The translations under genes were made by a program, and so were the position numbers. A stretch of DNA of 64,000 nt from Alicyclobacillus sendaiensis NBRC 100866 (GTDB taxonomy: Bacteria > Bacillota > Bacilli > Alicyclobacillales > Alicyclobacillaceae), in the NCBI RefSeq assembly GCF_001552675.1, contig NZ_BCRQ01000002.1, positions 1-64,000 of the forward strand, given 5' to 3'. This document shows, one piece after another, positions 1 to 64,000 of this stretch. The notes below the pieces were generated by a model. It saw only the letters and a list, made by a program, of their open reading frames with translations, searched no databases and was not told where the DNA came from. Each line of letters opens with the position of its first letter. Positions within the stretch are counted from its first letter, which is position 1.

Positions 1-2
1 GA

Positions 3-863
3 ACGGCGGGAGCCACAGCGGTTGAAGTCGTGCGCGTGTCGGCGAGCGCATGGCGGTCGGAGGCGGTGAAGGAGCTCGCAAGGGGCCGGTTGACCGGTGT
101 CATGCTCGTGTGCCAAGACGCGAGCGCCGTCGCGCCGGGCGTCGACGAATTGGCAGCTTCCCATCCTTCCGTGCGCTTTCTCGTGGTCAGCGATTGGCCA
201 GCTTCTCTTGCCTCATCGACCAATGTGGCGGAAATTGCGCAGGATCCCGTCGGCATCGCGTACAGCATCGGGGCGCTCTGCGGGAATTGGATGACGGCTA
301 TGGCGTCGGGATCGACGAGTGGCGCGGCCCTAGGCGGTGTGCCGAGTCTTGTGTATGTGCCGCAAGGCGCGAGCGTGGCTGAACAAAAGGCGTTCTTCGT
401 CGGTCTGTATCAGACGAACGCGAACGCCCGGGTGGTCGCGCTTCCCCAGCAATCCGCGCCGAGCTTGTCGATGTACGGATATGCCGTGGAGCTCGGCGTC
501 GTGGCGGGCGACGCGCCACCTGCCGAGATCCAGTCGCTGAGCGGCGTCACCCCGAATTGGGGGTACTTCGGAACCGCCGCCGGTTCAGGCTGCGCCATCG
601 CGCCTGGTCACCTTGCGGCTTCGGAGGTGCTTCGCGGGTTCCGGACCCTCGCATCGCCTGAGTCTTGGCAGCCTGGAGAGCATCTGGTACTCGACCTGAC
701 ATCGGTCGCGCTCGACGACAAGCGGTTGCCCGCTTCGGTACTCACCGCGTGGGCCGCGCTCCAGGTTCGGGCCGAAGCCCAAGCAGCCCGTGTGGACGCG
801 ACTTTTGCCTCGCTGCCGGCCAACGTGCGAACGAACCTCGCGAACTCGTTCCACCTGTCGTAG
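3..863 (+). CDS. BMP-family (Med-like) substrate-binding protein, 5' end cut by window edge
   Basis: The frame is open from the first bases of the window, so the true start lies upstream. The GTG at 30 is only the first possible start inside the window. The visible 287 residues resemble the basic membrane protein (BMP)/Med family of sugar- or nucleoside-binding lipoproteins: a Rossmann-like alternation with a VMLVCQDAS strand, then a GIAYSIGALCG segment in the place where BMP proteins have GYLAG, and a late GYFGTAAGSG stretch. The N-terminal signal peptide and lipobox would be upstream and cannot be checked. In Bacilli, BMP-type genes commonly lie just before the ymfK region, which supports the call. 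The ligand is unknown. In B. subtilis, Med affects competence, but nothing here shows that role. Confidence 0.5.
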   Translation, partial: TAGATAVEVVRVSASAWRSEAVKELARGRLTGVMLVCQDASAVAPGVDELAASHPSVRFLVVSDWPASLASSTNVAEIAQDPVGIAYSIGALCGNWMTAMASGSTSGAALGGVPSLVYVPQGASVAEQKAFFVGLYQTNANARVVALPQQSAPSLSMYGYAVELGVVAGDAPPAEIQSLSGVTPNWGYFGTAAGSGCAIAPGHLAASEVLRGFRTLASPESWQPGEHLVLDLTSVALDDKRLPASVLTAWAALQVRAEAQAARVDATFASLPANVRTNLANSFHLS

Positions 864-887
864 GACTTCGGGAAAGGTTGAGATGGC

Positions 888-1658
888 GTGGCCGAGTATT
901 ACTTTCAGTATCACATTCGCCGGGATCGCCCCGGGTTGTTGGGCGATATCGCCTCGTTGCTTGGCATGCTCGGTGTCAACATCGTACAATTATCGGGAGT
1001 CTCGGAGTATGGAAGAGGGTTCCTGATCGACGTCGACCGGCCGGACATTCTCGACGTGTTGAGGACGATGCTCGAGTCGATGGAAGACATCGAGGTGACG
1101 GCGCTCCGGGAGCCGACGCTGCGGGACAGGTTGGCGCTCCGCCATGGGCGGTTCATTGAGCGGAGCGACACGGAGAAGCGGACGTATCGGTTCGTCCGAG
1201 ACGAACTCGGGGTTCTCGTTGACTTTTTAGGGGAGATTTTGAAAAGGCCTGGTCGGCAGGTCATTGGCGTGCGCGGTCAGCCGCGCGTCGGCAAGACCGA
1301 GGCTGTGGTCGCGGCGAGCGTGTACGCGAATAAGCGTTGGCTCTTCGTGTCGTCCACGTTGCTGAAGCAGACCATCATGCGCGAACTTCCTTCCGCAACG
1401 TTTCGCGCTGAGCCATTCGTCTACATCATTGACGGCGCTGTGTCCGTGATGCGCGGCGGCGAGGACCACATGCGCTGCGTGGATGAAATTCTTCGGATGA
1501 AGGCGCCAGTCGTGATCGAGCATCCGGACATCTTCGTCCGGAGGACGCGCTACACGTGGGATTTGTTCGACATGTTGATCGAGTTGCGCCGAGATCCGCA
1601 GGAAGAAATTCGCTATGATATGTTCGAAGATGAAACGGCCACGTGGGCTCAGGAGTAG
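888..1658 (+). CDS. ymfK: YmfK-type DUF3388 protein: ACT-like domain plus P-loop domain
   Basis: The 256-residue product has two parts. Residues 1-75 look like an ACT regulatory domain (opening YYFQYHIRRDRPGLLGDIAS, then GVNIVQLSGVS). From about residue 125 there is a P-loop ATPase/kinase-like region with GQPRVGKTE near residues 129-137. This arrangement and length match the DUF3388/YmfK family found beside ymfM and pgsA in Bacilli. Its biochemical role is not established. The start is GTG 888; a nearer ATG at 883 is out of frame. Its stop lies 2 bases before an ATG and 29 bases before the better start of the downstream RodZ-like gene, so the two are probably co-transcribed. Confidence 0.8.
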   Translation: MAEYYFQYHIRRDRPGLLGDIASLLGMLGVNIVQLSGVSEYGRGFLIDVDRPDILDVLRTMLESMEDIEVTALREPTLRDRLALRHGRFIERSDTEKRTYRFVRDELGVLVDFLGEILKRPGRQVIGVRGQPRVGKTEAVVAASVYANKRWLFVSSTLLKQTIMRELPSATFRAEPFVYIIDGAVSVMRGGEDHMRCVDEILRMKAPVVIEHPDIFVRRTRYTWDLFDMLIELRRDPQEEIRYDMFEDETATWAQE

Positions 1659-1687
1659 AGATGCCACAGGACAAGGGAGGGCGACGC

Positions 1688-2626
1688 GTGCACGAGCAGT
1701 TGGGGCAAGTTCTGCGCGCCAGGCGCGAATCGCTCGGACTCACGGTCGAAGATATCGAGGAGCGGACAAAAATCCGGAAGCGCTATATTGAGGCACTGGA
1801 ATCGGGGCAATGGGATGTCCTTCCCGGCCCAGTGTATGCGCGCGGTTTTGTCCGGAGTTACGCGGAGGTACTCGGGCTGGACGGGACCGAGCTTTTGGAA
1901 AAGTACGTGGATCATGGTGAAAGGGTGAGCGCCGAGCCGGGGGCGAGAACGGACTCTCGCGCGCCGATCTCGGAACATCCCGCCGCGGAACGAAAGCCGG
2001 CGGCGCGGATGGTGGAGCCGAGATCGGTCCATGAGATGGAGCGGACGAGGTCGCGCTCGCACGAGCGACCTGAGCGATCTCGGCGCGAGATCTATGAGCG
2101 CCCCGTCCGGCCGGTCGGGTCCTGGGTCGGACAAGGATTGCTCATCGTCGGCGCGCTCGTGGTGGTGGGCGGGCTGTACGTTCTGCTGCATCACCACCAC
2201 GGCCAGGCGGCCCGCGGGGCGAATTCCACCACGTCAAGTCCGCAGAAGACGCAGGCCACGAAGCCCGTCACGCACAAGTCGGCGCCGCCGAAGCAGGCGA
2301 CGCAGCCGGAGAAGAAGGCTCAGCCTGTGGTGGTGGCGTTGCCCTATGCGAACGGGGCGTACACGTACAAGGTGCTCGACGCCGACAGCCTTCAGGTGGT
2401 GATCACCGTGAATTCGGGCGAGCTGTGGTTCAGCGCGACCGCGGACGGCCAGGCGGTGGCGCCGAACGTCATCCTGAACCAGGGGCAGTCGAAGTCGTTT
2501 TCGGCGCAGAACAACGTCACCTTCCATCTCGGTCACGTTCAGGGCGTGTCGATCACGGTGGATGGGCAGCCTGTCCAACTTCCCAACATCACGTGGGCGC
2601 CGGTGGTCGTGATCGAACGAGGGTGA
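1688..2626 (+). CDS. ymfM: RodZ-like/YmfM helix-turn-helix membrane protein
   Basis: This is a 312-residue bitopic membrane protein. Residues 2-65 form a Cro/RodZ-type helix-turn-helix (LGQVLRARRE, then IEERTKIRKRYIEALESG). A basic, Arg-rich linker follows, then one transmembrane helix at about residues 150-172, then an outside Lys/Pro/Thr-rich stalk and a C-terminal beta domain of DUF4115 type. RodZ proteins link MreB filaments to the membrane and help keep rod shape; that role here is inferred from architecture. GTG 1688 is preferred because AAGGGAGG sits 7 bases upstream. ATG 1661 is an alternative with a weaker site. Position between ymfK and pgsA (with yajQ inserted) fits the Bacillus order. 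Confidence 0.8.
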   Translation: MHEQLGQVLRARRESLGLTVEDIEERTKIRKRYIEALESGQWDVLPGPVYARGFVRSYAEVLGLDGTELLEKYVDHGERVSAEPGARTDSRAPISEHPAAERKPAARMVEPRSVHEMERTRSRSHERPERSRREIYERPVRPVGSWVGQGLLIVGALVVVGGLYVLLHHHHGQAARGANSTTSSPQKTQATKPVTHKSAPPKQATQPEKKAQPVVVALPYANGAYTYKVLDADSLQVVITVNSGELWFSATADGQAVAPNVILNQGQSKSFSAQNNVTFHLGHVQGVSITVDGQPVQLPNITWAPVVVIERG

Positions 2627-2671
2627 CGAGGAAGCATCGGAAGCGTACACTGGATGTAGAGGGGCGGGAAC

Positions 2672-3166
2672 ATGGCGAAAGAGGCTTCGTTCGACATCGT
2701 GTCCAAGGTGGATCTGCAGGAGGTGTCGAATGCCGTTCAGCAGGCTCGGCGGGAGATCGAAACGAGATTTGACTTCAAAGGCTCGAAGAGCGAGATCCGC
2801 TTGGAGGGCGACAAGCTCACGCTGATCTCGGACGACGAATACAAACTCGAGCAACTGATGGATGTGCTGAGGACCAAACTCGTCAAGCGAAACGTGTCGC
2901 TGAAGGCGCTGAGACCGGGCAAGGTGGAGCCGGCCGCGGGCGGCACGGTTCGCCAGGTGATCGAGCTCGTCAACGGCCTCGACGCGGACCACGCGAAGCA
3001 GATCACCAAGATGATCAAGGATTCGAAAATCAAGGTCCAGGCGCAGATTCAGGGAGACCAGATCCGCGTCTCCGGCAAGAGCCGCGACGACCTTCAGGCA
3101 GTCATTCAGATGCTCCGGAACGAGGATTTCGATGTTCCGCTGCAGTTCACGAATTATCGCTCGTAA
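2672..3166 (+). CDS. yajQ: YajQ family nucleotide-binding protein
   Basis: The 164-residue protein is a full-length YajQ. It opens with [20 protein letters not shown], continues with [13 protein letters not shown] and ends with [12 protein letters not shown], all hallmarks of the family. It folds as two ferredoxin-like domains. Family members bind nucleotides or tRNA, and some bind cyclic di-GMP and act as signalling effectors. Which ligand applies here is not visible. A GGGGCGGG Shine-Dalgarno site precedes the ATG. It sits between the RodZ-like gene and pgsA, where B. subtilis has no such gene, and probably shares their transcript. Confidence 0.9.
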
Positions 3167-3208
3167 TGGGGTGCCCGTGCGCAAATTGGACAAGAGGGGC
3201 GTGGGCCA

Positions 3209-3790
3209 TTGAATCTGGCGAATCGGATTACGCTGGCCAGGATTCTGCTGGTGCCTGTCGTCTGCGTGATTTTATTGGTACCCTTTCACATCGGTTCGGT
3301 AACGTTCCACGGTCAAACCACCACGGCGAACGAGGCGCTCGCTGCTCTGGTGTTCATCGCGGCGGCAGCCACCGACGCGCTGGACGGGCGGATCGCGCGG
3401 AAACGGAAGATGATCACGAACTTCGGCAAGTTTCTCGATCCGCTGGCGGATAAGCTGTTGGTGTCGGCGGTGCTCATCATTCTGGTCCAGATGCAGCGGA
3501 TGCCGGCTTGGGTTGCGATTGTCATCATCAGTCGCGAGTTCGCCGTCACCGGGCTCCGGCTGATTGCGGCGGGAGACGGCGTGGTCATGGCGGCGAGCCA
3601 GTGGGGGAAGTGGAAGACGACCGCGCAGATGGTGGGAATCGTGCTTTTGGTGTTGAATAATTTTCCTTTTTCTGTGATTGATGTTCCGATTGCCCAGGTA
3701 ATGATCTACGTGATGGTGATCATGACCGTGGTGTCGGCGATCGACTATTTCTTGAAGAATCGAGAGATGATCTTGTCACGCGCCTCTTGA
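3209..3790 (+). CDS. pgsA: CDP-diacylglycerol--glycerol-3-phosphate 3-phosphatidyltransferase
   Basis: PgsA makes phosphatidylglycerol phosphate, the committed step to phosphatidylglycerol and cardiolipin, in the cytoplasmic membrane. The 193-residue length is typical. The CDP-alcohol phosphotransferase signature D-x2-D-G-x2-A-R-x8-G-x3-D-x3-D is complete at about residues 54-82 (DALDGRIAR ... GKFLDPLADK). Hydrophobic helices flank it. The start is TTG 3209 (MNLANRITLARI), the classical PgsA opening, with AGAGGGG about 9 bases upstream. No nearby ATG gives this N-terminus. Confidence 0.95.
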   Translation: MNLANRITLARILLVPVVCVILLVPFHIGSVTFHGQTTTANEALAALVFIAAAATDALDGRIARKRKMITNFGKFLDPLADKLLVSAVLIILVQMQRMPAWVAIVIISREFAVTGLRLIAAGDGVVMAASQWGKWKTTAQMVGIVLLVLNNFPFSVIDVPIAQVMIYVMVIMTVVSAIDYFLKNREMILSRAS

Positions 3791-3817
3791 GGCGCCGTCA
3801 GGATGGAGAGGGTGGCT

Positions 3818-5116
3818 GTGGCCTTGGCAGAGCCTTGCCGCGCCGAGCTGATTGCGGTAGGTACGGAGATTGTCATCGGGCAGATCCATAACGGGCATGC
3901 TCGAGAGATTTCTCAGGAACTTGCGAAGCACGGAATGTACGTGTACTATCACAGTGCGGTAGGAGACAACGAGGCGCGGATCATCGAGACGTTCTCCATC
4001 GCGTCCCGGCGCTCGAACGCCGTGATTGCGACCGGGGGACTGGGGCCGACGCAGGACGACTTGACGAAGGAAGCGCTGGCGAAGTTTCTGGGGAGAAGGC
4101 TTGTGCTCTCCGAAGAAGCGCTCGCGGAGGTCGAGTCGTATTTCAAACGCAGAGGCCGGCCCATGCCGGACCAGAACCGGAAGCAGGCCCTCGTCATCGA
4201 GGGCGGAGAATGGATTCCGAACCCGAACGGGACCGCTCCCGGACAGTACGTGTTCGACAACGGCGTGCATTATTTTCTTCTCCCGGGTCCGCCCCTCGAA
4301 ATGCGTCCCATGCTGCAAAATTATGTGATTCCTCGCCTGGTTGACCACTTTGGCGGCACGCGCAAGTTGGTTTCCCGGATTCTCCATTTCTGCGGCATCG
4401 GCGAGTCAGATGTGGATGCGAGAATCGCCGATCTGACGTGCAAGGACAACCCGACCGTGGCTCCGTACGCCGGCGAGGGCGAGATGGTGCTCCGCATCAC
4501 CGCATCCGGCCCTTCGGAAGAGGCGTGCTGGGAACTCATTCGCCCGGTGGAAGACGAGTTGCGGAGGCGGTTTTCGCCCTTCATCTACGGGGTGGACGAC
4601 GACTCGCTGGCTTCCGTCGTCTTGCGGAAGCTTCAAGAGACCGGATCCACCCTGGCCGTGGCAGAAAGCTGCACTGGCGGCATGCTGGCGCAGATGATCA
4701 CGGAGATCCCGGGCAGCTCGGCGGCGTTCCTAGGCGGCGTGGTCGCGTATGACAATCGGGTGAAAACCTCGGTCGTTGGGGTGCGCGCGGAGACGCTCGC
4801 GGCGCACGGGGCCGTCTCGGAAGCGACGGCCCGCGAACTGGCGGAAGGCGTCCGCGCGAAGCTCGGCGCCACGTACGGCGTCGGCGTGACCGGCATCGCG
4901 GGGCCTGGAGGCGGCACGCCGGAGAAACCGGTGGGGCTCGTGTACGTGGGGCTCGCGAGTCCTCGCGGGTCGCAGGTGTTTGAGCTCAGGCTGCGCGGTT
5001 CCCGCGCTCAGATTCGAATCCGAAGCTGTAAACAAGCGCTCTGGAGACTATGGCAGGAGTTGAATGGAGATTCTGATGTGGGAAAAGACAAAGCAGGCAG
5101 AGGAGAGAAAGGTTGA
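3818..5116 (+). CDS. cinA: CinA: MoCF-like domain plus nicotinamide-nucleotide amidohydrolase
   Basis: This is a competence/damage-inducible protein with two domains. The N-terminal MoCF (molybdopterin-binding-like, ADP-ribose pyrophosphatase) domain covers about residues 5-175, with AELIAVGTEI, TGGLGPTQDD and FLLPGPP. The C-terminal PncC-type NMN deamidase domain starts near residue 260 and carries AESCTGGM and GIAGPGGG. The family recycles NMN in NAD salvage. GTG 3818 is chosen because GGAGAGGG ends 5 bases upstream; ATG 3803 and GTG 3812 are in-frame alternatives. The gene is normally followed directly by recA in Bacilli, but here a DEAD-box helicase intervenes. Confidence 0.92.
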   Translation: MALAEPCRAELIAVGTEIVIGQIHNGHAREISQELAKHGMYVYYHSAVGDNEARIIETFSIASRRSNAVIATGGLGPTQDDLTKEALAKFLGRRLVLSEEALAEVESYFKRRGRPMPDQNRKQALVIEGGEWIPNPNGTAPGQYVFDNGVHYFLLPGPPLEMRPMLQNYVIPRLVDHFGGTRKLVSRILHFCGIGESDVDARIADLTCKDNPTVAPYAGEGEMVLRITASGPSEEACWELIRPVEDELRRRFSPFIYGVDDDSLASVVLRKLQETGSTLAVAESCTGGMLAQMITEIPGSSAAFLGGVVAYDNRVKTSVVGVRAETLAAHGAVSEATARELAEGVRAKLGATYGVGVTGIAGPGGGTPEKPVGLVYVGLASPRGSQVFELRLRGSRAQIRIRSCKQALWRLWQELNGDSDVGKDKAGRGEKG

Positions 5117-5120
5117 GAGT

Positions 5121-6701
5121 ATGTCATCGTTTGAGTCTTTTGGGTTGAACCGCCGCGTACTGCAGGCGATTCACGATATGGGGTTTGAAGAGCCTTCGCC
5201 GATTCAGGCGGCTTGCATCCCGGTGGTGCTGGAGGGACGAGACGTCATCGGCCAGGCCCAGACAGGCACAGGGAAGACCGCGGCCTTCGGCATTCCGCTC
5301 GTGGAGCGAGTGTCGACGGAACCGCGCGTGCAGGCCATCGTGTTGACGCCGACGCGCGAACTGGCGATCCAGGTGGCGGGTGAGATCCGCAAGATTGCAA
5401 AATACAAGCGAGTTCGATCCGTCCCGATTTACGGCGGTCAATCCATCGTGCACCAAATCCGCGCGCTGAAGCAAGGCGTGCAAATCGTCATCGGCACGCC
5501 GGGCCGGGTGTTGGATCACATTCACCGCGGAACATTGTCGCTCAGCGATGTCCGGATGGTGGTGCTCGACGAAGCCGACGAAATGCTCGATATGGGCTTC
5601 ATCGACGACATCGAGGCCATTTTGCGCGAGACGCCGAGCGACAGGCAGACCATGCTGTTCTCGGCTACCTTCCCCAACGAGGTCAAGCGGCTGGCGCTGC
5701 GCTACATGCGGGATCCGCAGCACATCACGGTCAATCGCGGCGAGGTGACCGTGCCGCAGATCGACCAGGTGTGCTATAAGGTGCTCGAGCGCAACAAGCT
5801 CGACAGCCTGTGCCGGATCGTGGACAGCGAGGACATCCAGCTCGGAATTATCTTCTGTCGGACGAAGCGGGGCGTGGACGATCTCGTCGAAGCCTTGCTC
5901 GCGCGCGGCTACCTCGCCGATGGGCTTCACGGCGACCTGAGCCAGGCTCAGCGCGATCGCGTCATGCGGAAGTTCCGGAAAAACGAGATCGAGCTGTTGG
6001 TCGCGACGGACGTGGCGGCTCGCGGTCTCGACGTGGACGACGTAACGCACGTCATCAACTATGACGTGCCGCAGGATCCCGAGTCGTACGTGCACCGCAT
6101 CGGGCGGACGGGCCGCGCGGGCAAGCGAGGCTTGGCCATCACGCTCGTGACGCCGCGAGAGTACAAATTGCTGAAACAGATTGAGCGCGAGATCAAGCAA
6201 AAGATCACGGTCCGCGAGGTTCCGTCGCTGGAGGATGTGGCGGAGCGGCAGGCTGAGATGTGGAGGAGCAAGATCGTGGATGTCATCCGCGAGGGAGGAC
6301 TCGCGCCGTACCGCGCCATTTTGAGCGCTCTCGTGGACGAGCACGATCCCATCGACATCGCTTCGGCCCTGTTGAAGTTGGCGTCGTCCGGGGATGGAAA
6401 TCGGACGGAATCGGACGAATACGACTTCGGAGACACCGGAGCCCGGCCCGGCATGGTGCGGTTTTTCGTCAATGTGGGCCGCACGTCCCGGATGAGCCCG
6501 CAGGACTTTGTCCGCGCTATTTCCGAAGAGGCCGGGGTGCCCGGCGACGCGGTCGGCCGGATCGATATGTTCGAGAAGTTCACGTTCATCGAGGTGGAGG
6601 AAGAGAGCGCGCCGTTTGTCTACGAGGCGTTGCGCCAAAGCCGAATCAATGGCACGCGGGTGAATTTGGAGCCCGCGAAGCCGCGCTCGTCGCGCCGCTG
6701 A
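5121..6701 (+). CDS. DEAD-box ATP-dependent RNA helicase with DbpA-type C-terminal RNA-binding domain
   Basis: The 526-residue helicase has every core motif in order: Q motif (FESFG ... PSPIQ), AQTGTGKT near residue 47, PTRELA, TPGR, DEAD near 150, SAT, and HRIGRTGRAG near 325. The C-terminal segment from about residue 443 (GMVRFFVNVGR ... VNLEPAK) matches the DbpA/CsdA RNA-binding domain, so the protein likely works in ribosome assembly or cold-stress RNA remodelling. ATG 5121, 4 bases after the cinA stop, gives the standard N-terminus and has AAAGG 8 bases upstream; an upstream ATG at 5064 inside cinA is unlikely. A strong hairpin follows the gene, separating it from recA. Confidence 0.93.
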   Translation: MSSFESFGLNRRVLQAIHDMGFEEPSPIQAACIPVVLEGRDVIGQAQTGTGKTAAFGIPLVERVSTEPRVQAIVLTPTRELAIQVAGEIRKIAKYKRVRSVPIYGGQSIVHQIRALKQGVQIVIGTPGRVLDHIHRGTLSLSDVRMVVLDEADEMLDMGFIDDIEAILRETPSDRQTMLFSATFPNEVKRLALRYMRDPQHITVNRGEVTVPQIDQVCYKVLERNKLDSLCRIVDSEDIQLGIIFCRTKRGVDDLVEALLARGYLADGLHGDLSQAQRDRVMRKFRKNEIELLVATDVAARGLDVDDVTHVINYDVPQDPESYVHRIGRTGRAGKRGLAITLVTPREYKLLKQIEREIKQKITVREVPSLEDVAERQAEMWRSKIVDVIREGGLAPYRAILSALVDEHDPIDIASALLKLASSGDGNRTESDEYDFGDTGARPGMVRFFVNVGRTSRMSPQDFVRAISEEAGVPGDAVGRIDMFEKFTFIEVEEESAPFVYEALRQSRINGTRVNLEPAKPRSSRR

Positions 6702-6723
6702 GCGGCACGGCGCAGGGGACGGG

Positions 6724-6756
6724 GAGCCGGACATGGGAGATGTCCGGCTCTTCCTG
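6724..6756 (+). terminator. Rho-independent-type terminator after the helicase gene
   Basis: An 11-base perfect inverted repeat (GAGCCGGACAT ... ATGTCCGGCTC) with a 5-base GGGAG loop is followed by TTCCTGTGTTT. It begins 23 bases after the helicase stop and lies just upstream of the recA promoter. The T-rich tail is interrupted, so termination strength is uncertain. Confidence 0.75.
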
Positions 6757-6781
6757 TGTTTCGAGCCCTCGGGACGAGATA

Positions 6782-6820
6782 CGAACGTTTGTTTGCGTTT
6801 TTCGCAGGAACGTGTACAAT
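6782..6820 (+). promoter_or_regulatory. recA promoter overlapped by a LexA (SOS) box
   Basis: CGAACGTTTGTTTG at 6782-6795 fits the Bacillus LexA (DinR) box CGAAC-N4-GTTYG. A sigma-A promoter is visible as TTGCGT (6793-6798), a 16-base spacer and TACAAT (6815-6820). The box overlaps the -35 element, so bound LexA should block polymerase. Recognition of the box by the lexA product in this same window is inferred. Confidence 0.85.
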
Positions 6821-6929
6821 CGGATCGAAGGATTCCTGCGAGCGTTCGCGAATAGGTTCCCGTGTTCGGGGCAAGCGGAGACGTGGCTCACGGGCATATG
6901 CGCTCGAAGAAGTTGAGGGATGGTGTGTC

Positions 6930-7988
6930 ATGGGAGACAAAAAGGCGGCTTTGGAACAAGCCCTGCGAAAAATCGAGAAGGAATTCGGCAAGGGCTCCAT
7001 CATGAGACTCGGCGAAGCGGCCGCGATGACGGTGGAGACCGTGCCGACAGGATCCATCGCGCTCGACATTGCGCTCGGTGTCGGAGGACTGCCTCGGGGG
7101 AGAATTGTGGAGATCTACGGGCCGGAGTCGTCGGGCAAGACGACCGTGGCGCTGCACGTCGTCGCGGAGGTGCAGAAGCTCGGCGGACAGGCGGCGTTCA
7201 TCGACGCGGAGCACGCGCTGGATCCGGTCTACGCCCAAAAGCTCGGCGTCAACATCGACGAGCTCCTCATTTCCCAGCCGGATACGGGAGAACAGGCGCT
7301 TGAAATCGCCGAGGCGCTGGTACGAAGCGGCGCGGTGGACGTCATTGTCGTGGACTCCGTGGCAGCGTTGGTTCCGAAGAACGAGCTCGAGGGCGACATG
7401 GGCGATTCGCACGTCGGATTGCAGGCGCGCCTGATGTCCCAGGCGCTGCGCAAGTTGGCGGGCGCCATCAGCAAATCGAAGACCATCGCCATTTTCATCA
7501 ACCAAATCCGCGAAAAGGTCGGCGTCATGTTCGGAAATCCCGAGACCACGACCGGCGGGCGCGCGCTGAAATTCTACGCCTCTGTGCGCCTGGAGGTTCG
7601 GCGCGTCGAGGCCATCAAGCAGGGAAATGACGTCGTGGGATCGCGGACGCGGATCAAAGTGGTGAAGAACAAGGTGGCGCCGCCGTTCCGCCAGTGCGAC
7701 GTGGATATCATGTTTGGGGAAGGGATTTCGCGCGAAGGCAGCCTGATCGACATCGCCACCGAGATCGACGTCGTTCAGAAAAGCGGGGCCTGGTACTCGT
7801 TTGGCGAGGAGCGGCTCGGACAGGGGCGCGAAAATGCAAAACAGTACCTGAAGGAGCATCCGGAGATTGCGGAGCAAATCGAGGCGGCGGTTCGCGAGTA
7901 CTTCCACGTGAACCCGGCGAAGCCGTTGGTCGCGGCTGCTGCGGAGGATGCGGAAGATGACGCATTCGACGAATTCGACGCCTTCTGA
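6930..7988 (+). CDS. recA: RecA recombinase
   Basis: RecA polymerises on single-stranded DNA, drives strand exchange and triggers LexA self-cleavage. The 352-residue product is full length. It shows the Walker A motif GPESSGKTT at about residues 65-73, the Walker B strand [12 protein letters not shown], and the L2-region stretch [22 protein letters not shown]. The C-terminus is acidic ([14 protein letters not shown]), as usual. ATG 6930 follows a GAGGGATGG Shine-Dalgarno-like site; the longer open frame upstream covers the promoter and SOS box and is not coding. The recX gene overlaps its 3' end. Confidence 0.98.
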
Positions 7989-8652
7989 TGGGGAAGCCGT
8001 GGTCTTGGTGGGGCGCACTGAGGCGACGGGCAGATGGCGCCCCTTGATTTGCGCGGATTTCGAGGACGCGCCTTCTCTGTACCTGACCGCCGAAGACTGG
8101 GTGGATTGCGGGCTCAAAGTGGGGATGCGGCTGTCTGCGGAGCAGTACGAGGCGCTCGCGAGGCGCGCGAAGGTTGCGCAGGCGTGGCACCAGGCGCTGA
8201 AGCTGCTCGAGGTGCGTCCGCGGTTTGAAGCAGAATTGAGCCGGGCGCTGCAGCGAAAGGGACTGCCGCGCGACGTGATCGACGCGGCGCTCGCCCGCCT
8301 GCGCGAGAAGGGGATTCTGAACGACGAGGAGCTCGTGCGAGACCGCGTGGAAGCTTGGGCAGGCACGAGAAGTCGCCGGGAAATCCGGGCGAAGTTGAGA
8401 GCTCGGGGAGCGCCGGCAGCACTGGTGACCGAATCCGTACAGGCGCGTGTGGACGACGAGGCGGAGCGAGAGGCTGCCGTCCGACATGCGGAGAAGTACG
8501 TTCGGCGCGCGGCGGGTCGCCCTGCGGACGTGGATGAGCGCCGGGCCCTGATGCACCTGGTTCGAAAGGGATTTTCGCCTTCCATCGCGCGCCAGGCTGT
8601 CCGAGAAGCCGTCAAGCGCCTGGCGGCGCAGGACGACAATCCGCCGGCGTAA
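7957..8652 (+). CDS. recX: RecX regulatory protein
   Basis: RecX binds RecA filaments and limits or remodels their activity. The product of about 231 residues has the family's repeated three-helix modules, for example [23 protein letters not shown] and [14 protein letters not shown], and ends with a third module around [15 protein letters not shown]. The start is placed at ATG 7957, with GCGGAGG 9 bases upstream; ATG 7948 is an in-frame alternative. Either start lies inside the end of recA, giving a roughly 32-41-base overlap that suggests translational coupling and keeps RecX made with RecA under SOS control. Confidence 0.88.
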
Positions 8653-8783
8653 TCGCCTTTTCTTGACACCGTTTTGAAACAACACGTAGAATAAAAGTGC
8701 GTATCACCTACGGCCTCTAGCTCGAAGACGTCATGGTTCCGATGCGAACAGGTGATCGTCGACCGGAGCAAGGAGGCGCCTCA

Positions 8784-10331
8784 TTGGAAGTCGCAGTCTG
8801 GCTGTTGATTGTGGTTTCGCTTGTCTGTCTAGGGATTGGTTTAGGTGCTGGGTACGTGGTCCGGCGCATGGTCGCCGAGGCCAAGATTGGCGCGGCAGAA
8901 GCGCGCGCATTGGAAATTATAGAGGCCGCGCAGCGGGACGTCGAGGCTCGGCGCAAGGAAGCGGTCCTCGAGGCCAAAGAAGAAGCTCACCGCATCCGGC
9001 AGGAGGCCGAGAAGGAGCTGCGCGAGCGACGCAACGAGATTCAACGGATGGAGCGCCGCATCCTCCAAAAAGAGGAGGCGCTCGATAAGAAGCTCGAAGT
9101 CCTGGAGCAGAAGTCGGAGGAGCTTCGCCGAGAAGAAATGGCCATCCAGGCGCTTAAGGACGAAGCCGAGGCGCTGCGCCAGGAACAGGTCCGGGAACTC
9201 GAGCGGATTTCCGGTCTGACGCGCGAGAGCGCGAGGCAGTTCATCCTGGAACAGGTTGAGCGCGAGGCGCGCCATGATGCGGCGGTGATGGTCAAACAAA
9301 TTGAGCAGGAGGCCAAACGAGAGGCGGATCGCCGGGCAAGGGAAATAGTTGCGAATGCCATCCAGCGGTGCGCGGCGGATCACGCCTCCGAAATCACCGT
9401 GACGGTGGTCAACCTGCCGAACGACGAGATGAAGGGACGCATCATCGGGCGAGAGGGTCGCAACATCCGAACGCTCGAGTCGCTCACGGGCGTCGATCTG
9501 ATCATCGACGACACTCCGGAGGCCGTCATCCTGTCCGGCTTTGATCCCATCCGCCGGGAGATCGCCAAAATTGCGCTTGAGCGACTGGTTGCGGATGGAC
9601 GCATTCACCCCGCGCGCATCGAAGAGATGGTGGAGCGGGCACGCCGGGAAATCGAGGATGTCATCCGCGAGCAGGGCGAGCAGGCTACGTTTGACGCGAA
9701 CGTCCACGGCCTGCATCCTGATCTCGTGAAACTTCTCGGCCGCCTCCGCTTCCGCACGAGTTACGGACAAAATGTGTTGAAACACTCCATCGAGGTCGCG
9801 CATCTCGCGGGGATGATGGCCTCTGAACTCGGGCTCGATGCGGCCCTTGCGCGGCGAGGCGGTTTGCTGCACGACATCGGAAAGGCGGTCACGCACGAGG
9901 TGGAGGGATCGCACGTGGAAATCGGCGTGGACCTTGCGCGCCGATACAAAGAGCATCCCGTCGTGATCAACTGCATCGCCGCCCACCACGGCGACGTGGA
10001 GTTCACTTCGCCCATCTCCGTCATTGTGGCGGCCGCCGATGCGATTTCCGCGGCTCGCCCGGGTGCGCGCCGCGAAACGCTGGAAGTGTATATGAAACGC
10101 CTTGAGAAACTCGAACACATTGCGGATTCGTTCGCGGGTGTCGAGAAGAGCTATGCCATTCAAGCGGGTCGGGAGATCCGCATCATCGTAAAACCCGAAT
10201 TGGTCGACGATGCTGAGTCTGCGCTGGTTGCGAAGGAGATATCGAAGAAGATCGAGAACGAACTCGACTATCCCGGCCAGATCAAGGTGACGGTAATTCG
10301 AGAAACTAGAGCCGTTGAATACGCAAAATAG
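8784..10331 (+). CDS. rny: Ribonuclease Y
   Basis: RNase Y is the membrane-anchored endoribonuclease that starts bulk mRNA decay in Bacilli. The 515-residue protein shows the expected order: N-terminal membrane helix (residues 3-25), a long charged coiled coil (about 30-195), a KH RNA-binding domain with [10 protein letters not shown] near 220, and an HD phosphohydrolase domain with LLHDIGKA near 360. TTG 8784 is preferred because AAGGAGG lies 7 bases upstream and it puts the membrane helix at the N-terminus; an ATG at 8733 would add 17 unusual residues. In B. subtilis ymdB follows; here that gene is missing and spoVS comes next. Confidence 0.95.
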
Positions 10332-10358
10332 GGCAGCCTGTGGGCTGGCCCTATTTTT
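10325..10358 (+). terminator. Rho-independent terminator after rny
   Basis: The stem AAAATAGGGC/GCCCTATTTT has an inner AGCC/GGCT extension, one bulged G and a TGTG loop, and runs into a T-rich tail. It overlaps the last codons and stop of rny. It isolates spoVS as its own transcription unit. Confidence 0.85.
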
Positions 10359-10491
10359 ATCCAGGTCGCGCGAGAGCCCTCGGAGCGCGGCGTTGAACGG
10401 CGTTCGCCCCCTTGTCCGTTGGCATAATGGCCTTTTTGGCGAATATCGTATAGTGTCCTACTGCCGACGGAACAGAGGAGGTCATCTCACT

Positions 10492-10752
10492 GTGGATGTG
10501 TTAAAAGTCTCCGCAAAATCGAATCCCAATTCGGTCGCCGGCGCCCTGGCGGGAGTCGTGCGAGAGCAAGGTTCGGCAGAAATTCAGGCGATTGGAGCGG
10601 GGGCGCTCAACCAGGCCGTGAAGGCTGTCGCGATCGCGCGAGGGTTTGTCGCGCCGAGCGGCATCGACCTGATCTGTGTGCCAGCGTTCACAGACATTAA
10701 AATTGATGGCGAGGACCGAACTGCCATTCGCCTGCTCGTGGAGCCTCGCTGA
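10492..10752 (+). CDS. spoVS: Stage V sporulation protein S
   Basis: The product has exactly 86 residues, the usual SpoVS length, and shows the family sequence from the start (MDVLKVSAKSNPNSVAGAL) through GAGALNQAVKA and IKIDGEDRTA. SpoVS is a small Alba-like nucleic-acid-binding protein needed for normal progress through spore cortex and coat stages. GTG 10492 is preceded by GAGGAGG about 10 bases upstream. The 5' region has a TATAGT at about 10450-10455 that could be a -10 element, without a clear -35. Regulation is not resolved from sequence. Confidence 0.95.
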   Translation: MDVLKVSAKSNPNSVAGALAGVVREQGSAEIQAIGAGALNQAVKAVAIARGFVAPSGIDLICVPAFTDIKIDGEDRTAIRLLVEPR

Positions 10753-10767
10753 GAAAGGATGAGATCG

Positions 10768-11724
10768 GTGGCGCGAATGCTTGTGGCCGACGCGCATGTC
10801 GATGTCTTGATGAAGTTGGCGGAGGGCCGCGTGGCTTTTCTGGAGGACTCGCCCGACCTGCGGGCGAACTACTATTCGCTGCGCGAGGGCGGTGTCGCCA
10901 CACAGGTGTTCGCGCTGTACGTCGATCCGTCCCTGGATTCCTACACCCAGTTGGCCGTGGTCCTGCGGCAGATCGACGCGTTCTACCAACAGATTGCCGT
11001 GCTGGCCGATGTGCGGGCGGTGCGTTCGAGAGAGGATTTGCGCGTCGCCCGCCAGCAGGGACAGATGGCGGCCATCCTGTCGCTTGAAGGTGGCGGCTGT
11101 CTCCGCGGCAGCGTCGAGATCCTGCGCATCCTGTATCGCCTCGGCGTTCGGGGCGTGGGCTTGACGTGGAACGACGCCAACGAACTGGCCGACGGCTGCG
11201 GAGAGTTGCGGGGAGCAGGACTCACCCGCGCCGGCCGCGACGTGCTGAGAGAAATGCAGCATTTGTCGATGTGGATCGATCTCGCCCATCTGCACGACGC
11301 TGGCGTGCGCGACGTGCTTCGGCTCACGGACGGGCCCGTGATGGCCTCTCACGCCAATGCTCGAGCCGTTCATCCGCACCGCAGGAACCTGACCGACGAC
11401 GTCATCCGCGAGATCATCCGCCGAGACGGTTGGATGGGTCTCACGTTTCAGCCGTCGTTCGTCGGGCGGGATCCCGTCAGCATCGACGACGTGTTTCGCC
11501 ACTTGGATCACGTCCTCGATCTCGGCGGGCATCGCCACGTCGGGTTTGGCTCAGATTTCGACGGCACGTCCGCGGACATTCCCGGCCTCGCTGCGAGCAG
11601 GGACTACCGCGCATTCGCGGAACGGCTCTGCGACCGATACGGCCAAGACCTCGCGCAGGCCTTCCTCTTTGGCAACTTCGAAGCCTTTCTCATGCGACAG
11701 TTGCCGTCCACGTCGCCGCTGTGA
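10768..11724 (+). CDS. Membrane dipeptidase (renal dipeptidase family, M19)
   Basis: This zinc dipeptidase family cleaves dipeptides, including D-amino-acid-containing ones, and some members act on beta-lactams. The 318-residue product has the metal-binding HVD near the N-terminus (ADAHVD), the bridging acidic residue in ILSLEGGG, the paired His region SHANARAVHPHRRN, and GFGSDFDG near the C-terminus. No signal peptide is evident, so it is probably cytoplasmic. GTG 10768 has AAAGGA 8 bases upstream; ATG 10759 overlaps that site and ATG 10777 is also possible. It lies 15 bases after spoVS, so co-transcription is likely, an arrangement also found in other Bacillales. Confidence 0.9.
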   Translation: MARMLVADAHVDVLMKLAEGRVAFLEDSPDLRANYYSLREGGVATQVFALYVDPSLDSYTQLAVVLRQIDAFYQQIAVLADVRAVRSREDLRVARQQGQMAAILSLEGGGCLRGSVEILRILYRLGVRGVGLTWNDANELADGCGELRGAGLTRAGRDVLREMQHLSMWIDLAHLHDAGVRDVLRLTDGPVMASHANARAVHPHRRNLTDDVIREIIRRDGWMGLTFQPSFVGRDPVSIDDVFRHLDHVLDLGGHRHVGFGSDFDGTSADIPGLAASRDYRAFAERLCDRYGQDLAQAFLFGNFEAFLMRQLPSTSPL

Positions 11725-11726
11725 CC

Positions 11727-11747
11727 GCCGCCTCCGCCGGAGGCGGC
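11727..11747 (+). terminator. Hairpin after the dipeptidase gene
   Basis: A perfect 9-base inverted repeat, GCCGCCTCC/GGAGGCGGC, with a GCC loop starts 3 bases after the dipeptidase stop. There is no T tract after it, so it may be a weak terminator or an RNA-stabilising hairpin. Confidence 0.4.
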
Positions 11748-11870
11748 CCGCGCTTGCCTTCGCCTCGTTCGACCCTCCTTCACGTCCTTCCTCCCCGTGA
11801 CCGGTTCGGTGGGCCATGGCCCAATTTTCCCCCGGCCCTTCCCCACGCGGCGCACCTCCGTTCGCCCATG

Positions 11871-11878
11871 CATACGAT
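11871..11878 (+). promoter_or_regulatory. Possible sporulation-sigma -10 element upstream of cotE
   Basis: CATACGAT resembles the -10 hexamer region of sigma-E and sigma-K promoters (CATA with a downstream T). It lies about 122 bases before cotE, in the 276-base gap that otherwise holds only the hairpin near 11727. No convincing -35 was found. B. subtilis cotE is read from sigma-E and sigma-K promoters, which makes the match plausible. Confidence 0.25.
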
Positions 11879-12000
11879 GTGCTGTGAGCGCGACTGGGCA
11901 GAAGCCGCCGGGCGACACGCCCGATGGGCTCCATGCCTCGCAAACGGTTCGATTCCTGCGAGCGCAGGTCCGCTCGATTCTGCACAGAGGAGGTAGCCGC

Positions 12001-12537
12001 ATGGTGCTGTCCAGCAAAGACCTCAGCTACCGGGAAATCATGGCGAATGCCGTGTGTGGCCGCGGCAACAAGTACACGCAGACCACGTATACGGTTCGCC
12101 CGGCCCATCGCCCGAGCACGATCGGAGGCTGCTGGGTGATGAACCACGTGTACGAGGCGGAGCTGGTAGGCGACTACGTCGAGGTCCGGGGCCGATTTGA
12201 CATCAATGTATGGTACTCGTACAACGGCAACACGGACACGGCGATCGCCAAGGAGACCGTCACGTACACGGAACAAATTGCCCTGCGGGACATCGACGAC
12301 GCCTGTGTGCGCGACAGCCGGGAGGTGCGCGTGCACGTGATCCAGAGCCCGAATTGCCTCGACGCAACGCTGACAGGCAACGGCTCCGAGGTCTTGGTGC
12401 GCGTCGAAAAGGAACTCGGGGTGGAGGTCATCGGTCAGACCAAGTTGTGCGTCGTTACGGTCGATCTCGCGGACAAGAAGGACATCGACTTCTTCGAGGA
12501 GGAGAGCCAGGTCGAGGAAGTCGAGATCGAAGACTGA
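12001..12537 (+). CDS. cotE: Outer spore coat morphogenetic protein CotE
   Basis: CotE builds the layer on which the outer spore coat assembles. The 178-residue length matches B. subtilis CotE (181). Recognisable segments include the N-terminal REIMANAVCGRG oligomerisation region, HRPSTIGGCWVMNH, and DINVWYSYNGNTDT. The C-terminus is strongly acidic (FFEEESQVEEVEIED), as in the family. AGAGGAGG precedes ATG 12001 by 7 bases. In Bacillus cotE lies between ymcA and mutS; here it has moved ahead of miaB and leads a set of ATP-grasp and amidoligase genes. Confidence 0.96.
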   Translation: MVLSSKDLSYREIMANAVCGRGNKYTQTTYTVRPAHRPSTIGGCWVMNHVYEAELVGDYVEVRGRFDINVWYSYNGNTDTAIAKETVTYTEQIALRDIDDACVRDSREVRVHVIQSPNCLDATLTGNGSEVLVRVEKELGVEVIGQTKLCVVTVDLADKKDIDFFEEESQVEEVEIED

Positions 12538-12553
12538 AGCCCAAGGCGCGTCG

Positions 12554-12573
12554 GAGGGGGCAGTCGCCCCCTC
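12554..12573 (+). terminator. Hairpin between cotE and the first ATP-grasp gene
   Basis: A perfect 8-base stem GAGGGGGC/GCCCCCTC with an AGTC loop lies 16 bases after the cotE stop. The tail CGCTTTGTG is only partly T-rich. It could terminate or attenuate, setting a higher dose of CotE than of the downstream enzymes. Confidence 0.45.
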
Positions 12574-12599
12574 GCTTTGTGCCCGGAGGAGGTGGCCGC

Positions 12600-13688
12600 A
12601 TGGGAGATGATGTCGGGCGCACGCACCTCGCCGTGTACGTGGACGGACCGTATCCCGGGCCACGGAAGTTCGGCGAACAGACGCGGCTGTTTGAAGACCT
12701 CTCCCTGCTCGGGCGCGACACGGGCGTCGATGTGCAGGTGCTGACGCCGGGTGATCTGTCGACAGGGCGCGCGCACGTGTTCACGGGCACCGCGTGGGAG
12801 ACGGCGCCGCGGGCCGCGATGGACGTGGTGTTGCGCCGCTCCGGCGTCTTCCACCGCCACCCCGCGGTCGCCGCCCGGGAACTCGTCGCGCTCCGCTGCC
12901 AAGGCCTTCTACATACACTCCCTCGACAAAGCGGGCATAAATGGAAGCTGTATGCCTGGCTGCGCGGCGATGCGCGGTTGCGCCCCCACCTTCCGCGCAC
13001 GTGGCTGTGCGCTCGCATCGAGGATCTGATGGCGCTTCTCGCGAGCCAGGACGATCTGTACGTCAAGCCGCTCAACGGGACGCAAGGCCACGGCATTTAT
13101 CGCGTTCGGCGCCGAGCAGGGAAGATTGAGCTTTTGCCCGCGGCTGGCGGAGGATTGATCTCGGTGGCGACGCCATCGGAGCTTCAGCGCGCCTGGCCCG
13201 CCGATGCCTGGGTGCCCGCCGTGGCTCAGACCACCATCTCGCTTGCCCGCGTGGGAAACAGGCCGTTTGATTTGCGCTGGCTCGTCTGCGACGGCGACTG
13301 CCCGCAGATCATCGCCCGGGTCGCGCGGCTTGCCAAGCCCCGCGCGGTGACCACCAACATTCACACGGGCAGCGAGCCGCGCGCCGCCGAGATGGCCCTC
13401 GTGGAGGCGTTTGGCGCGCAAACGGCGGGCGATCTCGTCAATCAGCTGGACGATATTGCCGTAGCCGTGGCACAGCTCGCGCGGGACAAGTTTGGGCCGT
13501 ACGCCGAATTGGGCCTGGATCTCGCCGTGAGCGACGACGGCCGAACCTATTTCATCGAGCTCAACCCCACGCCCGGCCGGCGGATGTTGCGCCGGTTGGA
13601 CCCAAAGGTGCATCGTCTGTCACTCCAAGCGCTGCTGGAATATGCTATCCAAGTTCGACAGCGGCGCGGGGGATACGCGCGGGGGTGA
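12600..13688 (+). CDS. YheC/YheD-family ATP-grasp protein, spore-coat-associated (first copy)
   Basis: The 362-residue product belongs to the YheC/YheD endospore coat-associated ATP-grasp family. It shows the ATP-binding strand and glycine loop YVKPLNGTQGHGIYRV near residue 160, the FDLRWLVCDGD strand near 225, and the metal-binding end of the fold, YFIELNPTPGRRML, near 315. ATP-grasp enzymes join a carboxylate to an amine or thiol through an acyl phosphate; the substrate of this branch is unknown. GGAGGAGG lies 7 bases before ATG 12600. Its stop overlaps the GTG of the next ATP-grasp gene. In B. subtilis, YheC and YheD are spore-coat proteins. Confidence 0.85.
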   Translation: MGDDVGRTHLAVYVDGPYPGPRKFGEQTRLFEDLSLLGRDTGVDVQVLTPGDLSTGRAHVFTGTAWETAPRAAMDVVLRRSGVFHRHPAVAARELVALRCQGLLHTLPRQSGHKWKLYAWLRGDARLRPHLPRTWLCARIEDLMALLASQDDLYVKPLNGTQGHGIYRVRRRAGKIELLPAAGGGLISVATPSELQRAWPADAWVPAVAQTTISLARVGNRPFDLRWLVCDGDCPQIIARVARLAKPRAVTTNIHTGSEPRAAEMALVEAFGAQTAGDLVNQLDDIAVAVAQLARDKFGPYAELGLDLAVSDDGRTYFIELNPTPGRRMLRRLDPKVHRLSLQALLEYAIQVRQRRGGYARG

Positions 13689-14806
13689 GGAAGATGGTTC
13701 AGCGGCCGCTCATCGGCATTCTCGACTCCCCGCGATGGGACGAACGCCATCAGACCCTCAGGGAGACCGATCAAATGGCGGGCATCCGGCGCATGGTCGA
13801 GATCGCACAGTCGCTCGGTGCCGAGGCGTTCGTGTTTGGTCTGCAGGACGTCGACCTCAAGTCCAAGCAGATCCGCGGGTTTTCGCGCCTGGACGACCGA
13901 TGGGTCGCGCGCGTCTATCCATTTCCGGACGTGATTTACGATCAACTCGTCTCTCGCAAGGTCGAGCGAAACCAGGCGTATCGGTCGATCCGGCAGGCGC
14001 TTTCGGCCGCGTACGGCGAGAGGTTCTTCAACGATGGCTTCTTCGACAAGTGGCAGATCTACGAGTGGCTGCGCCGTTCGCCGGTGCGACCGCACGTCCC
14101 AGAGACCATTCGCCACAGGTCGTTGGCCCAAGCCACGGCCTTCGTCGCTCGCCATCCCGTCACCTTTCTGAAGCCCCTTCACGGGAGCCTCGGCCTGGGC
14201 ATTGTGCGCTTTGCCCTCGATAAGGACGGGTCCGTGTCGTACGAGTGGAAACGATCGCGCGACGGGGTCGTCCACGGCACCGCCGCCTCACCCGCCGAGG
14301 CCGTGCAGTTGTTCCGCACGCAATTGCGAAGGCGGCCGTATATTTGGCAGCAGGGTATCGATCTCGTCGCGTTGGACGGTCGGCCCGTCGATGTCCGCAT
14401 CCTGCTCCAGCGCGACGGGACCGGCGCTTGGAAGCGCACGAAGATGTTTGCTCGGGTCGCGAGGTCCGGCGACTTCACGTCCAATCTCGCGGCGGGCGGC
14501 GGCGCCATGCCTGTCGACCGGGCGATTCTCGGCGCCTTTCCCGAGGGCGCGAAGAAGCGCGTGCGCGCGTCCATCCGCAGGCTTGCGGAGGCCGTGGCGG
14601 AAGCGGTGGAAACGGGCGCGGGCCGCACCTTCGGAGAACTCGGCATCGATCTCGGCGTCGACCGACGCGGTTTCGTGTGGGTCATTGAGGTGAATTCCAA
14701 GCCGCGCAAAGCACCTGCGTCGGCGAGCGGACGCGACGACCTGGTCGAACTCTCGTTCAGGCGGCCGATGGAATACGCGCTGTTCCTCGCGCGACGATCG
14801 TCGTGA
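13685..14806 (+). CDS. YheC/YheD-family ATP-grasp protein (second copy)
   Basis: This 373-residue protein has all ATP-grasp landmarks: TFLKPLHGSLGLGIVRF around residue 160, VDVRILLQRDG near 236, and GIDLGVDRRGFVWVIEVNSKPR near 320, so it should bind ATP and magnesium. The N-terminal 100 residues (PLIGILDSPRWDERH ... ARVYPFPDVIYDQL) are the usual YheC/D pre-domain. GTG 13685 overlaps the previous stop (GTGA); ATG 13694 is an alternative. Tight overlap with the neighbours implies coordinated synthesis with the amidoligase gene downstream. Confidence 0.85.
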   Translation: MRKMVQRPLIGILDSPRWDERHQTLRETDQMAGIRRMVEIAQSLGAEAFVFGLQDVDLKSKQIRGFSRLDDRWVARVYPFPDVIYDQLVSRKVERNQAYRSIRQALSAAYGERFFNDGFFDKWQIYEWLRRSPVRPHVPETIRHRSLAQATAFVARHPVTFLKPLHGSLGLGIVRFALDKDGSVSYEWKRSRDGVVHGTAASPAEAVQLFRTQLRRRPYIWQQGIDLVALDGRPVDVRILLQRDGTGAWKRTKMFARVARSGDFTSNLAAGGGAMPVDRAILGAFPEGAKKRVRASIRRLAEAVAEAVETGAGRTFGELGIDLGVDRRGFVWVIEVNSKPRKAPASASGRDDLVELSFRRPMEYALFLARRSS

Positions 14807-14834
14807 GCCCGCGCCGAACCAGGGGGGAGAGCAG

Positions 14835-16295
14835 ATGGCGTACTACCTTTTATTTAAAAACCAGCCCTCGGCAAGACGGCTCATGGCAAGCGTGCCTCGC
14901 CTCTCCAGGTACACAGCGAGCAATCGAATGACGGATCGCGACGTCTTGGTTCGATGGGGAATGGTGAACGAGAGCGATCCGGCCCGTGGGACGGTGCTCA
15001 ATGCAAGCGAAGCGCAGCGGCGGATCGCGTCGCGCGCGCAGATGGCGAAATTTCTGCGGCGAGTGGGCGTGCGCGTGGCGCCGCGCGTCAATCGCGACGG
15101 GCTTCCTACGACGTTCAGCCGCCAGTACCGCATTCCGATATTCGACTTCGTGCCGATCGGCTGTTTTCGCTCCGACTCGGCCGTCGACTGGACTTCCTCC
15201 CGCATTTCGCGGATCCACGATTCGTTCGAGGAGGTGCCGTTTGATAGCGACGGGCAAACCCGCCGCGCCACGTACCTCGCGACGCGAACCCTGCACGCGC
15301 TGGGACTCGACTTCGGCCTTGTCTCCATCGGGGTGTCCGAACGAGGATTCCTGCAGGTCCTGGACGTCAGCGCCGCGCCCATCTTGGAGGGGCGCCTGCT
15401 GGAGCTGTACCGGGAGGCCGTTCAGCGCTTCGTCGAGCGGGAGGAGGCGTGGCAACGCAAGGGTCCTCCCGACGTCACGCTTGGCGCCGACGTCGAGATC
15501 ATGTTGCGAAACGCCCAGGGAAAGATGGTGCTCGCGAGCAAGTACTTTCCTCGCAAAGGGCGCATCGGCTGCGACGATCGCAGTGTCCAATTCGACGGCC
15601 GGCGGCTGCCCTTGATGGAACTTCGGCCGGCGCCGGACGCCTCGCCCGACGGCCTCGTCGGCCATTTGCGCGCACTGATGGAGGAGGCGAGCGAGACCAT
15701 CAACCGGCCCGGCGTCGAGTGGAGGGCCGGGAGCGCGCCGTTTCGGCCGTACTGCACGGGAGGCCACATTCACATCTCCGGGGTGCCGCTTTGCGCGCGG
15801 CTGGTCAGGGCGCTCGATCACTACGTCGGTTTGCCGCTCATGGCCGTCGAGGATCCCGTGCGCGCCAAGTGGCGTCGGCCCAAGTACGGATTCTTAGGCG
15901 ACGTGCGCCAGAAGTCGCACGGCGGATTCGAGTACCGGACGCCCGCGAGCTTCGTGTGCAGCCAGGCGGCCACGCGCGCCGCGTTTCACCTGGCACATCT
16001 CGTCGCTCGCCACTATCGCGATCTCCCGCTGTACGACATCTACTCGCCGCAACTTCAGTTCGCGTTTTACCAAGCGGACCGCGAGACGCTGCAGCCCATC
16101 CTGCTGCGGAACATCGACGCCATCCGCGCGCATCCCGAGTATGCGCACCATCGAGATGCCATCGAGCCTTTGTTTGCGATGATCGAACGCGGGGAGACCT
16201 GGGACGAAACAGTGGACGTTCGTCAGGAGTGGGGCGTGCCCCTGCGGCGCGCGCAGGGGCCAAGGCGGGCGAAGGTCCTCGCCGCTCGCAGCTAG
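14835..16295 (+). CDS. Degenerate ATP-grasp-like region fused to a COOH-NH2 ligase (GCS-like amidoligase)
   Basis: The 486-residue product has two parts. Residues 1-205 look like a decayed YheC/D ATP-grasp: LGLDFGLVSIGVSERGFLQVLDVSAAP lines up with the final strand of the neighbours, but the metal-binding Glu and Asn are replaced. Residues 215-430 match the phage phiEco32-like COOH-NH2 ligase type 2 group of the glutamylcysteine-synthetase superfamily: LGADVEIML around 220, GGHIHIS around 309-315, and the Arg-rich RRPKYGFLGDVRQKSHGGFEYRTPASF region. That group was described from genome context as linked to CotE and YheC/D genes and proposed to act in coat or wall modification. Substrate is unknown. 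The start ATG follows a GGGGGGAG site. Confidence 0.8.
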   Translation: MAYYLLFKNQPSARRLMASVPRLSRYTASNRMTDRDVLVRWGMVNESDPARGTVLNASEAQRRIASRAQMAKFLRRVGVRVAPRVNRDGLPTTFSRQYRIPIFDFVPIGCFRSDSAVDWTSSRISRIHDSFEEVPFDSDGQTRRATYLATRTLHALGLDFGLVSIGVSERGFLQVLDVSAAPILEGRLLELYREAVQRFVEREEAWQRKGPPDVTLGADVEIMLRNAQGKMVLASKYFPRKGRIGCDDRSVQFDGRRLPLMELRPAPDASPDGLVGHLRALMEEASETINRPGVEWRAGSAPFRPYCTGGHIHISGVPLCARLVRALDHYVGLPLMAVEDPVRAKWRRPKYGFLGDVRQKSHGGFEYRTPASFVCSQAATRAAFHLAHLVARHYRDLPLYDIYSPQLQFAFYQADRETLQPILLRNIDAIRAHPEYAHHRDAIEPLFAMIERGETWDETVDVRQEWGVPLRRAQGPRRAKVLAARS

Positions 16296-16325
16296 TAAAC
16301 GGCACGGTCGCGCGAGGTGTGGACG

Positions 16326-17447
16326 ATGAATGAACCCTTTCACGGAAGTGTCCCGGACGAACGGGCGGAAGACATCGTGTGGAAACACGACGGGCCTGCG
16401 TTCGCGATTCTCACCGCCGAACACCCCTCCGGCTTCGCGGGCTCCAGGCGGTATTTTCGGGATATCATCGCCGCTGGGCAAAAGCGAGGATGCCTCGTCT
16501 ACATCGTGACGCCGCCATCCGTATCGGAGGGCGTTTGGTGGCAGGGGTATGTGCGGTTGGGCTACCGCAATTGGAGGCGGATGTGGCTGCCTCGCCCGCT
16601 CGCGGTTTACAACCGCATCCCGAACAGGGCGCTTGAGGCGAGCGCTGCCGTTCAACGCGCACGGGCGACGCTCCAAGCCATGGGGATCCCGTTCTTCAAC
16701 CACCGCTACTTTAACAAGGCGAAGATCTACGAGGCCATTCGGAGCGCGGGGCTCGGCCATCATCTGCCGGAGACGCAGGTCTTCGAGGGTACGGGATCGG
16801 TCGTGGATCTGCTGAGCCGTCATGAGGCGGTCTATCTCAAGCCGGTGGGCGGCAGCATCGGCCGGGGCATCGTGCGGGTCGAGCGCCGGGGCACGTCGTT
16901 CGACGTTTGGACGCAGCGCAGCACGCGGGCAGAGCATTGGGCGATTCACGACCTGCGGGAGTTGGACGAAGCGCTGCGCCGGGCGCGCCTCCCCGGCGTC
17001 TACGTGGCGCAAGCGGCCGTACCCGTCATTCGGTTCGAGGGACGGCCGTGCGACGCGCGCGTGCTCCTGCAGCGCCCAGGGGCGCACTGGAAGGTGGTGG
17101 GATACGGGATTCGCGTCAGCGGCGCTGAAAGCATCACGAGCCACGTTCCGAACGGAGGACGGATTGCGGACCGGTGGGTGGTCCTGCGTCACGCGTTCGG
17201 TTCCCGCAGCGAGGAGGTGGACGCTCGGCTCATCTCGTTCGCCCAGTCCGCGGCGGCTGCGATTGAACGGTCGATGCCCGGGCACGTGCGAGAGATGTCC
17301 ATCGACGTCGGACTCGACGAGGCCGGACATCCCTGGTTCTTTGAGGCGAACGCGAAGCCCATGCGGTTTGACGAGCCGGACATCGCGCGGCGCGCGAGCG
17401 CAGGCGTGATCGAGATCTTGCGCGATCTCGCCAACGTCTCTCGCTAG
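16326..17447 (+). CDS. YheC/YheD-family ATP-grasp protein (third copy)
   Basis: The 373-residue product again has an intact ATP-grasp pattern: VYLKPVGGSIGRGIVRV near residue 170, CDARVLLQRPG near 240, and MSIDVGLDEAGHPWFFEANAKPMR near 330. The last motif reads EAN instead of the EVN or ELN of its siblings, a small change at a metal-binding position. ATG 16326 has GAGGTG 6 bases upstream; GTG 16317 is possible. It begins 30 bases after the amidoligase and ends the island. Its stop codon shares the bases CTAG with the stop of the opposing small gene. Confidence 0.83.
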   Translation: MNEPFHGSVPDERAEDIVWKHDGPAFAILTAEHPSGFAGSRRYFRDIIAAGQKRGCLVYIVTPPSVSEGVWWQGYVRLGYRNWRRMWLPRPLAVYNRIPNRALEASAAVQRARATLQAMGIPFFNHRYFNKAKIYEAIRSAGLGHHLPETQVFEGTGSVVDLLSRHEAVYLKPVGGSIGRGIVRVERRGTSFDVWTQRSTRAEHWAIHDLRELDEALRRARLPGVYVAQAAVPVIRFEGRPCDARVLLQRPGAHWKVVGYGIRVSGAESITSHVPNGGRIADRWVVLRHAFGSRSEEVDARLISFAQSAAAAIERSMPGHVREMSIDVGLDEAGHPWFFEANAKPMRFDEPDIARRASAGVIEILRDLANVSR

Positions 17448-17692
17448 ACAAGCGGCCACGGCAGCAGAAAGCGTTGCTTGCCCTTCGTCACATACTGGAT
17501 CTGGTGCAGGGGAATGTAATGCCATTTGCTATCGTACACCAGCAGAGCTCGATGGGATTGAAGAATCTCGTCGATCTCCGGAAAGTCGCTGGCGTACGAT
17601 TTTTTATTGGGCGAGACCACGGCCCCGTCCAGCGGCTCCTCGCGAAAGGCGACGTGCACCTCAAACGTAGGAATGTTCACTTTCTCCGACAT
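17444..17692 (-). CDS. Small conserved-looking protein of unknown function, 82 aa
   Basis: This is an 82-residue soluble protein with no family I recognise. It opens MSEKVNIPTFEVHVAF and is rich in aromatic and charged residues (KWHYIPLHQIQYV). A GAGGA Shine-Dalgarno sits 7 bases before the ATG, and a promoter is visible upstream on the same strand, so it looks real. Its stop overlaps the stop of the convergent ATP-grasp gene by four bases. It is transcribed against the surrounding genes, so it is probably regulated separately. Confidence 0.65.
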   Translation of the reverse strand: MSEKVNIPTFEVHVAFREEPLDGAVVSPNKKSYASDFPEIDEILQSHRALLVYDSKWHYIPLHQIQYVTKGKQRFLLPWPLV

Positions 17693-17729
17693 GATGAAGT
17701 CCTCACCACGTTTATACGCTTTACTGCTT

Positions 17730-17757
17730 ATGGTATCATGTGAGATTAGATGTGCAA
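17730..17757 (-). promoter_or_regulatory. Promoter for the 82-aa gene
   Basis: On the minus strand, TTGCAC (-35, at 17757-17752) and TACCAT (-10, at 17735-17730) are separated by 16 bases and end 37 bases before the ATG. This local stretch is AT-richer than the surroundings. Functional use is inferred. Confidence 0.5.
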
Positions 17758-17794
17758 GATGAAACCACCCTTCCACACGACGGAGTGTTGAAAT

Positions 17795-19288
17795 ATGGAG
17801 AACTTGATTCGCCTCGCGCGCGAGGGAAGGCTCGAGAAGGGCCTCGGCCTCGTGTTCGGGCAGACGCATCGCCCGAATCAGGCGGTGCGCGTGTCCTACG
17901 ACGCGGAGGCCCTCACGCGCGCATATCGCGTGGGTCGAAAACCAAGCGGGGAGCCGTACCGATTTTTGATTCGCACGTACGGCTGCCAGATGAACGAGCA
18001 CGACACGGAGGTCATGGCGGGCCTCCTCACGGCCATGGGTTATGAGCCGACGCAGGATGTGGAGGAGGCCGATTTCATTCTCTTCAACACGTGCGCGGTT
18101 CGCGAAAACGCAGAGGAAAAGGTGTTTGGCGAGATTGGCCGCCTGCGGCCTCTCAAGCGCCAGAATCCCGAGCTCATCTTCGGCCTGTGCGGCTGCATGG
18201 CGCAGGAGAAGGGCGTGCAGCGCATGGTTCGGGAGAAGTACCCGTGGATTGATCTCGTCTTCGGCACGCACAACATCCATCGCCTCCCGGCGCTCCTCTT
18301 CGCCGCCCGCGCCTCGCAGGAGACGGTGATGGAGGTCTGGGAGAGCGCGCCGGAGACCGTGGAGGACTGGCCGAAGCTGCGCAAGGACCGCGTGCGCGCT
18401 TGGGTCAACATCCAGTACGGGTGCAACAAGTTCTGCACGTACTGCATCGTCCCGTATACGCGCGGCGTCGAGCGGAGCCGGCTGCCCGAGGACGTCCTGC
18501 GCGAAGTGGCAGAATTGGTCCGCGAAGGGTATCAGGACATCACGTTGCTCGGGCAAAACGTGAACGACTACGGTGTCGATCTCGGCACGACCAACTTCGC
18601 TCGCCTCTTGCGCCAGGTCAATGCGGTGCCCGGCGTCGGCTGGATCCGGTTCACGACCTCCAATCCGTGGAATTTCACGGATGAGCTGATCGACGCCATC
18701 GCCGAATCGGAGAACGTGGTCGAACACATCCACCTGCCCGTGCAGTCCGGCAACAACGAGATTTTGCGCCGCATGAACCGCTCGCACACGCGCGAGTACT
18801 ACCTGCGGCTGGTCGAAAAGATCCGCAGCCGGATTCCTGGTGTGTCCATCACGACCGATCTCATCGTCGGCTTTCCTGGAGAGACGGAGGCGCACTTTCA
18901 GGACACGCTGCGCCTGGTGCGAGAGGTGGAGTTCGACAACGCCTTCACGTTCATCTACTCGCCGCGGGAGAACACGCCGGCAGCGCGGTGGAAGGACGAG
19001 ACGCCGCTCGAGGAGAAAAAGGAGCGCCTCCTGCGGTTGAACGAGGTGCAAAACGAGGTGAGCCGGCGGCACAACGAGAAGCTCCGGGGCGCGCTCGTCG
19101 AGGTCCTCGTCGATGGCGAGAGCAAGACCAACCCGGACGTGCTCTCGGGGCGCACGCGGACCAACAAGTTGGTGTTGTTCCGCGGCGATAAGTCGCTCAT
19201 CGGGAGGCGTATCCGCGTGCGCGTGACGGAGCCGCAGACGTTTTTGCTGAAGGGCGAGATCGCGCAGGTGGAAGAGGTGGTCTCGTGA
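17795..19288 (+). CDS. miaB: tRNA-2-methylthio-N6-dimethylallyladenosine synthase MiaB
   Basis: MiaB is a radical-SAM enzyme that adds a methylthio group to i6A37 in tRNAs reading UNN codons, acting after MiaA (also in this window). The 497-residue protein has the N-terminal UPF0004 domain (TYGCQMNEHDTE, NTCAVRENA, GCMAQEK) with three cluster Cys residues, the radical-SAM CNKFCTYC motif near residues 209-216, and a C-terminal TRAM domain. The N-terminus has about 45 extra residues before the first domain, as in Bacillus MiaB. The stop overlaps the start of the RicA-like gene. Confidence 0.97.
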   Translation: MENLIRLAREGRLEKGLGLVFGQTHRPNQAVRVSYDAEALTRAYRVGRKPSGEPYRFLIRTYGCQMNEHDTEVMAGLLTAMGYEPTQDVEEADFILFNTCAVRENAEEKVFGEIGRLRPLKRQNPELIFGLCGCMAQEKGVQRMVREKYPWIDLVFGTHNIHRLPALLFAARASQETVMEVWESAPETVEDWPKLRKDRVRAWVNIQYGCNKFCTYCIVPYTRGVERSRLPEDVLREVAELVREGYQDITLLGQNVNDYGVDLGTTNFARLLRQVNAVPGVGWIRFTTSNPWNFTDELIDAIAESENVVEHIHLPVQSGNNEILRRMNRSHTREYYLRLVEKIRSRIPGVSITTDLIVGFPGETEAHFQDTLRLVREVEFDNAFTFIYSPRENTPAARWKDETPLEEKKERLLRLNEVQNEVSRRHNEKLRGALVEVLVDGESKTNPDVLSGRTRTNKLVLFRGDKSLIGRRIRVRVTEPQTFLLKGEIAQVEEVVS

Positions 19289-19740
19289 TGGCCGTCGCGA
19301 CGCGTGTCGACACGGAGGCGATTCTGGCCGTCGCGGACGAACTCGCGGAGATGATCCGCCGCTCGGACGAGTGCCGCTCGTACTGGCGCGCGCGAGAAAA
19401 GATGGAACGCAACCCGCGGGCGCAGCGCCTGTTTGACGAGCTCAAGAAGAAGACGAACGGGCTCTGGACGCTCCGCGACAGGCTCGGGGAATCGCACGAC
19501 AAGTACCTGCGCATGAAGCAGGAGACGGATGCCCTCTGGGAGCGGCTGTACGAGATCCCCGTGGCGCTTCAGTACAAGGCTTGGCAAGACGAGCTGAATG
19601 CGCTCGTGCAGGAGGTCATTGAGGTCATCTTGGCGAATTTGCACGGGACGCTTCCCGTCGAGCGGGGGCCGCGCCTGTGCGGAAGCGGCGGGTGTTCGGG
19701 AGGTTGTGGCGGGTCCTGCCACGCGGGCGCGGGAAGGTGA
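19288..19740 (+). CDS. YmcA/YlbF family protein (RicA-like) with Cys-rich tail
   Basis: The 150-residue helical protein belongs to the DUF964 (YlbF/YmcA) family. In B. subtilis, RicA (YmcA), RicF (YlbF) and RicT form an iron-sulfur complex that binds RNase Y and steers mRNA maturation, biofilm formation and sporulation. Location right after miaB points to YmcA/RicA. Helical segments such as ILAVADELAEMIRRSDE and NPRAQRLFDELKKK fit. The last 20 residues hold four Cys (CGSGGCSGGCGGSC), likely cluster ligands. ATG 19288 overlaps the miaB stop by one base; GTG 19285 is possible. Whether it is the RicA or RicF partner cannot be settled from sequence alone. Confidence 0.8.
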   Translation: MAVATRVDTEAILAVADELAEMIRRSDECRSYWRAREKMERNPRAQRLFDELKKKTNGLWTLRDRLGESHDKYLRMKQETDALWERLYEIPVALQYKAWQDELNALVQEVIEVILANLHGTLPVERGPRLCGSGGCSGGCGGSCHAGAGR

Positions 19741-19752
19741 GGAGGTCGACTC

Positions 19753-22356
19753 GTGAGCCTGACGCCGATGATGCGGCAATACCGCGAAATCAAGTCCAAG
19801 CTCGACGGCGACACGCTCTTGATGTTCCGCCTGGGAGACTTCTACGAGCTGTTTTTCGAAGACGCCGTCGTCGCGAGCCAGGCCCTCGACATCACGCTCA
19901 CGGGGCGCGATGCGGGCGAAGCCGGGCGGGTGCCGATGTGCGGCGTGCCTCATCACGCGTTGGACGGGTATCTGGAGCGGCTCATTGAGCAGGGATTTCG
20001 CGTGGCCATCTGCGATCAGGTCGAGGACCCGAAGGCGGCGAAGGGGCTCGTGCGGCGGGAGATTGTCCGCATCGTCACGCCGGGCACGGCCGTGACGGAC
20101 GAGTCGGAGGCGCGCTACCTCGCGGCGCTCGCGTGTCGGGATGGCGAAGTCGGGCTTGCGCTCGTGGACGTCGGCGCGGGCGACGTGTGGTTCGGGGACG
20201 GGAGCGCCAACGAGGTGCGCGATCACGTCGCCAGGTTTCGTCCGCGCGAGATGCTGATCCAGGGCGACGAGGCCGTACCCAGTTGGCTCGAAGAGGCGGT
20301 GCATCGGCAAGGAACCGTCGTGACGCGCGTCCCCGCTCCGCCGGGCGACGCGCTTCTCGTGCACTACGGCGTGACGTCGCCGGAGGCGCTCGGCCTGCGG
20401 CCGGGATCGGCCGCGCTTGCCGCCTGCAACATGGCCTTCCAATACCTGAGGGACACGCAGATGGCTGCGCTCTGCCATCTCGGCCCGCCGCGGCCGCTTC
20501 GTCAGCCTGGCCGGATGTGGCTGTCGGAGCGCACCATCGAACACCTGGAACTTGTGCCGGCAGGAGGCGGCCGAGAGCGGCGGACGTCCCTGTACGACGT
20601 CCTGCGCGAGACGGTGACGGCCGCGGGATCCCGCCTGCTGCGCACGTGGCTGCTTCGGCCGCTCACCGATCGAGCGGCGATTGAGGAGCGGCTCGACGCC
20701 GTGACGGCGCTCGCGGACGACTCGCTCCTCCGGGAGGAAATCCGCGAGTCGCTCAGGGGCATGCGCGATCTCTCGCGGCTCCTTGCGAAATGCGCCATCG
20801 GCCGCGCCACGCCGCGCGATCTTCTCGCGCTCGCGCACGCCATCGAGAGGGGCGAGGCGGCCATCGCGCTCTTGCCCGAGGACGGCCCGGCGCTTTTCCG
20901 CTACTTGACGCGAGACTTGCCTGACTTCCGGCCGCTTGCGGAACACATCGAGCGCGAGCTGGTGGACGATCCGCCTGCGACCGCGGCCGAGGGCGGCATC
21001 TTCCGCGATGGCGTGGATGCCGAGATCGACCGCCTGCGTTCGCTGCAATCGGAGGGCCGCACTTGGCTGCGCGAGTTCGAGGCGCGCGAGCGGGAGCGGA
21101 CAGGAATCAAGTCGCTCAAAATCGGGTACAACAAGGTGTTCGGCTACTACATCGAGGTGTCCAAGCCGAACTTGTCGCTCGTCCCCGCAGAGTACGAGCG
21201 CAAGCAGACGCTCGCGGCCGGGGAGCGCTTTACGCACCCTGAGCTCAAGGCGCGGGAGGCGGACATGCTCACCGCGGCCGAGCGCGTGGTGGAACTCGAG
21301 CGCGCGCGCTTCGAATCGTGGATCCATCGCGTCCAGGAGCAGGCGGGCGAACTTCAGCGGCTGGCGGAGGTCACGAGCACGCTCGACGTGATCGCGGGGC
21401 TGGCCGAATTGGCCGTGAAACGCGGCTACGTCCGGCCCGAGGTGACGGAAGACGTCGGCATGGACATCCGAGAGGGACGGCACCCGGTCGTGGAGGCGTC
21501 CATCGGGGCGGAATTCGTGCCGAACGATCTCGTGCTCACGCCCGATGCGCCCATCATCCTCCTGACGGGCCCGAACATGGGCGGCAAGAGCACCTACATG
21601 CGCCAGGCGGCGCTCATCGCGATTCTCGCGCAGATGGGCTCGTACGTTCCCGCCCGCTCGGCCCACATCGGCCTCGTCGATCGCGTCTTCACCCGCATCG
21701 GCGCCTCGGACGATCTCAGCCGTGGTCAGAGCACGTTCATGGTGGAAATGACGGAGCTCGCGGAGATCCTGCGCGAGGCGAGCGGGCGGAGCCTCGTGTT
21801 GCTCGACGAGATTGGGCGCGGCACGTCGACGTACGACGGTTTGTCCATCGCGGAGGCGGTGTTGGAGGATTTGGCCGAACGGCGCGACCGGCCGCTCACG
21901 CTGTTTGCGACGCACTACCACGAGCTCATCTCGTTTTCCGAGCGCTTTCCGTGTGTCCGCAATCAGTCCGTGGCCGTGGAGGAAACGGACGCGGGCATTC
22001 GGTTCTTGCACACCGTCGTGACGCGCCCGTCCGACCGAAGCTACGGCATCCAGGTGGCCCGGCTCGCGGGTCTGCCGGATCGGGTCATCCGGCGCGCTAT
22101 GGAATTGTTGGCGGAGCGAGAGGCCAGGCCGGAGGTGGCGGCGGCCGGGGAGGATCGCCGTGAGCGTCGCCCAGGCGCGGCCGTGCGCGAAGATGGCCCC
22201 GTGGCGCTCGACTTGTTTTCGGCGCCGTATCGCGATCTCGTCGATTGGCTGGCCGCGCAAGACGTCATGCGGATGACGCCACTCGAGGCGATGCAGGTCT
22301 TGCACGAGGCCGCGGAGAAAGCGAGGGATCTGGTCGGATGGGCAAGATCCAGGTAA
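19753..22356 (+). CDS. mutS: DNA mismatch repair protein MutS
   Basis: MutS recognises mismatches and recruits MutL. The 867-residue product carries the mismatch-contact region (LMFRLGDFYELFFEDA) near residue 20, the core lever/clamp domains, and the C-terminal ATPase with Walker A GPNMGGKST near 606, the STFMVEMTE signature, Walker B LVLLDEIGRGTSTYDG and the ATHYHEL switch. GTG 19753 follows GAGGAGG. The gene overlaps mutL by 19 bases, so the repair pair is translated together. Confidence 0.98.
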   Translation: MSLTPMMRQYREIKSKLDGDTLLMFRLGDFYELFFEDAVVASQALDITLTGRDAGEAGRVPMCGVPHHALDGYLERLIEQGFRVAICDQVEDPKAAKGLVRREIVRIVTPGTAVTDESEARYLAALACRDGEVGLALVDVGAGDVWFGDGSANEVRDHVARFRPREMLIQGDEAVPSWLEEAVHRQGTVVTRVPAPPGDALLVHYGVTSPEALGLRPGSAALAACNMAFQYLRDTQMAALCHLGPPRPLRQPGRMWLSERTIEHLELVPAGGGRERRTSLYDVLRETVTAAGSRLLRTWLLRPLTDRAAIEERLDAVTALADDSLLREEIRESLRGMRDLSRLLAKCAIGRATPRDLLALAHAIERGEAAIALLPEDGPALFRYLTRDLPDFRPLAEHIERELVDDPPATAAEGGIFRDGVDAEIDRLRSLQSEGRTWLREFEARERERTGIKSLKIGYNKVFGYYIEVSKPNLSLVPAEYERKQTLAAGERFTHPELKAREADMLTAAERVVELERARFESWIHRVQEQAGELQRLAEVTSTLDVIAGLAELAVKRGYVRPEVTEDVGMDIREGRHPVVEASIGAEFVPNDLVLTPDAPIILLTGPNMGGKSTYMRQAALIAILAQMGSYVPARSAHIGLVDRVFTRIGASDDLSRGQSTFMVEMTELAEILREASGRSLVLLDEIGRGTSTYDGLSIAEAVLEDLAERRDRPLTLFATHYHELISFSERFPCVRNQSVAVEETDAGIRFLHTVVTRPSDRSYGIQVARLAGLPDRVIRRAMELLAEREARPEVAAAGEDRRERRPGAAVREDGPVALDLFSAPYRDLVDWLAAQDVMRMTPLEAMQVLHEAAEKARDLVGWARSR

Positions 22357-24227
22357 TGCCGAAGGTGATGGCCGACCAAATTGCGGCGGGCGAAGTCGTC
22401 GCTCGACCTGCATCGTGCGTCAAGGAACTGGTCGAGAACAGCCTCGACGCCGGCGCCACGCGCATCGAGGTCTCGCTTGCGGAAGGCGGGATCGCCTGCG
22501 TGACGGTCACCGACGATGGCGAGGGCATGTCGCCCGAGGACGCCCTGTTGGCGTTCCACCGCCACGCCACGAGCAAGGTGCGTGAACCGCGCGATCTCGC
22601 CCGCATCCGCACGCTCGGCTTCCGCGGCGAAGCCCTTGCCGCCATCGCGTCCGTCGCGCGCGTTCGCCTCATCACGAGGGCGCGCGGCGAGGAATCGGGG
22701 GTCCTGGTGCGCGTGGAGGGGGGCGAGATGCACCCGCCGGAGCCCATCGGCGCGCCCTTTGGCACGACGCTTGAGGTGCGAGATCTATTCTTCAACACGC
22801 CTGCGCGCCTCAAGTATCTCCGCAGCCCGCAGACGGAGCAGGCGAGATCCCTCGAAGTGGTCCAGCGCGAGAGCCTCGCCCATCCCGAGGTGGCTTTTGT
22901 ATGCAAGACGGAGCGCCAAGTGCTGTTTCAGACGCCAGGGCGCGGGGATGCGCGCGAGGTGTGGGCGGCGCTCTACGGCGTGGGCGAAGCTCGCATGCTC
23001 CTCGAGATCGAGGGCGCGGCGGGCGACTGCGCGCTCAGAGGTTACGTGGGCCGGCCGACGCAGGCCCGATCCTCGCGACAGCACGGCTACCTGTTCATCA
23101 ACGGCAGGCCTGTGCGCAATCCGGCCATCCAGCAGGCGGTAGAGCGCGCCTACGGCGAACGGCTGATGGTGGGGCGCTATCCGGTCTACGCGCTGTACCT
23201 GGAGATGGACCCGGCGCTCATCGATCCGAACGTTCATCCACAAAAATGGGAGGTGCGCCTGAGCGAGGAGCGCGACGTCTGTGTGCTCGTCGAGTCGGCC
23301 GTTCGCGCGGCCTTGGACAGCGTGATGCTCACGGCGGTGCCGCGCGTGCGGACGAGCCCCCGGCTCGGGTCGCCCGTGCCGCTCCCCTTGCCGGAAGAGC
23401 CCGAGCGCCTGCGCAGCGCGCCGCAGGACTCGCCACTCGCCGCGCGGCGGGATGAATCGTCGTACAGGCCGGCGCGGAAGCTGCTGCCACTTGGCCAAGG
23501 GGCGGGCCCGGACGTCGCGCCGAAGGAGGCGTGGGCGTCCGCGCTCGCGGTGCGCGAATCGGCGGGCGCGCCGGAGGGCAGTGCCGAGATCGAACCAAAG
23601 GCGGACGGCGCGGACGGCGTGCACGAGACCCCCCAGGAGCGGCCCGCGGACTGGCAGCTGCGCCCCATTGGTCAGGCCCTGCGCATGTACATCCTGGCCG
23701 AAGATGGGAATGACCTTTACATCATCGACCAGCACGCCGCCCACGAGCGGGTGCTGTACGAGGACCTGCTCGACGCGTGGCAGCGAGGCGATGTCCAGCC
23801 GATGCCGCTTCTGGCGCCGCTTGAACTTTCGCTCGCGCCGTCGGCCTTCGAAGAGGTCATGGCCCGCCGAGACGAACTGTTGGCGCTCGGATTCGAGATC
23901 GATCCGTTCGGCGCGCACACCGCCGTGGTCCGCACGATTCCCGATTCGTGGCAGGGACTCGATTACGCAGCGCTCCTGCGCGACGCGCTGGACGATGTCG
24001 CGTCGATGGGACCGAAGGCGACCGCGCGCGACATCATGCACCGGCTGGCCACCCGAGCGTGCAAGGCGGCCATCAAAGCGCACGACACGCTCACCCTGCC
24101 GGAGATGGAGGCGCTCTGCCGACGATTGACCCGCGCGCGGGATCCGTATCACTGCCCGCATGGGCGCCCCGTCTTCGTGCGGATGAGCGAGCGAGACCTG
24201 GCGAAATCGTTCCGGAGGATCGTATGA
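22338..24227 (+). CDS. mutL: DNA mismatch repair protein MutL with endonuclease motif
   Basis: MutL couples mismatch recognition to strand incision. The 629-residue protein has the GHKL ATPase motifs (DQIAAGEVV, ENSLDAGAT, DDGEGM, GFRGEALAAI) and a C-terminal domain with the metal-binding endonuclease motif DQHAAHERVLYE plus ACKAAIK and CPHGRP. This matches MutL of bacteria that lack MutH and cut the daughter strand themselves. A long Pro/Ala/Glu-rich linker (about residues 345-440) separates the domains. ATG 22338 lies inside the end of mutS; the longer open frame upstream is not needed. Confidence 0.97.
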   Translation: MGKIQVMPKVMADQIAAGEVVARPASCVKELVENSLDAGATRIEVSLAEGGIACVTVTDDGEGMSPEDALLAFHRHATSKVREPRDLARIRTLGFRGEALAAIASVARVRLITRARGEESGVLVRVEGGEMHPPEPIGAPFGTTLEVRDLFFNTPARLKYLRSPQTEQARSLEVVQRESLAHPEVAFVCKTERQVLFQTPGRGDAREVWAALYGVGEARMLLEIEGAAGDCALRGYVGRPTQARSSRQHGYLFINGRPVRNPAIQQAVERAYGERLMVGRYPVYALYLEMDPALIDPNVHPQKWEVRLSEERDVCVLVESAVRAALDSVMLTAVPRVRTSPRLGSPVPLPLPEEPERLRSAPQDSPLAARRDESSYRPARKLLPLGQGAGPDVAPKEAWASALAVRESAGAPEGSAEIEPKADGADGVHETPQERPADWQLRPIGQALRMYILAEDGNDLYIIDQHAAHERVLYEDLLDAWQRGDVQPMPLLAPLELSLAPSAFEEVMARRDELLALGFEIDPFGAHTAVVRTIPDSWQGLDYAALLRDALDDVASMGPKATARDIMHRLATRACKAAIKAHDTLTLPEMEALCRRLTRARDPYHCPHGRPVFVRMSERDLAKSFRRIV

Positions 24228-25024
24228 CACACGCTTCCAACGAAGATATGCGCATCCTCGTGACCACGCCGCTTCGCCCGAAACCTCATCAGGTGGCGCG
24301 CGCGTCCGAGATGGCGCCCTGGTTTGGGGGCGCCGTGGTGCCGAGGCGCGGCCAGAGCATCGCCCATCTGCTCGCGGATGCAGACGCCGTCGTGGTGGTG
24401 GGCGATCCGGCCGTCGTGCACGTGCGCGGCGTGGAGCACCCGCTCTTCTTCCACCCGAGCATGGCTCACCAGCGGCTCAGGCGGATCGCGCAGGGAGAGC
24501 CCGATCGCCTGCTCGCGCTTGCTGGCGTGTCGCCGGGGGACGTGGTGATTGACGCCACGTTGGGCCTCGGCACCGACGCGCTGGTCTTCGCAGCGGCGGT
24601 CGGCGCAAGAGGCCGTGTCGAAGGCGTCGAGCGCTCGCCGGTGTTGTACGGCTTGCTGCGCGCGGTGCAGGTCTACGGCTCCGAAGCCCATCCGCGCGAA
24701 GCCGAGCTCCTCAGGCGCGTGCTGCTCGTCCATGCCGATCACGCCGATTGGCTCAGGTCGAAGCCCGATGAAAGCGCCGATGTGGTGTATTTTGACCCGA
24801 TGTTCCGAGAGCCCGTGCACCAGTCCGCGCACATGCAACCGATTCGGCCCGTCGCCTGGGAAGCCCCCCTCTCCGAAGAGGTGCTGAACGAGGCGAAGCG
24901 CGTTGCCCGCAAGGCCGTGATCGTCAAGGAGCGGCCCAAGTCGGGCGTGTTTGAGGCACTCGGCCTTCAGTCCGACCGCACGGCGGGTCGGTTCGCGTAC
25001 GGGGTATGGAGGAGGCCGCGATGA
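24224..25024 (+). CDS. Class I SAM-dependent methyltransferase, RsmJ/YhiQ-like
   Basis: The 266-residue protein has a SAM-binding motif I (VIDATLGLGTDALVFA), the acidic end of strand 2 (VEGVERSPVLYGLL) and a catalytic-type YFDPMF motif. The DPMF motif and the layout resemble RsmJ (YhiQ), which methylates G1516 of 16S rRNA in E. coli; the target here is not known. Its ATG overlaps the mutL stop (ATGA), and its own stop overlaps the miaA start in the same way, so it is embedded in one tightly coupled operon. Confidence 0.8.
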   Translation: MTHASNEDMRILVTTPLRPKPHQVARASEMAPWFGGAVVPRRGQSIAHLLADADAVVVVGDPAVVHVRGVEHPLFFHPSMAHQRLRRIAQGEPDRLLALAGVSPGDVVIDATLGLGTDALVFAAAVGARGRVEGVERSPVLYGLLRAVQVYGSEAHPREAELLRRVLLVHADHADWLRSKPDESADVVYFDPMFREPVHQSAHMQPIRPVAWEAPLSEEVLNEAKRVARKAVIVKERPKSGVFEALGLQSDRTAGRFAYGVWRRPR

Positions 25025-26022
25025 CGGACAAGAAACCCATCGTGTGCGTCGTCGGGCCCACGGGGGTCGGCAAGAGCGAGCTCAGCGTCGAGATCGCGCG
25101 GCGCTATGGCGGAGAGGTCATTTCGGCGGACTCCATGCAAATTTATCGGGGGATGGACATCGGGACCGCGAAGCTTCGCCCGGAGGAGATGCAAGGCGTT
25201 CCTCATCACCTGCTCGACATCGCCCACCCGGCGGAGAAGTTCACCGTTGCGGCTTGGAAGCGACAGGCGGACGCGGTCATCGACGAGGTGGTCACCAGGG
25301 GCCGCCTTCCCGTGGTATGCGGCGGAACAGGGCTTTACGTCCGGGCGCTCCTCGACGATCTCGACTTCTCGCAGACGCCGGAACACGCGCAGCTGCGGGC
25401 GGCCCTCGATCGGCGCGCGGAGGAAGAGGGCGTGCAGGCGTTGTACGAAGAGCTGAGCGCGCGGGACCCGGAGCGGGCGAAGCGCATTCATCCGCATGAC
25501 CGGAAGCGGATTGTCCGCGCGCTCGAAGTGGCCATGGTCCGGGGGACCGGCATGTCGGAGGACTACGATTGGACGCCGCGCCAAGGGCGGTACGAGGCAC
25601 TCGTCTTGGGCATCACGATGCCGCGCGAGGCGCTGTATCGGCGGATCGACGAGCGCGTGGAACAGATGTGGCGCCGCGGCCTGGTGGACGAGGTGAAGCG
25701 CCTCCTCGAGGCCGGCGTGCCGCTTGACGGGACCGCCATGCAGGCCATTGGCTACAAGGAAGTGGTCGCGTATTTGTCGGGCGCCGTATCGGAAGAAGAG
25801 GCCATTCGCATCATACAACAGAACACGAGGCGATTTGCCAAGCGGCAGTGGTCGTGGTTTCGGCGCGATCCTCGAGTGCGCTGGTTCGCGAAGGGCGACG
25901 ATGGCCTGTTTTCGACGGACGAAATAGCGCGATTGTGGGCATGTATCGACCACTTTTTGCAGGATATCGGGTGGTCGACTGCGAATAGATCCAGCACCTG
26001 CAGATTGGAGAGTGAATCGTAG
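25021..26022 (+). CDS. miaA: tRNA dimethylallyltransferase MiaA
   Basis: MiaA transfers a dimethylallyl group to A37 of tRNAs reading UNN codons, making the substrate of MiaB. The 333-residue protein has the P-loop [11 protein letters not shown], the [18 protein letters not shown] region that contacts tRNA and substrate, and [12 protein letters not shown] 25021 has GGAGGAGG 5 bases upstream and overlaps the preceding stop (ATGA). A start at 25006 would lose the ribosome site. Hfq follows one base after the stop. Confidence 0.97.
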
Positions 26023-26023
26023 C

Positions 26024-26284
26024 ATGTCGAAGTCGTCGGTCAACATTCAGGACACGTTTCTCAATCAGGTGCGCAAAGAGCGAATTCCGGTTATCGTGTA
26101 CCTGGTGAACGGTTTTCAAATTCGCGGCCTGGTCCGCGCGTTCGACAACTTCACCATCGTGGTGGAGACGGATGGGAAGCAGCAGCTGATTTACAAACAC
26201 GCCATCTCCACCTTTGCGCCGATGAGGCCGGTATCGCTGGTGCAGCCCGAGCCGAATGCGGAGGTTGATCAGCCAGCCGAATGA
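26024..26284 (+). CDS. hfq: RNA chaperone Hfq
   Basis: Hfq is a ring-forming Sm-like RNA-binding protein. The 86-residue product has the Sm1 motif ([19 protein letters not shown]) and the Sm2 motif (IYKHAISTF), with a short polar tail. GGAGAGTGA lies upstream of ATG 26024, one base after the miaA stop, matching the usual miaA-hfq pairing. The tRNA operon begins about 107 bases later with its own promoter. Confidence 0.97.
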
Positions 26285-26342
26285 TGAGAACCGGCGAGGG
26301 CTGTTGCGCGTCGGTCGTGTTGGATTTGGAGACGAAAGACGG

Positions 26343-26372
26343 TTGACAATCCGAGGCGCCCCGTGCTATAGT
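26343..26372 (+). promoter_or_regulatory. Promoter of the tRNA operon
   Basis: TTGACA (26343-26348), an 18-base spacer and TATAGT (26367-26372) form a strong sigma-A promoter. It ends 18 bases before the first tRNA, as expected for a stable-RNA promoter. Confidence 0.85.
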
Positions 26373-26390
26373 GATCCTCGCCGCGACAAT

Positions 26391-26466
<76 letters not shown>

Positions 26467-26508
26467 GACGGTGGAGGGTGAAAGGTTCATCCTCCACAGG
26501 TTCCACGC

Positions 26509-26584
26509 AGGGGCGTAGTTCAGCTGGTAGAACGGCGGTCTCCAAAACCGCATGTCGTGGGTTCGAATCCTGCCGCCCCTGCCA
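26509..26584 (+). tRNA. tRNA-Trp (anticodon CCA)
   Basis: Acceptor AGGGGCG/CGCCCCT, anticodon stem GCGGT/ACCGC around loop CTCCAAA (anticodon CCA), T loop GGTTCGAATCC, and an encoded CCA end. The 42-base spacer before it contains a GTGGAGG/CCTCCAC hairpin that could guide processing. Confidence 0.96.
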
Positions 26585-26605
26585 TTTCCCCTCGAAATTC
26601 CCCGC

Positions 26606-26681
26606 GCTCCCATAGCTCAGTTGGTAGAGCGCATCCATGGTAAGGATGAGGTCACCAGTTCAAGCCTGGTTGGGAGCTCCA
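26606..26681 (+). tRNA. tRNA-Thr (anticodon GGT)
   Basis: Acceptor GCTCCCA/TGGGAGC, anticodon stem CATCC/GGATG around loop ATGGTAA (anticodon GGT), and an encoded CCA end. Together with the first tRNA it gives two Thr isoacceptors in one operon. Confidence 0.95.
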
Positions 26682-26683
26682 GA

Positions 26684-26759
26684 GGGCGTTTAGCTCAGTT
26701 GGGAGAGCATCTGCCTTACAAGCAGGGGGTCGGCGGTTCGAGTCCGTCAACGCCCACCA
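26684..26759 (+). tRNA. tRNA-Val (anticodon TAC)
   Basis: Acceptor GGGCGTT/AACGCCC, anticodon loop CTTACAA (anticodon TAC), T loop GGTTCGAGTCC, and an encoded CCA end. Only two bases separate it from the preceding tRNA, so processing must cut between them precisely. Confidence 0.95.
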
Positions 26760-26771
26760 TATGGAAACTGG

Positions 26772-26805
26772 AAAAATCCCTTGTGCTGCAAGGGATTTTT
26801 GTTTT
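26772..26805 (+). terminator. Rho-independent terminator of the tRNA operon
   Basis: A perfect 12-base stem AAAAATCCCTTG/CAAGGGATTTTT with a TGCTG loop runs into GTTTTG. It lies 12 bases after tRNA-Val. Confidence 0.95.
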
Positions 26806-26998
26806 GCGTCGCCCGGCATGGGCGGTTGCGAACCGGTGAAAGCCTCATGACGAAAAGATCTCCCCTCACGTGAGAACGCTTTCTGCTGCGAGTGAATCGG
26901 GCGGCGAAAGGCACCTCTTATCAGGAAATGCATAGAAAATGATGTGAATGTTCAGTAAAAAATTGTTCACCATATGGTAGAAGACTTTTCATCACGGG
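26806..26998. other. Intergenic region with no gene seen
   Basis: No plausible gene or RNA is visible here. The right half (about 26930-26998) is AT-rich and contains GTGAATGTTCAG ... TTGTTCAC, an interrupted inverted repeat with GTGAA/TTCAC arms at about 26944-26970, which could be an operator for the isocitrate dehydrogenase gene. Confidence 0.5.
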
Positions 26999-27029
26999 TT
27001 GACCATGCGAACCACGCGTGAGCTATGAT
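26999..27029 (+). promoter_or_regulatory. Candidate promoter of isocitrate dehydrogenase
   Basis: TTGACC (26999-27004) and TATGAT (27024-27029) are separated by 19 bases, slightly longer than ideal. They lie 60 bases before the start codon. Confidence 0.5.
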
Positions 27030-27089
27030 ACACTACGGTCGTACCGATGGCAGGTCGGACTCGAATCTGTGGTTGAAGGGGTCTTTCTT

Positions 27090-28532
27090 ATGGCGAAAAC
27101 ACCGATTACTGTTGCGTATGGCGACGGCATTGGTCCCGAGATCATGACTGCGACGCTGCGCATCTTGGAAGCTGCCGGTGCGGAGCTCGACTTGGAGACG
27201 GTCGAGATCGGCGAGAAGGTCTATAAGCGCGGCATTGACAACGGGATGGATCCCAAGGCTTGGGACAGCGTGCGCAGGACGCGCGTGCTCCTCAAAGCGC
27301 CCATTACCACCCCGCAGGGTGGGGGTTACAAGAGCTTGAACGTGACCCTCCGCAAGGCGCTGAATCTGTACGCCAACGTGCGCCCGACGGTTGCGTACAG
27401 CCCGTTTGTCGAGACGACGCACCCGAAGATGGACCTCGTGATCATACGCGAGAACGAGGAAGACTTGTACGCGGGCATCGAGCACCGCCAGACGCAGCAG
27501 GTGTATCAGTGCCTGAAGCTCATCACCCAGCCTGGGTCCGAGCGGGTCATCCGCTACGCGTTCGACTATGCGCGCGCCAATGGGCGGAAGAAGGTCACGT
27601 GCTTCGTGAAGGACAACATCATGAAGTTCACGGACGGACTATTCCACAAGGAGTTCGAACGCATTGCGGCCGAATACCCGGACCTCGAGCACGAGACCTT
27701 GATTGTCGATATCGGGGCGGCGCGCCTGGCCAACATGCCGGAGCGATTTGATGTGGTGGTCATGCCGAATTTGTACGGCGACATTCTGTCCGACGTGACC
27801 GCCGAGCTGTCCGGTTCGGTGGGGCTCGCGCCGTCGGCGAACATTGGGGATGGGTTTGCGATGTTCGAAGCCATTCACGGCTCCGCGCCGGACATCGCGG
27901 GCCAGAACATCGCCAATCCGTCCGGGCTTCTGCTCGCGGCGGTCATGATGCTCATCCACATTGGTCAGCCGGCTGTGGCCGAGAAGGTGCATCTCGCCTG
28001 GCTGCGCACCATTGAGGACGGCATTCACACGCGCGACATCTACCGCGAGGGCTCGAGCAAAAAGCTCGTGGGGACGGACGCGTTTGCGGACGCCGTGATC
28101 GAGCGCTTGGGCGAGCGCCCGCAAATCTTGAAGCCCGTGTCGTACCGTCAAGACGCGGCTTCCATCGCAAGGCGCACGTGGCAACCGGGGCCGAAGGCCG
28201 AGAAGCAGCTCGTCGGCGTGGACGTGTTCCTCGATTGGGGGCCGGGGGCGCCGGACGATCTCGGCAGCCGGCTGAGCCAGATCCACGTGAATGGGTTGAG
28301 GCTCGAGGTCATCACCAACCGCGGGATCAAGGTGTGGCCGAACGGTCTGCCGGAGACGTTCTGCACGGATCACTGGCGGTGTCGGTTCCGCAAAGAGGGC
28401 GGCGCGCCGGTTCAGGCCGCGGAAGTTGTGGAGTTGCAGCGGAGGATCGTGGACGCGGGGTTCGACGTCATCAAAACCGAAAATCTGTACACGTTCGACG
28501 GCGTTCCGGGGTTCTCGGCGGTGCACGGCTGA
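27090..28532 (+). CDS. icd: Isocitrate dehydrogenase, Thermus-type extended form
   Basis: This TCA-cycle enzyme oxidatively decarboxylates isocitrate to 2-oxoglutarate. The 480-residue product has the isopropylmalate/isocitrate dehydrogenase signatures: YGDGIGPEI at the start, substrate-binding SLNVTLRK and ANVRP, RENEEDLYAGIEH, and NLYGDILSDVTAELSGSVGLAPSANIG. About 140 C-terminal residues beyond the core (LVGVDVFLDW ... FDGVPGFSAVHG) match the extra domain of the roughly 480-500-residue Thermus-type enzymes, usually NADP-dependent; the cofactor is not proven here. ATG 27090 has GAAGGGG upstream. It is a single-gene unit between its own promoter and terminator. Confidence 0.9.
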   Translation: MAKTPITVAYGDGIGPEIMTATLRILEAAGAELDLETVEIGEKVYKRGIDNGMDPKAWDSVRRTRVLLKAPITTPQGGGYKSLNVTLRKALNLYANVRPTVAYSPFVETTHPKMDLVIIRENEEDLYAGIEHRQTQQVYQCLKLITQPGSERVIRYAFDYARANGRKKVTCFVKDNIMKFTDGLFHKEFERIAAEYPDLEHETLIVDIGAARLANMPERFDVVVMPNLYGDILSDVTAELSGSVGLAPSANIGDGFAMFEAIHGSAPDIAGQNIANPSGLLLAAVMMLIHIGQPAVAEKVHLAWLRTIEDGIHTRDIYREGSSKKLVGTDAFADAVIERLGERPQILKPVSYRQDAASIARRTWQPGPKAEKQLVGVDVFLDWGPGAPDDLGSRLSQIHVNGLRLEVITNRGIKVWPNGLPETFCTDHWRCRFRKEGGAPVQAAEVVELQRRIVDAGFDVIKTENLYTFDGVPGFSAVHG

Positions 28533-28565
28533 TTGCTGACCGCCCGAGCGGGCGTGTGGCGGAAA

Positions 28566-28606
28566 GGGGCGTTCTCGAGTGCAGGGCACTCGGGACGCCC
28601 CTTTTT
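28566..28606 (+). terminator. Rho-independent terminator after isocitrate dehydrogenase
   Basis: A long stem GGGGCGTTCTCGAGTGC/GCACTCGGGACGCCCC with an AGG loop and small internal mismatches ends in TTTTT. Confidence 0.92.
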
Positions 28607-28682
28607 CGATTTGGCGGCGAAATTCCACACATGAAAACGGTACAGATGATCCAGGTTAGGGAGTAAAAGGGCAAGTGGCGAG

Positions 28683-30176
28683 GTGACGGCGCGTTTGGAG
28701 CAGGATTTCCTGGCGCGGAGGGCATCCGACGTGGCGAGGCAGATTGCTGAACGCCTGAAGCCATGTCCGGACCTTCGCGTGAAGGCGTGGACTTCAAGGC
28801 GCCATCGCGGCGTCGCGGTGTGGCTCGAAGGGCTTGTCGATCCCGACCGATTGCAGGAGGCGCTCGTATCGCTGCGCGAGCGTGGATGTGAGGGGCAGGC
28901 GAGTGGGAACCCTGGCGTCCCGTCGGAAGAGGTGCGGACCCTCACCGCGGCGGTGCGGGCCGTCCTCGATGGGTGTGCCGTGATCGCCCGAGACGGGGCG
29001 AGTGGGGCGCGCGCGTGGCGGCTCAGCGCAGCGCCAGCCCGGTCCGTGGAGCGATCGGAAAACGAGCCCACGTTACACGGACCGCAGGAAGCGTTGATCG
29101 AGAGCCTGGCCGTCAACCTGGCCATGGTGCGCAAGCGCCTGAAGTCGCCGCGGTTGAAAATCGAGACGTTCACCGTCGGCGAGACGGCTCCGTGCGACAT
29201 CGCGGTCCTGTATGAAGCCGGCATGGCGAAGCCCCACCTGGTGCAGGAGGTTCGCAGGCGCATCAGCCGGATCCGCGTCGACTACGTCGCGGACAGCAAC
29301 GAGGTGCGCGAGTTCATCAACGACCCGCGCTTCTCGGTGTTCCCGACGACCGAGGAGACCGAGCGGCCGGATCGCGTGGTGGCCGGGCTGATGGAGGGGC
29401 GCGTGGCCATCATCGCGGACGGATCGCCGACATGCCTCATGGTGCCGGTCACCTTCGCGATGAATCTGAGCTCTCCGGAAGATTATTACATGCACTACTC
29501 CCTTGCGCTGCCGCTTCGCCTGCTGCGGCACCTCATGTTCTGGAGCGCCGTGCTCTTGCCGGCGCTCTACGTGGCGCTTGTGACGTACAACCAGGACCTT
29601 TTGCCGACGCCTCTTTTGGTGAGCGTGGCCGCGCAACACGCGGGCATTCCGTTCCCAACCATCATCGAGGCGCTCGGCATGATGATCGCTTTCGAGGCGC
29701 TTCGCGAGGCCGGCACGCGCTTGCCTCGCGCGGTGGGCTAGTCGGTGAGCATCGTCGGCACGCTCGTGATCGGCGACGCGGCCGTGCGCGCAGGGCTCGT
29801 GTCCCCGGGCATGGTGATCATCGTGTCGGCCACGGGCGTGGCCTCCTTTACGCTGCCTGCCCTGGGCCTCGTGCAAGCGGCCAGAGTGCTCCAGTTTCCG
29901 TTTGTGCTGGCCGCGGGGCTGTTCGGTTTGTACGGCGTGCTTATGCTGGGCATGGCGCTTTTGGGCCGCATGGCCTCGCTTCGGTCGTTCGGCGTGCCCT
30001 ATTTCGCGCCCATCGCGCCCACCTTCATCCGCGACATGAAGGACGTGATCGTCCGCGCGCCGTGGTGGATGATGCAGGGCAGGCCGCGGCAGTTCGAATC
30101 GGTCGAGCGCGAGCGCGTGCCGCAAGATGCCGCGCCCGCGCCGAAGAAGACGCCCTGGTGGAGGTGGCGCCCGTGA
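28683..30176 (+). pseudogene. gerA-family germinant receptor A subunit, interrupted by an in-frame amber codon
   Basis: The A subunit of GerA-type germinant receptors sits in the spore inner membrane. The frame encodes a soluble N-terminal domain (residues 1-265, with LKIETFTVGE and VRVDY-like strands), then membrane helices from about residue 280. At codon 353 (29739-29741) the frame has TAG where family members carry Gln in the conserved RLPRAVGQTVSIVG motif. After the stop the same frame continues as SVSIVGTLVIGDAAV and runs to 30176 with the normal C-terminus. A single C-to-T change explains it. Unless the stop is suppressed or is a sequencing error, the full receptor is not made. The start is GTG 28683. 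Confidence 0.85.
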
Positions 30177-31345
30177 CGAGGCGCGAGGCGGTTGGCAAGC
30201 GTCGGCGCGCGATCTCGGCCGCGATGCTCTGCGCCGCCCTTACGACAGGGTGCGACTATAACGACATCGACCACCTCTACATCGCGACCGGGATGGGCGT
30301 GGATCGAGGAAGACATGGCGTGCGCCTGTCCATGGACCTCGTCCAGCCCGGAGGCGCGGGGAACCCGGCGACGGGCGACAGCTCGAACGCGCAGAGCAAT
30401 GCGCCGGACCGCATCGTGTCGGCGGAAGCGGCGACGTTTGAAGAGGCGATGAGCACGCTGCAGGCGAAGCTGTTTCACGCGCTGTACCTCCAGCACAACG
30501 CCCTTGTGCTGTTTTCCGAGGACGCCGTGCGCGACTTCGCGCCCATCGCGGACGCGCTGGAGCGAAATCGACAGCTGCGTCGCAGCCAGCTGTGGGTCGT
30601 CACGCCGATGTCCGCTGAATCCGTGTTCCGCGAGTCGACTGGGCAGAGTGAGCCCATCTCGCTGGTGATCCGAGATCTCGTGGACGAGGCGTCGCGCCGA
30701 GAGGCGTGCCTCGCGAGCGATGAGCTGCACGTGGTGAAGGCACTGCTTCGGCCCTCGGGTGTCGCCCCGTTGGCGGCCATTGACGAAGGGCCGGACGGGT
30801 TGCCGGAGATTCAGGGTCTGGCGTATCTCAGGCGAGATGGGAAGTTGGATACCGTCGATCGCGCGCAGTTGCTGGACAACGCGTGGTGGTTGGGGCGGAC
30901 GTTGGACGTGCGCGAGGCGGTGCCCTGGAGCTATGGCGGGCACCGGGGCGTCATCGGGGTCCATTGGCTGCGCACTTCCACGCGCCGCGTGGTTGATACC
31001 TCCGGCGGATCGCTGAGATTGCGCGTGGTGTGGCGCGGGACGGGCGAGATCGAGCGCTGGCAGGCGAGCGAAGCGATGAGTGCCGACACGTTCGCCGCTC
31101 TGGAGCGCGCCATTCGCGAGGACGTCGAACACCGCCTCGCGCGGGCCCTCGATCACGCCCGGGCCGTCGACATGGACGCGTTTGGCCTGGCCAACGCGTG
31201 CTCGGAAAAGGGCATCCCACTTCGCCCGGGGGCGTGGAAACGCATTCCGGTTGAGTATGACGTCGAACCTCACCTAGTCCACGGCCAACTCGCCGCCACG
31301 ACGCCGTTCGCGCGAAGGACCGAAGGGGGCGCGGGATCATCATGA
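30173..31345 (+). CDS. Ger(x)C family spore germination lipoprotein
   Basis: The C subunit of a GerA-type receptor is a lipoprotein on the outer face of the spore inner membrane. The 390-residue product starts with a basic, hydrophobic signal peptide ending in the lipobox LTTGC at about residue 26. It continues with GerC-type features: YIATGMGVDRG, a middle VLFSEDAVRDFAPIADALERN region and a C-terminal helical stretch HARAVDMDAFGLANACSEKG near the end. GTG 30173 overlaps the stop of the gerA frame, so it depends on the same transcript. The reading frame is intact even though the A gene is broken. Confidence 0.9.
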   Translation: MTRREAVGKRRRAISAAMLCAALTTGCDYNDIDHLYIATGMGVDRGRHGVRLSMDLVQPGGAGNPATGDSSNAQSNAPDRIVSAEAATFEEAMSTLQAKLFHALYLQHNALVLFSEDAVRDFAPIADALERNRQLRRSQLWVVTPMSAESVFRESTGQSEPISLVIRDLVDEASRREACLASDELHVVKALLRPSGVAPLAAIDEGPDGLPEIQGLAYLRRDGKLDTVDRAQLLDNAWWLGRTLDVREAVPWSYGGHRGVIGVHWLRTSTRRVVDTSGGSLRLRVVWRGTGEIERWQASEAMSADTFAALERAIREDVEHRLARALDHARAVDMDAFGLANACSEKGIPLRPGAWKRIPVEYDVEPHLVHGQLAATTPFARRTEGGAGSS

Positions 31346-31587
31346 CGAGCGTGTGGGCCGTTTTGTGGGCCATCTTCGGCGCCGTCGTGGATGTTCGCAG
31401 GTGGGTGCCCAGGTCGTGGCGCGAATGGGTGGTGTGGTTCGTCCTGACGGCGCTCGCCGTCGGCGTCGCCGTGGCGTCGGATCTCCACCTGTGGCCTCCC
31501 TTCGGCCCCCTCCATCTGTTCGATCTCGCATTTTCCGGCCTAAGCTCGTGGCTGTACGGCGGCAGAACCGGGCTGAAGGAGGCGTGA
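31342..31587 (+). CDS. Small two-helix membrane protein in ger operon, possible D subunit
   Basis: The 81-residue protein has two hydrophobic segments (about residues 3-17 and 30-47) and a third weaker one. Its ATG overlaps the gerC stop and the B gene follows 2 bases after its stop, so it is an integral part of the operon. Some Bacillus germinant-receptor operons encode a small two-helix D protein that modulates germination; size, topology and position agree with that, but similarity was not tested. Its LYGGRTGLKEA end also provides the ribosome site for the next gene. Confidence 0.6.
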   Translation: MTSVWAVLWAIFGAVVDVRRWVPRSWREWVVWFVLTALAVGVAVASDLHLWPPFGPLHLFDLAFSGLSSWLYGGRTGLKEA

Positions 31588-31589
31588 CG

Positions 31590-32696
31590 ATGGTTCAGGT
31601 TTCTCGTTACCAACTCATCCTCATGCTCATCTGGACCGTCCTCGGAACCGGCATCGTCACGATGCCAGGGACCATCGCCCAGTTCACGCTCCGCGACGCA
31701 TGGATTGCAGGTTTCGGCTTGATGCTCGGCGCCGGGATGTGCGCGGTCATTGCGCTCGCGCACGTGCGCCTGTTTCCCGGGCGAACGCTCACGCAGGCCG
31801 CCATCGACGCGCTTGGCCCCGTGATTGGCCGCGCCTACGGCATCTGGTTCCTCGCGTACGGCTTCGTGACCTTGGCCACCATCGGCCGCGAGATGAGCGC
31901 CTTCATCGGCATCTCCGTGCTGCCCAACACGCCGGACTTCCTGGTCAGCGCCATCGCCTTTGCGGTATCCATGTACCTCGCCTATCTCGGCATCGAAGTG
32001 GTGGCGCGCGTGAACGAGTTCATCCTGCCGCTCGCCGCCGTGGTCTCTCCCGTCCTGTTCCTGCTCGCGGCGCGGTTGTTTGACCCCTCGCCCTTTCAAC
32101 CATTCTTGGGCGATCCCGCCGTGGACGCGTGGCGCGCAGCTGTGGTGCCCGCCTTCGCGTACGGCCTGGAGTTTGCCATTGCGCTGCAGTGGGTTCCTGC
32201 TCTCCGCACGCCGCGCACGCTGCCGTGGGACATCGTCATCGCCGGGGCCATCAGCGCCGTGGCCCTGTCCGCCCTGGTGACGCTCACCGTGGGCGTCCTC
32301 GGCGAACCCGCCCGATATTTGAATTACCCCGTACTTGAACTCGTGCGCGCCATCCGCCAAGGCAAATTCGTCGAACGGTTGGACACGCTGTACGTCATGG
32401 GCGTGTCCATCACGCTGGTCCTGAAGCTTGCGACGTTTCAACTCGCCGTTGGCGAAGCGGTGAAAGACGTGAGTGGATCGCACGAGCGCACGTGGATTCC
32501 CGTTCCCGTTGCGCTGCTTGGATGGTCGCTGTCCAACTATCTGTTTCGCAATGTCTTTGACGTGACGAACTTTATCGTGCGCGTGGTCCCTGGCTATCTT
32601 CTCACCACCGCCGTACTCCTGCCAGGCGTTCTCTACGGGATCCGCGCCGTGCAGACGGTCGGCGCCAAGCAGCGGCGCGCGCTCCGGGACACATAA
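31590..32696 (+). CDS. GerAB-type germination permease (B subunit)
   Basis: The B subunit is an amino-acid-permease-like (APC superfamily) membrane protein that binds the germinant. The 368-residue product has about ten membrane helices and the typical opening VSRYQLILMLIWTVLGTGIVTMPG, plus GREMSAFIGISVLPNTP near residue 100. AAGGAGG lies 6 bases before ATG 31590. The gene order A-C-(small)-B differs from the A-B-C order of B. subtilis gerA. The frame is intact. Confidence 0.9.
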   Translation: MVQVSRYQLILMLIWTVLGTGIVTMPGTIAQFTLRDAWIAGFGLMLGAGMCAVIALAHVRLFPGRTLTQAAIDALGPVIGRAYGIWFLAYGFVTLATIGREMSAFIGISVLPNTPDFLVSAIAFAVSMYLAYLGIEVVARVNEFILPLAAVVSPVLFLLAARLFDPSPFQPFLGDPAVDAWRAAVVPAFAYGLEFAIALQWVPALRTPRTLPWDIVIAGAISAVALSALVTLTVGVLGEPARYLNYPVLELVRAIRQGKFVERLDTLYVMGVSITLVLKLATFQLAVGEAVKDVSGSHERTWIPVPVALLGWSLSNYLFRNVFDVTNFIVRVVPGYLLTTAVLLPGVLYGIRAVQTVGAKQRRALRDT

Positions 32697-32762
32697 AAAC
32701 GTGGATTCCAAGGCATGGATAGGATGGGATACACCCATGGACGAAGAGACGGAGGAGATGCC

Positions 32763-34262
32763 ATGCGACAGTCGGCCGAGCCCTTGGTGAGTCAGCCCAT
32801 CAGCCGCACCCTGGAGCACAACGTCAACTACATCAACCAACTCCTCGGCATCGGCACCACGTGGGACATCATGGCCAAGCCGTTCCGGTACGGCCGCCTG
32901 AATATGATGTCGTACGTGACCAACGGATTTTTCCTGACGATGAACGTCGTCCTCGTGCTCGACAGCTTCCACCGGAACGTCGAGGCGTTCGAGCGCGAAC
33001 ACGAGGGTCGAACCTACGACATCGAGGAATTGGTGTTCTACCTGAACACGCACATCGATTTCGTGCAGGTTCAGGTGATCGACCAGATGTCGGACGCGGT
33101 CCGCTTCATTCTCTCGGGGCCGCTTGTCACGTTCATCGACGGGTACGACAAGGTCCTCGTCGTCGACACCCGCGTGTATCCCATGCGGGGAATCGAGCCG
33201 CCCATGATTGAACGCGTGGTTCGCGGAAACCACGACGGATTCACCGAAACCATGCTCATGAATACCACGCTCATCCGCCGCCGGCTTCGGGATCCGCGCC
33301 TTCGCAACGAACTGTATCAGGTGGGCGATCGCGGCCAGACCGACGTAAGCCTCATGTACTTGAAGGACGTGGCCGATGAGGAGACCGTGTCGGCCATCCG
33401 GGAGCTTCTGCGGAGCATCAAGACGGGCGGCATGATGATGGGCGAGCAGCAGTTGGTCGATCTCATCGGCAAGGTGAAGTGGAATCCGTATCCCATCGTG
33501 CGCTACACGGAACGGCCGGACGTCGCGGCCACGGCGCTCATCGAGGGACATGTCGTGATTGTGGTCGATGCCACCGCCGAGGTGATCATCGCGCCCACGA
33601 CGTTCTTTCAACACATTCAGCACCCGCAGGAATACCACTCGTTTCCTCTGGTTGGGACGTACCTGCGCTGGATCATCATCATCGCGGTCTTCATGAGCGT
33701 GTTTCTGCCGGGCATCTTCTTGTTGGTGAACCAGCACCCTGGGATGCCCCCCTCCTGGGCCAAGTTCTTCATGGCGACTCGCGCCGATCCCCTGCCACTC
33801 TGGGCGCAACTGTTGTTGGCGGAGTTTGCGCTCGACGTGCTGCGGCTCGCCGTGTTGAACGTGCCCGTCACGCTGTCCAACGCGATAGGCATTGTCTCCG
33901 CCTTGCTGTTTGGCCAGTTCGCCACGCAAATTCAACTGCTCCAGCCCGAGGTGCTCGTGTACATGGGGTTTGTCATGTTGGCTCAGTACGCGACCTCGTC
34001 CTTCGAGCTGGCGTCCGCCAACCAGATGGCGCGCATCTGGATTATGCTGTGGACCGCCGCGCTCAACTGGGGCGGCTTTCTGCTGAGCACGGCATCCTGG
34101 TTCCTCCTGCTTCTGACCACCAAATCATTCGGCAAGCCGTATCTGTGGCCGCTCATTCCCTTCACATGGAAGGACGGCATGCGGGACGTTCTCATCCGCT
34201 GGCCAGCGAGCGATTTGGGCGGCGTGCCGGCCATTCTGCGCAACCGGCGGCGAGCGCGCTGA
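32763..34262 (+). CDS. SpoVAF/GerA family spore membrane protein
   Basis: This 499-residue protein is a second, intact GerA-superfamily A-type protein. The N-terminal half is soluble (EHNVNYINQLLGIGTTWDIMAKPF ... VLVVDTRVYP), and the C-terminal half has about five membrane helices starting near residue 300. The N-terminal TTWDIMAKPF region and the NPYPIVRYTERPDV segment favour SpoVAF, which in B. subtilis works with the SpoVA dipicolinic-acid channel. The RLPRAVGQTVSIVG motif of germinant receptors is replaced by RLAVLNVPVTLSNAIG, again SpoVAF-like. ATG 32763 has ACGGAGGAG 5 bases upstream. No spoVA genes are beside it. Confidence 0.8.
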   Translation: MRQSAEPLVSQPISRTLEHNVNYINQLLGIGTTWDIMAKPFRYGRLNMMSYVTNGFFLTMNVVLVLDSFHRNVEAFEREHEGRTYDIEELVFYLNTHIDFVQVQVIDQMSDAVRFILSGPLVTFIDGYDKVLVVDTRVYPMRGIEPPMIERVVRGNHDGFTETMLMNTTLIRRRLRDPRLRNELYQVGDRGQTDVSLMYLKDVADEETVSAIRELLRSIKTGGMMMGEQQLVDLIGKVKWNPYPIVRYTERPDVAATALIEGHVVIVVDATAEVIIAPTTFFQHIQHPQEYHSFPLVGTYLRWIIIIAVFMSVFLPGIFLLVNQHPGMPPSWAKFFMATRADPLPLWAQLLLAEFALDVLRLAVLNVPVTLSNAIGIVSALLFGQFATQIQLLQPEVLVYMGFVMLAQYATSSFELASANQMARIWIMLWTAALNWGGFLLSTASWFLLLLTTKSFGKPYLWPLIPFTWKDGMRDVLIRWPASDLGGVPAILRNRRRAR

Positions 34263-34300
34263 CCCAAACCGCGAGGCGGGATCGCGATCCGGCCCCTTTT

Positions 34301-34309
34301 TGGTATAGT
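34301..34309 (+). promoter_or_regulatory. Candidate extended -10 promoter of galE
   Basis: TGGTATAGT is an extended -10 (TG-N-TATAGT) 33 bases before the galE start. No clear -35 hexamer is present, as often with extended -10 promoters. Confidence 0.5.
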
Positions 34310-34341
34310 GGTCGTGGTTCTACTTCGCTGGGGGTGAAGCC

Positions 34342-35355
34342 ATGATTTTGGTGACAGGCGCGGCCGGATACATCGGCTCGCACACCTGTGTGGCGCTCGT
34401 GACGTCCGGTTACGATATCGTCGCCATCGACAATTTCGCGAATTCCAAACCTGAGGCGCTGCGCCGGGTCGCCGAGATCACCGGAACATCGTTTCCCGTG
34501 CACTCGGTGGACATGCTCGACGCGAAGGCGCTCGACGACGTGTTTCGCACCTACGAATTTCAAGCCGTCATTCACTTCGCCGGGCTCAAGGCGGTCGGGG
34601 AATCGGTGGCGCAGCCGCTTCGTTACTACCGGAACAACCTCGGCAGCACGCTGAATCTGCTCGAATCCATGCTCCGGCATGGCGTCAAGAAAATCGTCTT
34701 CAGCTCGTCGGCGACGGTGTACGGCGCTTCGAACGAGATGCCGTTGAAGGAAGACATGCCCATCGCGCCGGTGAACCCGTACGGGCAGACGAAGGCGATG
34801 ATCGAACAGATCTTGCGCGACGTCGCCGCAGCGACCGAAGATTTTGGTGCGGCGCTGCTGCGCTATTTCAACCCGGTTGGGGCTCATCCTTCCGGCCGGA
34901 TTGGCGAGGATCCGCAGGGCATTCCGAACAACCTGGTCCCCTACGTCGCACAGGTGGCCGTCGGCAAGCGGCCGGAGGTCGTCGTGTTTGGCGGCGACTA
35001 TCCGACGCACGACGGCACGGGCGTTCGCGACTATATCCATGTGATGGATCTGGCGTCCGGGCACGTGCGCGCACTCGACTGGGTGTTGTCGCACGCGGGC
35101 GCGGAAGCGTTCAACCTAGGGACTGGAAAAGGATCCAGTGTTCTCGAGGTCATTCGGGCCTTCGAGCGCGCGAGCGGACGGAGCATCCCCTACCGCATCG
35201 GCCCGCGGCGCCCCGGCGATGCGGCGGTGAGCTACGCGGACCCGTCCAAAGCGGCGCGCGTGCTCGGCTGGAAGGCCACGCAGGATCTCGACGCGATGTG
35301 CCGGGATACCTGGCGGTGGCAGTCGCAAAATCCCAATGGCTACGATCCCGCCTGA
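34342..35355 (+). CDS. galE: UDP-glucose 4-epimerase
   Basis: GalE interconverts UDP-glucose and UDP-galactose for galactose use and surface polysaccharides. The 337-residue short-chain dehydrogenase-type protein has the NAD-binding motif VTGAAGYIGSH at the N-terminus, the catalytic Ser-Ser-Ala-Thr/Tyr-x3-Lys set (SSSATVYG and NPYGQTKAMIE), and the C-terminal GWKATQDLDAMCRDTWRWQSQNPNGY. GGGGGTGAAG precedes the ATG. It runs towards the spoVB-like gene; the two stops are 7 bases apart. Confidence 0.95.
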   Translation: MILVTGAAGYIGSHTCVALVTSGYDIVAIDNFANSKPEALRRVAEITGTSFPVHSVDMLDAKALDDVFRTYEFQAVIHFAGLKAVGESVAQPLRYYRNNLGSTLNLLESMLRHGVKKIVFSSSATVYGASNEMPLKEDMPIAPVNPYGQTKAMIEQILRDVAAATEDFGAALLRYFNPVGAHPSGRIGEDPQGIPNNLVPYVAQVAVGKRPEVVVFGGDYPTHDGTGVRDYIHVMDLASGHVRALDWVLSHAGAEAFNLGTGKGSSVLEVIRAFERASGRSIPYRIGPRRPGDAAVSYADPSKAARVLGWKATQDLDAMCRDTWRWQSQNPNGYDPA

Positions 35356-35362
35356 ACAATCC

Positions 35363-36952
35363 TCAACGCGCCCCGAGAAATGGCAGCCGGCGCATCGCGC
35401 GCGCCAACGGTCGGCCGACGACCGGGATCCGGGCGATCTCGTCGACGGTCGCGAGGCCGAGATACATCGCCGCGATCACGTACGTGGCCATGCCAAGGGC
35501 GGTACACAGCGCGAACTGAGCCCAAGGCGCCTGTTGATCTGCGCCGTGCTGGACGCTGCTCATGGGCAGCCAGGCGATCACCGCGGCCAGCGCCATCTTG
35601 AAGCTCATCCAGAGGTCGAGGTCGAGATGGTGATACCGCCTCACGGCGAAGATGGCGAGCATGGCGGAAACGATGCCGCTCACGGCCACGGCCGACGCCA
35701 GTCCGCGAACCCCCTGATGTCCCGCGGCGACGAATTCGTAAATGCACCCGAGGCGGACGGCGCTCGAGACAAACGTGATGATGGTCGAGGCGAACGCCCG
35801 GTTCAGGCCTTGAAGAACGGCGAAGAGCGGATCGCTCAGGTAAAAGAATAGACACGACGGCGCGAGATACGCGAGGATATGTCCTGCGGTCGGGTTTCGA
35901 TAGAGGGCCGTCGCCGCGTCCTCGCCCGACGCGATAAAGAGCGCAGCCGCAAACAGCGCCACGAACATGGCTGCGTGGATGGACTGGGCGATGCGGCGCG
36001 CGGCGAGCCGATCGTCGCAAAGGGCTTTGGCTTCGGAGATGGCGGGGACGATGACGGAGGAGATTGCGCCAGACAACACGGTCGGCATGAACAAAAGCTC
36101 CATGGCCATGCCGAAGGCACCGTACATGGCCGTGGCCTCGCGGCGCGACACCCCAGCCTCGAGAAACGCTTGGTACATGACGGTGGGTTCCGCAGCGAAC
36201 GCAATGACGCCCAAGACGTTGGCGAGCACGGTCGGCACCGCGACTTGGGCGAGATCGCGCGCGACGCCGTGAGCGGGCCGCGCCGAACGCCCCGGCGTCA
36301 CCAGCAGGCGCCGGTAGCGGAGCAGATACGCGCCGAGCATGGTGAGATAGCCCGCGAGTTCCCCGACGCCCCCGCCGATGACGAGCGCGAGCGCGCCGTA
36401 TCGCACGCCCCAAGGGCTCATCCAAAGCATGAGCGGCACCGACGCCGCCGCGCGCACCGTGGTCTCCACGATCCACGCGAGCGCAGGCGGCGTCTGATTT
36501 TGAATGCCCATATAAAAGCCGCTCAAGACCGACGAAAGGCAGACGATGGGGATGCGAAAGATCATCGCGAGAAACGCGGGGATGGCCCGTGGGTCCATGA
36601 AGCGGTGCAGGTGGGGCGACAGCGCAAAGGCGAGGCACACCATGGCCAGACCGGAGACGGCGCACCACGCGTTCGCGGTGATCCACGCCTTGCGCGCGCG
36701 CGCGACGTCTCCGACGGCGAGATTCTCCGCAATGACCTTCGAGACCGCGGGTGGGAGTCCAAACGTGGCGAGGGTCACGAGCAGAAAGTACGGCGGACTG
36801 ATGGTCTGGAAGAGCCCGAAACCTTGGGCACCCATGGTTCTCGCCATGACCATCTGGACGGTCAACGCCATGGCGCGCGTGACGATGCCGGCGAAGGCTA
36901 GCACGGCCGCGCCGTGCAAAAACGACTGTCGGCTTCTGGTCATCGCTTCCAC
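35363..36952 (-). CDS. spoVB: SpoVB-type polysaccharide/lipid transporter (MOP superfamily)
   Basis: The 529-residue integral membrane protein has about 14 helices and belongs to the polysaccharide export (MVF/MATE-like) branch that includes SpoVB, needed for spore cortex synthesis. Typical segments are FLHGAAVLAFAGIVTRAMAL at the start, ARTMGAQGFGLFQT and VSKVIAENLAVGD. SpoVB-like proteins are proposed to flip lipid-linked precursors. The start is GTG 36952 or ATG 36943, each with a weak GGGGTGG site. A CATACCCT element, the same octamer found before spoVK, lies about 21 bases upstream of the start. Confidence 0.85.
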   Translation of the reverse strand: MEAMTRSRQSFLHGAAVLAFAGIVTRAMALTVQMVMARTMGAQGFGLFQTISPPYFLLVTLATFGLPPAVSKVIAENLAVGDVARARKAWITANAWCAVSGLAMVCLAFALSPHLHRFMDPRAIPAFLAMIFRIPIVCLSSVLSGFYMGIQNQTPPALAWIVETTVRAAASVPLMLWMSPWGVRYGALALVIGGGVGELAGYLTMLGAYLLRYRRLLVTPGRSARPAHGVARDLAQVAVPTVLANVLGVIAFAAEPTVMYQAFLEAGVSRREATAMYGAFGMAMELLFMPTVLSGAISSVIVPAISEAKALCDDRLAARRIAQSIHAAMFVALFAAALFIASGEDAATALYRNPTAGHILAYLAPSCLFFYLSDPLFAVLQGLNRAFASTIITFVSSAVRLGCIYEFVAAGHQGVRGLASAVAVSGIVSAMLAIFAVRRYHHLDLDLWMSFKMALAAVIAWLPMSSVQHGADQQAPWAQFALCTALGMATYVIAAMYLGLATVDEIARIPVVGRPLARAMRRLPFLGAR

Positions 36953-36972
36953 CCCACATTTCCGTCAACGAA

Positions 36973-36980
36973 AGGGTATG
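36973..36980 (-). promoter_or_regulatory. Possible sigma-E-type -10 element upstream of spoVB
   Basis: On the minus strand CATACCCT resembles the sigma-E -10 element (CATACnnT). It lies 20 bases before the first start codon. The -35 is not clear. The identical octamer occurs upstream of spoVK. Confidence 0.35.
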
Positions 36981-37171
36981 TCACATCGGCTGGACAAAGA
37001 CCTCGAATTCGACGAGCGTCGGAAGGCAGGTTCAGTTCCACCAATCGCTTGAAGTGCATTTGAACTCGGTGCGCTACCCTCGTGTCAGAAAGAGGCGGAG
37101 GCGAACATCCCTGCGGGGCTCGTTGCCGCGCTATCGCCGATAAGCGAAGAGAAATACGGGGGAAGCGGTAG

Positions 37172-38665
37172 ATGAAAGTGAAGATGCTGGCCATGTCTGC
37201 CGCGGTTTGGCTCGCGGCAGTGGGTGTGACGGGATGTGGAACCGTCGGCGGGCCCGAGGCGGAGGGCGCGGCCGACGTGGCCGTGCGAGCGTTTGGCAAC
37301 GACGTCCAGACACCGTCGACGGGATCGACGTCGGGCGCGGGGGGAAACACTACGGCGACGTCCGGGGGCGTGGCGGGCAATTCGGCAGACGCCGAGAGCC
37401 AGCCTTACCCCGTGGTCAACACGCATGTGCCTCCGAAGGTGTACGGGATGAGGAAGTTCCCGTACCCGTACGACGCGATGCTCGCCATCTCGTCCGACGC
37501 GGACAGCGAAACCTTGCGGAAATTCAACCTGATTCACGAGTTCATCAATACCACGCAGATGACACCGCTTGGCAAGGGGCTCGGGCTCGATTTCGCGGAT
37601 TCGTTCTTTATGTACAACGAGGACAACTTGCCCGGAGATGTCGACATCCATCACGAGCCGATGTCCGACGAACTGAGTTGGTTCAAAGGCGTCTCGGATC
37701 AGCCGTACGCAGCATCCATTCTGAACCATTACATCCACGTCGGCTGGATTGACACGATGCACACCTTCGGCGACTTCAGCGAGCGGAATCAGAACGAGAC
37801 GCTTTTCTCCCGGAAGCTCGCCATTCAGGCCATTGACGCGCTGAAAGCGGACGGAGACTACCTCACGGTGTGGACGGACCACGGCAACAAGTCGAACGTG
37901 GACAACTTCGGGGATTACGGCCGAACGCCGTTTTACAACTATCAGCAGGGCGCCAATCCGTGGTCGAAATACTACCACACCGATATCACCATCCCGTACG
38001 GCATTCGGTTTGTCTGGCCGGACGGCGCGAGCGATGAGTTCGGCATGAGTTCCATGATCTATCCGCTGCGGCTGCCGGACGGCCGGGAGGTGTGGGGATT
38101 TTGGCGCTACACGTGTGAGGCATTTAACGCCAAGGGAGATCCGGAGTGGAACTGGACGCCGTTTGGCCTCGACGAGCAGTTGTCGCCCGCTCATCTCCGC
38201 GAGATCGAAATCCATCACGACTATTCCATCGTGGCGCAGCACCTCTGCGGGACGACCTATCCGGGGGTCTTGCCCCAGACGGCGGTGCAGGCACTGCGGC
38301 GGTTGGCGCAGCAATACTACGAGGGGAAGATCCTCGTCACCCGGACGAGCCGCCTGCTCAACTACAACGTGGTGCAACAGTATGTGTCGTATCGCGTGAC
38401 GTACCAGGATGGAAAGGCGTACATTCACATCCTGGCGACTCTGGATCCCGTGTTTGGCGCGTACGTCCCGACCGTCGACGATATCCGCGGTTTGACGTTT
38501 TACACATCGAATCCCGCGGAGACCGTCATCGAAATCCGCAATACCCCGGTTTCGGCCAACCTGATTCAGGAAAACCGCTCGGACGGTGTGGCGCCGAGCA
38601 TCGGCATCAAGTGGTGGCCCGTCGACACCGCCAATTACGCCGAGACCGCTCCAGGCGTCTATTAA
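37172..38665 (+). CDS. Lipoprotein of unknown function, 497 aa
   Basis: I do not recognise the family with confidence. Residues 1-22 form a lipoprotein signal (lipobox VTGC, Cys22). Residues 30-85 are a low-complexity Gly/Ser/Thr/Ala tether. The folded part begins near residue 90 with the PYPYDAMLAISSDADSE segment. The SSDADSE and WTDHGNKSN segments, with several His and Asp residues later (EIHHDYS, HHEP), recall metal-dependent carbohydrate esterases or glycosidases, but this is only a hint. It is exported and anchored on the outer face of the membrane. It is a single-gene unit between divergent spoVB and a downstream hairpin. Confidence 0.75.
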   Translation: MKVKMLAMSAAVWLAAVGVTGCGTVGGPEAEGAADVAVRAFGNDVQTPSTGSTSGAGGNTTATSGGVAGNSADAESQPYPVVNTHVPPKVYGMRKFPYPYDAMLAISSDADSETLRKFNLIHEFINTTQMTPLGKGLGLDFADSFFMYNEDNLPGDVDIHHEPMSDELSWFKGVSDQPYAASILNHYIHVGWIDTMHTFGDFSERNQNETLFSRKLAIQAIDALKADGDYLTVWTDHGNKSNVDNFGDYGRTPFYNYQQGANPWSKYYHTDITIPYGIRFVWPDGASDEFGMSSMIYPLRLPDGREVWGFWRYTCEAFNAKGDPEWNWTPFGLDEQLSPAHLREIEIHHDYSIVAQHLCGTTYPGVLPQTAVQALRRLAQQYYEGKILVTRTSRLLNYNVVQQYVSYRVTYQDGKAYIHILATLDPVFGAYVPTVDDIRGLTFYTSNPAETVIEIRNTPVSANLIQENRSDGVAPSIGIKWWPVDTANYAETAPGVY

Positions 38666-38694
38666 ATCGGCGACTCGACGAGCGAACGCTTGTG

Positions 38695-38733
38695 GAGGCC
38701 GTCCCCTGGTCTCGCGGGGGGCGGCCTCTCTTC
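38695..38733 (+). terminator. Terminator-like hairpin after the lipoprotein gene
   Basis: GAGGCCGTCCCC pairs with GGGG(GG)CGGCCTC across a 9-base loop, followed by the pyrimidine-rich TCTTC. It starts 30 bases after the lipoprotein stop. Confidence 0.6.
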
Positions 38734-38773
38734 ATGCGGTTCGCATGGGCGATCACCCATGGGCGCGCACGCG

Positions 38774-38781
38774 CATACCCT
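38774..38781 (+). promoter_or_regulatory. Possible sigma-E-type -10 element upstream of spoVK
   Basis: CATACCCT fits the sigma-E -10 pattern and lies 45 bases before the spoVK start. B. subtilis spoVK is sigma-E dependent. No certain -35 was found. Confidence 0.35.
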
Positions 38782-38826
38782 GTGGCGTGGGTCGGCGCTG
38801 CCGGCCAAGTGAGGGGTGACACGCGA

Positions 38827-39816
38827 ATGACACCACGAAACACGGGTCGCAGAACCGCGCGTGCGGTGGACACCCGGAAAGCTGCGGGCGTGATCGACCT
38901 GTACGAGCGAGGCCATATCGATCTGAACGACGCGCTCGCCAGGATCTCAGGCGTCGACGACCCGATGGTCTCGGCCGCGCCGCCGATTGACAAGCGGCGC
39001 ATGCACGAGCTGCTGCGCGAACTGGACGATCTCGTCGGGCTCGACGAGGTCAAACGGGTGGTGCGCGAGATCTTCGCGCTCGTGTACGTGCAGCAGTTGC
39101 GCAAGGAGCATCGGCTGAAGGCCGATCCGACGGTGCTTCACATGATCTTCTACGGAAATCCCGGCACGGGCAAGACGACGGTCGCTCGCATCCTCGCGCG
39201 CATGTTTCACGAGTGCGGCCTGCTGGAGAAGGGGCATCTGGTGGAGGTGGAGCGCGCGGACCTCGTCGGCGAATACATCGGCCACACGGCGCAGAAGACC
39301 AGGGAGCAGATTCAAAAGGCCCTTGGCGGTGTGCTCTTCATTGATGAGGCGTACTCGCTCGCGCGCGGGGGAGAAAAGGATTTCGGCCGGGAAGCCATCG
39401 ACTGCCTGGTCAAGGCGATGGAAGATCACAAGCACGAGCTGATTGTGATCCTGGCTGGCTACGAGCGCGAGATGCGCTGGTTTTTGAGTACCAACCCGGG
39501 TCTGCCAAGCCGGTTTCCGATTCAGATCCGCTTTCCGGACTACAGCGTGGATCATCTCGTGCAGATTGCGAAAAAGATCCTCGCCGCGAGAGACTACCGC
39601 ATGACGGCCGAGGCGGAGTGGGCGCTCCGCAGCCTGCTCCAGCGCGCGCTCCGCGAGCCACGGCTCGAACCGTTCTCGAACGCCAGGTTTGTTCGCAACC
39701 TGGTGGAGGGGGCCATTCGGCGTCAGGCCGTGCGCCTCTTTGAAGAAGCAAGGCCCAAGCGGGACGCCCTCATGCTGATCGAGGCGCGGGACTGGCAAGG
39801 AGGCGAGGCGCGATGA
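38827..39816 (+). CDS. spoVK: Stage V sporulation protein K, AAA+ ATPase
   Basis: SpoVK is a mother-cell AAA+ ATPase needed for late spore maturation. The 329-residue product is of the CbxX/CfqX type, with a short N-terminal region, the Walker A GNPGTGKTT at about residues 109-117, the EYIGHTAQKT pore-loop region, Walker B VLFIDEAYSL near 168, and an arginine-finger stretch LPSRFP. ATG 38827 has GTGAGGGGTGA about 8 bases upstream. Its stop overlaps the start of the GTPase gene. The order spoVK ... hflX-ynbB-glnR-glnA matches Bacillus, except for the three inserted genes. Confidence 0.93.
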   Translation: MTPRNTGRRTARAVDTRKAAGVIDLYERGHIDLNDALARISGVDDPMVSAAPPIDKRRMHELLRELDDLVGLDEVKRVVREIFALVYVQQLRKEHRLKADPTVLHMIFYGNPGTGKTTVARILARMFHECGLLEKGHLVEVERADLVGEYIGHTAQKTREQIQKALGGVLFIDEAYSLARGGEKDFGREAIDCLVKAMEDHKHELIVILAGYEREMRWFLSTNPGLPSRFPIQIRFPDYSVDHLVQIAKKILAARDYRMTAEAEWALRSLLQRALREPRLEPFSNARFVRNLVEGAIRRQAVRLFEEARPKRDALMLIEARDWQGGEAR

Positions 39817-40427
39817 GCGACGTCGTCGTGATCGGCCGCACCAACGCGGGCAAGACCTCCGCGTGTCTTCGCCTGGCGCGCGCCCTTGGCGTGGAAGATT
39901 TGGTCTGGATGGTGGAGCGAACGGACGGTGGAAAGGAACGGCGCAGGCTGCCCATCCGCGAGGCCGAGCGCTGGCTCACGTCGGGGGAGCCCCATTCGAC
40001 CACATCGCTCCAGACGCTCACCATTCCCGTGGCGAGGGGAAAGGTGAACCGGTCGGTCGACATCGTCGACAGCACCGGATTGGCGGACGGCCGCGTCGGG
40101 GACGAGCGGGTCCGCCGCGCGATGGGCCAGACGCTCCGCGCGTTGATCTCGGCCAAGGCCGTGTTGCACGTAGTCGACGCGGCGGAAGTCGGGCGCTCGC
40201 TCGAGGCTCGCGCAGCGCCCTTTCACGCTCTGGACGAACAGCTGGTGGCGATTGGGCGCACGAAGGCGTTTTACCTTGTGCTCGCCAACAAGATCGATTT
40301 GCCTTTCGCGGAGCGAGGCGTCGCATGGTTGCGGGGGCGCCTCCACGACGCGCGCGTGATCGCCACGTCCGCCAAGACGGGTGCGGGCTTTGACGAGGTG
40401 AAGCGATATGTATGGAAGTTGGCTTGA
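39813..40427 (+). CDS. Small Era/Obg-type GTPase of unknown role
   Basis: The 204-residue protein is almost only a G domain: G1 GRTNAGKT (residues 8-15), G3 DSTG near 86, G4 NKID near 160 and G5 TSAKTG near 186. The region between G1 and G3 (WMVERTDGGKERRRLP, then EPHSTTSLQT) carries candidate G2 Thr residues. I do not recognise a named family. The ATG overlaps the spoVK stop, and its end overlaps the next membrane-protein gene by 20 bases, so all three are likely translated together during sporulation. It could act with SpoVK or with the membrane protein. Confidence 0.8.
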   Translation: MSDVVVIGRTNAGKTSACLRLARALGVEDLVWMVERTDGGKERRRLPIREAERWLTSGEPHSTTSLQTLTIPVARGKVNRSVDIVDSTGLADGRVGDERVRRAMGQTLRALISAKAVLHVVDAAEVGRSLEARAAPFHALDEQLVAIGRTKAFYLVLANKIDLPFAERGVAWLRGRLHDARVIATSAKTGAGFDEVKRYVWKLA

Positions 40428-41034
40428 TCTCGTTCGCCTCTTTGGTGCGCTGCTCTTGGCCGGCCTTGCGGTCAAGTGGATGGACGACGTCCTCGACGTG
40501 GACTACGACCTCTGTCAGGGTCAGCGCACGCTCGCCGCGCGATTCGGCCGGGCGGCCCTTCCTTACGCCATGGTCGTCATGGCGTGCGCTGTGGCGCTCG
40601 CCCAATCGCCGGCCATCGCGGCGTTCTTGGGGGCGTACGCGGTCGGGATGTTTGCGCGGCCGTTCGAACGGCTGCCATCCCAACTCCCGGCGTGGGCGGA
40701 AAGCCTCGTCGCGCTCTGCCTGTGTTCGATCATCGTCGGCTGGCGGGGCGCTTTGTGGGCCGCATCCTTCATGCTCGCCGTGGACTGGCTGGACGATCTC
40801 GTCGACCGTTTTCGCGACGCGGCGACCGGCCAATGGAACGCGGTGATTCGCTTTGGCCTCGTGGAAGCGTTGCTCGTCATTCTCGGCGCGCTCGCCGTCG
40901 CCATCTTTTCCGAGGTGATCTGGAGCCTCGTCGGACTCGTCGCCTTGGCCGCGGTCACGGTCGTATCCGAGATGACGACGTCGAAACTGGTGCCGGAAGA
41001 TAGGGGGGAGGGGCCATGGTCGCGTCTCTCGTGA
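40408..41034 (+). CDS. Integral membrane protein with two Asp-rich motifs (UbiA-like hint)
   Basis: The 208-residue protein has about six hydrophobic helices. Two Asp-rich motifs stand out: MDDVLDVDYD near residues 25-34 and DWLDDLVDRFRD near 130. UbiA-type prenyltransferases use a first DDxxDxxxD-type and a second DxxxD motif to bind a prenyl diphosphate, so a related fold is conceivable, but the protein is shorter than the usual 280-300 residues. GAGGTGAAG precedes the ATG, which lies inside the end of the GTPase gene. Its own 3' end overlaps the next small gene by 19 bases. Confidence 0.7.
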   Translation: MYGSWLDLVRLFGALLLAGLAVKWMDDVLDVDYDLCQGQRTLAARFGRAALPYAMVVMACAVALAQSPAIAAFLGAYAVGMFARPFERLPSQLPAWAESLVALCLCSIIVGWRGALWAASFMLAVDWLDDLVDRFRDAATGQWNAVIRFGLVEALLVILGALAVAIFSEVIWSLVGLVALAAVTVVSEMTTSKLVPEDRGEGPWSRLS

Positions 41035-41234
41035 CGGGGCTCGTGCTCCTGCTCGCCGCCCTGTCGTACCACGCCGGGCGCCGCGCGGGATTTGAATCGG
41101 GGCGTCGGGTCGGCTGGGCGGAAGCGCCGCTCGCGCTCCGCATGCGCTATCAGCTTGATGCGCGCTGCCCGATCTGCGATGATAGCGAAGGATCAAGCGG
41201 CGAGGAGGCAGAGCGCGAGAGCTGTGGAAGATGA
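41016..41234 (+). CDS. Small membrane-anchored protein with Cys pair, 72 aa
   Basis: The protein has one N-terminal hydrophobic helix (VASLVTGLVLLLAALSYHAG), a basic stretch, then RYQLDARCPICDDSEG with a CxxC pair that could bind metal or be redox-active, and an acidic tail. GGGGGGAGG precedes the ATG by a few bases. It overlaps the previous gene by 19 bases and probably the hflX start by 11 bases. No family is recognised. Coding is supported by the ribosome site and the operon overlap pattern. Confidence 0.55.
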   Translation: MVASLVTGLVLLLAALSYHAGRRAGFESGRRVGWAEAPLALRMRYQLDARCPICDDSEGSSGEEAERESCGR

Positions 41235-42321
41235 GAAGGCCGTACTTCTGGTGTGGCAGCGCGACGACGAGTCGCCGGACGACCTTGCGTATCGCGTCGA
41301 GGAGTTGACGGGGCTGTGCGCAGCGGCCGGCGCGACCGTGGTGGGATCCGTCGTGCAGCGGCGCAGATCCCCGGATGCCCGTTGGTACCTGGGTCAAGGC
41401 AAGGTGGAGGTGCTCGGTCGGCTGGTGGAGGCGACGAGTGCGGACCTCGTGGTGGCGGACGGCGAACTGCGGCCTACGCAGGCGCGCAACTTGGAGGACG
41501 CCGTGGGCCGGCGCATCGTCGATCGCACCGTGCTCATTCTCGACATCTTTGCCCGCAGGGCCGTGAGCCGCGAAGGGAAACTTCAGGTCGAGATCGCCCA
41601 ACTCAAGTACCTGCTGCCACGGCTTGCCGGGCGCGGCGCGGCGTGGTCGCGGCTCGGCGGCGGCATCGGCACGCGCGGACCGGGCGAGTCGAAGCTCGAA
41701 CTCGACAGGCGGCGGATTCGCGCGCGGATCGCCAAACTGGAGCGCGATCTCGCCGAGCTCGCCGCGCATCGATCGCGGCTTCGGCAGCGCCGGGTCCGCG
41801 ACAGCGCGGTGGTGGCGCTTGTCGGGTACACGAACGCCGGCAAGACCACCGTGCGCGCGCGGTGGGTGGCGGATCGGGGGCGAACGGCGGAAACCTTCGG
41901 GCGGGATCGGCTGTTTGACACGCTCGACGTCACGGCGCGGCGCGTCTTTGCGCGAAGCGGGGAGCCCTACGTCGTGACGGACACGGTCGGGTTCGTGGAA
42001 CACCTGCCGCACCACTTGGTCGAGGCGTTTCGCTCGACGCTCGAGGAAGTGGTGTACGCGGACGTGGTTGTCCTTGTGGTGGACGCGTCACGCGCTCCGG
42101 AGCGGCATCTGCGGGCGACGCGCCAGGTGCTTGCGGATCTAGGGGCGCTGGACAAGCCCATCATCACGTTTTACAACAAGATGGATCTCGCAGCTTGGCA
42201 GCCGCCGCCGGATCTCGAGTCACAACAGACGGTGTACGGAAGCGCCGTCGGCGGGAACCTGGAGCCGCTGTACCAGGCGGTCGAGGCGAGGCTGCAGCAA
42301 GCAAAGGAGAAGGCGGACTGA
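41224..42321 (+). CDS. hflX: GTPase HflX
   Basis: HflX is a ribosome-associated GTPase that rescues or splits stalled ribosomes. The product of about 365 residues has the N-terminal HflX domain (WYLGQGKVEVLGRLV, VADGELRPTQARNLE), the linker signature SRLGGGIGTRGPGESKLE, and the G domain with GYTNAGKT, DTVGFVEHLP, NKMD and a final SAV. GTG 41224 is chosen as the start, but ATG 41179 is in frame and neither has an ideal ribosome site. In B. subtilis this is ynbA, between spoVK and ynbB, as here. Confidence 0.93.
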   Translation: MEDEKAVLLVWQRDDESPDDLAYRVEELTGLCAAAGATVVGSVVQRRRSPDARWYLGQGKVEVLGRLVEATSADLVVADGELRPTQARNLEDAVGRRIVDRTVLILDIFARRAVSREGKLQVEIAQLKYLLPRLAGRGAAWSRLGGGIGTRGPGESKLELDRRRIRARIAKLERDLAELAAHRSRLRQRRVRDSAVVALVGYTNAGKTTVRARWVADRGRTAETFGRDRLFDTLDVTARRVFARSGEPYVVTDTVGFVEHLPHHLVEAFRSTLEEVVYADVVVLVVDASRAPERHLRATRQVLADLGALDKPIITFYNKMDLAAWQPPPDLESQQTVYGSAVGGNLEPLYQAVEARLQQAKEKAD

Positions 42322-42323
42322 GG

Positions 42324-43592
42324 ATGTTTTTGGATGCGAAGGCAGACGATATTCACGCGTACGTCGAATCGTGCGCGCGCAAGATAGAGCCTTTTCAGCG
42401 AAGGTCGGAGGCGGTGGCCCTCGCGAATCAGGAGCGCGTGTTGGAGGCGTTTTGGCGCCACGAGGTGGCGCAGTTCCACCTCGTCGGATCGACCGGGTAT
42501 GGGCTCGGCGACGCGGGCCGGGAGAAGTTGGAGGCCCTTTACGCGGACGTGTTTGGCGCCGAGGCCGCTTTGGTGCGCCCGCAGATGGTCTCGGGGACGC
42601 ACGCCATCTCCCTCGCGCTGTTTGGCTGTCTGCGCCCGGGTGAGCGGCTCGTTGTCGCCACGGGCGTCCCGTACGACACGCTTCATGCCGTGCTGGGGCT
42701 TCGTCCGGCGGCCGGATCGCTCGCGGAGCACGGCGTGGACGTCGAGATCGTGGCGCTCGGCGCGGATGGAGACATGGACCTCGGCGCCATCGAACGCGCG
42801 GTGCGGGCGCCCGAGGTGCGAATGGTCTTGTTTCAGCGCTCGCGGGGATATGGAGAGAGGCGATCGTTTTCCATCGCGGAACTCGAGAAGGCGTTCTCGG
42901 CGGTGCGAGCTGTGCGCTCGGACGTCTGGATCGCGGTGGACAACTGTTACGGCGAGTTCGTGGAGGAGCGCGAGCCCTGCCATGTGGGTGCTGACGTCGC
43001 GATGGGGTCGCTCATCAAGAATCCGGGCGCAGGGCTGTGCCCGACGGGCGGCTACGTCGTGGGGCGGCGAGAGATTGTGGAGCGCGTCGCCGCGCGGCTC
43101 GTGGCGCCGGGCACGGCGGCGGAGTACGGACCCACCGGACCTTACCTGCTCACCATGTTTCAGGCGCTGTTTCTAGCGCCGCACGCTGTGCTTCAGGCGG
43201 TGAAAGGATCTCGCCTCATGGCCGCGGCTCTTCAGGGACTTGGCTTCCGCGTGAGTCCCGAGCCAGAGGCAGAGCGGACGGACCTCATCTTGTCCGTCGA
43301 GTTGGGCTCGCCGGATCGCCTTCTGGCCTTCTGCCGGGCCATTCAGTCGGTTGCGCCCGTCGATTCGCACGTGCGCCCAGAACCGGCGCCCATGGCGGGG
43401 TACGCCGATCCCGTCGTCATGGCCGCGGGGACGTTCATTCAGGGCGCCTCTCTGGAATTGACTGCCGACGCGCCGATGCGGCCGCCGTACATGGCGTACG
43501 TGCAAGGAGGGCTGACCTACGAACACGTGGTGTTGGCGGTTCGCCGCGTCGTGGCCGCGATCGCGCCGCTTGCGTCAAAGAATATCACGTGA
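42324..43592 (+). CDS. Methionine gamma-lyase-like PLP enzyme (YnbB family)
   Basis: The 422-residue protein belongs to the PLP-dependent YnbB group of the Cys/Met metabolism fold, annotated as methionine gamma-lyase-like or aluminium-resistance proteins. It has the RPQMVSGTHAISLALFG segment where PLP phosphate binds, DNCYGEFVEE with the Asp that contacts the PLP nitrogen, and GSLIKNPGAGLCPTGGYV with the Schiff-base Lys. The physiological substrate is unknown. It starts 2 bases after the hflX stop, and the glnR promoter follows. The position matches B. subtilis ynbB. Confidence 0.88.
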   Translation: MFLDAKADDIHAYVESCARKIEPFQRRSEAVALANQERVLEAFWRHEVAQFHLVGSTGYGLGDAGREKLEALYADVFGAEAALVRPQMVSGTHAISLALFGCLRPGERLVVATGVPYDTLHAVLGLRPAAGSLAEHGVDVEIVALGADGDMDLGAIERAVRAPEVRMVLFQRSRGYGERRSFSIAELEKAFSAVRAVRSDVWIAVDNCYGEFVEEREPCHVGADVAMGSLIKNPGAGLCPTGGYVVGRREIVERVAARLVAPGTAAEYGPTGPYLLTMFQALFLAPHAVLQAVKGSRLMAAALQGLGFRVSPEPEAERTDLILSVELGSPDRLLAFCRAIQSVAPVDSHVRPEPAPMAGYADPVVMAAGTFIQGASLELTADAPMRPPYMAYVQGGLTYEHVVLAVRRVVAAIAPLASKNIT

Positions 43593-43596
43593 GTGA

Positions 43597-43633
43597 TTGT
43601 CGTGGCGCGCCCTCCATGTTACGATAAGTCTCA
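43597..43633 (+). promoter_or_regulatory. glnRA promoter with GlnR operator
   Basis: TTGTCG (43597-43602), a 17-base spacer and TACGAT (43620-43625) form a sigma-A promoter. TGTTA-N7-TCTCA at 43617-43633 differs from the GlnR/TnrA box TGTNA-N7-TNACA at one position and covers the -10, so GlnR should repress its own operon when nitrogen is plentiful. Confidence 0.7.
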
Positions 43634-43659
43634 ACAGGTCGCACAGGGAGGGGCGCGCC

Positions 43660-44046
43660 GTGGATTTGGAAGAGCGCAGGAACATGCCCTTATTTTCGAT
43701 AGGCACGGTGCAAAAGCTGACGGGGCTTAGCGCACGGCAAATCCGTTACTACGAAGAGCACGGGTTGATCCAGCCGGCGCGCACGCCCGGGAATCAGCGG
43801 CAGTTTTCGTTTGCCGACGTGGAGCGCCTGATGCAGATCCGGCAATTGCTCGACGAAGGTCACAACATCGCGAGCGTGAAGCGCAACCTTCTCGAGAAAG
43901 ACAGGCGGCCGAGATCGAGCCGCCCGTTGGCGACACGCGACGTGCCCGATTCCGAAGTGTATCAGTGGCTGGAGCGCGAGCTGATGGAGCGGCGGCAAAC
44001 GGGCGAGTTTCAGGGCGATTTGTCTCGCTTCTACCGCCACCGCTGA
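43660..44046 (+). CDS. glnR: GlnR, MerR-type nitrogen repressor
   Basis: GlnR represses glnRA and other nitrogen genes when glutamine synthetase is feedback-inhibited. The 128-residue product has the MerR-type helix-turn-helix at residues 10-75, with LTGLSARQIRYYEEHGLIQPAR, followed by a short helical dimer region and a polar C-terminal tail ending SRFYRHR. GTG 43660 has AGGGAGGGG 5 bases upstream and gives the usual GlnR N-terminus (MPLFSIGTV after a few residues). It is followed by glnA 22 bases later. Confidence 0.95.
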   Translation: MDLEERRNMPLFSIGTVQKLTGLSARQIRYYEEHGLIQPARTPGNQRQFSFADVERLMQIRQLLDEGHNIASVKRNLLEKDRRPRSSRPLATRDVPDSEVYQWLERELMERRQTGEFQGDLSRFYRHR

Positions 44047-44068
44047 ATGAGCCGCGAGGGAGGATCGT

Positions 44069-45406
44069 ATGCGGAAAGAATACACAAAAGAAGAAATATT
44101 GAAACTGGCTGAAGCGAACGACGTGCGGTACGTGCGCCTACAGTTCACCGACTTGCTCGGCATCGTGAAGAACGTGGAAATCCCGGTGGACCAGCTGCCG
44201 AAGGCCCTGGACAACCGCATCATGTTCGACGGTTCGTCGATTCAAGGGTTCGTCCGCATCGAGGAGTCGGATATGTATCTGGCGCCGGATCGGTCGACGT
44301 GGCTCATCTTTCCGTGGGACACGCCACAGGGCAAAGTGGCCCGCCTGATCTGCGATGTGAATCTTCCGGACGGCGCGCCCTTCGCGGGCGATCCGCGATC
44401 GGTGCTCAAGCGCGTGTGCGAGAAGGCGAGGCAGATGGGGTTCTCCGCGTTCAACGTCGGCCCGGAGCCGGAATTCTTCCTGTTCAAACTCGATGAAAAC
44501 GGGAAACCGACGCTCGACCTCAACGACGAAGGGGGTTACTTTGACTGGGCCCCGGTCGATCTCGGCGAGAACTGCCGGCGCGACATCGTCCTCGCGCTGG
44601 AGCAAATGGGGTTTCAGATTGAGGCGTCGCACCACGAGGTGGCGCCGGGGCAGCACGAGATCGACTTTCGTTACGCGGAGGCGGTGGAGGCGGCCGACAA
44701 CCTCACCACCTTCCGGCTGGTCGTGAAGACGGTCGCGCGAGAGCATGGGCTGCACGCCACCTTCATGCCGAAGCCGCTCTACGGCATCAACGGTTCCGGC
44801 ATGCACACGCACCTGTCGCTCTTCCGCGACGGCCAGAACGCCTTCTACGACCCCGAAGGGGAGATGGGGCTCAGCGAAACAGCGCTCCATTTTGTCGCTG
44901 GGCTGCTCGAGCACGCCCGGGCGTTCACGGCCATCTGCAATCCGCTCGTGAACTCGTACAAGCGCCTGGTGCCCGGCTACGAAGCGCCAAGCTACATCGC
45001 CTGGAGCGGGAAAAACCGGTCGCCGCTCATCCGGGTCCCTGCCGCGCGCGGCATGTCGACGCGGGTCGAGGTTCGCAGCCCTGACCCGAGCTGCAACCCG
45101 TATCTCGCCATCGCGTCGCTGCTCGCCGCCGGGCTCGACGGGATTGAGCGCGAGCTCGAGCCTCCGCCGCCCGTCAATCGCAACATCTACATGATGACCG
45201 AAGCGGAAAAGGAGGAGGCGGGCATTCGAAGCCTGCCGTCGAACCTCAACGAGGCGCTGGACGCCTTGATCCGGGACCAAGTGATTATGGACGCGCTCGG
45301 CGAACACGTCCTGCTTCACTTCATCGAGGCCAAGCGCATCGAGTGGAACATGTTCCGCACGCAGGTGACGGAGTGGGAGCGCGAGCAGTACTTCACCATC
45401 TATTGA
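44069..45406 (+). CDS. glnA: Glutamine synthetase type I (GSI-alpha)
   Basis: GlnA makes glutamine from glutamate, ammonia and ATP. The 445-residue length matches the Bacillus GSI-alpha form, which is controlled by feedback and interacts with GlnR rather than being adenylylated. Key segments are [31 protein letters not shown], the ATP-site [10 protein letters not shown], and [13 protein letters not shown]; the loop with the adenylylation Tyr of GSI-beta enzymes is absent. GGGAGGATCGT precedes the ATG. The glnR-glnA pair forms the standard operon. Confidence 0.98.
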
Positions 45407-45416
45407 ATCGCTCGCC

Positions 45417-45443
45417 AGGGGTGGCCGCCTGAGGTCACCCCTT
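45417..45443. terminator. Shared hairpin between glnA and the convergent LacI gene
   Basis: AGGGGTGGCC/GGTCACCCCT with a GCCTGA loop starts 11 bases after the glnA stop and contains the stop codon of the opposing regulator. The glnA side has a short CTTCTTC tail. It may end transcription from both sides. Confidence 0.6.
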
Positions 45444-46457
45444 CTTCGCGATCCGCGTGGGAGGCGGCGCCGTGGAACTGCGCACGGCGATCTCCGAGTG
45501 GAGCACAATGCGCGTCGGCGTCTTCCGCACGCCTTCAATGCGCTCGAGCAGGAGCTGTGCGCCGAGCGAGCCGTAGTTGTACGCTGGTTGAATCGCCGCC
45601 GTGGCGAGCGAATCGACGGAGGCGAGATCGTCCGTGTTGCCGAAGCTGACCACGCTGATGTCCTGAGGAATGGACAGGCCGAGCGCGCGCAGCCTTCGGA
45701 CGATGTGCGCGTACTGAAACATGTTGCCGAGAAACAGGGCGGTGGGCGCGTCGGGGCGCCCGACGAGCCCATCGATGAACGACGCGTCCATGTCTCTCGT
45801 CATGGGCGCGGTGAAGATCAGGCTCTCATCAACAGGAATGGACCGGTGGACAAGGGCATCGCGGTACCCGTCGAGCCGCTCGCGGCTGGATGCGCTGTGG
45901 AGCGGGCCCACCACGGCGGCGATGCGCTCGTGCCCGAGGTCCAAGAGGTGTTCCACCAGTCGGCGCGAGGTCTCGCGAATGTCGCCCTTGACGAGATCGG
46001 CGTCGAGTCCCTCGATCTCGCGGTCGATGAGGACAAACGGCACCTGTTGCTCGGCGAGCCGCGCCAGGTTTTCGCTTGACGGATCCCCAACGGGAACCAC
46101 CAGCAATCCGCGCACCTGGTAATCGAGACACATCTGCACGTATTCCTGCTCTTTCTGCAGGTCTTCGTCCGTGTTGGCGATGAACACGCGAAAGCCGTGT
46201 TTGCGCGCCACGTCCTCCATCCCGCGCGCGATAAAGGTGAAAAACGGGTTGGTGATGTCGGGCACGATGAGCATCCACGTATCGTGCGGAGACGACTGTT
46301 GGCCCTTCGGCACGTAGTTGAGTTCCTGCATGGCGGCGAGCACCTTTTGCCTCGTGGCAGGCTTGACATAACCGGAGTTGTTCACCACGCGAGATACGGT
46401 CATGATGGACACGCCTGCGCGCTTCGCGACATCCGCCATCGTGGTCACGCTGGTCAT
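45435..46457 (-). CDS. LacI-family transcriptional regulator of the hexuronate genes
   Basis: The 340-residue protein has a LacI-type helix-turn-helix (TMADVAKRAGVSIMTVSRVVNNSGYV) followed by the hinge and a periplasmic-binding-protein-like effector domain from about residue 60 (WMLIVPDITNPFFTFIARGMED). It diverges from the altronate dehydratase gene, and the 200-base region between them holds several inverted repeats, so it most likely controls the uxa genes in response to a uronate intermediate. ATG 46457 is the outermost start; ATG 46439 is possible. Confidence 0.88.
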   Translation of the reverse strand: MTSVTTMADVAKRAGVSIMTVSRVVNNSGYVKPATRQKVLAAMQELNYVPKGQQSSPHDTWMLIVPDITNPFFTFIARGMEDVARKHGFRVFIANTDEDLQKEQEYVQMCLDYQVRGLLVVPVGDPSSENLARLAEQQVPFVLIDREIEGLDADLVKGDIRETSRRLVEHLLDLGHERIAAVVGPLHSASSRERLDGYRDALVHRSIPVDESLIFTAPMTRDMDASFIDGLVGRPDAPTALFLGNMFQYAHIVRRLRALGLSIPQDISVVSFGNTDDLASVDSLATAAIQPAYNYGSLGAQLLLERIEGVRKTPTRIVLHSEIAVRSSTAPPPTRIAKKG

Positions 46458-46470
46458 CCTTCTCTCGAAC

Positions 46471-46630
46471 CTTTTTCATGTGAAAGATAACATATTGACA
46501 ACGCTTTTTCGAGCGGCGTATACTGCACTTGAATCGCGAGAGAAATCGCATTCATGGTGCCGTTTTTTGTTTGTGCAATATGTTAATTTAACAGTTATGC
46601 TAACCGTAAGTTGCACATCAGTTGCACAAT
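46471..46630. promoter_or_regulatory. Divergent control region of the uxa operon
   Basis: A strong sigma-A promoter reads toward uxaA: TTGACA (46495-46500), an 18-base spacer, TATACT (46519-46524). Candidate operators flank it: TTTCATGTGAAA-like arms at 46474-46485, GAATCGCGA/TCGCATTC at 46531-46553, the perfect palindrome TGTTAATTTAACA at 46581-46593, and the distant pair TTGTGCAA (46571-46578)/TTGCACAA (46622-46629). Which site the LacI protein uses cannot be told from sequence. Confidence 0.65.
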
Positions 46631-46659
46631 GGAACAGGCGACAAAGGAGGCGGTTCCGC

Positions 46660-48156
46660 GTGGCGCCCAAGGTTTTGCATCTCTCGCCGGTGGACGACGT
46701 CGTCGTCGCGCTTGAACCGCTCGACGCGGGGGAGGTCGTCGAGACGGCCTTCGGCCCGGTGGACGCCCGGGAGCCCGTGGCGATGGGGCACAAGCTCGCC
46801 GTCAAACCGGTGAAGTGCGGAGACGCGGTGCACAAGTACGGTTTTCCCATCGGTGTCGCCACGCAGGACATCCGACCTGGCGAGTGGGTGCACACGCACA
46901 ACCTGCGCACGGCGCTCTCGGAGCGCGGGTCCTACGCGTACCGACCGAGCGGTTCGCCGGCACCCGTCCTCGACGACGGCCTCACGTTCATGGGTTATGT
47001 CCGGCCCGACGGGCAGGTCGGCGTCCGGAACGAGATTTGGATCCTGAACACGGTCGGGTGCGTGAACAAAGTGGCCGAACGGCTCGCCGCGATGGCCGAC
47101 GCCAAGTGGCGCGGAGACGGCATCGATGGCGTGTACCACTTTGCGCATCCCTACGGGTGTTCACAGCTTGGCGACGATCTCGTCTACACCCAGTCTCTGC
47201 TCGCGGGCCTCGTCCGACACCCGAACGCAGCCGGCGTGCTCGTGATTGGGCTCGGATGCGAAAACAACCGGATTGAGGTGTTCCGGGAGCGGTTGCATTC
47301 GGAGACGCTGCCGAACGTGGCGTTCCTCGAACTGCAGCAAACCACCGACGAGTTCGCGGAGGGCATGCGACGCCTGGAGGCGTTGGTCGAGCGAGCGCGG
47401 GAGTGTGTCCGCCAGCCCGTGCCGCTTTCCCGGCTGAAACTGGGGCTCAAATGCGGCGGATCCGACGGCCTGTCCGGTGTGACGGCGAATCCGCTCGTGG
47501 GCCAGGTGGCGGATCGCGTCGTCGCGCGCGGCGGCACCGCGCTTCTCACCGAAGTGCCCGAGATGTTCGGCGCGGAGACGGTGCTCATGAATCGCGCGGA
47601 CAGCCCGGAGACGTTCGCCAAAATCGTGGATCTGATTCAGTCGTGGAAGGATTATTACACGCGCCACGGCCAGCCCGTGTACGAGAACCCTTCGCCCGGC
47701 AACAAGGCGGGTGGCATCACCACGTTGGAGGAGAAGTCGCTTGGAGCCGTGCAAAAGGGCGGCCGGCTCTCCCGAGTGGTCGACGTGCTGGGCTATGGTG
47801 AACCAGCCGTGAAACCAGGCCTCAACCTGGTTTCGGCGCCCGGAAACGACATGGTGTCGGTGAGCGCGCTCGCCGCGAGCGGTGCGCAGGTGATTCTGTT
47901 CACCACGGGCCGGGGCACGCCGTTTGGCGGACCTGTACCGACGCTGAAGGTTGCGAGCAATCGCCAGCTTGCCTCGTCGAAACCCAGCTGGATCGACTTT
48001 GACGCGGGCCGGATCGTGCTGGGGGAATCGATGGACGATCTCGCCGACGAATTGCTGTACAAAGTCATTCGCGTGGCGTCCGGGGAAGAACTGGCCCGGA
48101 ACGAAGTGAATGGGTATCGCGAGATTGCCATCTTCAAGGACGGCGTCACCCTTTGA
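46660..48156 (+). CDS. uxaA: Altronate dehydratase
   Basis: UxaA dehydrates D-altronate to 2-keto-3-deoxygluconate in galacturonate breakdown. The 498-residue length equals B. subtilis UxaA. It has an N-terminal SAF domain with VHKYGFPIGVAT and the large UxaA C-terminal domain with VRNEIWILNTVGCVNKVAE, HPYGCSQLGDD, LGCENNRIE and LKCGGSDGLSGVTANP, whose Cys and His residues bind the metal centre. GTG 46660 has AAAGGAGG 9 bases upstream. It is the first gene of the operon. Confidence 0.93.
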   Translation: MAPKVLHLSPVDDVVVALEPLDAGEVVETAFGPVDAREPVAMGHKLAVKPVKCGDAVHKYGFPIGVATQDIRPGEWVHTHNLRTALSERGSYAYRPSGSPAPVLDDGLTFMGYVRPDGQVGVRNEIWILNTVGCVNKVAERLAAMADAKWRGDGIDGVYHFAHPYGCSQLGDDLVYTQSLLAGLVRHPNAAGVLVIGLGCENNRIEVFRERLHSETLPNVAFLELQQTTDEFAEGMRRLEALVERARECVRQPVPLSRLKLGLKCGGSDGLSGVTANPLVGQVADRVVARGGTALLTEVPEMFGAETVLMNRADSPETFAKIVDLIQSWKDYYTRHGQPVYENPSPGNKAGGITTLEEKSLGAVQKGGRLSRVVDVLGYGEPAVKPGLNLVSAPGNDMVSVSALAASGAQVILFTTGRGTPFGGPVPTLKVASNRQLASSKPSWIDFDAGRIVLGESMDDLADELLYKVIRVASGEELARNEVNGYREIAIFKDGVTL

Positions 48157-48172
48157 GTGAAGCGGAGGTTGG

Positions 48173-48991
48173 ATGAGGATGTATCTGGTGCGAGGAAAGT
48201 CGGAAAACGGGTATCACGAGCTGGTGCCGCAAGAGAATGCGGCCGGGCTCCGGTGGATTTCGTTTGGCCATCTGCGGCTGGGCCCAGGGGAGGCGCACGA
48301 AGCGGCCGTTCAGGGCCGCGAGGTCGTCCTCGTGCTCCTCTCGGGTGCCATGCGGGTGTCGATCGGTGACCACACCTTTGGGCCCTACGAGCGGCCGAAT
48401 GTCTTCGCGGCCCGAGCGACGGCCGTATACGTGCCGGTCGGCCGGCCGTTTCGCGTCGAAAACGCAGGCGACGGCGTGCTGGAGGTCGCCGTCTGTCAGG
48501 CGGTCGCGGAGGAGGTCCACGAGCCGTTCGTCGTCACGCCGGACCAGGTCCAGGTGAAGACCGTGGGCCAGGCCAATTTCGAACGCAAGGTCCACGATAT
48601 CGTCGTGCAGCAGGCCGAGGGCCGCGTTCACCGCATCATCGTCGGCGAGACATTCAACCCGCCGGGCAACTGGTCCAGTTATCCGCCGCACAAGCACGAC
48701 GAGTATATCCCAGGCGTTGAGGCGCTCATGGAGGAGATCTATTTCTATCAACTCGATCCGCCTCAGGGATTTGGGCTTCAGTCCATCTACACATCGGATG
48801 GCGCCATCGACGAGACGTATCGCGTGCGACACGGCGATGCGTTCATGATCCCGCGTGGGTATCATCCCGTTTGCGCCGCGGGCGGATACCAACTGTACTA
48901 CCTGTGGCTGATGGCGGGGCCCGTAGATCGCGTGATGATCCCGCACGACGATCCGGCCCACGCCTGGGTCCGCGAGCGGTCGTGGGGTTGA
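48173..48991 (+). CDS. IolB/KduI-type isomerase, possible uronate isomerase
   Basis: The 272-residue double-cupin protein matches 5-deoxy-glucuronate isomerase (IolB) of inositol breakdown: the metal-site segment GETFNPPGNWSSYPPHKHDEY near residue 160 and HGDAFMIPRGYHPVCAAGGY near 222. No other inositol gene is nearby. Its neighbours are altronate dehydratase and tagaturonate reductase, and no uxaC-type uronate isomerase is seen in the window. The related KduI of E. coli can convert hexuronates, so this protein may supply the isomerase step. That is inference. Its ATG is 16 bases after the uxaA stop. Confidence 0.82.
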   Translation: MRMYLVRGKSENGYHELVPQENAAGLRWISFGHLRLGPGEAHEAAVQGREVVLVLLSGAMRVSIGDHTFGPYERPNVFAARATAVYVPVGRPFRVENAGDGVLEVAVCQAVAEEVHEPFVVTPDQVQVKTVGQANFERKVHDIVVQQAEGRVHRIIVGETFNPPGNWSSYPPHKHDEYIPGVEALMEEIYFYQLDPPQGFGLQSIYTSDGAIDETYRVRHGDAFMIPRGYHPVCAAGGYQLYYLWLMAGPVDRVMIPHDDPAHAWVRERSWG

Positions 48992-49022
48992 CGTTCGAAC
49001 ATTTCCGTGGGGAGACGAGACC

Positions 49023-50459
49023 ATGCGGTTACACGCAGGCGCATTGGAAGGGGAGGCCCGCGCTAGCTTCGAGCGCGCGCGGGCCATGCCCGTCCGGGTG
49101 GTTCAAATCGGCGAAGGGATTTTCCTGCGAGGCTTCGTCGACTGGCTGGTTCACCACCTGAATGAGTCCGGCGCGTTTCAGGGGCGGATCGCCGTGGTGA
49201 ATCCGCGGCCGAGCGGCGCTCACCGTATTCAGCAGTGGCAAGAACAGGACGGGTTGTACACGGTCCTCGTGCGCGGCCTGCGCGACGGCCGATCCGTGCA
49301 ATACGCGGAGGTGGTCACCTCCGTCGCCCGCGCGTACGACTCGACTCGCGCCTGGGGGCAGGTCCTCGAGTTGGCGCGCGATCCGCTCGTCGAGATCGCC
49401 GTGTCCAACACGACGGAGCTCGGCATTCGATATGAACCGGTGCCGAGGCCGACGCCGGATGTGCCGCCGGCCACGTATCCGGCCAAACTGACGCAGTTTC
49501 TGTACGAGCGGTACGCCGCGCTCGGTTGGCAGGAAGAAAGCCGGCTCATCGTCGTCCCGTGTGAGCTCATCGACGACAACGGCCAGCAGCTGCGGTCGAT
49601 TGTGGAGCGCCACGCGGCCGACTGGCAGCTCGGCGAGGACTTCGATCGCTGGTTGCGCGACCGCGTCGACTTTTGCGACACGCTCGTCGACCGCATCGTG
49701 ACGCCCTACACCGGCGATCCGCCGCTTGCCTACGAGGATCATCTGGCGGTGACGGTCGAGCCGTACTATCTGTTTGCCATCCGCGGCAGTGATCGGCTCA
49801 AGTCGCTGTGGCCGTTTGAGGACGTCGGCCTCAATGTCCATTACGCGGACGACATCCGCGACTTTCGGCTCCAGAAGCTTCGCGCCCTCAACGGGACGCA
49901 CACCGCGCTTGCCAATCTCGGCCTCATGGCGGGCCTCGAAACCGTGCTCGACGTGATGAAGCACCCAACGCTTTCGCGGTACGTTCACCAGCTCGTGGAG
50001 GAGGAAATCGTGCCGGCCACCGAGCCGCGCGTGTCGCAGCCGGAACGGTTGCGCGCGTTCGCCCGGGATGTGCTTGAGCGGTTTCAGAACCCCTTTCTGG
50101 AGCACAGGCTGCGCTCCATTGCGATGAACGCCATCTCCAAGGCGCGCATCCGGCTCGTGCCGACGCTCCTCGACGCCGTGGAGCGCTCGGGCGACGCGCG
50201 ACGGCTCACGGCGGCTGTGGCGGCGGTCTGCCTTGCGTACCGACCTGGGATGGAGCACACAGCGGAACCCGATCCGGCGGCGGAACGGCTGCGGGGATGG
50301 TGGCAAAACGATCTCGCGGCCTCGGCCCAGGCCATTCTATCGGATACCGCGCTTTGGTCGACAGATCTGACCCAGGTGCCTGGCGTCTTGGAGGAATGGG
50401 TTCGTTTCGTGGACACGGCCTTGCACCATGGCCCGGTTCAGGCCGTCGCCTCGTTATGA
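49023..50459 (+). CDS. uxaB: Tagaturonate reductase (altronate oxidoreductase)
   Basis: UxaB reduces D-tagaturonate to D-altronate with NADH. The 478-residue protein belongs to the mannitol/altronate dehydrogenase family: Rossmann segment VRVVQIGEGIFLRGFVDW, AVVNPRPSG, IAVSNTTELGI, VPCELIDDNG, then the catalytic region LRALNGTHTALANLGLMAG with its Lys and His. The first 25 residues are slightly longer than usual. It follows the IolB-like gene by 31 bases. UxaB specificity over mannonate dehydrogenase UxuB is inferred from the uxaA partner. Confidence 0.88.
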   Translation: MRLHAGALEGEARASFERARAMPVRVVQIGEGIFLRGFVDWLVHHLNESGAFQGRIAVVNPRPSGAHRIQQWQEQDGLYTVLVRGLRDGRSVQYAEVVTSVARAYDSTRAWGQVLELARDPLVEIAVSNTTELGIRYEPVPRPTPDVPPATYPAKLTQFLYERYAALGWQEESRLIVVPCELIDDNGQQLRSIVERHAADWQLGEDFDRWLRDRVDFCDTLVDRIVTPYTGDPPLAYEDHLAVTVEPYYLFAIRGSDRLKSLWPFEDVGLNVHYADDIRDFRLQKLRALNGTHTALANLGLMAGLETVLDVMKHPTLSRYVHQLVEEEIVPATEPRVSQPERLRAFARDVLERFQNPFLEHRLRSIAMNAISKARIRLVPTLLDAVERSGDARRLTAAVAAVCLAYRPGMEHTAEPDPAAERLRGWWQNDLAASAQAILSDTALWSTDLTQVPGVLEEWVRFVDTALHHGPVQAVASL

Positions 50460-50526
50460 CGGGCCAGAGCGCTGAAAGGGGGGTGGGACACGCGGCTCAT
50501 GGACGCGAAAACGCCGAAGGGAGTCC

Positions 50527-51645
50527 ATGGGCGCCTCGAGCCTGATCTCGGCGTTTGCGCCGAGCGTCGGCGTGTTGGTTCTGGGAAGGTTCATTGGGGG
50601 CGTCGGCATCGGTCTGGCGTCGCTGTTGTCGCCGCTTTACATCGCCGAGATTGCCCCGCCGCGAATCCGCGGCCGGTTGGTCGGGTCGAACCAGTTGGCG
50701 ATCGTGTCCGGGATCTTCATCGTCTACTTTGTGAACGCGGCCATCGTGAGTTCGCACACCGCGGCCTGGAACCAGACGACGGGGTGGTGGTGGATGTTTG
50801 CCATGGGGGTCATCCCGGCCGTGATCTTCTTCGCCCTGCTTTTCTTCGTGCCGGAAAGCCCCAGGTATCTCATGAAACGGGGACGGGAGGAGCAGGCCGT
50901 CGCCATTCTCCAACGGGTGAGCGGGCCCGAACAGGCGCGCCGGGACGCCGAGGAGATTCGCAAGTCGCTCGAAGTCGTACCTGATTCGTTGTTCCAGGAA
51001 CTGTCGCGCCCGGGCATTCGAAAGGCGCTCGGCATTGGCGTCGTCCTCGCCATCTTCCAACAGTTCACCGGTACCAATGCCGTCGGCTATTACGCCCCCA
51101 TGATCTTCAAGGCGGCCGGGGCAGGCACCAACGCTTCGTTCTACGACACAGTGTGGATTGGCGCCATCAAGGTCCTGTTTGTCATCGTACTGATGCTCAT
51201 CGTGGATCGCGTCGGACGAAAGCGGTTGCTTGTGTGGAACGGGCTGCTCATGGCGCTGTTTCTCGCCGTCCTGGGCGTCGCCTTCTCCCTGCCACACATG
51301 ATCACGTGGCTGGTCCTTGCGCTGGTGTTCGCGCACACCATTGCGTACGAGCTGTCGTGGGGAGGCGGCGTATGGATTGTCTTGTCCGAAATTTATCCGA
51401 CCGCCATTCGCGGGCGCGCCATGGCCATCGCATCCTTTGCGCTGTGGTTCGCGACCTACCTGGTCGCGCAGTTCTTCCCCATCTTGTTGCAAGCCATCGG
51501 CGGCACGTGGACGTTTTGGATCTTCGCGCTGTTCTGCATCGCCATGGCCGTCTTCATGCAACGAATGGTGCCGGAGACGAGCAAGAAGACGATGGAGAAG
51601 ATCCAAAGCGACTGGCTCCAGTCGGAGCGAGGAAGCTCGCTGTGA
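50527..51645 (+). pseudogene. MFS sugar porter lacking its first two membrane helices
   Basis: The 372-residue frame matches the sugar porter family from the third helix on: VLGRFIGGVGIGLASLLSPLYIAEIAPPRIRGRL, PESPRYLMKRGREEQA, QQFTGTNAVGYYAP, and DRVGRKRLL. Normal members have about 450-480 residues. Helices 1-2 and the first D-R-x-G-R-R loop are missing, and only 67 bases separate uxaB from the ATG. An in-frame stop lies at 50473-50475, and the codons between it and the ATG encode no hydrophobic helix. It is probably the remnant of the uronate importer after a 5' deletion. A functional shortened form is less likely. Confidence 0.75.
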
Positions 51646-51695
51646 CCGCGTGAGGCGTCTCTCGATGAACCTGGTCTCGAAGAGGTGTTCTGAAG

Positions 51696-51733
51696 ATGCG
51701 GCGAAGCGGAAAGGCTTGCGCCGCATGTTTTTT
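51696..51733 (+). terminator. Rho-independent terminator after the transporter remnant
   Basis: ATGCGGCGAAGC pairs with GCTTGCGCCGCAT (one bulged base) around GGAAAG, followed by six T residues. It lies between the convergent transporter and lexA genes. Confidence 0.88.
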
Positions 51734-51735
51734 CT

Positions 51736-52341
51736 CTATCGGATCTGCCGAAAGATCCCGATGACCTTCCCTAAGATGGTCACGCTCGGAAAGTAGAGCG
51801 GCGACATCTCGTCGTTCTCCGGCTGGAGGCGCACATGCCCATCCTCCCGGTAAAACCGCTTAATGGTGGCCTCGTCCTCGTCCGTCATGGCCACGACGAT
51901 GTCGCCGTTGTCGGCCGACGTCTGACGCCGCACGATGGCGAGATCTCCATCCAGAATGCCCGCATTGATCATGCTGTTGCCGACGACGCGCAGCGCGAAC
52001 ACTTCGTCGCCCTTCGCCACGTCACGCGGCAAAGGCAAGTACCCTTCGATGTCTTCCAGCGCCGAAATGGGAAGTCCCGCCGTCACGCGACCCACGATGG
52101 GGGCGAGCACGACATCTTCCGGCTCATCGTCCACCAGGAGCTCCAGTGCTCGCGGTTTGGTCGGATCTCGGCGCAAGTAACCCTTCTGTTGCAGCCGCTC
52201 GAGGTGTCCATGAACCGTCGAGCTTGACGCCAACCCGACCGCCTCTCCTATCTCGCGAACAGATGGCGGATATCCTTTTTCGCGGATGTTTTTTCGGATA
52301 AACTCGAGAATTGCGCGTTGACGAGCCGTGAGACCGCTCAC
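51736..52341 (-). CDS. lexA: LexA SOS repressor
   Basis: LexA (DinR) represses DNA-damage genes until RecA filaments stimulate its self-cleavage. The 201-residue form has the winged-helix DNA-binding domain ([21 protein letters not shown]), the Ala88-Gly89 cleavage site in VTAGLPI, the catalytic Ser in [10 protein letters not shown], and the catalytic Lys in EATIKRF. GTG 52341 is chosen because AAGGGAG lies 8 bases upstream; ATG 52365 is ruled out because it overlaps the promoter -10. The gene reads away from the Cof-type phosphatase gene upstream on the same strand. Confidence 0.95.
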
Positions 52342-52363
52342 CGTCCCCACTCCCTTCCGGCTC

Positions 52364-52403
52364 ATTGTACCACGCCGAACGCACGTTTGCAAACACGTGT
52401 TCG
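52364..52403 (-). promoter_or_regulatory. lexA promoter with two abutting SOS boxes
   Basis: On the minus strand TTGCAA (-35, 52392-52387), a 17-base spacer and TACAAT (-10, 52369-52364) form the promoter. Two SOS boxes abut with no gap: 52376-52389 (CGAACGCACGTTTG) and 52390-52403 (CGAACACGTGTTTG on the minus strand). Together they cover the -35 and part of the spacer, so LexA should shut off its own gene tightly, perhaps cooperatively. Confidence 0.9.
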
Positions 52404-52427
52404 GCATCGGGGCGTTCTCGAGGGGCG

Positions 52428-53219
52428 TTAGAGGAGCCCGAGTTCAGCCAAAGCGTCTGCGACGCCGCCCTCGTCGGCGCTCGACGTGACGCGTTTCGCC
52501 GCCCGCTTGACCTCTTCGCTGGCGTTGCCCATCGCGAAGGAGTATCCCATGATGCGAAACATGCCGACGTCGTTCCCGCCGTCTCCGATGTGCACGGCGT
52601 CCTCCGGGGAGATGCCGAGGTACGAGAGGAGGTGCAGAGCGCCGATGGACTTATCCGACTTGCGGCGCTGGAAATCGACGGCCTGTTCGTGCCAACGGTA
52701 CACGTAGCATTCGGGAAACTCGCGCTCAAAGACGTCGTCCCACTCGGCCGTCATGAAGGCGTTGAGCTGAAACACGCCAATATCATCCAGCCGGTCGGCC
52801 ATCGTCGGTTCGCACGCGATGGGCGGGAAGTCGTAGGACGCGAGAACCGGCAGGTACTCCGGCGGGATCGGCTTGAGGCTAAAGGCGTGATCGTGCGTGT
52901 GAATGATGGTCTGGATGCCGCGGCGCTCTGCCGACTCCAGGATGCCTCGAACCACATCGCGCGAAAACGGCAGGGCAAAGATCTCACGGTCTCCGGCCTT
53001 GACCAAACCGCCGTTAAAGTAGATGCCGTATGGGATCCCCAGCGAGGCCTGCACGTGCTGGGCGTGAATGACGCTGCGACCCGTGCACACGGCGACAGGG
53101 ATGTGGTTTTCGATGAGTTTCGCGACCGCCGCGGCGCTTTTGGGCACGATCCGGCCGTTCACAAACAGCGTTCCGTCGATGTCGAGAAACACCATCTTGA
53201 CGCGTTGCTTGGTCTTCAC
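52428..53219 (-). CDS. Cof-type HAD-IIB family phosphatase
   Basis: The 263-residue protein is a haloacid-dehalogenase-type phosphatase with a C2B cap. Motif I is FLDIDGTL (nucleophile Asp), motif II is VCTGRS, and motif IV is [12 protein letters not shown]. Cof-type enzymes hydrolyse sugar phosphates, FMN or similar small phosphorylated metabolites; the substrate is not visible. GTG 53219 has GGGGGGAG 5 bases upstream; an ATG at 53234 would overlap that site. It diverges from glyS. Confidence 0.9.
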
Positions 53220-53321
53220 GAACACTCCCCCCATGCTGCGACCGCTCGCGCCGGTGTGAGACCAGTCGGAGTTTCATTATACACAACACGTTGCCAAAAT
53301 AGGCACAGCGGACGCGCTCCG

Positions 53322-53351
53322 TTGCGCGCACGCACCAGCCTCGGCTATCAT
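53322..53351 (+). promoter_or_regulatory. Promoter of glyS
   Basis: TTGCGC (53322-53327), an 18-base spacer and TATCAT (53346-53351) lie 33 bases before the glyS start. The leader is too short for a T-box riboswitch. Confidence 0.6.
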
Positions 53352-53384
53352 GACCATATTGAGGACGAGCAGGAGGAACAGTCG

Positions 53385-54779
53385 ATGCAGGTGACGATGG
53401 ATACGTTGGTGTCGCTCGCGAAGCGGCGAGGCTTTATCTTCCCCGGTTCTGAGATCTACGGCGGATTGGCCAACACGTGGGATTATGGGCCGCTTGGTGC
53501 TCAAATGAAGCACAACTTGAAGCGCGCCTGGTGGCGGTTTTTCATCGAGCAAAACCCCTTGAACGTCGGCCTGGATTCGGCCATCCTGATGAACAAGCAG
53601 GTGTGGGTCGCGTCCGGGCACGTCGCGAACTTCCACGATCCCATGGTGGATTGCCGCCAGTGCAAGGCCCGCTTTCGCGCCGACAAGCTGATCGAGGAGG
53701 CCGCCGAGGCGAAGGGCATGTCCCTGGTTGTCGATGGCCTGCCGTTTGCCGAAATGGAGCGCCTGATGGAGGAACTTCACATCGCGTGCCCCAACTGCGG
53801 CGCTCAGGACTTTACGAATGTCCGGCAGTTCAACATGATGTTTCGGACCTTTCAAGGTGTGACGGAAGACGCGGCCAACGAGGTGTATCTCCGCCCCGAG
53901 ACCGCGCAGGGCATTTTCGTCAATTTCAAAAACGTGCAGCGCACGATGCGCAAGAAGCTGCCGTTTGGCATCGGCCAGTTTGGCAAGAGCTTTCGCAACG
54001 AGATCACGCCCGGGAACTTCATTTTCCGCACGCGCGAATTCGAACAGATGGAGCTCGAGTTCTTCTGCGCGCCGGGCGACGACGAACACTGGTTTTCGTA
54101 TTGGCGGCAGACGTGCATGGATTGGCTGCTGTCGCTCGGCATCCGGCCCGGACACCTGCGGTTTCGCGATCACGCCAAGGAGCAGCTGTCTCACTACAGC
54201 AAGGCGACGACGGATATCGAGTACCACTTCCCCTTCGGCTGGGGCGAGCTTTTGGGCGTCGCGAATCGCACCGATTATGATCTGAAGGCGCACCAGGAAC
54301 ATTCTGGAGAAAACATGACGGTGCAGGAGGAAGGGCGGGAACCGTTCATTCCGTATTGCATCGAGCCCTCCATCGGGGCGGACCGTCTCTTCCTCGCCGT
54401 GTTTGCCGATGCCTACGACGAAGAAGAAGTGGCGGAAGGAGACACGCGGGTCGTTCTCCGCTTGCACCCAAAGCTCGCGCCTTATCAGGTTGCGGTGTTG
54501 CCTCTGTCGAAAAAGCTGAATGAACCCGCGCACCGGCTGTATCTTGATCTGATCAAGGCGTACAGTGCGGACTACGATGAGACGGGATCCATCGGGAAAC
54601 GGTATCGGAGGCAGGACGAGATTGGCACGCCCTTCTGCGTGACGTACGATTTCGAGTCGGAATCGGACGGGCAAGTCACTGTCCGGATGCGCGACTCCAT
54701 GGAACAGGTGCGAATTCCCATCGAGGGCGTGCGCACGTGGCTGGACGACCAACTGCGGGCGTCCGGCGCGACCTGGTGA
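53385..54779 (+). CDS. glyS: Glycyl-tRNA synthetase, homodimeric type
   Basis: This class II synthetase charges tRNA-Gly. The 464-residue product is the single-chain alpha-2 type, not the GlyQ/GlyS tetramer. It shows the opening [23 protein letters not shown], motif 2 [11 protein letters not shown] with the FRNEITP strand, motif 3 [10 protein letters not shown], and a C-terminal anticodon-binding domain. [10 protein letters not shown] and a CRQCKARF pair near residues 90-145 could hold zinc. GGAGGA precedes the ATG. The longer open frame upstream covers the divergent promoter region and is not coding. Confidence 0.97.
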
Positions 54780-54828
54780 GCGCATTGAACCGGCGTCGCG
54801 GTGCCATGCTAAACCGGGGGTGGGCCAG

Positions 54829-55020
54829 ATGTCAGGTGAACACACGCAACATCACAACGACGAGTTCACGTTCGTGGGCGCGCTGAGCCACAACCACGAC
54901 GTGGAGGCGTTTGTGGAGCGGCGGAACCAGATGCTCAGTTCGCGTCTGGATGCGGTGGTTCCCTGGAAGGCATATCACCGGGCGAATGTGCCTCACGGCA
55001 AGAGGCAGTCGAACGGGTGA
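54829..55020 (+). CDS. Small hydrophilic protein of unknown function, 63 aa
   Basis: The frame encodes 63 residues rich in His, Asn and Glu (SGEHTQHHNDEFTFVGALSHNHDVEAFV), without a membrane segment or known motif. A GGGGGTGG stretch lies upstream, and a strong terminator follows 17 bases after its stop, so it is the last gene of the glyS unit. It could be translated from the glyS transcript. I do not recognise the family. Confidence 0.45.
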   Translation: MSGEHTQHHNDEFTFVGALSHNHDVEAFVERRNQMLSSRLDAVVPWKAYHRANVPHGKRQSNG

Positions 55021-55037
55021 GACCAACCCACGCCCTG

Positions 55038-55067
55038 GGCGGTCCGCTTCGGCGGATCGCCTTTTTT
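55038..55067 (+). terminator. Rho-independent terminator of the glyS unit
   Basis: A 10-base-pair stem GGCGGTCCGC/GCGGATCGCC with a stable TTCG tetraloop is followed by TTTTTT. Confidence 0.95.
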
Positions 55068-55097
55068 CGGCTCGCGAGACCTCGCGGCGCGCGCATG

Positions 55098-55106
55098 TGT
55101 TACAAT
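55098..55106 (+). promoter_or_regulatory. Candidate extended -10 promoter of the metH/metF gene
   Basis: TGTTACAAT is an extended -10 (TG-N-TACAAT) 56 bases before the start codon. The leader is too short for an S-box (SAM) riboswitch, which regulates the B. subtilis counterpart. Confidence 0.5.
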
Positions 55107-55161
55107 GTCGAAAATCTCGCAAACCTCTCACGCATCGAGTGAACGAGAAGGAGAGTCCGCC

Positions 55162-57084
55162 ATGAGCGATGCAGTGTGGCGCCAGTGGCGCCGTCCGCCC
55201 CGAGACGTGGAGGGACCGCTCGGCGCATACGTCATCTTCGACGGGGCCATGTCGACCTACCTGCACCAGATGGGCGTGCCCATTGGCACCCCGGTCGAGC
55301 AACTCAACTTGACTTCGCCCGATCTCGTCGCGCGCGTCCATCGACGTTACATCGAATCGGGTTGTACCGTTGTGCAGACCAATACCTTCATGGGCAACCG
55401 AGTCGCGTTGGAACGCCACGGCCTGGCCGTCGACGTGCAAACGCTCAATCGAAGGGGCGTCGAGATCGCCCGTTCCGCCGCTCGCGACGAGGCGAGCGTG
55501 TACGGCACCATGGGGCCTGCGATGGGCGGCTACCGATACGGGGCCCTGTTGCAGGATGAAGAGCGCGATATGCTTGCGCGCGTGTACGCGGAACAGGCCG
55601 AGGCGCTCGTGAGCGCCGGGATCGACGGGCTGCTGCTTGAAACCTTCCCGGATCTCGAAGAGGCGCTCGTCGCGGTGGCCGCCGTGCGCCCCATCCTGGG
55701 AGATCTGCCGCTTGTGGTCAACCTGTCGCCAGAGGAGATCGGGGTGACGCGCGACGGGGTGCCGCTGGGGGAGGCGTTCCGCAGGCTCCAGGCTGCGGGC
55801 GCCGATGTGGTGGGGTTGAACTGTCGCCTCGGACCCTACGGGATTCTGCGTTCCTACGAGCAGGCGGGCGTCCAAGGCGACGCCTTGTACGCGGCCGTGC
55901 CGAACGCTGGGATTCTGCAGCGGTCGGAGGGAGACGAGATCGCGTACACGGGGGACACCGCAGACTTTTCGCGCCTGATGCTCCGCATTGCGCAGCTCGG
56001 CGTCCGCTGGCTCGGGGGCTGTTGTGGAACGACGCCGGAGTACATCAGGACCCTTCGGGATGCCCTGATGCGCGCGGATCGCGAACCACATGGCTCCGTT
56101 CAGGTGGAGCCTCACGCGGCGAGTCGGCCGATGGCGGTGACCGCCGACGGGGGGACGTATCACGACGGCATCAGCGTCGTCGAGATCGCCAAGGAAAAGA
56201 AGGCCATCGTGGTGGAGTTGGATCCGCCCAAGCACTTGTCCATCGCCCGCTTTTTAGAGGGGGCCGAAGCGCTCGCGAGGGCTGGCGCCGATCTGATTAC
56301 GATGGCGGACAATTCGCTCGGGTCGGTGCGCGTGTCCAACATGGCGCTGGCGAGCCTTTTGAAGCAGCGGGGCATCGAGCCGCTCGTCCACGTCACGTGC
56401 AGAGACCGGAACCTCATCGGCCAGCAGTCGCACCTGATGGGGCTCGCGGTCCTTGGTATCCGCAACGTGCTGCTTGTGACGGGCGATCCGTCCCGGTACG
56501 GTGAGTTGCCGGGTGCCACGAGCGTGTACGACGTGTCGTCCATGGACCTGACCAAGATGGTGCGCCGGTTGAATGAGGGCATCGGGTTTTCTGGTCAGCC
56601 GCTGAAGCAGCCGTCGCGGTTTGTCATTGGCACAGCGTTCAACCCGCACGTGCACAACTTTCGCAAGGCGGTGGAGCGCCTGCGGCGAAAGGTCGAGGCG
56701 GGCGCGGACTTCGTCATGACGCAGCCTGTGTTCGATCCCGAGCTGATGACCGCGATTGCGGAGGCGACGCGCGATTTGGGTGTCCCAGTCTTCGTGGGCA
56801 TCATGCCGCTGACGAGCGCTCGGAATGCCGAATTTTTGCACCACCAGGTACCCGGGATCCGCCTGTCCGAACAGGCGCTGCGCCGCATGCAGGAGGCCGC
56901 GCCGGAGGAAGCGCCGGCCGTCGGCGAGGCCATCGCGCGAGAGTTGGTCGAGGTGGCCATCCGACACTTTCCAGGCATCTACCTCGTCACGCCTTTTCTT
57001 CGCTACGAGATGACAGTTCGGCTCACGGAGTACGCGCGAAGCCTGGAGGCGGCGCGCGTCTTTCGGCCCCGTGGGCTTGCCTGA
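55162..57084 (+). CDS. yitJ: Bifunctional homocysteine S-methyltransferase / methylenetetrahydrofolate reductase
   Basis: The 640-residue fusion has two enzymes. Residues 20-295 form a homocysteine methyltransferase barrel with FDGAMSTYLHQMG, a Cys in VGLNCRLGP, and the zinc-binding GGCCGTTPEYI near 285. Residues 345-640 form a MetF-type methylenetetrahydrofolate reductase with VVELDPPKH, TMADNSLGSVRVSNMALASLL, LLVTGDPSRYG and DFVMTQPVFDPE. The same fusion (YitJ) occurs in Bacillus and supplies methyl groups for methionine. No S-box leader is seen. AAGGAGAG precedes ATG 55162. Confidence 0.93.
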   Translation: MSDAVWRQWRRPPRDVEGPLGAYVIFDGAMSTYLHQMGVPIGTPVEQLNLTSPDLVARVHRRYIESGCTVVQTNTFMGNRVALERHGLAVDVQTLNRRGVEIARSAARDEASVYGTMGPAMGGYRYGALLQDEERDMLARVYAEQAEALVSAGIDGLLLETFPDLEEALVAVAAVRPILGDLPLVVNLSPEEIGVTRDGVPLGEAFRRLQAAGADVVGLNCRLGPYGILRSYEQAGVQGDALYAAVPNAGILQRSEGDEIAYTGDTADFSRLMLRIAQLGVRWLGGCCGTTPEYIRTLRDALMRADREPHGSVQVEPHAASRPMAVTADGGTYHDGISVVEIAKEKKAIVVELDPPKHLSIARFLEGAEALARAGADLITMADNSLGSVRVSNMALASLLKQRGIEPLVHVTCRDRNLIGQQSHLMGLAVLGIRNVLLVTGDPSRYGELPGATSVYDVSSMDLTKMVRRLNEGIGFSGQPLKQPSRFVIGTAFNPHVHNFRKAVERLRRKVEAGADFVMTQPVFDPELMTAIAEATRDLGVPVFVGIMPLTSARNAEFLHHQVPGIRLSEQALRRMQEAAPEEAPAVGEAIARELVEVAIRHFPGIYLVTPFLRYEMTVRLTEYARSLEAARVFRPRGLA

Positions 57085-57187
57085 TGTGCGCGTCTCCCAA
57101 AGGCGATGAAGGTCTGCCGCATGCGATTGCGACACCCTTCGCGCCGCGTTAGGGTGGTGGGGATGACCTTTGTGGAGGTGGCCGCGC

Positions 57188-57790
57188 ATGCGCCGGACGT
57201 GGGCGTGGATGTTGGTGAGCCTGGTCGCCGTGCTGGCGGTGGGGTGCGGGGCCATCGGGCATTCGGCGGGGAGTGGACAAGTGGCCAAAGGCAGCGGGCG
57301 GGATCGCGCGCATCCGCTGGTGTTTCAGAATCTCACGGGCGCGATGAACCAGGGACAAGATCCGCGCTGGGATCCCCGGCCTGCTTCCTCAGGGTTGTAC
57401 GGCGCGGTGACGGTCTGGACGGCGAGCGGCCGGCAGGAGGTGCTGACGGCGGATCGCCAACCGCTGCTCTTCGCGGCGTACTGGTGTCCGCATTGCCAGC
57501 GCACGCTGCAGTTGCTGACGTCCATCCGCCATCGCCTGAGGCGGATGCCCGTGATTGTCAACGTGGGATATCCGGCCGGGACCTCGCTCCAGACCGCGGT
57601 GCGCATTGCCCGCGAGGAGGACGCGGCGCTGCACCTGGCGCCGTTTGAAGAGGTATTTATCCTCACGCCGTCTGCGGGAGATCGGTACGCGCCCCTTGGG
57701 TATCCCACGCTGGTCTTCCGTCAGGGGAACGCGCTGTGGTCGCTTTACGGCGAGCACCGGGCCGAGATCTGGATCCGGGCTCTGTCCTAA
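57188..57790 (+). CDS. Thioredoxin-like lipoprotein
   Basis: The 200-residue product starts with a basic and hydrophobic signal peptide ending in the lipobox AVGC, so it should be an exported lipoprotein. After a Gly/Ser-rich tether the domain has a thioredoxin-like fold: LLFAAYWCPHCQRTL with the redox CxxC pair at residues 100 and 103, and a YPTLVFRQG strand with the cis-Pro expected of thioredoxins. It probably acts as a thiol-disulfide oxidoreductase or reductant outside the membrane. GTGGAGGTGG precedes ATG 57188. The substrate is unknown. Confidence 0.8.
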   Translation: MRRTWAWMLVSLVAVLAVGCGAIGHSAGSGQVAKGSGRDRAHPLVFQNLTGAMNQGQDPRWDPRPASSGLYGAVTVWTASGRQEVLTADRQPLLFAAYWCPHCQRTLQLLTSIRHRLRRMPVIVNVGYPAGTSLQTAVRIAREEDAALHLAPFEEVFILTPSAGDRYAPLGYPTLVFRQGNALWSLYGEHRAEIWIRALS

Positions 57791-57857
57791 AGGTGCTAAA
57801 ACGCGTACAATCACAGCATAACCACCACCGACGGGGTGGGGCAGGTCGGATCGCAGG

Positions 57858-58874
57858 GTGACGATGCAGATGGACGCGGGTTCGCTCAGTGCGCTCTTTC
57901 AACATACTCGGGCTTGGGGACGCGCGCAGCGCGGGTTAGAGCTGTTTCAGTTGGCCGGCGACGCGATGAGCCAGTTGGCGGCCGTCGACGGGGGATTCTT
58001 CATTTATCGAAAGCGGGGTGTCGAGACGGGGGGCGAACCTCAGCCGCCGGCCATTTACCACCGGTTTGGCGTGTTCGCCGATGGACCCATCTCGCCCAGC
58101 TTGGAAGCTCTCATGTGCGCGGATCTCGCCCTCGGCGTGCCGACGGGACGCTGGCTGCTGGTGGAGGACGTCGCGCACGAAGAACTTCGCTCGTGGCTGA
58201 CCTCCTTGTCCGTGCTGGAGTTTGGCGTATGGCCGCTCTATTCGCGGGAGGAAGTGCGCGGCGCCATGATTGCGGCCCGCACGGCGCCTGTGGTCCACAT
58301 CACCTGGGAGACGAGCCATGCGCTCATGGAGGCATGCGCGGCGCAGGTCTCGCTGGCGCTGGACATGATCATGGCGGTGCGGATCGCCGAACACGCGAGC
58401 CAGCGGGACCTGCTGACGGGCGCTTGGAATCGGCTCGGCATCGAGCGGCGATGGCCGCGCGTGCTCGAGGCCGCTCGCGCCGACTGCGCGCGTCACGCGA
58501 TTGTCGGCATCGTGGACATCGACCATTTCAAGCGCATCAACGACACGTACGGCCATCCGACGGGGGACCGCGTGCTGCGCCTCGTCGCGCAGGCCCTTCA
58601 AGACCAGGCCGGGCCCGATGAACTGGTGGGCCGCATGGGCGGCGACGAATTCGTCGTGATTGCGTGGTCCGAGTCGCCCGATTGGCGGCCCAGAATGCTC
58701 TCCCTACAGCGCGCCATTCGAGAACGTTCGCGTGGCACGTGCGGGGTGTCCGTTGGGGGGAGCGTGTTCGGCTTGGACGGCAACAGCTTCGAAGATTGTT
58801 ACTCCGCCGCGGACGCTCGCCTCTACGAAAACAAGCGCTGGAGAAAAGAACACGGAGAAAGCCCCGTTTCGTGA
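57858..58874 (+). CDS. GGDEF-domain diguanylate cyclase
   Basis: The 338-residue protein has an N-terminal sensor-like region (about residues 1-170, perhaps GAF-like) and a C-terminal GGDEF domain starting at RDLLTGAWNRLG. The signature RMGGDEFVVIAW near residue 260 is intact, and VGIVDIDHFKRINDTYGHPTGDRVL is conserved, so it should make cyclic di-GMP. The inhibitory RxxD site is absent (AGPD in its place). No membrane helix is seen, so it should be cytosolic. The start is GTG 57858 or ATG 57864. A TACAAT at 57806-57811 could be its -10. Confidence 0.9.
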   Translation: MTMQMDAGSLSALFQHTRAWGRAQRGLELFQLAGDAMSQLAAVDGGFFIYRKRGVETGGEPQPPAIYHRFGVFADGPISPSLEALMCADLALGVPTGRWLLVEDVAHEELRSWLTSLSVLEFGVWPLYSREEVRGAMIAARTAPVVHITWETSHALMEACAAQVSLALDMIMAVRIAEHASQRDLLTGAWNRLGIERRWPRVLEAARADCARHAIVGIVDIDHFKRINDTYGHPTGDRVLRLVAQALQDQAGPDELVGRMGGDEFVVIAWSESPDWRPRMLSLQRAIRERSRGTCGVSVGGSVFGLDGNSFEDCYSAADARLYENKRWRKEHGESPVS

Positions 58875-58933
58875 GTCTCCATCAATTCATGTCTCTCTGT
58901 TTTTGAAAAGCGGAATGACGGCCATCCGCGCCG

Positions 58934-58941
58934 CATACAAC
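58934..58941 (+). promoter_or_regulatory. Possible sporulation-sigma -10 element
   Basis: CATACAAC, close to the sigma-E/sigma-K -10 pattern, lies 37 bases before the GerPC-like gene. No clear -35. It supports a mother-cell role for the small-gene cluster that follows. Confidence 0.3.
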
Positions 58942-58978
58942 TGAACAGAGGTTTGGGCCCCACTGGGAGGATCGGCGC

Positions 58979-59320
58979 ATGTTCTCGCTTCGTCGCCGCA
59001 AAAGGGAAACGGAGATCCTCGAACAGTTGGCGCGCGTGCTGTCGCTTTTGGAGGAGCGGCTCGAAGCGCCGGCGGATCGCCGGATCGACATTCGCGTTGA
59101 GCGCGTGCAGGTGGACCAGGTTGATCTTCAGGAACTCGTCTTTCGGCTGGACCGGCTGGACGTCAACGAATTGAGTGGCACGCTCACCTTGGGCAATCAC
59201 ATCCGCATGGACACGAGCCGAGATCCCGAGCCAGCGGCCGAAACGTCTGAACTCGAAGCGACGACAAGGGGGTACCGCATATCGTGGATCGAGGAACGAC
59301 AGGCGCCGAATGTTCCGTGA
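58979..59320 (+). CDS. GerPC-like short spore protein
   Basis: The 113-residue protein opens with a basic stretch and a helix (ETEILEQLARVLSLLEERLE), then has a beta-rich segment IDIRVERVQVDQVDLQELVFRLDRLDVNELSGTLTLG. The repeating DQLxVxxLSGTLxxG pattern resembles the C-terminal part of GerPC, a coat protein that lets germinants through, but it is much shorter than GerPC (about 200 residues). GGGAGG lies 8 bases before the ATG. It leads a run of four small genes that look spore-related. Confidence 0.55.
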   Translation: MFSLRRRKRETEILEQLARVLSLLEERLEAPADRRIDIRVERVQVDQVDLQELVFRLDRLDVNELSGTLTLGNHIRMDTSRDPEPAAETSELEATTRGYRISWIEERQAPNVP

Positions 59321-59589
59321 CGCCCGATCTCCATCCCCTGGTGCGCATCCTTTCGCCCACGTTTGTCATTGGCCAGATCACAGTTCATCAAGTGGCAGGT
59401 GCCTCCGTGATGAGTCTCGGGAATACGTGGGCGTCCGACTTTCGCCACCAAGCGCACGTGCAGCAGGGGTTCGGAAATGTGTACGGCAGTCGTTCCATCG
59501 TCGCCAACAATCAGTGGTCACCATCTGCTGGAACCCCCGCGCGCGAGGACAGACCTACGCCGTGGCCCAAACGCTGGTTGCGCGCCTGA
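59284..59589 (+). CDS. Small spore-surface-like repeat protein, 101 aa
   Basis: The product of about 101 residues has one copy of a motif shared with the larger gene at 60135: AGASVMSLGNTWASDFRHQAHVQQGFGNVYG (an A-G-x-x-V-x-x-G start, an aromatic-x-x-D/H centre, and a GxG end). The preceding VIGQITVHQVAG strand resembles small GerP proteins such as GerPD. It overlaps the previous gene by 37 bases; GTG 59284 or GTG 59317 could be the start. The C-terminal tail is Pro- and Arg-rich. Function unknown. Confidence 0.5.
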   Translation: MDRGTTGAECSVTPDLHPLVRILSPTFVIGQITVHQVAGASVMSLGNTWASDFRHQAHVQQGFGNVYGSRSIVANNQWSPSAGTPAREDRPTPWPKRWLRA

Positions 59590-59620
59590 CGCCCGGGCGT
59601 TCCGCGTTGGAGGCTGAATC

Positions 59621-60121
59621 ATGAACCAAAAGTCGAATCATCCGTTCGAGTTTCTCAATCAACTGCAGGAACTCGGCGACGTGCGAAAGTGGCTCGGCCC
59701 CGACTTTCTGAAAAACATGCCCATGCCAAACTTTCAAGGCATCCCGTTCTTTCAGGACGAATCATCCGCGGCGCCCTTTCCGCCCATCGACTTGTACAAC
59801 CGGAGCAGTGAACTCGTGGCCGTGATCGCCCTCCCGGGGCTCAAATCCCAGGGGGACGTCGCACTGACGGTGCGACCTCGTCTGTTGCGCGTGCGAGGGC
59901 AACTCTCGTCGTATTTCGCCGGCGCGCACGATCACGTCTTCTCGTCCGAGCTGTTCCGCGGCGCGTTCGACCGGGAGATCGATCTGCCGGAGCGCGTGAA
60001 TCCGGATGGCGTGAAGGCCGTCTACCGCAGCGGGCTGCTCATCGTGTACATGGCCAAGGATCTGACGCGCGAGACGCCCGGCAACACCGTCGCCATCGAG
60101 TTTTCACCCGAAGAGGGCTGA
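59621..60121 (+). CDS. Hsp20/alpha-crystallin-like protein (CotP-like spore coat protein)
   Basis: The 166-residue protein has a short N-terminal region (FEFLNQLQELGDVRKWLGPDFL) and an alpha-crystallin-like beta sandwich: PIDLYNRSSELVAVIALPGL, VRPRLLRVRGQL, FDREIDLPERVNPDGVKAVYRSGLLIVYM. This matches small heat-shock-related spore proteins such as CotP and CotM rather than a general chaperone, since the C-terminal I-x-I motif is weak. TTGGAGG precedes the ATG. Its neighbours also look like coat or germination proteins. Confidence 0.75.
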   Translation: MNQKSNHPFEFLNQLQELGDVRKWLGPDFLKNMPMPNFQGIPFFQDESSAAPFPPIDLYNRSSELVAVIALPGLKSQGDVALTVRPRLLRVRGQLSSYFAGAHDHVFSSELFRGAFDREIDLPERVNPDGVKAVYRSGLLIVYMAKDLTRETPGNTVAIEFSPEEG

Positions 60122-60134
60122 AGGGGGGAGGCTA

Positions 60135-60626
60135 TTGCGCGCATGGCCGATGCACCTTCACGTCGGCTCCATCGAGCGCTCGTCCGCACTCCTCGTCGGG
60201 GGTGTCAACGTGGTCTACGGGCTCAGTTCGCACGAGAAGTCGAACGTCGGCTTCGGCGAAGTGGGTTCGCAATCGTGGATCGCTGAGAACCGCGTGCTGC
60301 TGTACGATCCCGACGGGGTTGACATGCCCGTCGACGATCGCGACATGCACGTCCTGCAAACGCGCCAGCAGGCGCCCATCGACACGCGCATCGCGTTTCA
60401 GGGGCTTGGTGTGAACTCGATGCAGCAGAATGCGGGCGTGTTTGTGGGAGATGCGCAGATCACCGGGTGGGACCAACACCAGAAGTCGAACAAGGCTTCA
60501 GGCGACATCGGCGGCGATCACAACGTCGAGATCGCGGGGCTGCACGTCAACTACGACGCGGACGGGATGGACGGCGTCTTTCTCGACAGCGATCACAAAG
60601 CGGGCACCTTCGTGCGCCAGGGATAG
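60135..60626 (+). CDS. Spore-surface-like protein with internal repeat, 163 aa
   Basis: The 163-residue protein contains two related segments: SSALLVGGVNVVYGLSSHEKSNVGFGEVG near residues 16-45 and AGVFVGDAQITGWDQHQKSNKASGDIGGDHN near 101-131. The pattern (hydrophobic strand, G, about 6 residues, H-x-K-S-N, then a G-x-G end) also occurs in the 101-aa neighbour. Similar Asn/Gly-rich strands appear in small spore germination proteins. The start is TTG 60135 with GGGGGAGG 4 bases upstream, or ATG 60150. No known family could be assigned. Confidence 0.6.
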   Translation: MRAWPMHLHVGSIERSSALLVGGVNVVYGLSSHEKSNVGFGEVGSQSWIAENRVLLYDPDGVDMPVDDRDMHVLQTRQQAPIDTRIAFQGLGVNSMQQNAGVFVGDAQITGWDQHQKSNKASGDIGGDHNVEIAGLHVNYDADGMDGVFLDSDHKAGTFVRQG

Positions 60627-60645
60627 CGCAGCGAGGTGCCCGCTT
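60598..60645. terminator. Long inverted repeat between convergent genes
   Basis: AAGCGGGCACCT (60598-60609) and AGGTGCCCGCTT (60634-60645) form a perfect 12-base stem; inside it TGCGC/GCGCA adds a second stem. The stop codon of the repeat-protein gene is in the loop and the etfA stop is just beyond. There is no T tract, so it may act as a bidirectional terminator or barrier. Confidence 0.5.
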
Positions 60646-60659
60646 CGTTCACGCGCACC

Positions 60660-61643
60660 TTAGGCGCGCGCCGCCGCCATCTTTTCCTTCAGCTTTTCCG
60701 TCAACTTCGGCACGATCTCGAACAGATCGCCCACGACGCCGTAATCCGCGATTTCGAAAATGGGCGCCTCCGCGTCCTTGTTGATGGCGATGATGAGCTT
60801 GGACTGGCTCATCCCAGCGAGATGTTGAATCGCACCGCTGATGCCGCACGCAATGTAGACGTCCGGCGTCACGACCTTGCCTGTCTGACCGATCTGCAGG
60901 CTGTAGTCGCAATAGCCCGCGTCACAGGCCGCGCGGGAAGCGCCCACTGCGGCGTCCAAGACTTCCGCGAGCTCGTAGAGCGGCTTGAAGCCCTCGGCGC
61001 TCTTGACACCGCGGCCTCCAGAAACCACCACGCGCGCCTCGGTGAGATCCCGGCCCGTGCTCGTCTTCTTTTGCACGTCTACCACGCGAGTCTTGACGTC
61101 CGCCGGTTCAGTGAACGCGCGCACGTCGACTTCCGCGGATCCGCCCTGTTCGCTGTCCGCAGGAAGGTTGTTCGGGCGGACGGTCACCACGTACGGCGTC
61201 GACAACACCCGCTTTGTCTCGAACGCCTTGCCCGCGTAGATCGGGCGTTTGAACAAGACATCGCCGCCCTGCGCCTCGAGGCTCACCACATCAGACACCT
61301 GCGGCGCATCGAGTGCCGCGGAGAACTTCGGCGCCAGGTCGCGGCCGCTCGCCGTGTGCCCGAGCACTACGACGTCTGGCTGCACCTCGTCGAGGACGGG
61401 GCGCAACGCCGCGTAGTAGTGTTCCGAATCGTAGTTGGCCAAGGACTCGCCTTCAATGGCCACCACCTTGTCCTGGGGGTGTTGCGCGAGTTCGGCGGCA
61501 GCGTCCTTGACCTGGCTGCCGATCACGACCGACACAATCGATCCGCCATCCGCAATGATGCGCGCGGCGCCGAGCGCCTCAAGAGCGACCTGACGAAGCT
61601 TTCCGTCTCGTTGTTCCGCAATGACCAAGACCTTCTTCGGCAT
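60660..61643 (-). CDS. etfA: Electron transfer flavoprotein alpha subunit
   Basis: EtfA binds FAD and passes electrons from acyl-CoA dehydrogenases onward. The 327-residue protein has the N-terminal EtfA domain (VLVIAEQRDGKLRQVALEALGAAR, PDVVVLGHTASGRDLAP) and the C-terminal FAD domain with VVSGGRGVKSAEGF, LQIGQTGKVV and CGISGAIQHLAGM. ATG 61643 has AGGAGG 10 bases upstream. It follows etfB in the fadR-etfB-etfA operon, about 39 bases apart. Confidence 0.96.
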   Translation of the reverse strand: MPKKVLVIAEQRDGKLRQVALEALGAARIIADGGSIVSVVIGSQVKDAAAELAQHPQDKVVAIEGESLANYDSEHYYAALRPVLDEVQPDVVVLGHTASGRDLAPKFSAALDAPQVSDVVSLEAQGGDVLFKRPIYAGKAFETKRVLSTPYVVTVRPNNLPADSEQGGSAEVDVRAFTEPADVKTRVVDVQKKTSTGRDLTEARVVVSGGRGVKSAEGFKPLYELAEVLDAAVGASRAACDAGYCDYSLQIGQTGKVVTPDVYIACGISGAIQHLAGMSQSKLIIAINKDAEAPIFEIADYGVVGDLFEIVPKLTEKLKEKMAAARA

Positions 61644-61682
61644 ACATTCCAACCTCCTGTCGATGTTTCATTCATCGTCGCG

Positions 61683-62441
61683 TCAGCGAAGCGCTTTGAC
61701 GAGGATCTCCGCCAACTGCTCGGCCTGTTCGTCCGGGGTGCCTGTGATCTTCTGACCAGCTTGGCGCTTCGGCGGCAGCGTCACCTCGACGCGCTCCACC
61801 TTCGCGGCCACGTCGTCGTTCGACAGGCCGAGGTCCGACAGCGTGAGCGTGGTAAGCGGTTTCTTCTTGGCCTTCATAATGTTGGGAAGTGACGGGTAGC
61901 GCGGCTCGTTCAATCCCTGTTGAGCGGTGAACAAGGCCGGAAGCGTCGCCGTCACCGTCTGAACATCCCCGTCGATCTCGCGAACGCCGGTCGCCTGATT
62001 GCCCTCGATGGTCAGCTTTGTGACCGCGGCGATGTGGGGGAGACCCAGCTCATGCGCCACGCGGATGGCCACCTGTCCAGCGCCGTTGTCGACGGAGAAG
62101 TTCCCTGCGAGGAGCACGTCGAACGACTTGTCCTTCAGGTAGGCCACAATGGCCTTGGCAATCGCGCGCTCGTCCGACAGATCCGGCGCTTCGATGAGCA
62201 CGGCTTCATCCGCCCCCATGGCCAATGCCGTCCGCAGGGCCTGGGTCGTGTTCTCATTGCCCACGCTGACGACCGTCACGGTCGCGCCCTGGTTTTCCTT
62301 CAATTGGATGGCCTCTTCGACAGCGTACTCGTCATATGGGTTGATGATCCACTTGACGCCGTCCTCCGCAATCTTGCCATCCACGAGGCGGATGCGTTCC
62401 TCCGTGTCAAACGTCTGCTTCATGAGGACCACGACATGCAT
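61683..62441 (-). CDS. etfB: Electron transfer flavoprotein beta subunit
   Basis: EtfB pairs with EtfA. The 252-residue protein has the AMP-binding domain with KQTFDTEERIRL, INPYDEYAVEEAIQL, and the FAD-loop region VLLAGNFSVDNGAGQVA. The usual KQSIDGD-type loop here reads AGNFSVDNG, a variant still consistent with FAD/AMP binding. ATG 62441 has AGGAGGG upstream. The gap to the fadR stop is 51 bases with no promoter seen, so they are probably co-transcribed and FadR-controlled. Confidence 0.95.
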   Translation of the reverse strand: MHVVVLMKQTFDTEERIRLVDGKIAEDGVKWIINPYDEYAVEEAIQLKENQGATVTVVSVGNENTTQALRTALAMGADEAVLIEAPDLSDERAIAKAIVAYLKDKSFDVLLAGNFSVDNGAGQVAIRVAHELGLPHIAAVTKLTIEGNQATGVREIDGDVQTVTATLPALFTAQQGLNEPRYPSLPNIMKAKKKPLTTLTLSDLGLSNDDVAAKVERVEVTLPPKRQAGQKITGTPDEQAEQLAEILVKALR

Positions 62442-62492
62442 GATGCAAACCCTCCTATACACCAGATAGGTGAAATGATTGGGCCAGCGCCA

Positions 62493-63089
62493 TCAGGCGC
62501 GAAGGCCGCGGAGAAAGAAGTCGACGGTTTTGTCGACTTGGGCCGAGAGGGAATACCGCCTGCCCGAAATCAGCCAGGAGGAAACCACCTCGTCCATCGC
62601 GCCAAAGATCAACAACCGCGTGAGCTTCACGTCCAAGTCGCGGCGGAAGATGCCTTGTTCGATTCCCCGGACCAGCACATCCTCGATCAACTGAATATAA
62701 GGTTTCAACGCCTTGCTGATCTCGCTGTGCAACTCCCGCGAACTCTGGCGGAGCTCGAGCTGCGTGACCTTGGCGAGGTGAACATCCTTCTCAAGCTCGG
62801 TGAAATGAAGCTCGCAGATCTTGCGGATGGCTTCGTCCGCCCGATCATCCTCGTGCACGTGTTCGTGGAACTTGCGCACGAGACTGCCGAGCTTCTCCCG
62901 AAACAAGGAGATCAAGATGTCCTCCTTGTTTTTAAAGTACAGATAAATGGTCCCGTCCGCTACGCCCGCCTCGCGGGCGATCTTGGACACCTGCGAATTG
63001 AAGAAACCGTGTTCCGCAAACACTTTCAACGCCGCTTGGAGGATTGCCTCGTACTTTTCTCTCCTTTTCTCCGCCAATCCACTTGTCAT
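62493..63089 (-). CDS. fadR: TetR-family fatty-acid regulator FadR
   Basis: The 198-residue TetR-type repressor matches Bacillus FadR (YsiA, 194 residues). It has the helix-turn-helix REKYEAILQAALKVFAEHGF ... VSKIAREAGVADGTIYLYFKNKED and a helical ligand domain for long-chain acyl-CoA. In B. subtilis it represses beta-oxidation genes including etfBA and fadF. Here it leads the etfB-etfA operon and diverges from the fadF-like gene across a FadR operator. The start is ATG 63089 with GAGGTGAATTC-type site upstream. Confidence 0.9.
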   Translation of the reverse strand: MTSGLAEKRREKYEAILQAALKVFAEHGFFNSQVSKIAREAGVADGTIYLYFKNKEDILISLFREKLGSLVRKFHEHVHEDDRADEAIRKICELHFTELEKDVHLAKVTQLELRQSSRELHSEISKALKPYIQLIEDVLVRGIEQGIFRRDLDVKLTRLLIFGAMDEVVSSWLISGRRYSLSAQVDKTVDFFLRGLRA

Positions 63090-63121
63090 GAATTCACCTC
63101 GGTGTTAATATCGAGTCAAGC

Positions 63122-63143
63122 AATGAATGAACGCTCATTCATT
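63122..63143. promoter_or_regulatory. FadR operator
   Basis: AATGAATGA-ACGC-TCATTCATT is a perfect 9-base inverted repeat that fits the Bacillus FadR box (WTGAATGA-N4-TCATTCAW). It lies between the divergent fadR and fadF-like genes, 33 bases upstream of the fadR start, so one site could control both transcripts. Confidence 0.88.
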
Positions 63144-63306
63144 TTCGTACCCCCATAGTAAATGGCGTGGGCGAGAATGTCAACGATGCAACCGCTTTTT
63201 TTACCGGTCGGTTGTAAGCGGTTGCGGGTTCGCCTCATCGTGACGCCGGCATGTTGAGGCAGCGTGAGCGAACAAGACGAACGAAGCAGAAGGGAAGTGA
63301 GTCGAC

Positions 63307-64000
63307 GTGTTGCTGGCCGTCAATGATATCGCCTTCGCGGTCGCGGTCGCGTATGCGCTTTATCTCTTTGGCACCGTGGTCTATCGGCGATATCGGTATG
63401 TGATGTTGGGGAAGCCGGTGCCCTTCAACTGGCGCCCGGAATTTGGTGAGTTCATGGCTCAGGTCTTTGGACAGAAAAAGCTGTTCAAGGACAAGAAGAG
63501 CGGCGCGATGCACTTCGTCATGTTCTACGGCTTCATCGTTCTCCAGTTTGGCGCGCTCGACATCATCGTGAAAGGACTTACGCTGGGACGGCACATTCCG
63601 TATCCGGCCTACGAGACGTTCTCGTTCACGCAGGAGTGGGTGGCCATCCTCGTCCTAGCCGCGACGGCGTACGCGGCCTATCGGCGCTACGGCGAGCGCG
63701 TGAAGCGCCTCAAGCGGGGATGGAAGCCGAGCATCGTCCTCATTCTCATCTCGAGCTTGATGATCTGCGTGCTCATGGACCTGTCGTTTGAGCGGATCTG
63801 GCAACAGGAGCCGAGCGCGTGGTGGGCGCCCGTCTCGTCGCTCATCGCGTCCGGTCTGTGGGGTATCGGCCCGAAAGGCGGAGAAATCGGCTTCTACGTG
63901 TTTTGGTGGCTGCACCTTTTGGTGCTGTTGACGTTCCTGGTGTACGTGCCGCAGTCGAAGCACTTTCACCTCATGGTGGCGCCCATCAACATCTGGTTGC
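63307..64000 (+). CDS. fadF: FadF-like iron-sulfur oxidoreductase, 3' end cut by window edge
   Basis: The frame is open to the end of the window; 231 residues are visible. They form the N-terminal membrane domain with about five helices (VNDIAFAVAVAYALYLFGTVV near the start, HFVMFYGFIVLQFGALDII, LILISSLMICVLMDL, FYVFWWLHLLVLLTFLVYVPQSKHFHL), resembling the NarI-like domain of FadF/heterodisulfide-reductase-type proteins. His residues in the helices could bind heme. The iron-sulfur part would follow beyond the edge. In B. subtilis fadF belongs to the FadR regulon, and the operator upstream supports this. GTG 63307 has AAGGGAAGTGAG upstream. Confidence 0.8.
   Translation, partial: MLLAVNDIAFAVAVAYALYLFGTVVYRRYRYVMLGKPVPFNWRPEFGEFMAQVFGQKKLFKDKKSGAMHFVMFYGFIVLQFGALDIIVKGLTLGRHIPYPAYETFSFTQEWVAILVLAATAYAAYRRYGERVKRLKRGWKPSIVLILISSLMICVLMDLSFERIWQQEPSAWWAPVSSLIASGLWGIGPKGGEIGFYVFWWLHLLVLLTFLVYVPQSKHFHLMVAPINIWL

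Follow-up and report, generated by a model that had tools for sequence, protein, structure and literature searches.

What would four predicted amide ligases do directly behind the gene for the outer spore coat scaffold in Alicyclobacillus, whose spores are a spoilage problem in fruit juice? The question is raised by a block of five genes in Alicyclobacillus sendaiensis NBRC 100866, which lies within the 64,000-nucleotide stretch of DNA analysed here (the window) and is transcribed entirely from its forward strand. The block begins with cotE (12001–12537; 178 aa with an acidic tail ending EEVEIED; PF10628 E-value 6.9e-60, 202 bits against a cut-off of 25; dN/dS 0.018 against two close species) and continues with YheC/D-type ATP-grasp ligase 1 (12600–13688; 362 aa; PF14398 E-value 1.7e-47, 162 bits), ATP-grasp ligase 2 (13685–14806; 373 aa; 1.8e-75, 254 bits), an amidoligase gene (14835–16295; PF14395 E-value 2.2e-105, 352 bits against a cut-off of 25) and ATP-grasp ligase 3 (16326–17447; 373 aa; 4.7e-58, 197 bits; alternative GTG start possible at 16317), the PF14398 cut-off being 26.8 bits throughout. 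All five genes are co-directional and the gaps between them, read directly, are 62, -4, 28 and 30 nt, the start of ligase 2 overlapping the end of ligase 1 by 4 nt; both the gene content and the tight spacing are as a sequence-only reading of this DNA had claimed. The 5' flank of cotE carries spoVS and then an M19 dipeptidase gene (by reading and Pfam), with recA, recX and rny upstream of the block (named from sequence and synteny); 3' of ligase 3 are a small convergent ORF and then miaB, ymcA, mutS and mutL. The genome contains four YheC/D genes in total, three in the block and one on another contig, and a single PF14395 gene, whose product is 88–89% identical to those of A. mali and A. fructus, the closest of the named loci.

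The linkage itself is not new. The Pfam notes describe a neighbourhood of cotE, yheC-yheD and PF14395 genes in Firmicutes and associate it with modification of the coat or wall, and Iyer et al. reportedly set out the same neighbourhood, with the same proposal, in 2009. The sequence-only reading took this association as already recognised, and so do we. The present locus, with the same three families, the same linkage and the same general proposal, is a further example with sharper anatomy, to which we add a two-domain amidoligase, three orthologue lines of ATP-grasp, fused forms, co-occurrence counts, and conservation of promoter and terminator elements. Among the papers searched, none links a COOH-NH2 ligase to cotE.

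The amidoligase was at first taken for a single GCS-like ligase; that domain stands, and it is preceded by an additional domain that the first reading missed. The Pfam match covers residues 216-468 only, and a Pfam search with the N-terminal part gave no match. By sequence no solved structural relative of the amidoligase was found, the one match being at chance level (E-value 0.07). An AlphaFold2 model of the whole protein (42 sequences; pLDDT 92, pTM 0.91) has two domains. The C-terminal domain (residues 211-486; 15465–16295) is predicted to be a GCS-like COOH-NH2 ligase, and its residues 211-467 match YbdK (1tt4, Z 17.4), plant GCL (15.7), Dop (15.4) and PafA (15.0) in VIA-align. Invariant in it are the motifs GxDxE, ExRP, GGHxHxS, RRxxYGxxGDxR and GxEYR, and fold and motifs together support an amide-bond chemistry like that of YbdK, GCS and PafA/Dop, from all of which this protein differs by its extra domain.

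The N-terminal domain (approximately residues 1-208; 14835–15458) is predicted to be an ATP-grasp fold that lacks the ATP-binding lid. Residues 1-204 match ATP-grasps in VIA-align, the best being RimK (5zk6, Z 16.2, 190 residues aligned to a target of 291 aa), and the model contains the pre-ATP-grasp part and the C-terminal subdomain of such a fold. Only about 20 residues lie between helix 67-76 and strand 96-103, where the lid of ligase 2 occupies about 85; the conserved Lys and Gly loop of an active lid were looked for here and not found, and the Glu-x-Asn end is absent. Because there is no room for a lid, the domain as modelled cannot bind ATP. It is nevertheless strongly conserved in sequence, with dN/dS against the two closest species of about 0.05 compared with 0.08 for the catalytic domain, although these values are approximate (dS is near 1) and the pattern of constraint at least equal to that of the catalytic domain fails against more distant species. 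Two sampled loci (L086 and L094) encode a fused chain of 870-880 aa in which a second copy of PF14395 ends in a YheC/D ATP-grasp (PF14398), and the first domain of these fused proteins has the common C-terminal ATP-grasp part (hhalign probability 94). Profile support for deriving the N-terminal domain from a plain YheC/D relic is weak (hhalign E-value 2.8e-5, probability 74), so we do not settle on that ATP-grasp parent. A phage origin for the amidoligase was likewise rejected; there is a single distant phage match and it covers the ligase domain only. The bifunctional GshF (fold match 3ln7) also combines GCS-like and ATP-grasp parts in one chain, but in the reverse order, and the ATP-grasp part here has no lid.

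The three ATP-grasps are not recent copies of one another. In a YheC/D tree ligases 1, 2 and 3 each form one clade across the family, in the same position in the block (supports 0.999, 0.995 and 1.0), and we therefore regard them, on phylogenetic grounds, as old, separate orthologue lines. Their conserved ends differ (EvNPTPGRrMLR in ligase 1 and EAN.KPMkFDEP in ligase 3), while the lid Lys, the Gly loop, the Asp and the Glu-x-Asn are conserved in the alignment of each clade, which bears out the earlier description of a lysine strand, a glycine loop and an acid-Asn end in all three copies. Searches by sequence for solved relatives of YheC/D gave partial matches only. The AlphaFold2 model of ligase 2 (pLDDT 92.9) has RimK, ArgX, LysX and GshB as its nearest folds, tied at Z 22-23 over 260-278 residues (RimK 5zct: Z 23.0, 278 aligned, rmsd 2.7). 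Fold and ATP-grasp motifs thus support an amide-bond chemistry like that of RimK, LysX and GshB, although ligase 2 is only about 17-21% identical to RimK and LysX/ArgX and no LysW-like carrier or S6-like substrate was recognised here.

The ligase set is ancient and widespread. PF14395 is present in all 15 genomes of the genus, among which synteny was also compared, and in 159 of 300 sampled Bacilli genomes, where CotE is found in 208 and YheC/D in 201; comparison of the lists shows that each of the 159 also has both CotE and YheC/D, and that none of the 92 genomes without CotE has PF14395. The median number of YheC/D genes is at least eight per genome where PF14395 is present, eight being about the highest number that the search scored, and one in genomes with CotE and no PF14395, but the genomes are related and the counts not independent, so P values for this difference are descriptive only. 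We sampled 60 genome regions and 80 named loci from Bacilli and a few further Firmicutes, and in almost all of them cotE lies directly 5' of the amidoligase and/or yheC/D. Most lineages have the order miaB-ymcA-cotE-amidoligase-mutS, and the Alicyclobacillaceae, Sulfoacidibacillus-like genomes, Kyrpidia and Tumebacillus have cotE-yheC/D-yheC/D-amidoligase-yheC/D(-yheC/D); genomes of the Thermincola type combine the amidoligase with two cotE genes and four YheC/D. Given its presence throughout the genus and broadly in the class, a horizontally acquired island was rejected, and the word island, as applied to this locus earlier, overstates the case for a cotE-amidoligase pair that about half of the sampled Bacilli share.

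Conserved elements on either side of cotE bear on when, and how, these genes would be expressed. Upstream lies a sigma-K/sigma-E-like promoter element (11853–11879, forward strand; AC, 15 nt, CATACGAT), identified by direct reading and conservation. Each of 19 Alicyclobacillaceae loci has one copy of the motif GCATA[C/G]GATG, and there is no other in 1.06 Mb counted on both strands; wherever the cotE start is fixed (17 loci) the motif lies 120-205 nt upstream of that start, in most with an AC about 15-17 nt 5' of the CATA. Comparable CAC...GCATA sites are found 5' of cotE in Paenibacillus and others, and many relatives have a second, GCATACTGATG-type site closer to cotE that is degraded in the window. 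A sigma-70 scan 5' of cotE found nothing. These elements resemble sigma-K and sigma-E promoters, which are of mother-cell type; in B. subtilis, cotE has a single promoter of each kind (PMC517825). Immediately 3' of cotE is an intrinsic-terminator-like hairpin (12554–12579, forward strand) with an 8-bp G+C stem, an AGTC loop and a short T tract. The stem is strong, but a weak T tract follows it and shuffled sequences fold equally well, so the case for a terminator rests on comparison of loci: 36 of 45 have such a hairpin directly 3' of cotE, where 2.3 are expected from shuffles, and in the gaps after the other genes of the block they are near background. With a conserved terminator after cotE the block is probably not one simple operon, and since there is little space for a separate promoter before ligase 1 the ligases are probably made by read-through from the elements ahead of cotE.

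B. subtilis offers a partial guide. Its YheC and YheD belong to the same Pfam family as the ATP-grasps described here, and the genes yheC and yheD belong to the sigma-E/SpoIIID regulon (PMC517825); YheD, a protein of the coat, interacts with itself and encloses the forespore in a shell (PMC7911427). Since a strain with yheD deleted is available (PMC517825), the family is not essential there. CotE and YheC/D match in B. subtilis, as controls, and PF14395 does not, in agreement with the earlier statement that no such amidoligase is known there; that cotE and yheCD are separate is confirmed by their locus numbers (BSU1703 and BSU0977-0978; PMC517825). Because B. subtilis lacks the amidoligase, standard coat studies would have missed its chemistry. 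The coat of the Alicyclobacillus group is built differently, since SpoVID and SafA are missing from A. acidocaldarius and K. tusciae (Galperin et al., PMC3533761), and none of the 15 genus genomes has a match above the cut-off of a SpoVID model; this makes an enlarged ligase set plausible and proves nothing. The first reading proposed that amino acids or short peptides are ligated onto coat or wall material. Of this, association with the spore coat is well supported by linkage, co-occurrence, promoter elements and the example of YheD, and the amide-bond chemistry by folds and motifs; it is for the attachment to coat or wall material that we go beyond these and infer.

The reading we prefer, and consider rather probable, is that the four genes encode coat-associated, mother-cell amide ligases that work one after another, their substrate being an acidic peptide or coat protein, with the acidic tail of CotE itself as one candidate acceptor. 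The ligases and the scaffold would be made together in the mother cell, with the hairpin after cotE leaving the scaffold protein in excess over the enzymes. The YheC/D enzymes would act in the manner of RimK or LysX/ArgX, phosphorylating the terminal carboxylate of the acidic peptide or protein and then coupling an amino acid or small amine to it, and each of the three could carry out its own step; linked ligases of such kinds often perform successive ligations (PMC4431377). The amidoligase, in the manner of GCS and PafA, would phosphorylate another carboxylate (by analogy that of a side chain) and join it to an amine, which would place a branch, cap or cross-link on the same material. Its lid-less ATP-grasp domain, being non-catalytic, may bind either the substrate common to the enzymes or a catalytically active YheC/D partner. 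As the GCS-like fold resembles the hydrolytic Dop, it is possible that this domain removes a tag instead of adding one. Counted against the serial reading are the YheC/D genes that most genomes also have away from cotE, so that YheC/D enzymes need not serve the same product. No known product was found for an amidoligase that about half of the sampled Bacilli genomes carry, always together with CotE and YheC/D; should the set indeed modify coat material, it would constitute an unrecognised step in the building of a highly resistant biological shell.

A less likely reading is that the enzymes make a small non-ribosomal peptide or gamma-linked polymer, such as a spore metabolite or wall-linked peptide, that is put in the coat, with CotE a neighbour by virtue of timing. 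Elsewhere linked ATP-grasp and COOH-NH2 ligases do make storage peptides, teichuronopeptides and peptide metabolites (PMC4431377), and the Alicyclobacillaceae have an M19 gene, for a membrane dipeptidase, close upstream. However, direct adjacency to cotE survives the loss and gain of yheC/D and the movement of cotE relative to miaB-ymcA-mutS, and no gene for a transporter, carrier or precursor peptide was seen among the genes identified in the block.

As a special case of the serial reading, CotE itself might be what the ligases modify, its acidic C-terminal tail being extended or linked by analogy with RimK, which extends ribosomal S6, LysX/ArgX, which loads LysW, and PafA, which uses Pup; we regard this as doubtful. 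Among the nearest folds to ligase 2 are those of enzymes whose substrates are acidic protein C-termini. In Bacilli with PF14395 the CotE tail has conserved ends (IDDLD, LDDDLN, EEVEIED, DFED), the last residue being D in 42 of 54 members of one sample; many relatives without PF14395 share the upstream DLxPD stretch but end in GEEE or differently, with a final E in 10 of 20 and D in 2 of 20. Genomes that lack the amidoligase have an acidic tail as well, however, and there are exceptions on both sides, in that some lineages with PF14395 end in L or A and some tails without it (FLDDEHEH) look alike. Traced along a CotE tree, the presence or absence of the amidoligase also switches no more than about three times, and with so few independent losses the difference may be lineage history; for these reasons the pattern is suggestive, a lead and not a test. 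The fuller version, a coat protein-tagging system of about half of Bacilli in which RimK/LysX-like ATP-grasps and a PafA-like amidoligase with a lid-less docking domain extend or cross-link this tail, is more doubtful still. The fused forms, the lid-less domain and the tail clues do make modification of the coat directly testable. That YheC/D and the amidoligase serve mainly as structural proteins of the coat, descended from enzymes and with little or no ligase activity, is quite improbable. B. subtilis YheD does form a coat shell with strong self-interaction (PMC7911427), and the amidoligase's first domain no longer has an ATP lid, but the GCS-like domain and each of the three ATP-grasp clades keep their catalytic motifs, which would not be preserved in proteins of purely structural role.

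We also note that cotE is split by a serine-recombinase element in several Alicyclobacillus genomes and, independently, in Aneurinibacillus. The break follows the codons for GQT[K/N]LC in A. suci (L104), A. fastidiosus (L105) and another two genomes (L042, L046), and the tail TKLCVLTAELVEKKDED... resumes 2.9-5.0 kb after it. The genes between cotE and the ligases in A. suci and A. fastidiosus had been considered as candidate substrates and were rejected, as they belong to the recombinase element. Joining at a short shared core gives a CotE of 179 or 178 residues (L104/L051 and L105/L045), and excision of the element would, as predicted from these junctions, restore cotE. A literature search found no such element in cotE, which is not proof of novelty; gene-splitting elements of this kind are known in sigK, gerE and spsM (PMC5595907, PMC4191935). 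A serine recombinase reading frame, matched along almost its full length, is present in every element. The Aneurinibacillus-type split is present in five sampled genomes, in two of them across contigs, with the break elsewhere in cotE, after YNNNTD; the two elements of this type that were read encode a different recombinase, about 26% identical, together with a chemotaxis receptor.

In four loci an element of 2.9-5.0 kb that carries a serine recombinase breaks the gene for the spore-coat scaffold CotE close to the 3' end of the gene (L104 of A. suci, 4093-6970; L105 of A. fastidiosus, 1941-6965; and, with coordinates counted so that the amidoligase gene is on the + strand, L042, 2521-5950, and L046, 968-5950). 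Joining of the halves at a short shared core regains a CotE of 178-179 aa in L104 and L105. All four insertions look like elements of the sigK-skin type, and until excision they would also cut the ligase genes off from the cotE promoter. In Aneurinibacillus-type genomes (L173, 5253-9817; genome G062, contig C1, 2908159-2919603; also G075, G100, G110 and G184) the cotE-splitting elements are 4-17 kb in size. The break there lies at another codon than in Alicyclobacillus, with the shared sequence AACAACACAGA in L173, and two of these elements were found to encode a methyl-accepting chemotaxis protein along with a serine recombinase that differs from the Alicyclobacillus one.

Three loci from Thermincola and a Firmicutes MAG (L154, L169 and L177) contain a tandem cotE pair followed by four YheC/D genes and an amidoligase gene, although a 2012 survey reported CotE to be absent from clostridia (PMC3533761).

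Immediately upstream of cotE in the window are spoVS and an M19 dipeptidase gene (10492-11724), an arrangement found in most Alicyclobacillaceae loci, and a functional tie between the dipeptidase and the ligases is possible. At the other end a small convergent ORF of about 83 aa (17444-17695, - strand) abuts the end of ATP-grasp 3; it has no clear family, and ORFs of like size occupy the same position in several relatives.

The genome has a fourth YheC/D gene on another contig (G000:C17:21316-22023; L181), which falls outside the three family-wide orthologue lines and has metabolic genes, not known coat genes, as its neighbours. In L086 (9047-11689) and L094 (9146-11764) a second PF14395 copy is fused to a C-terminal YheC/D ATP-grasp within a single chain of 870-880 aa, the N-terminal part of which looks like another ATP-grasp remnant. 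Comparable long frames in G088 and G105 are further candidate fusions.
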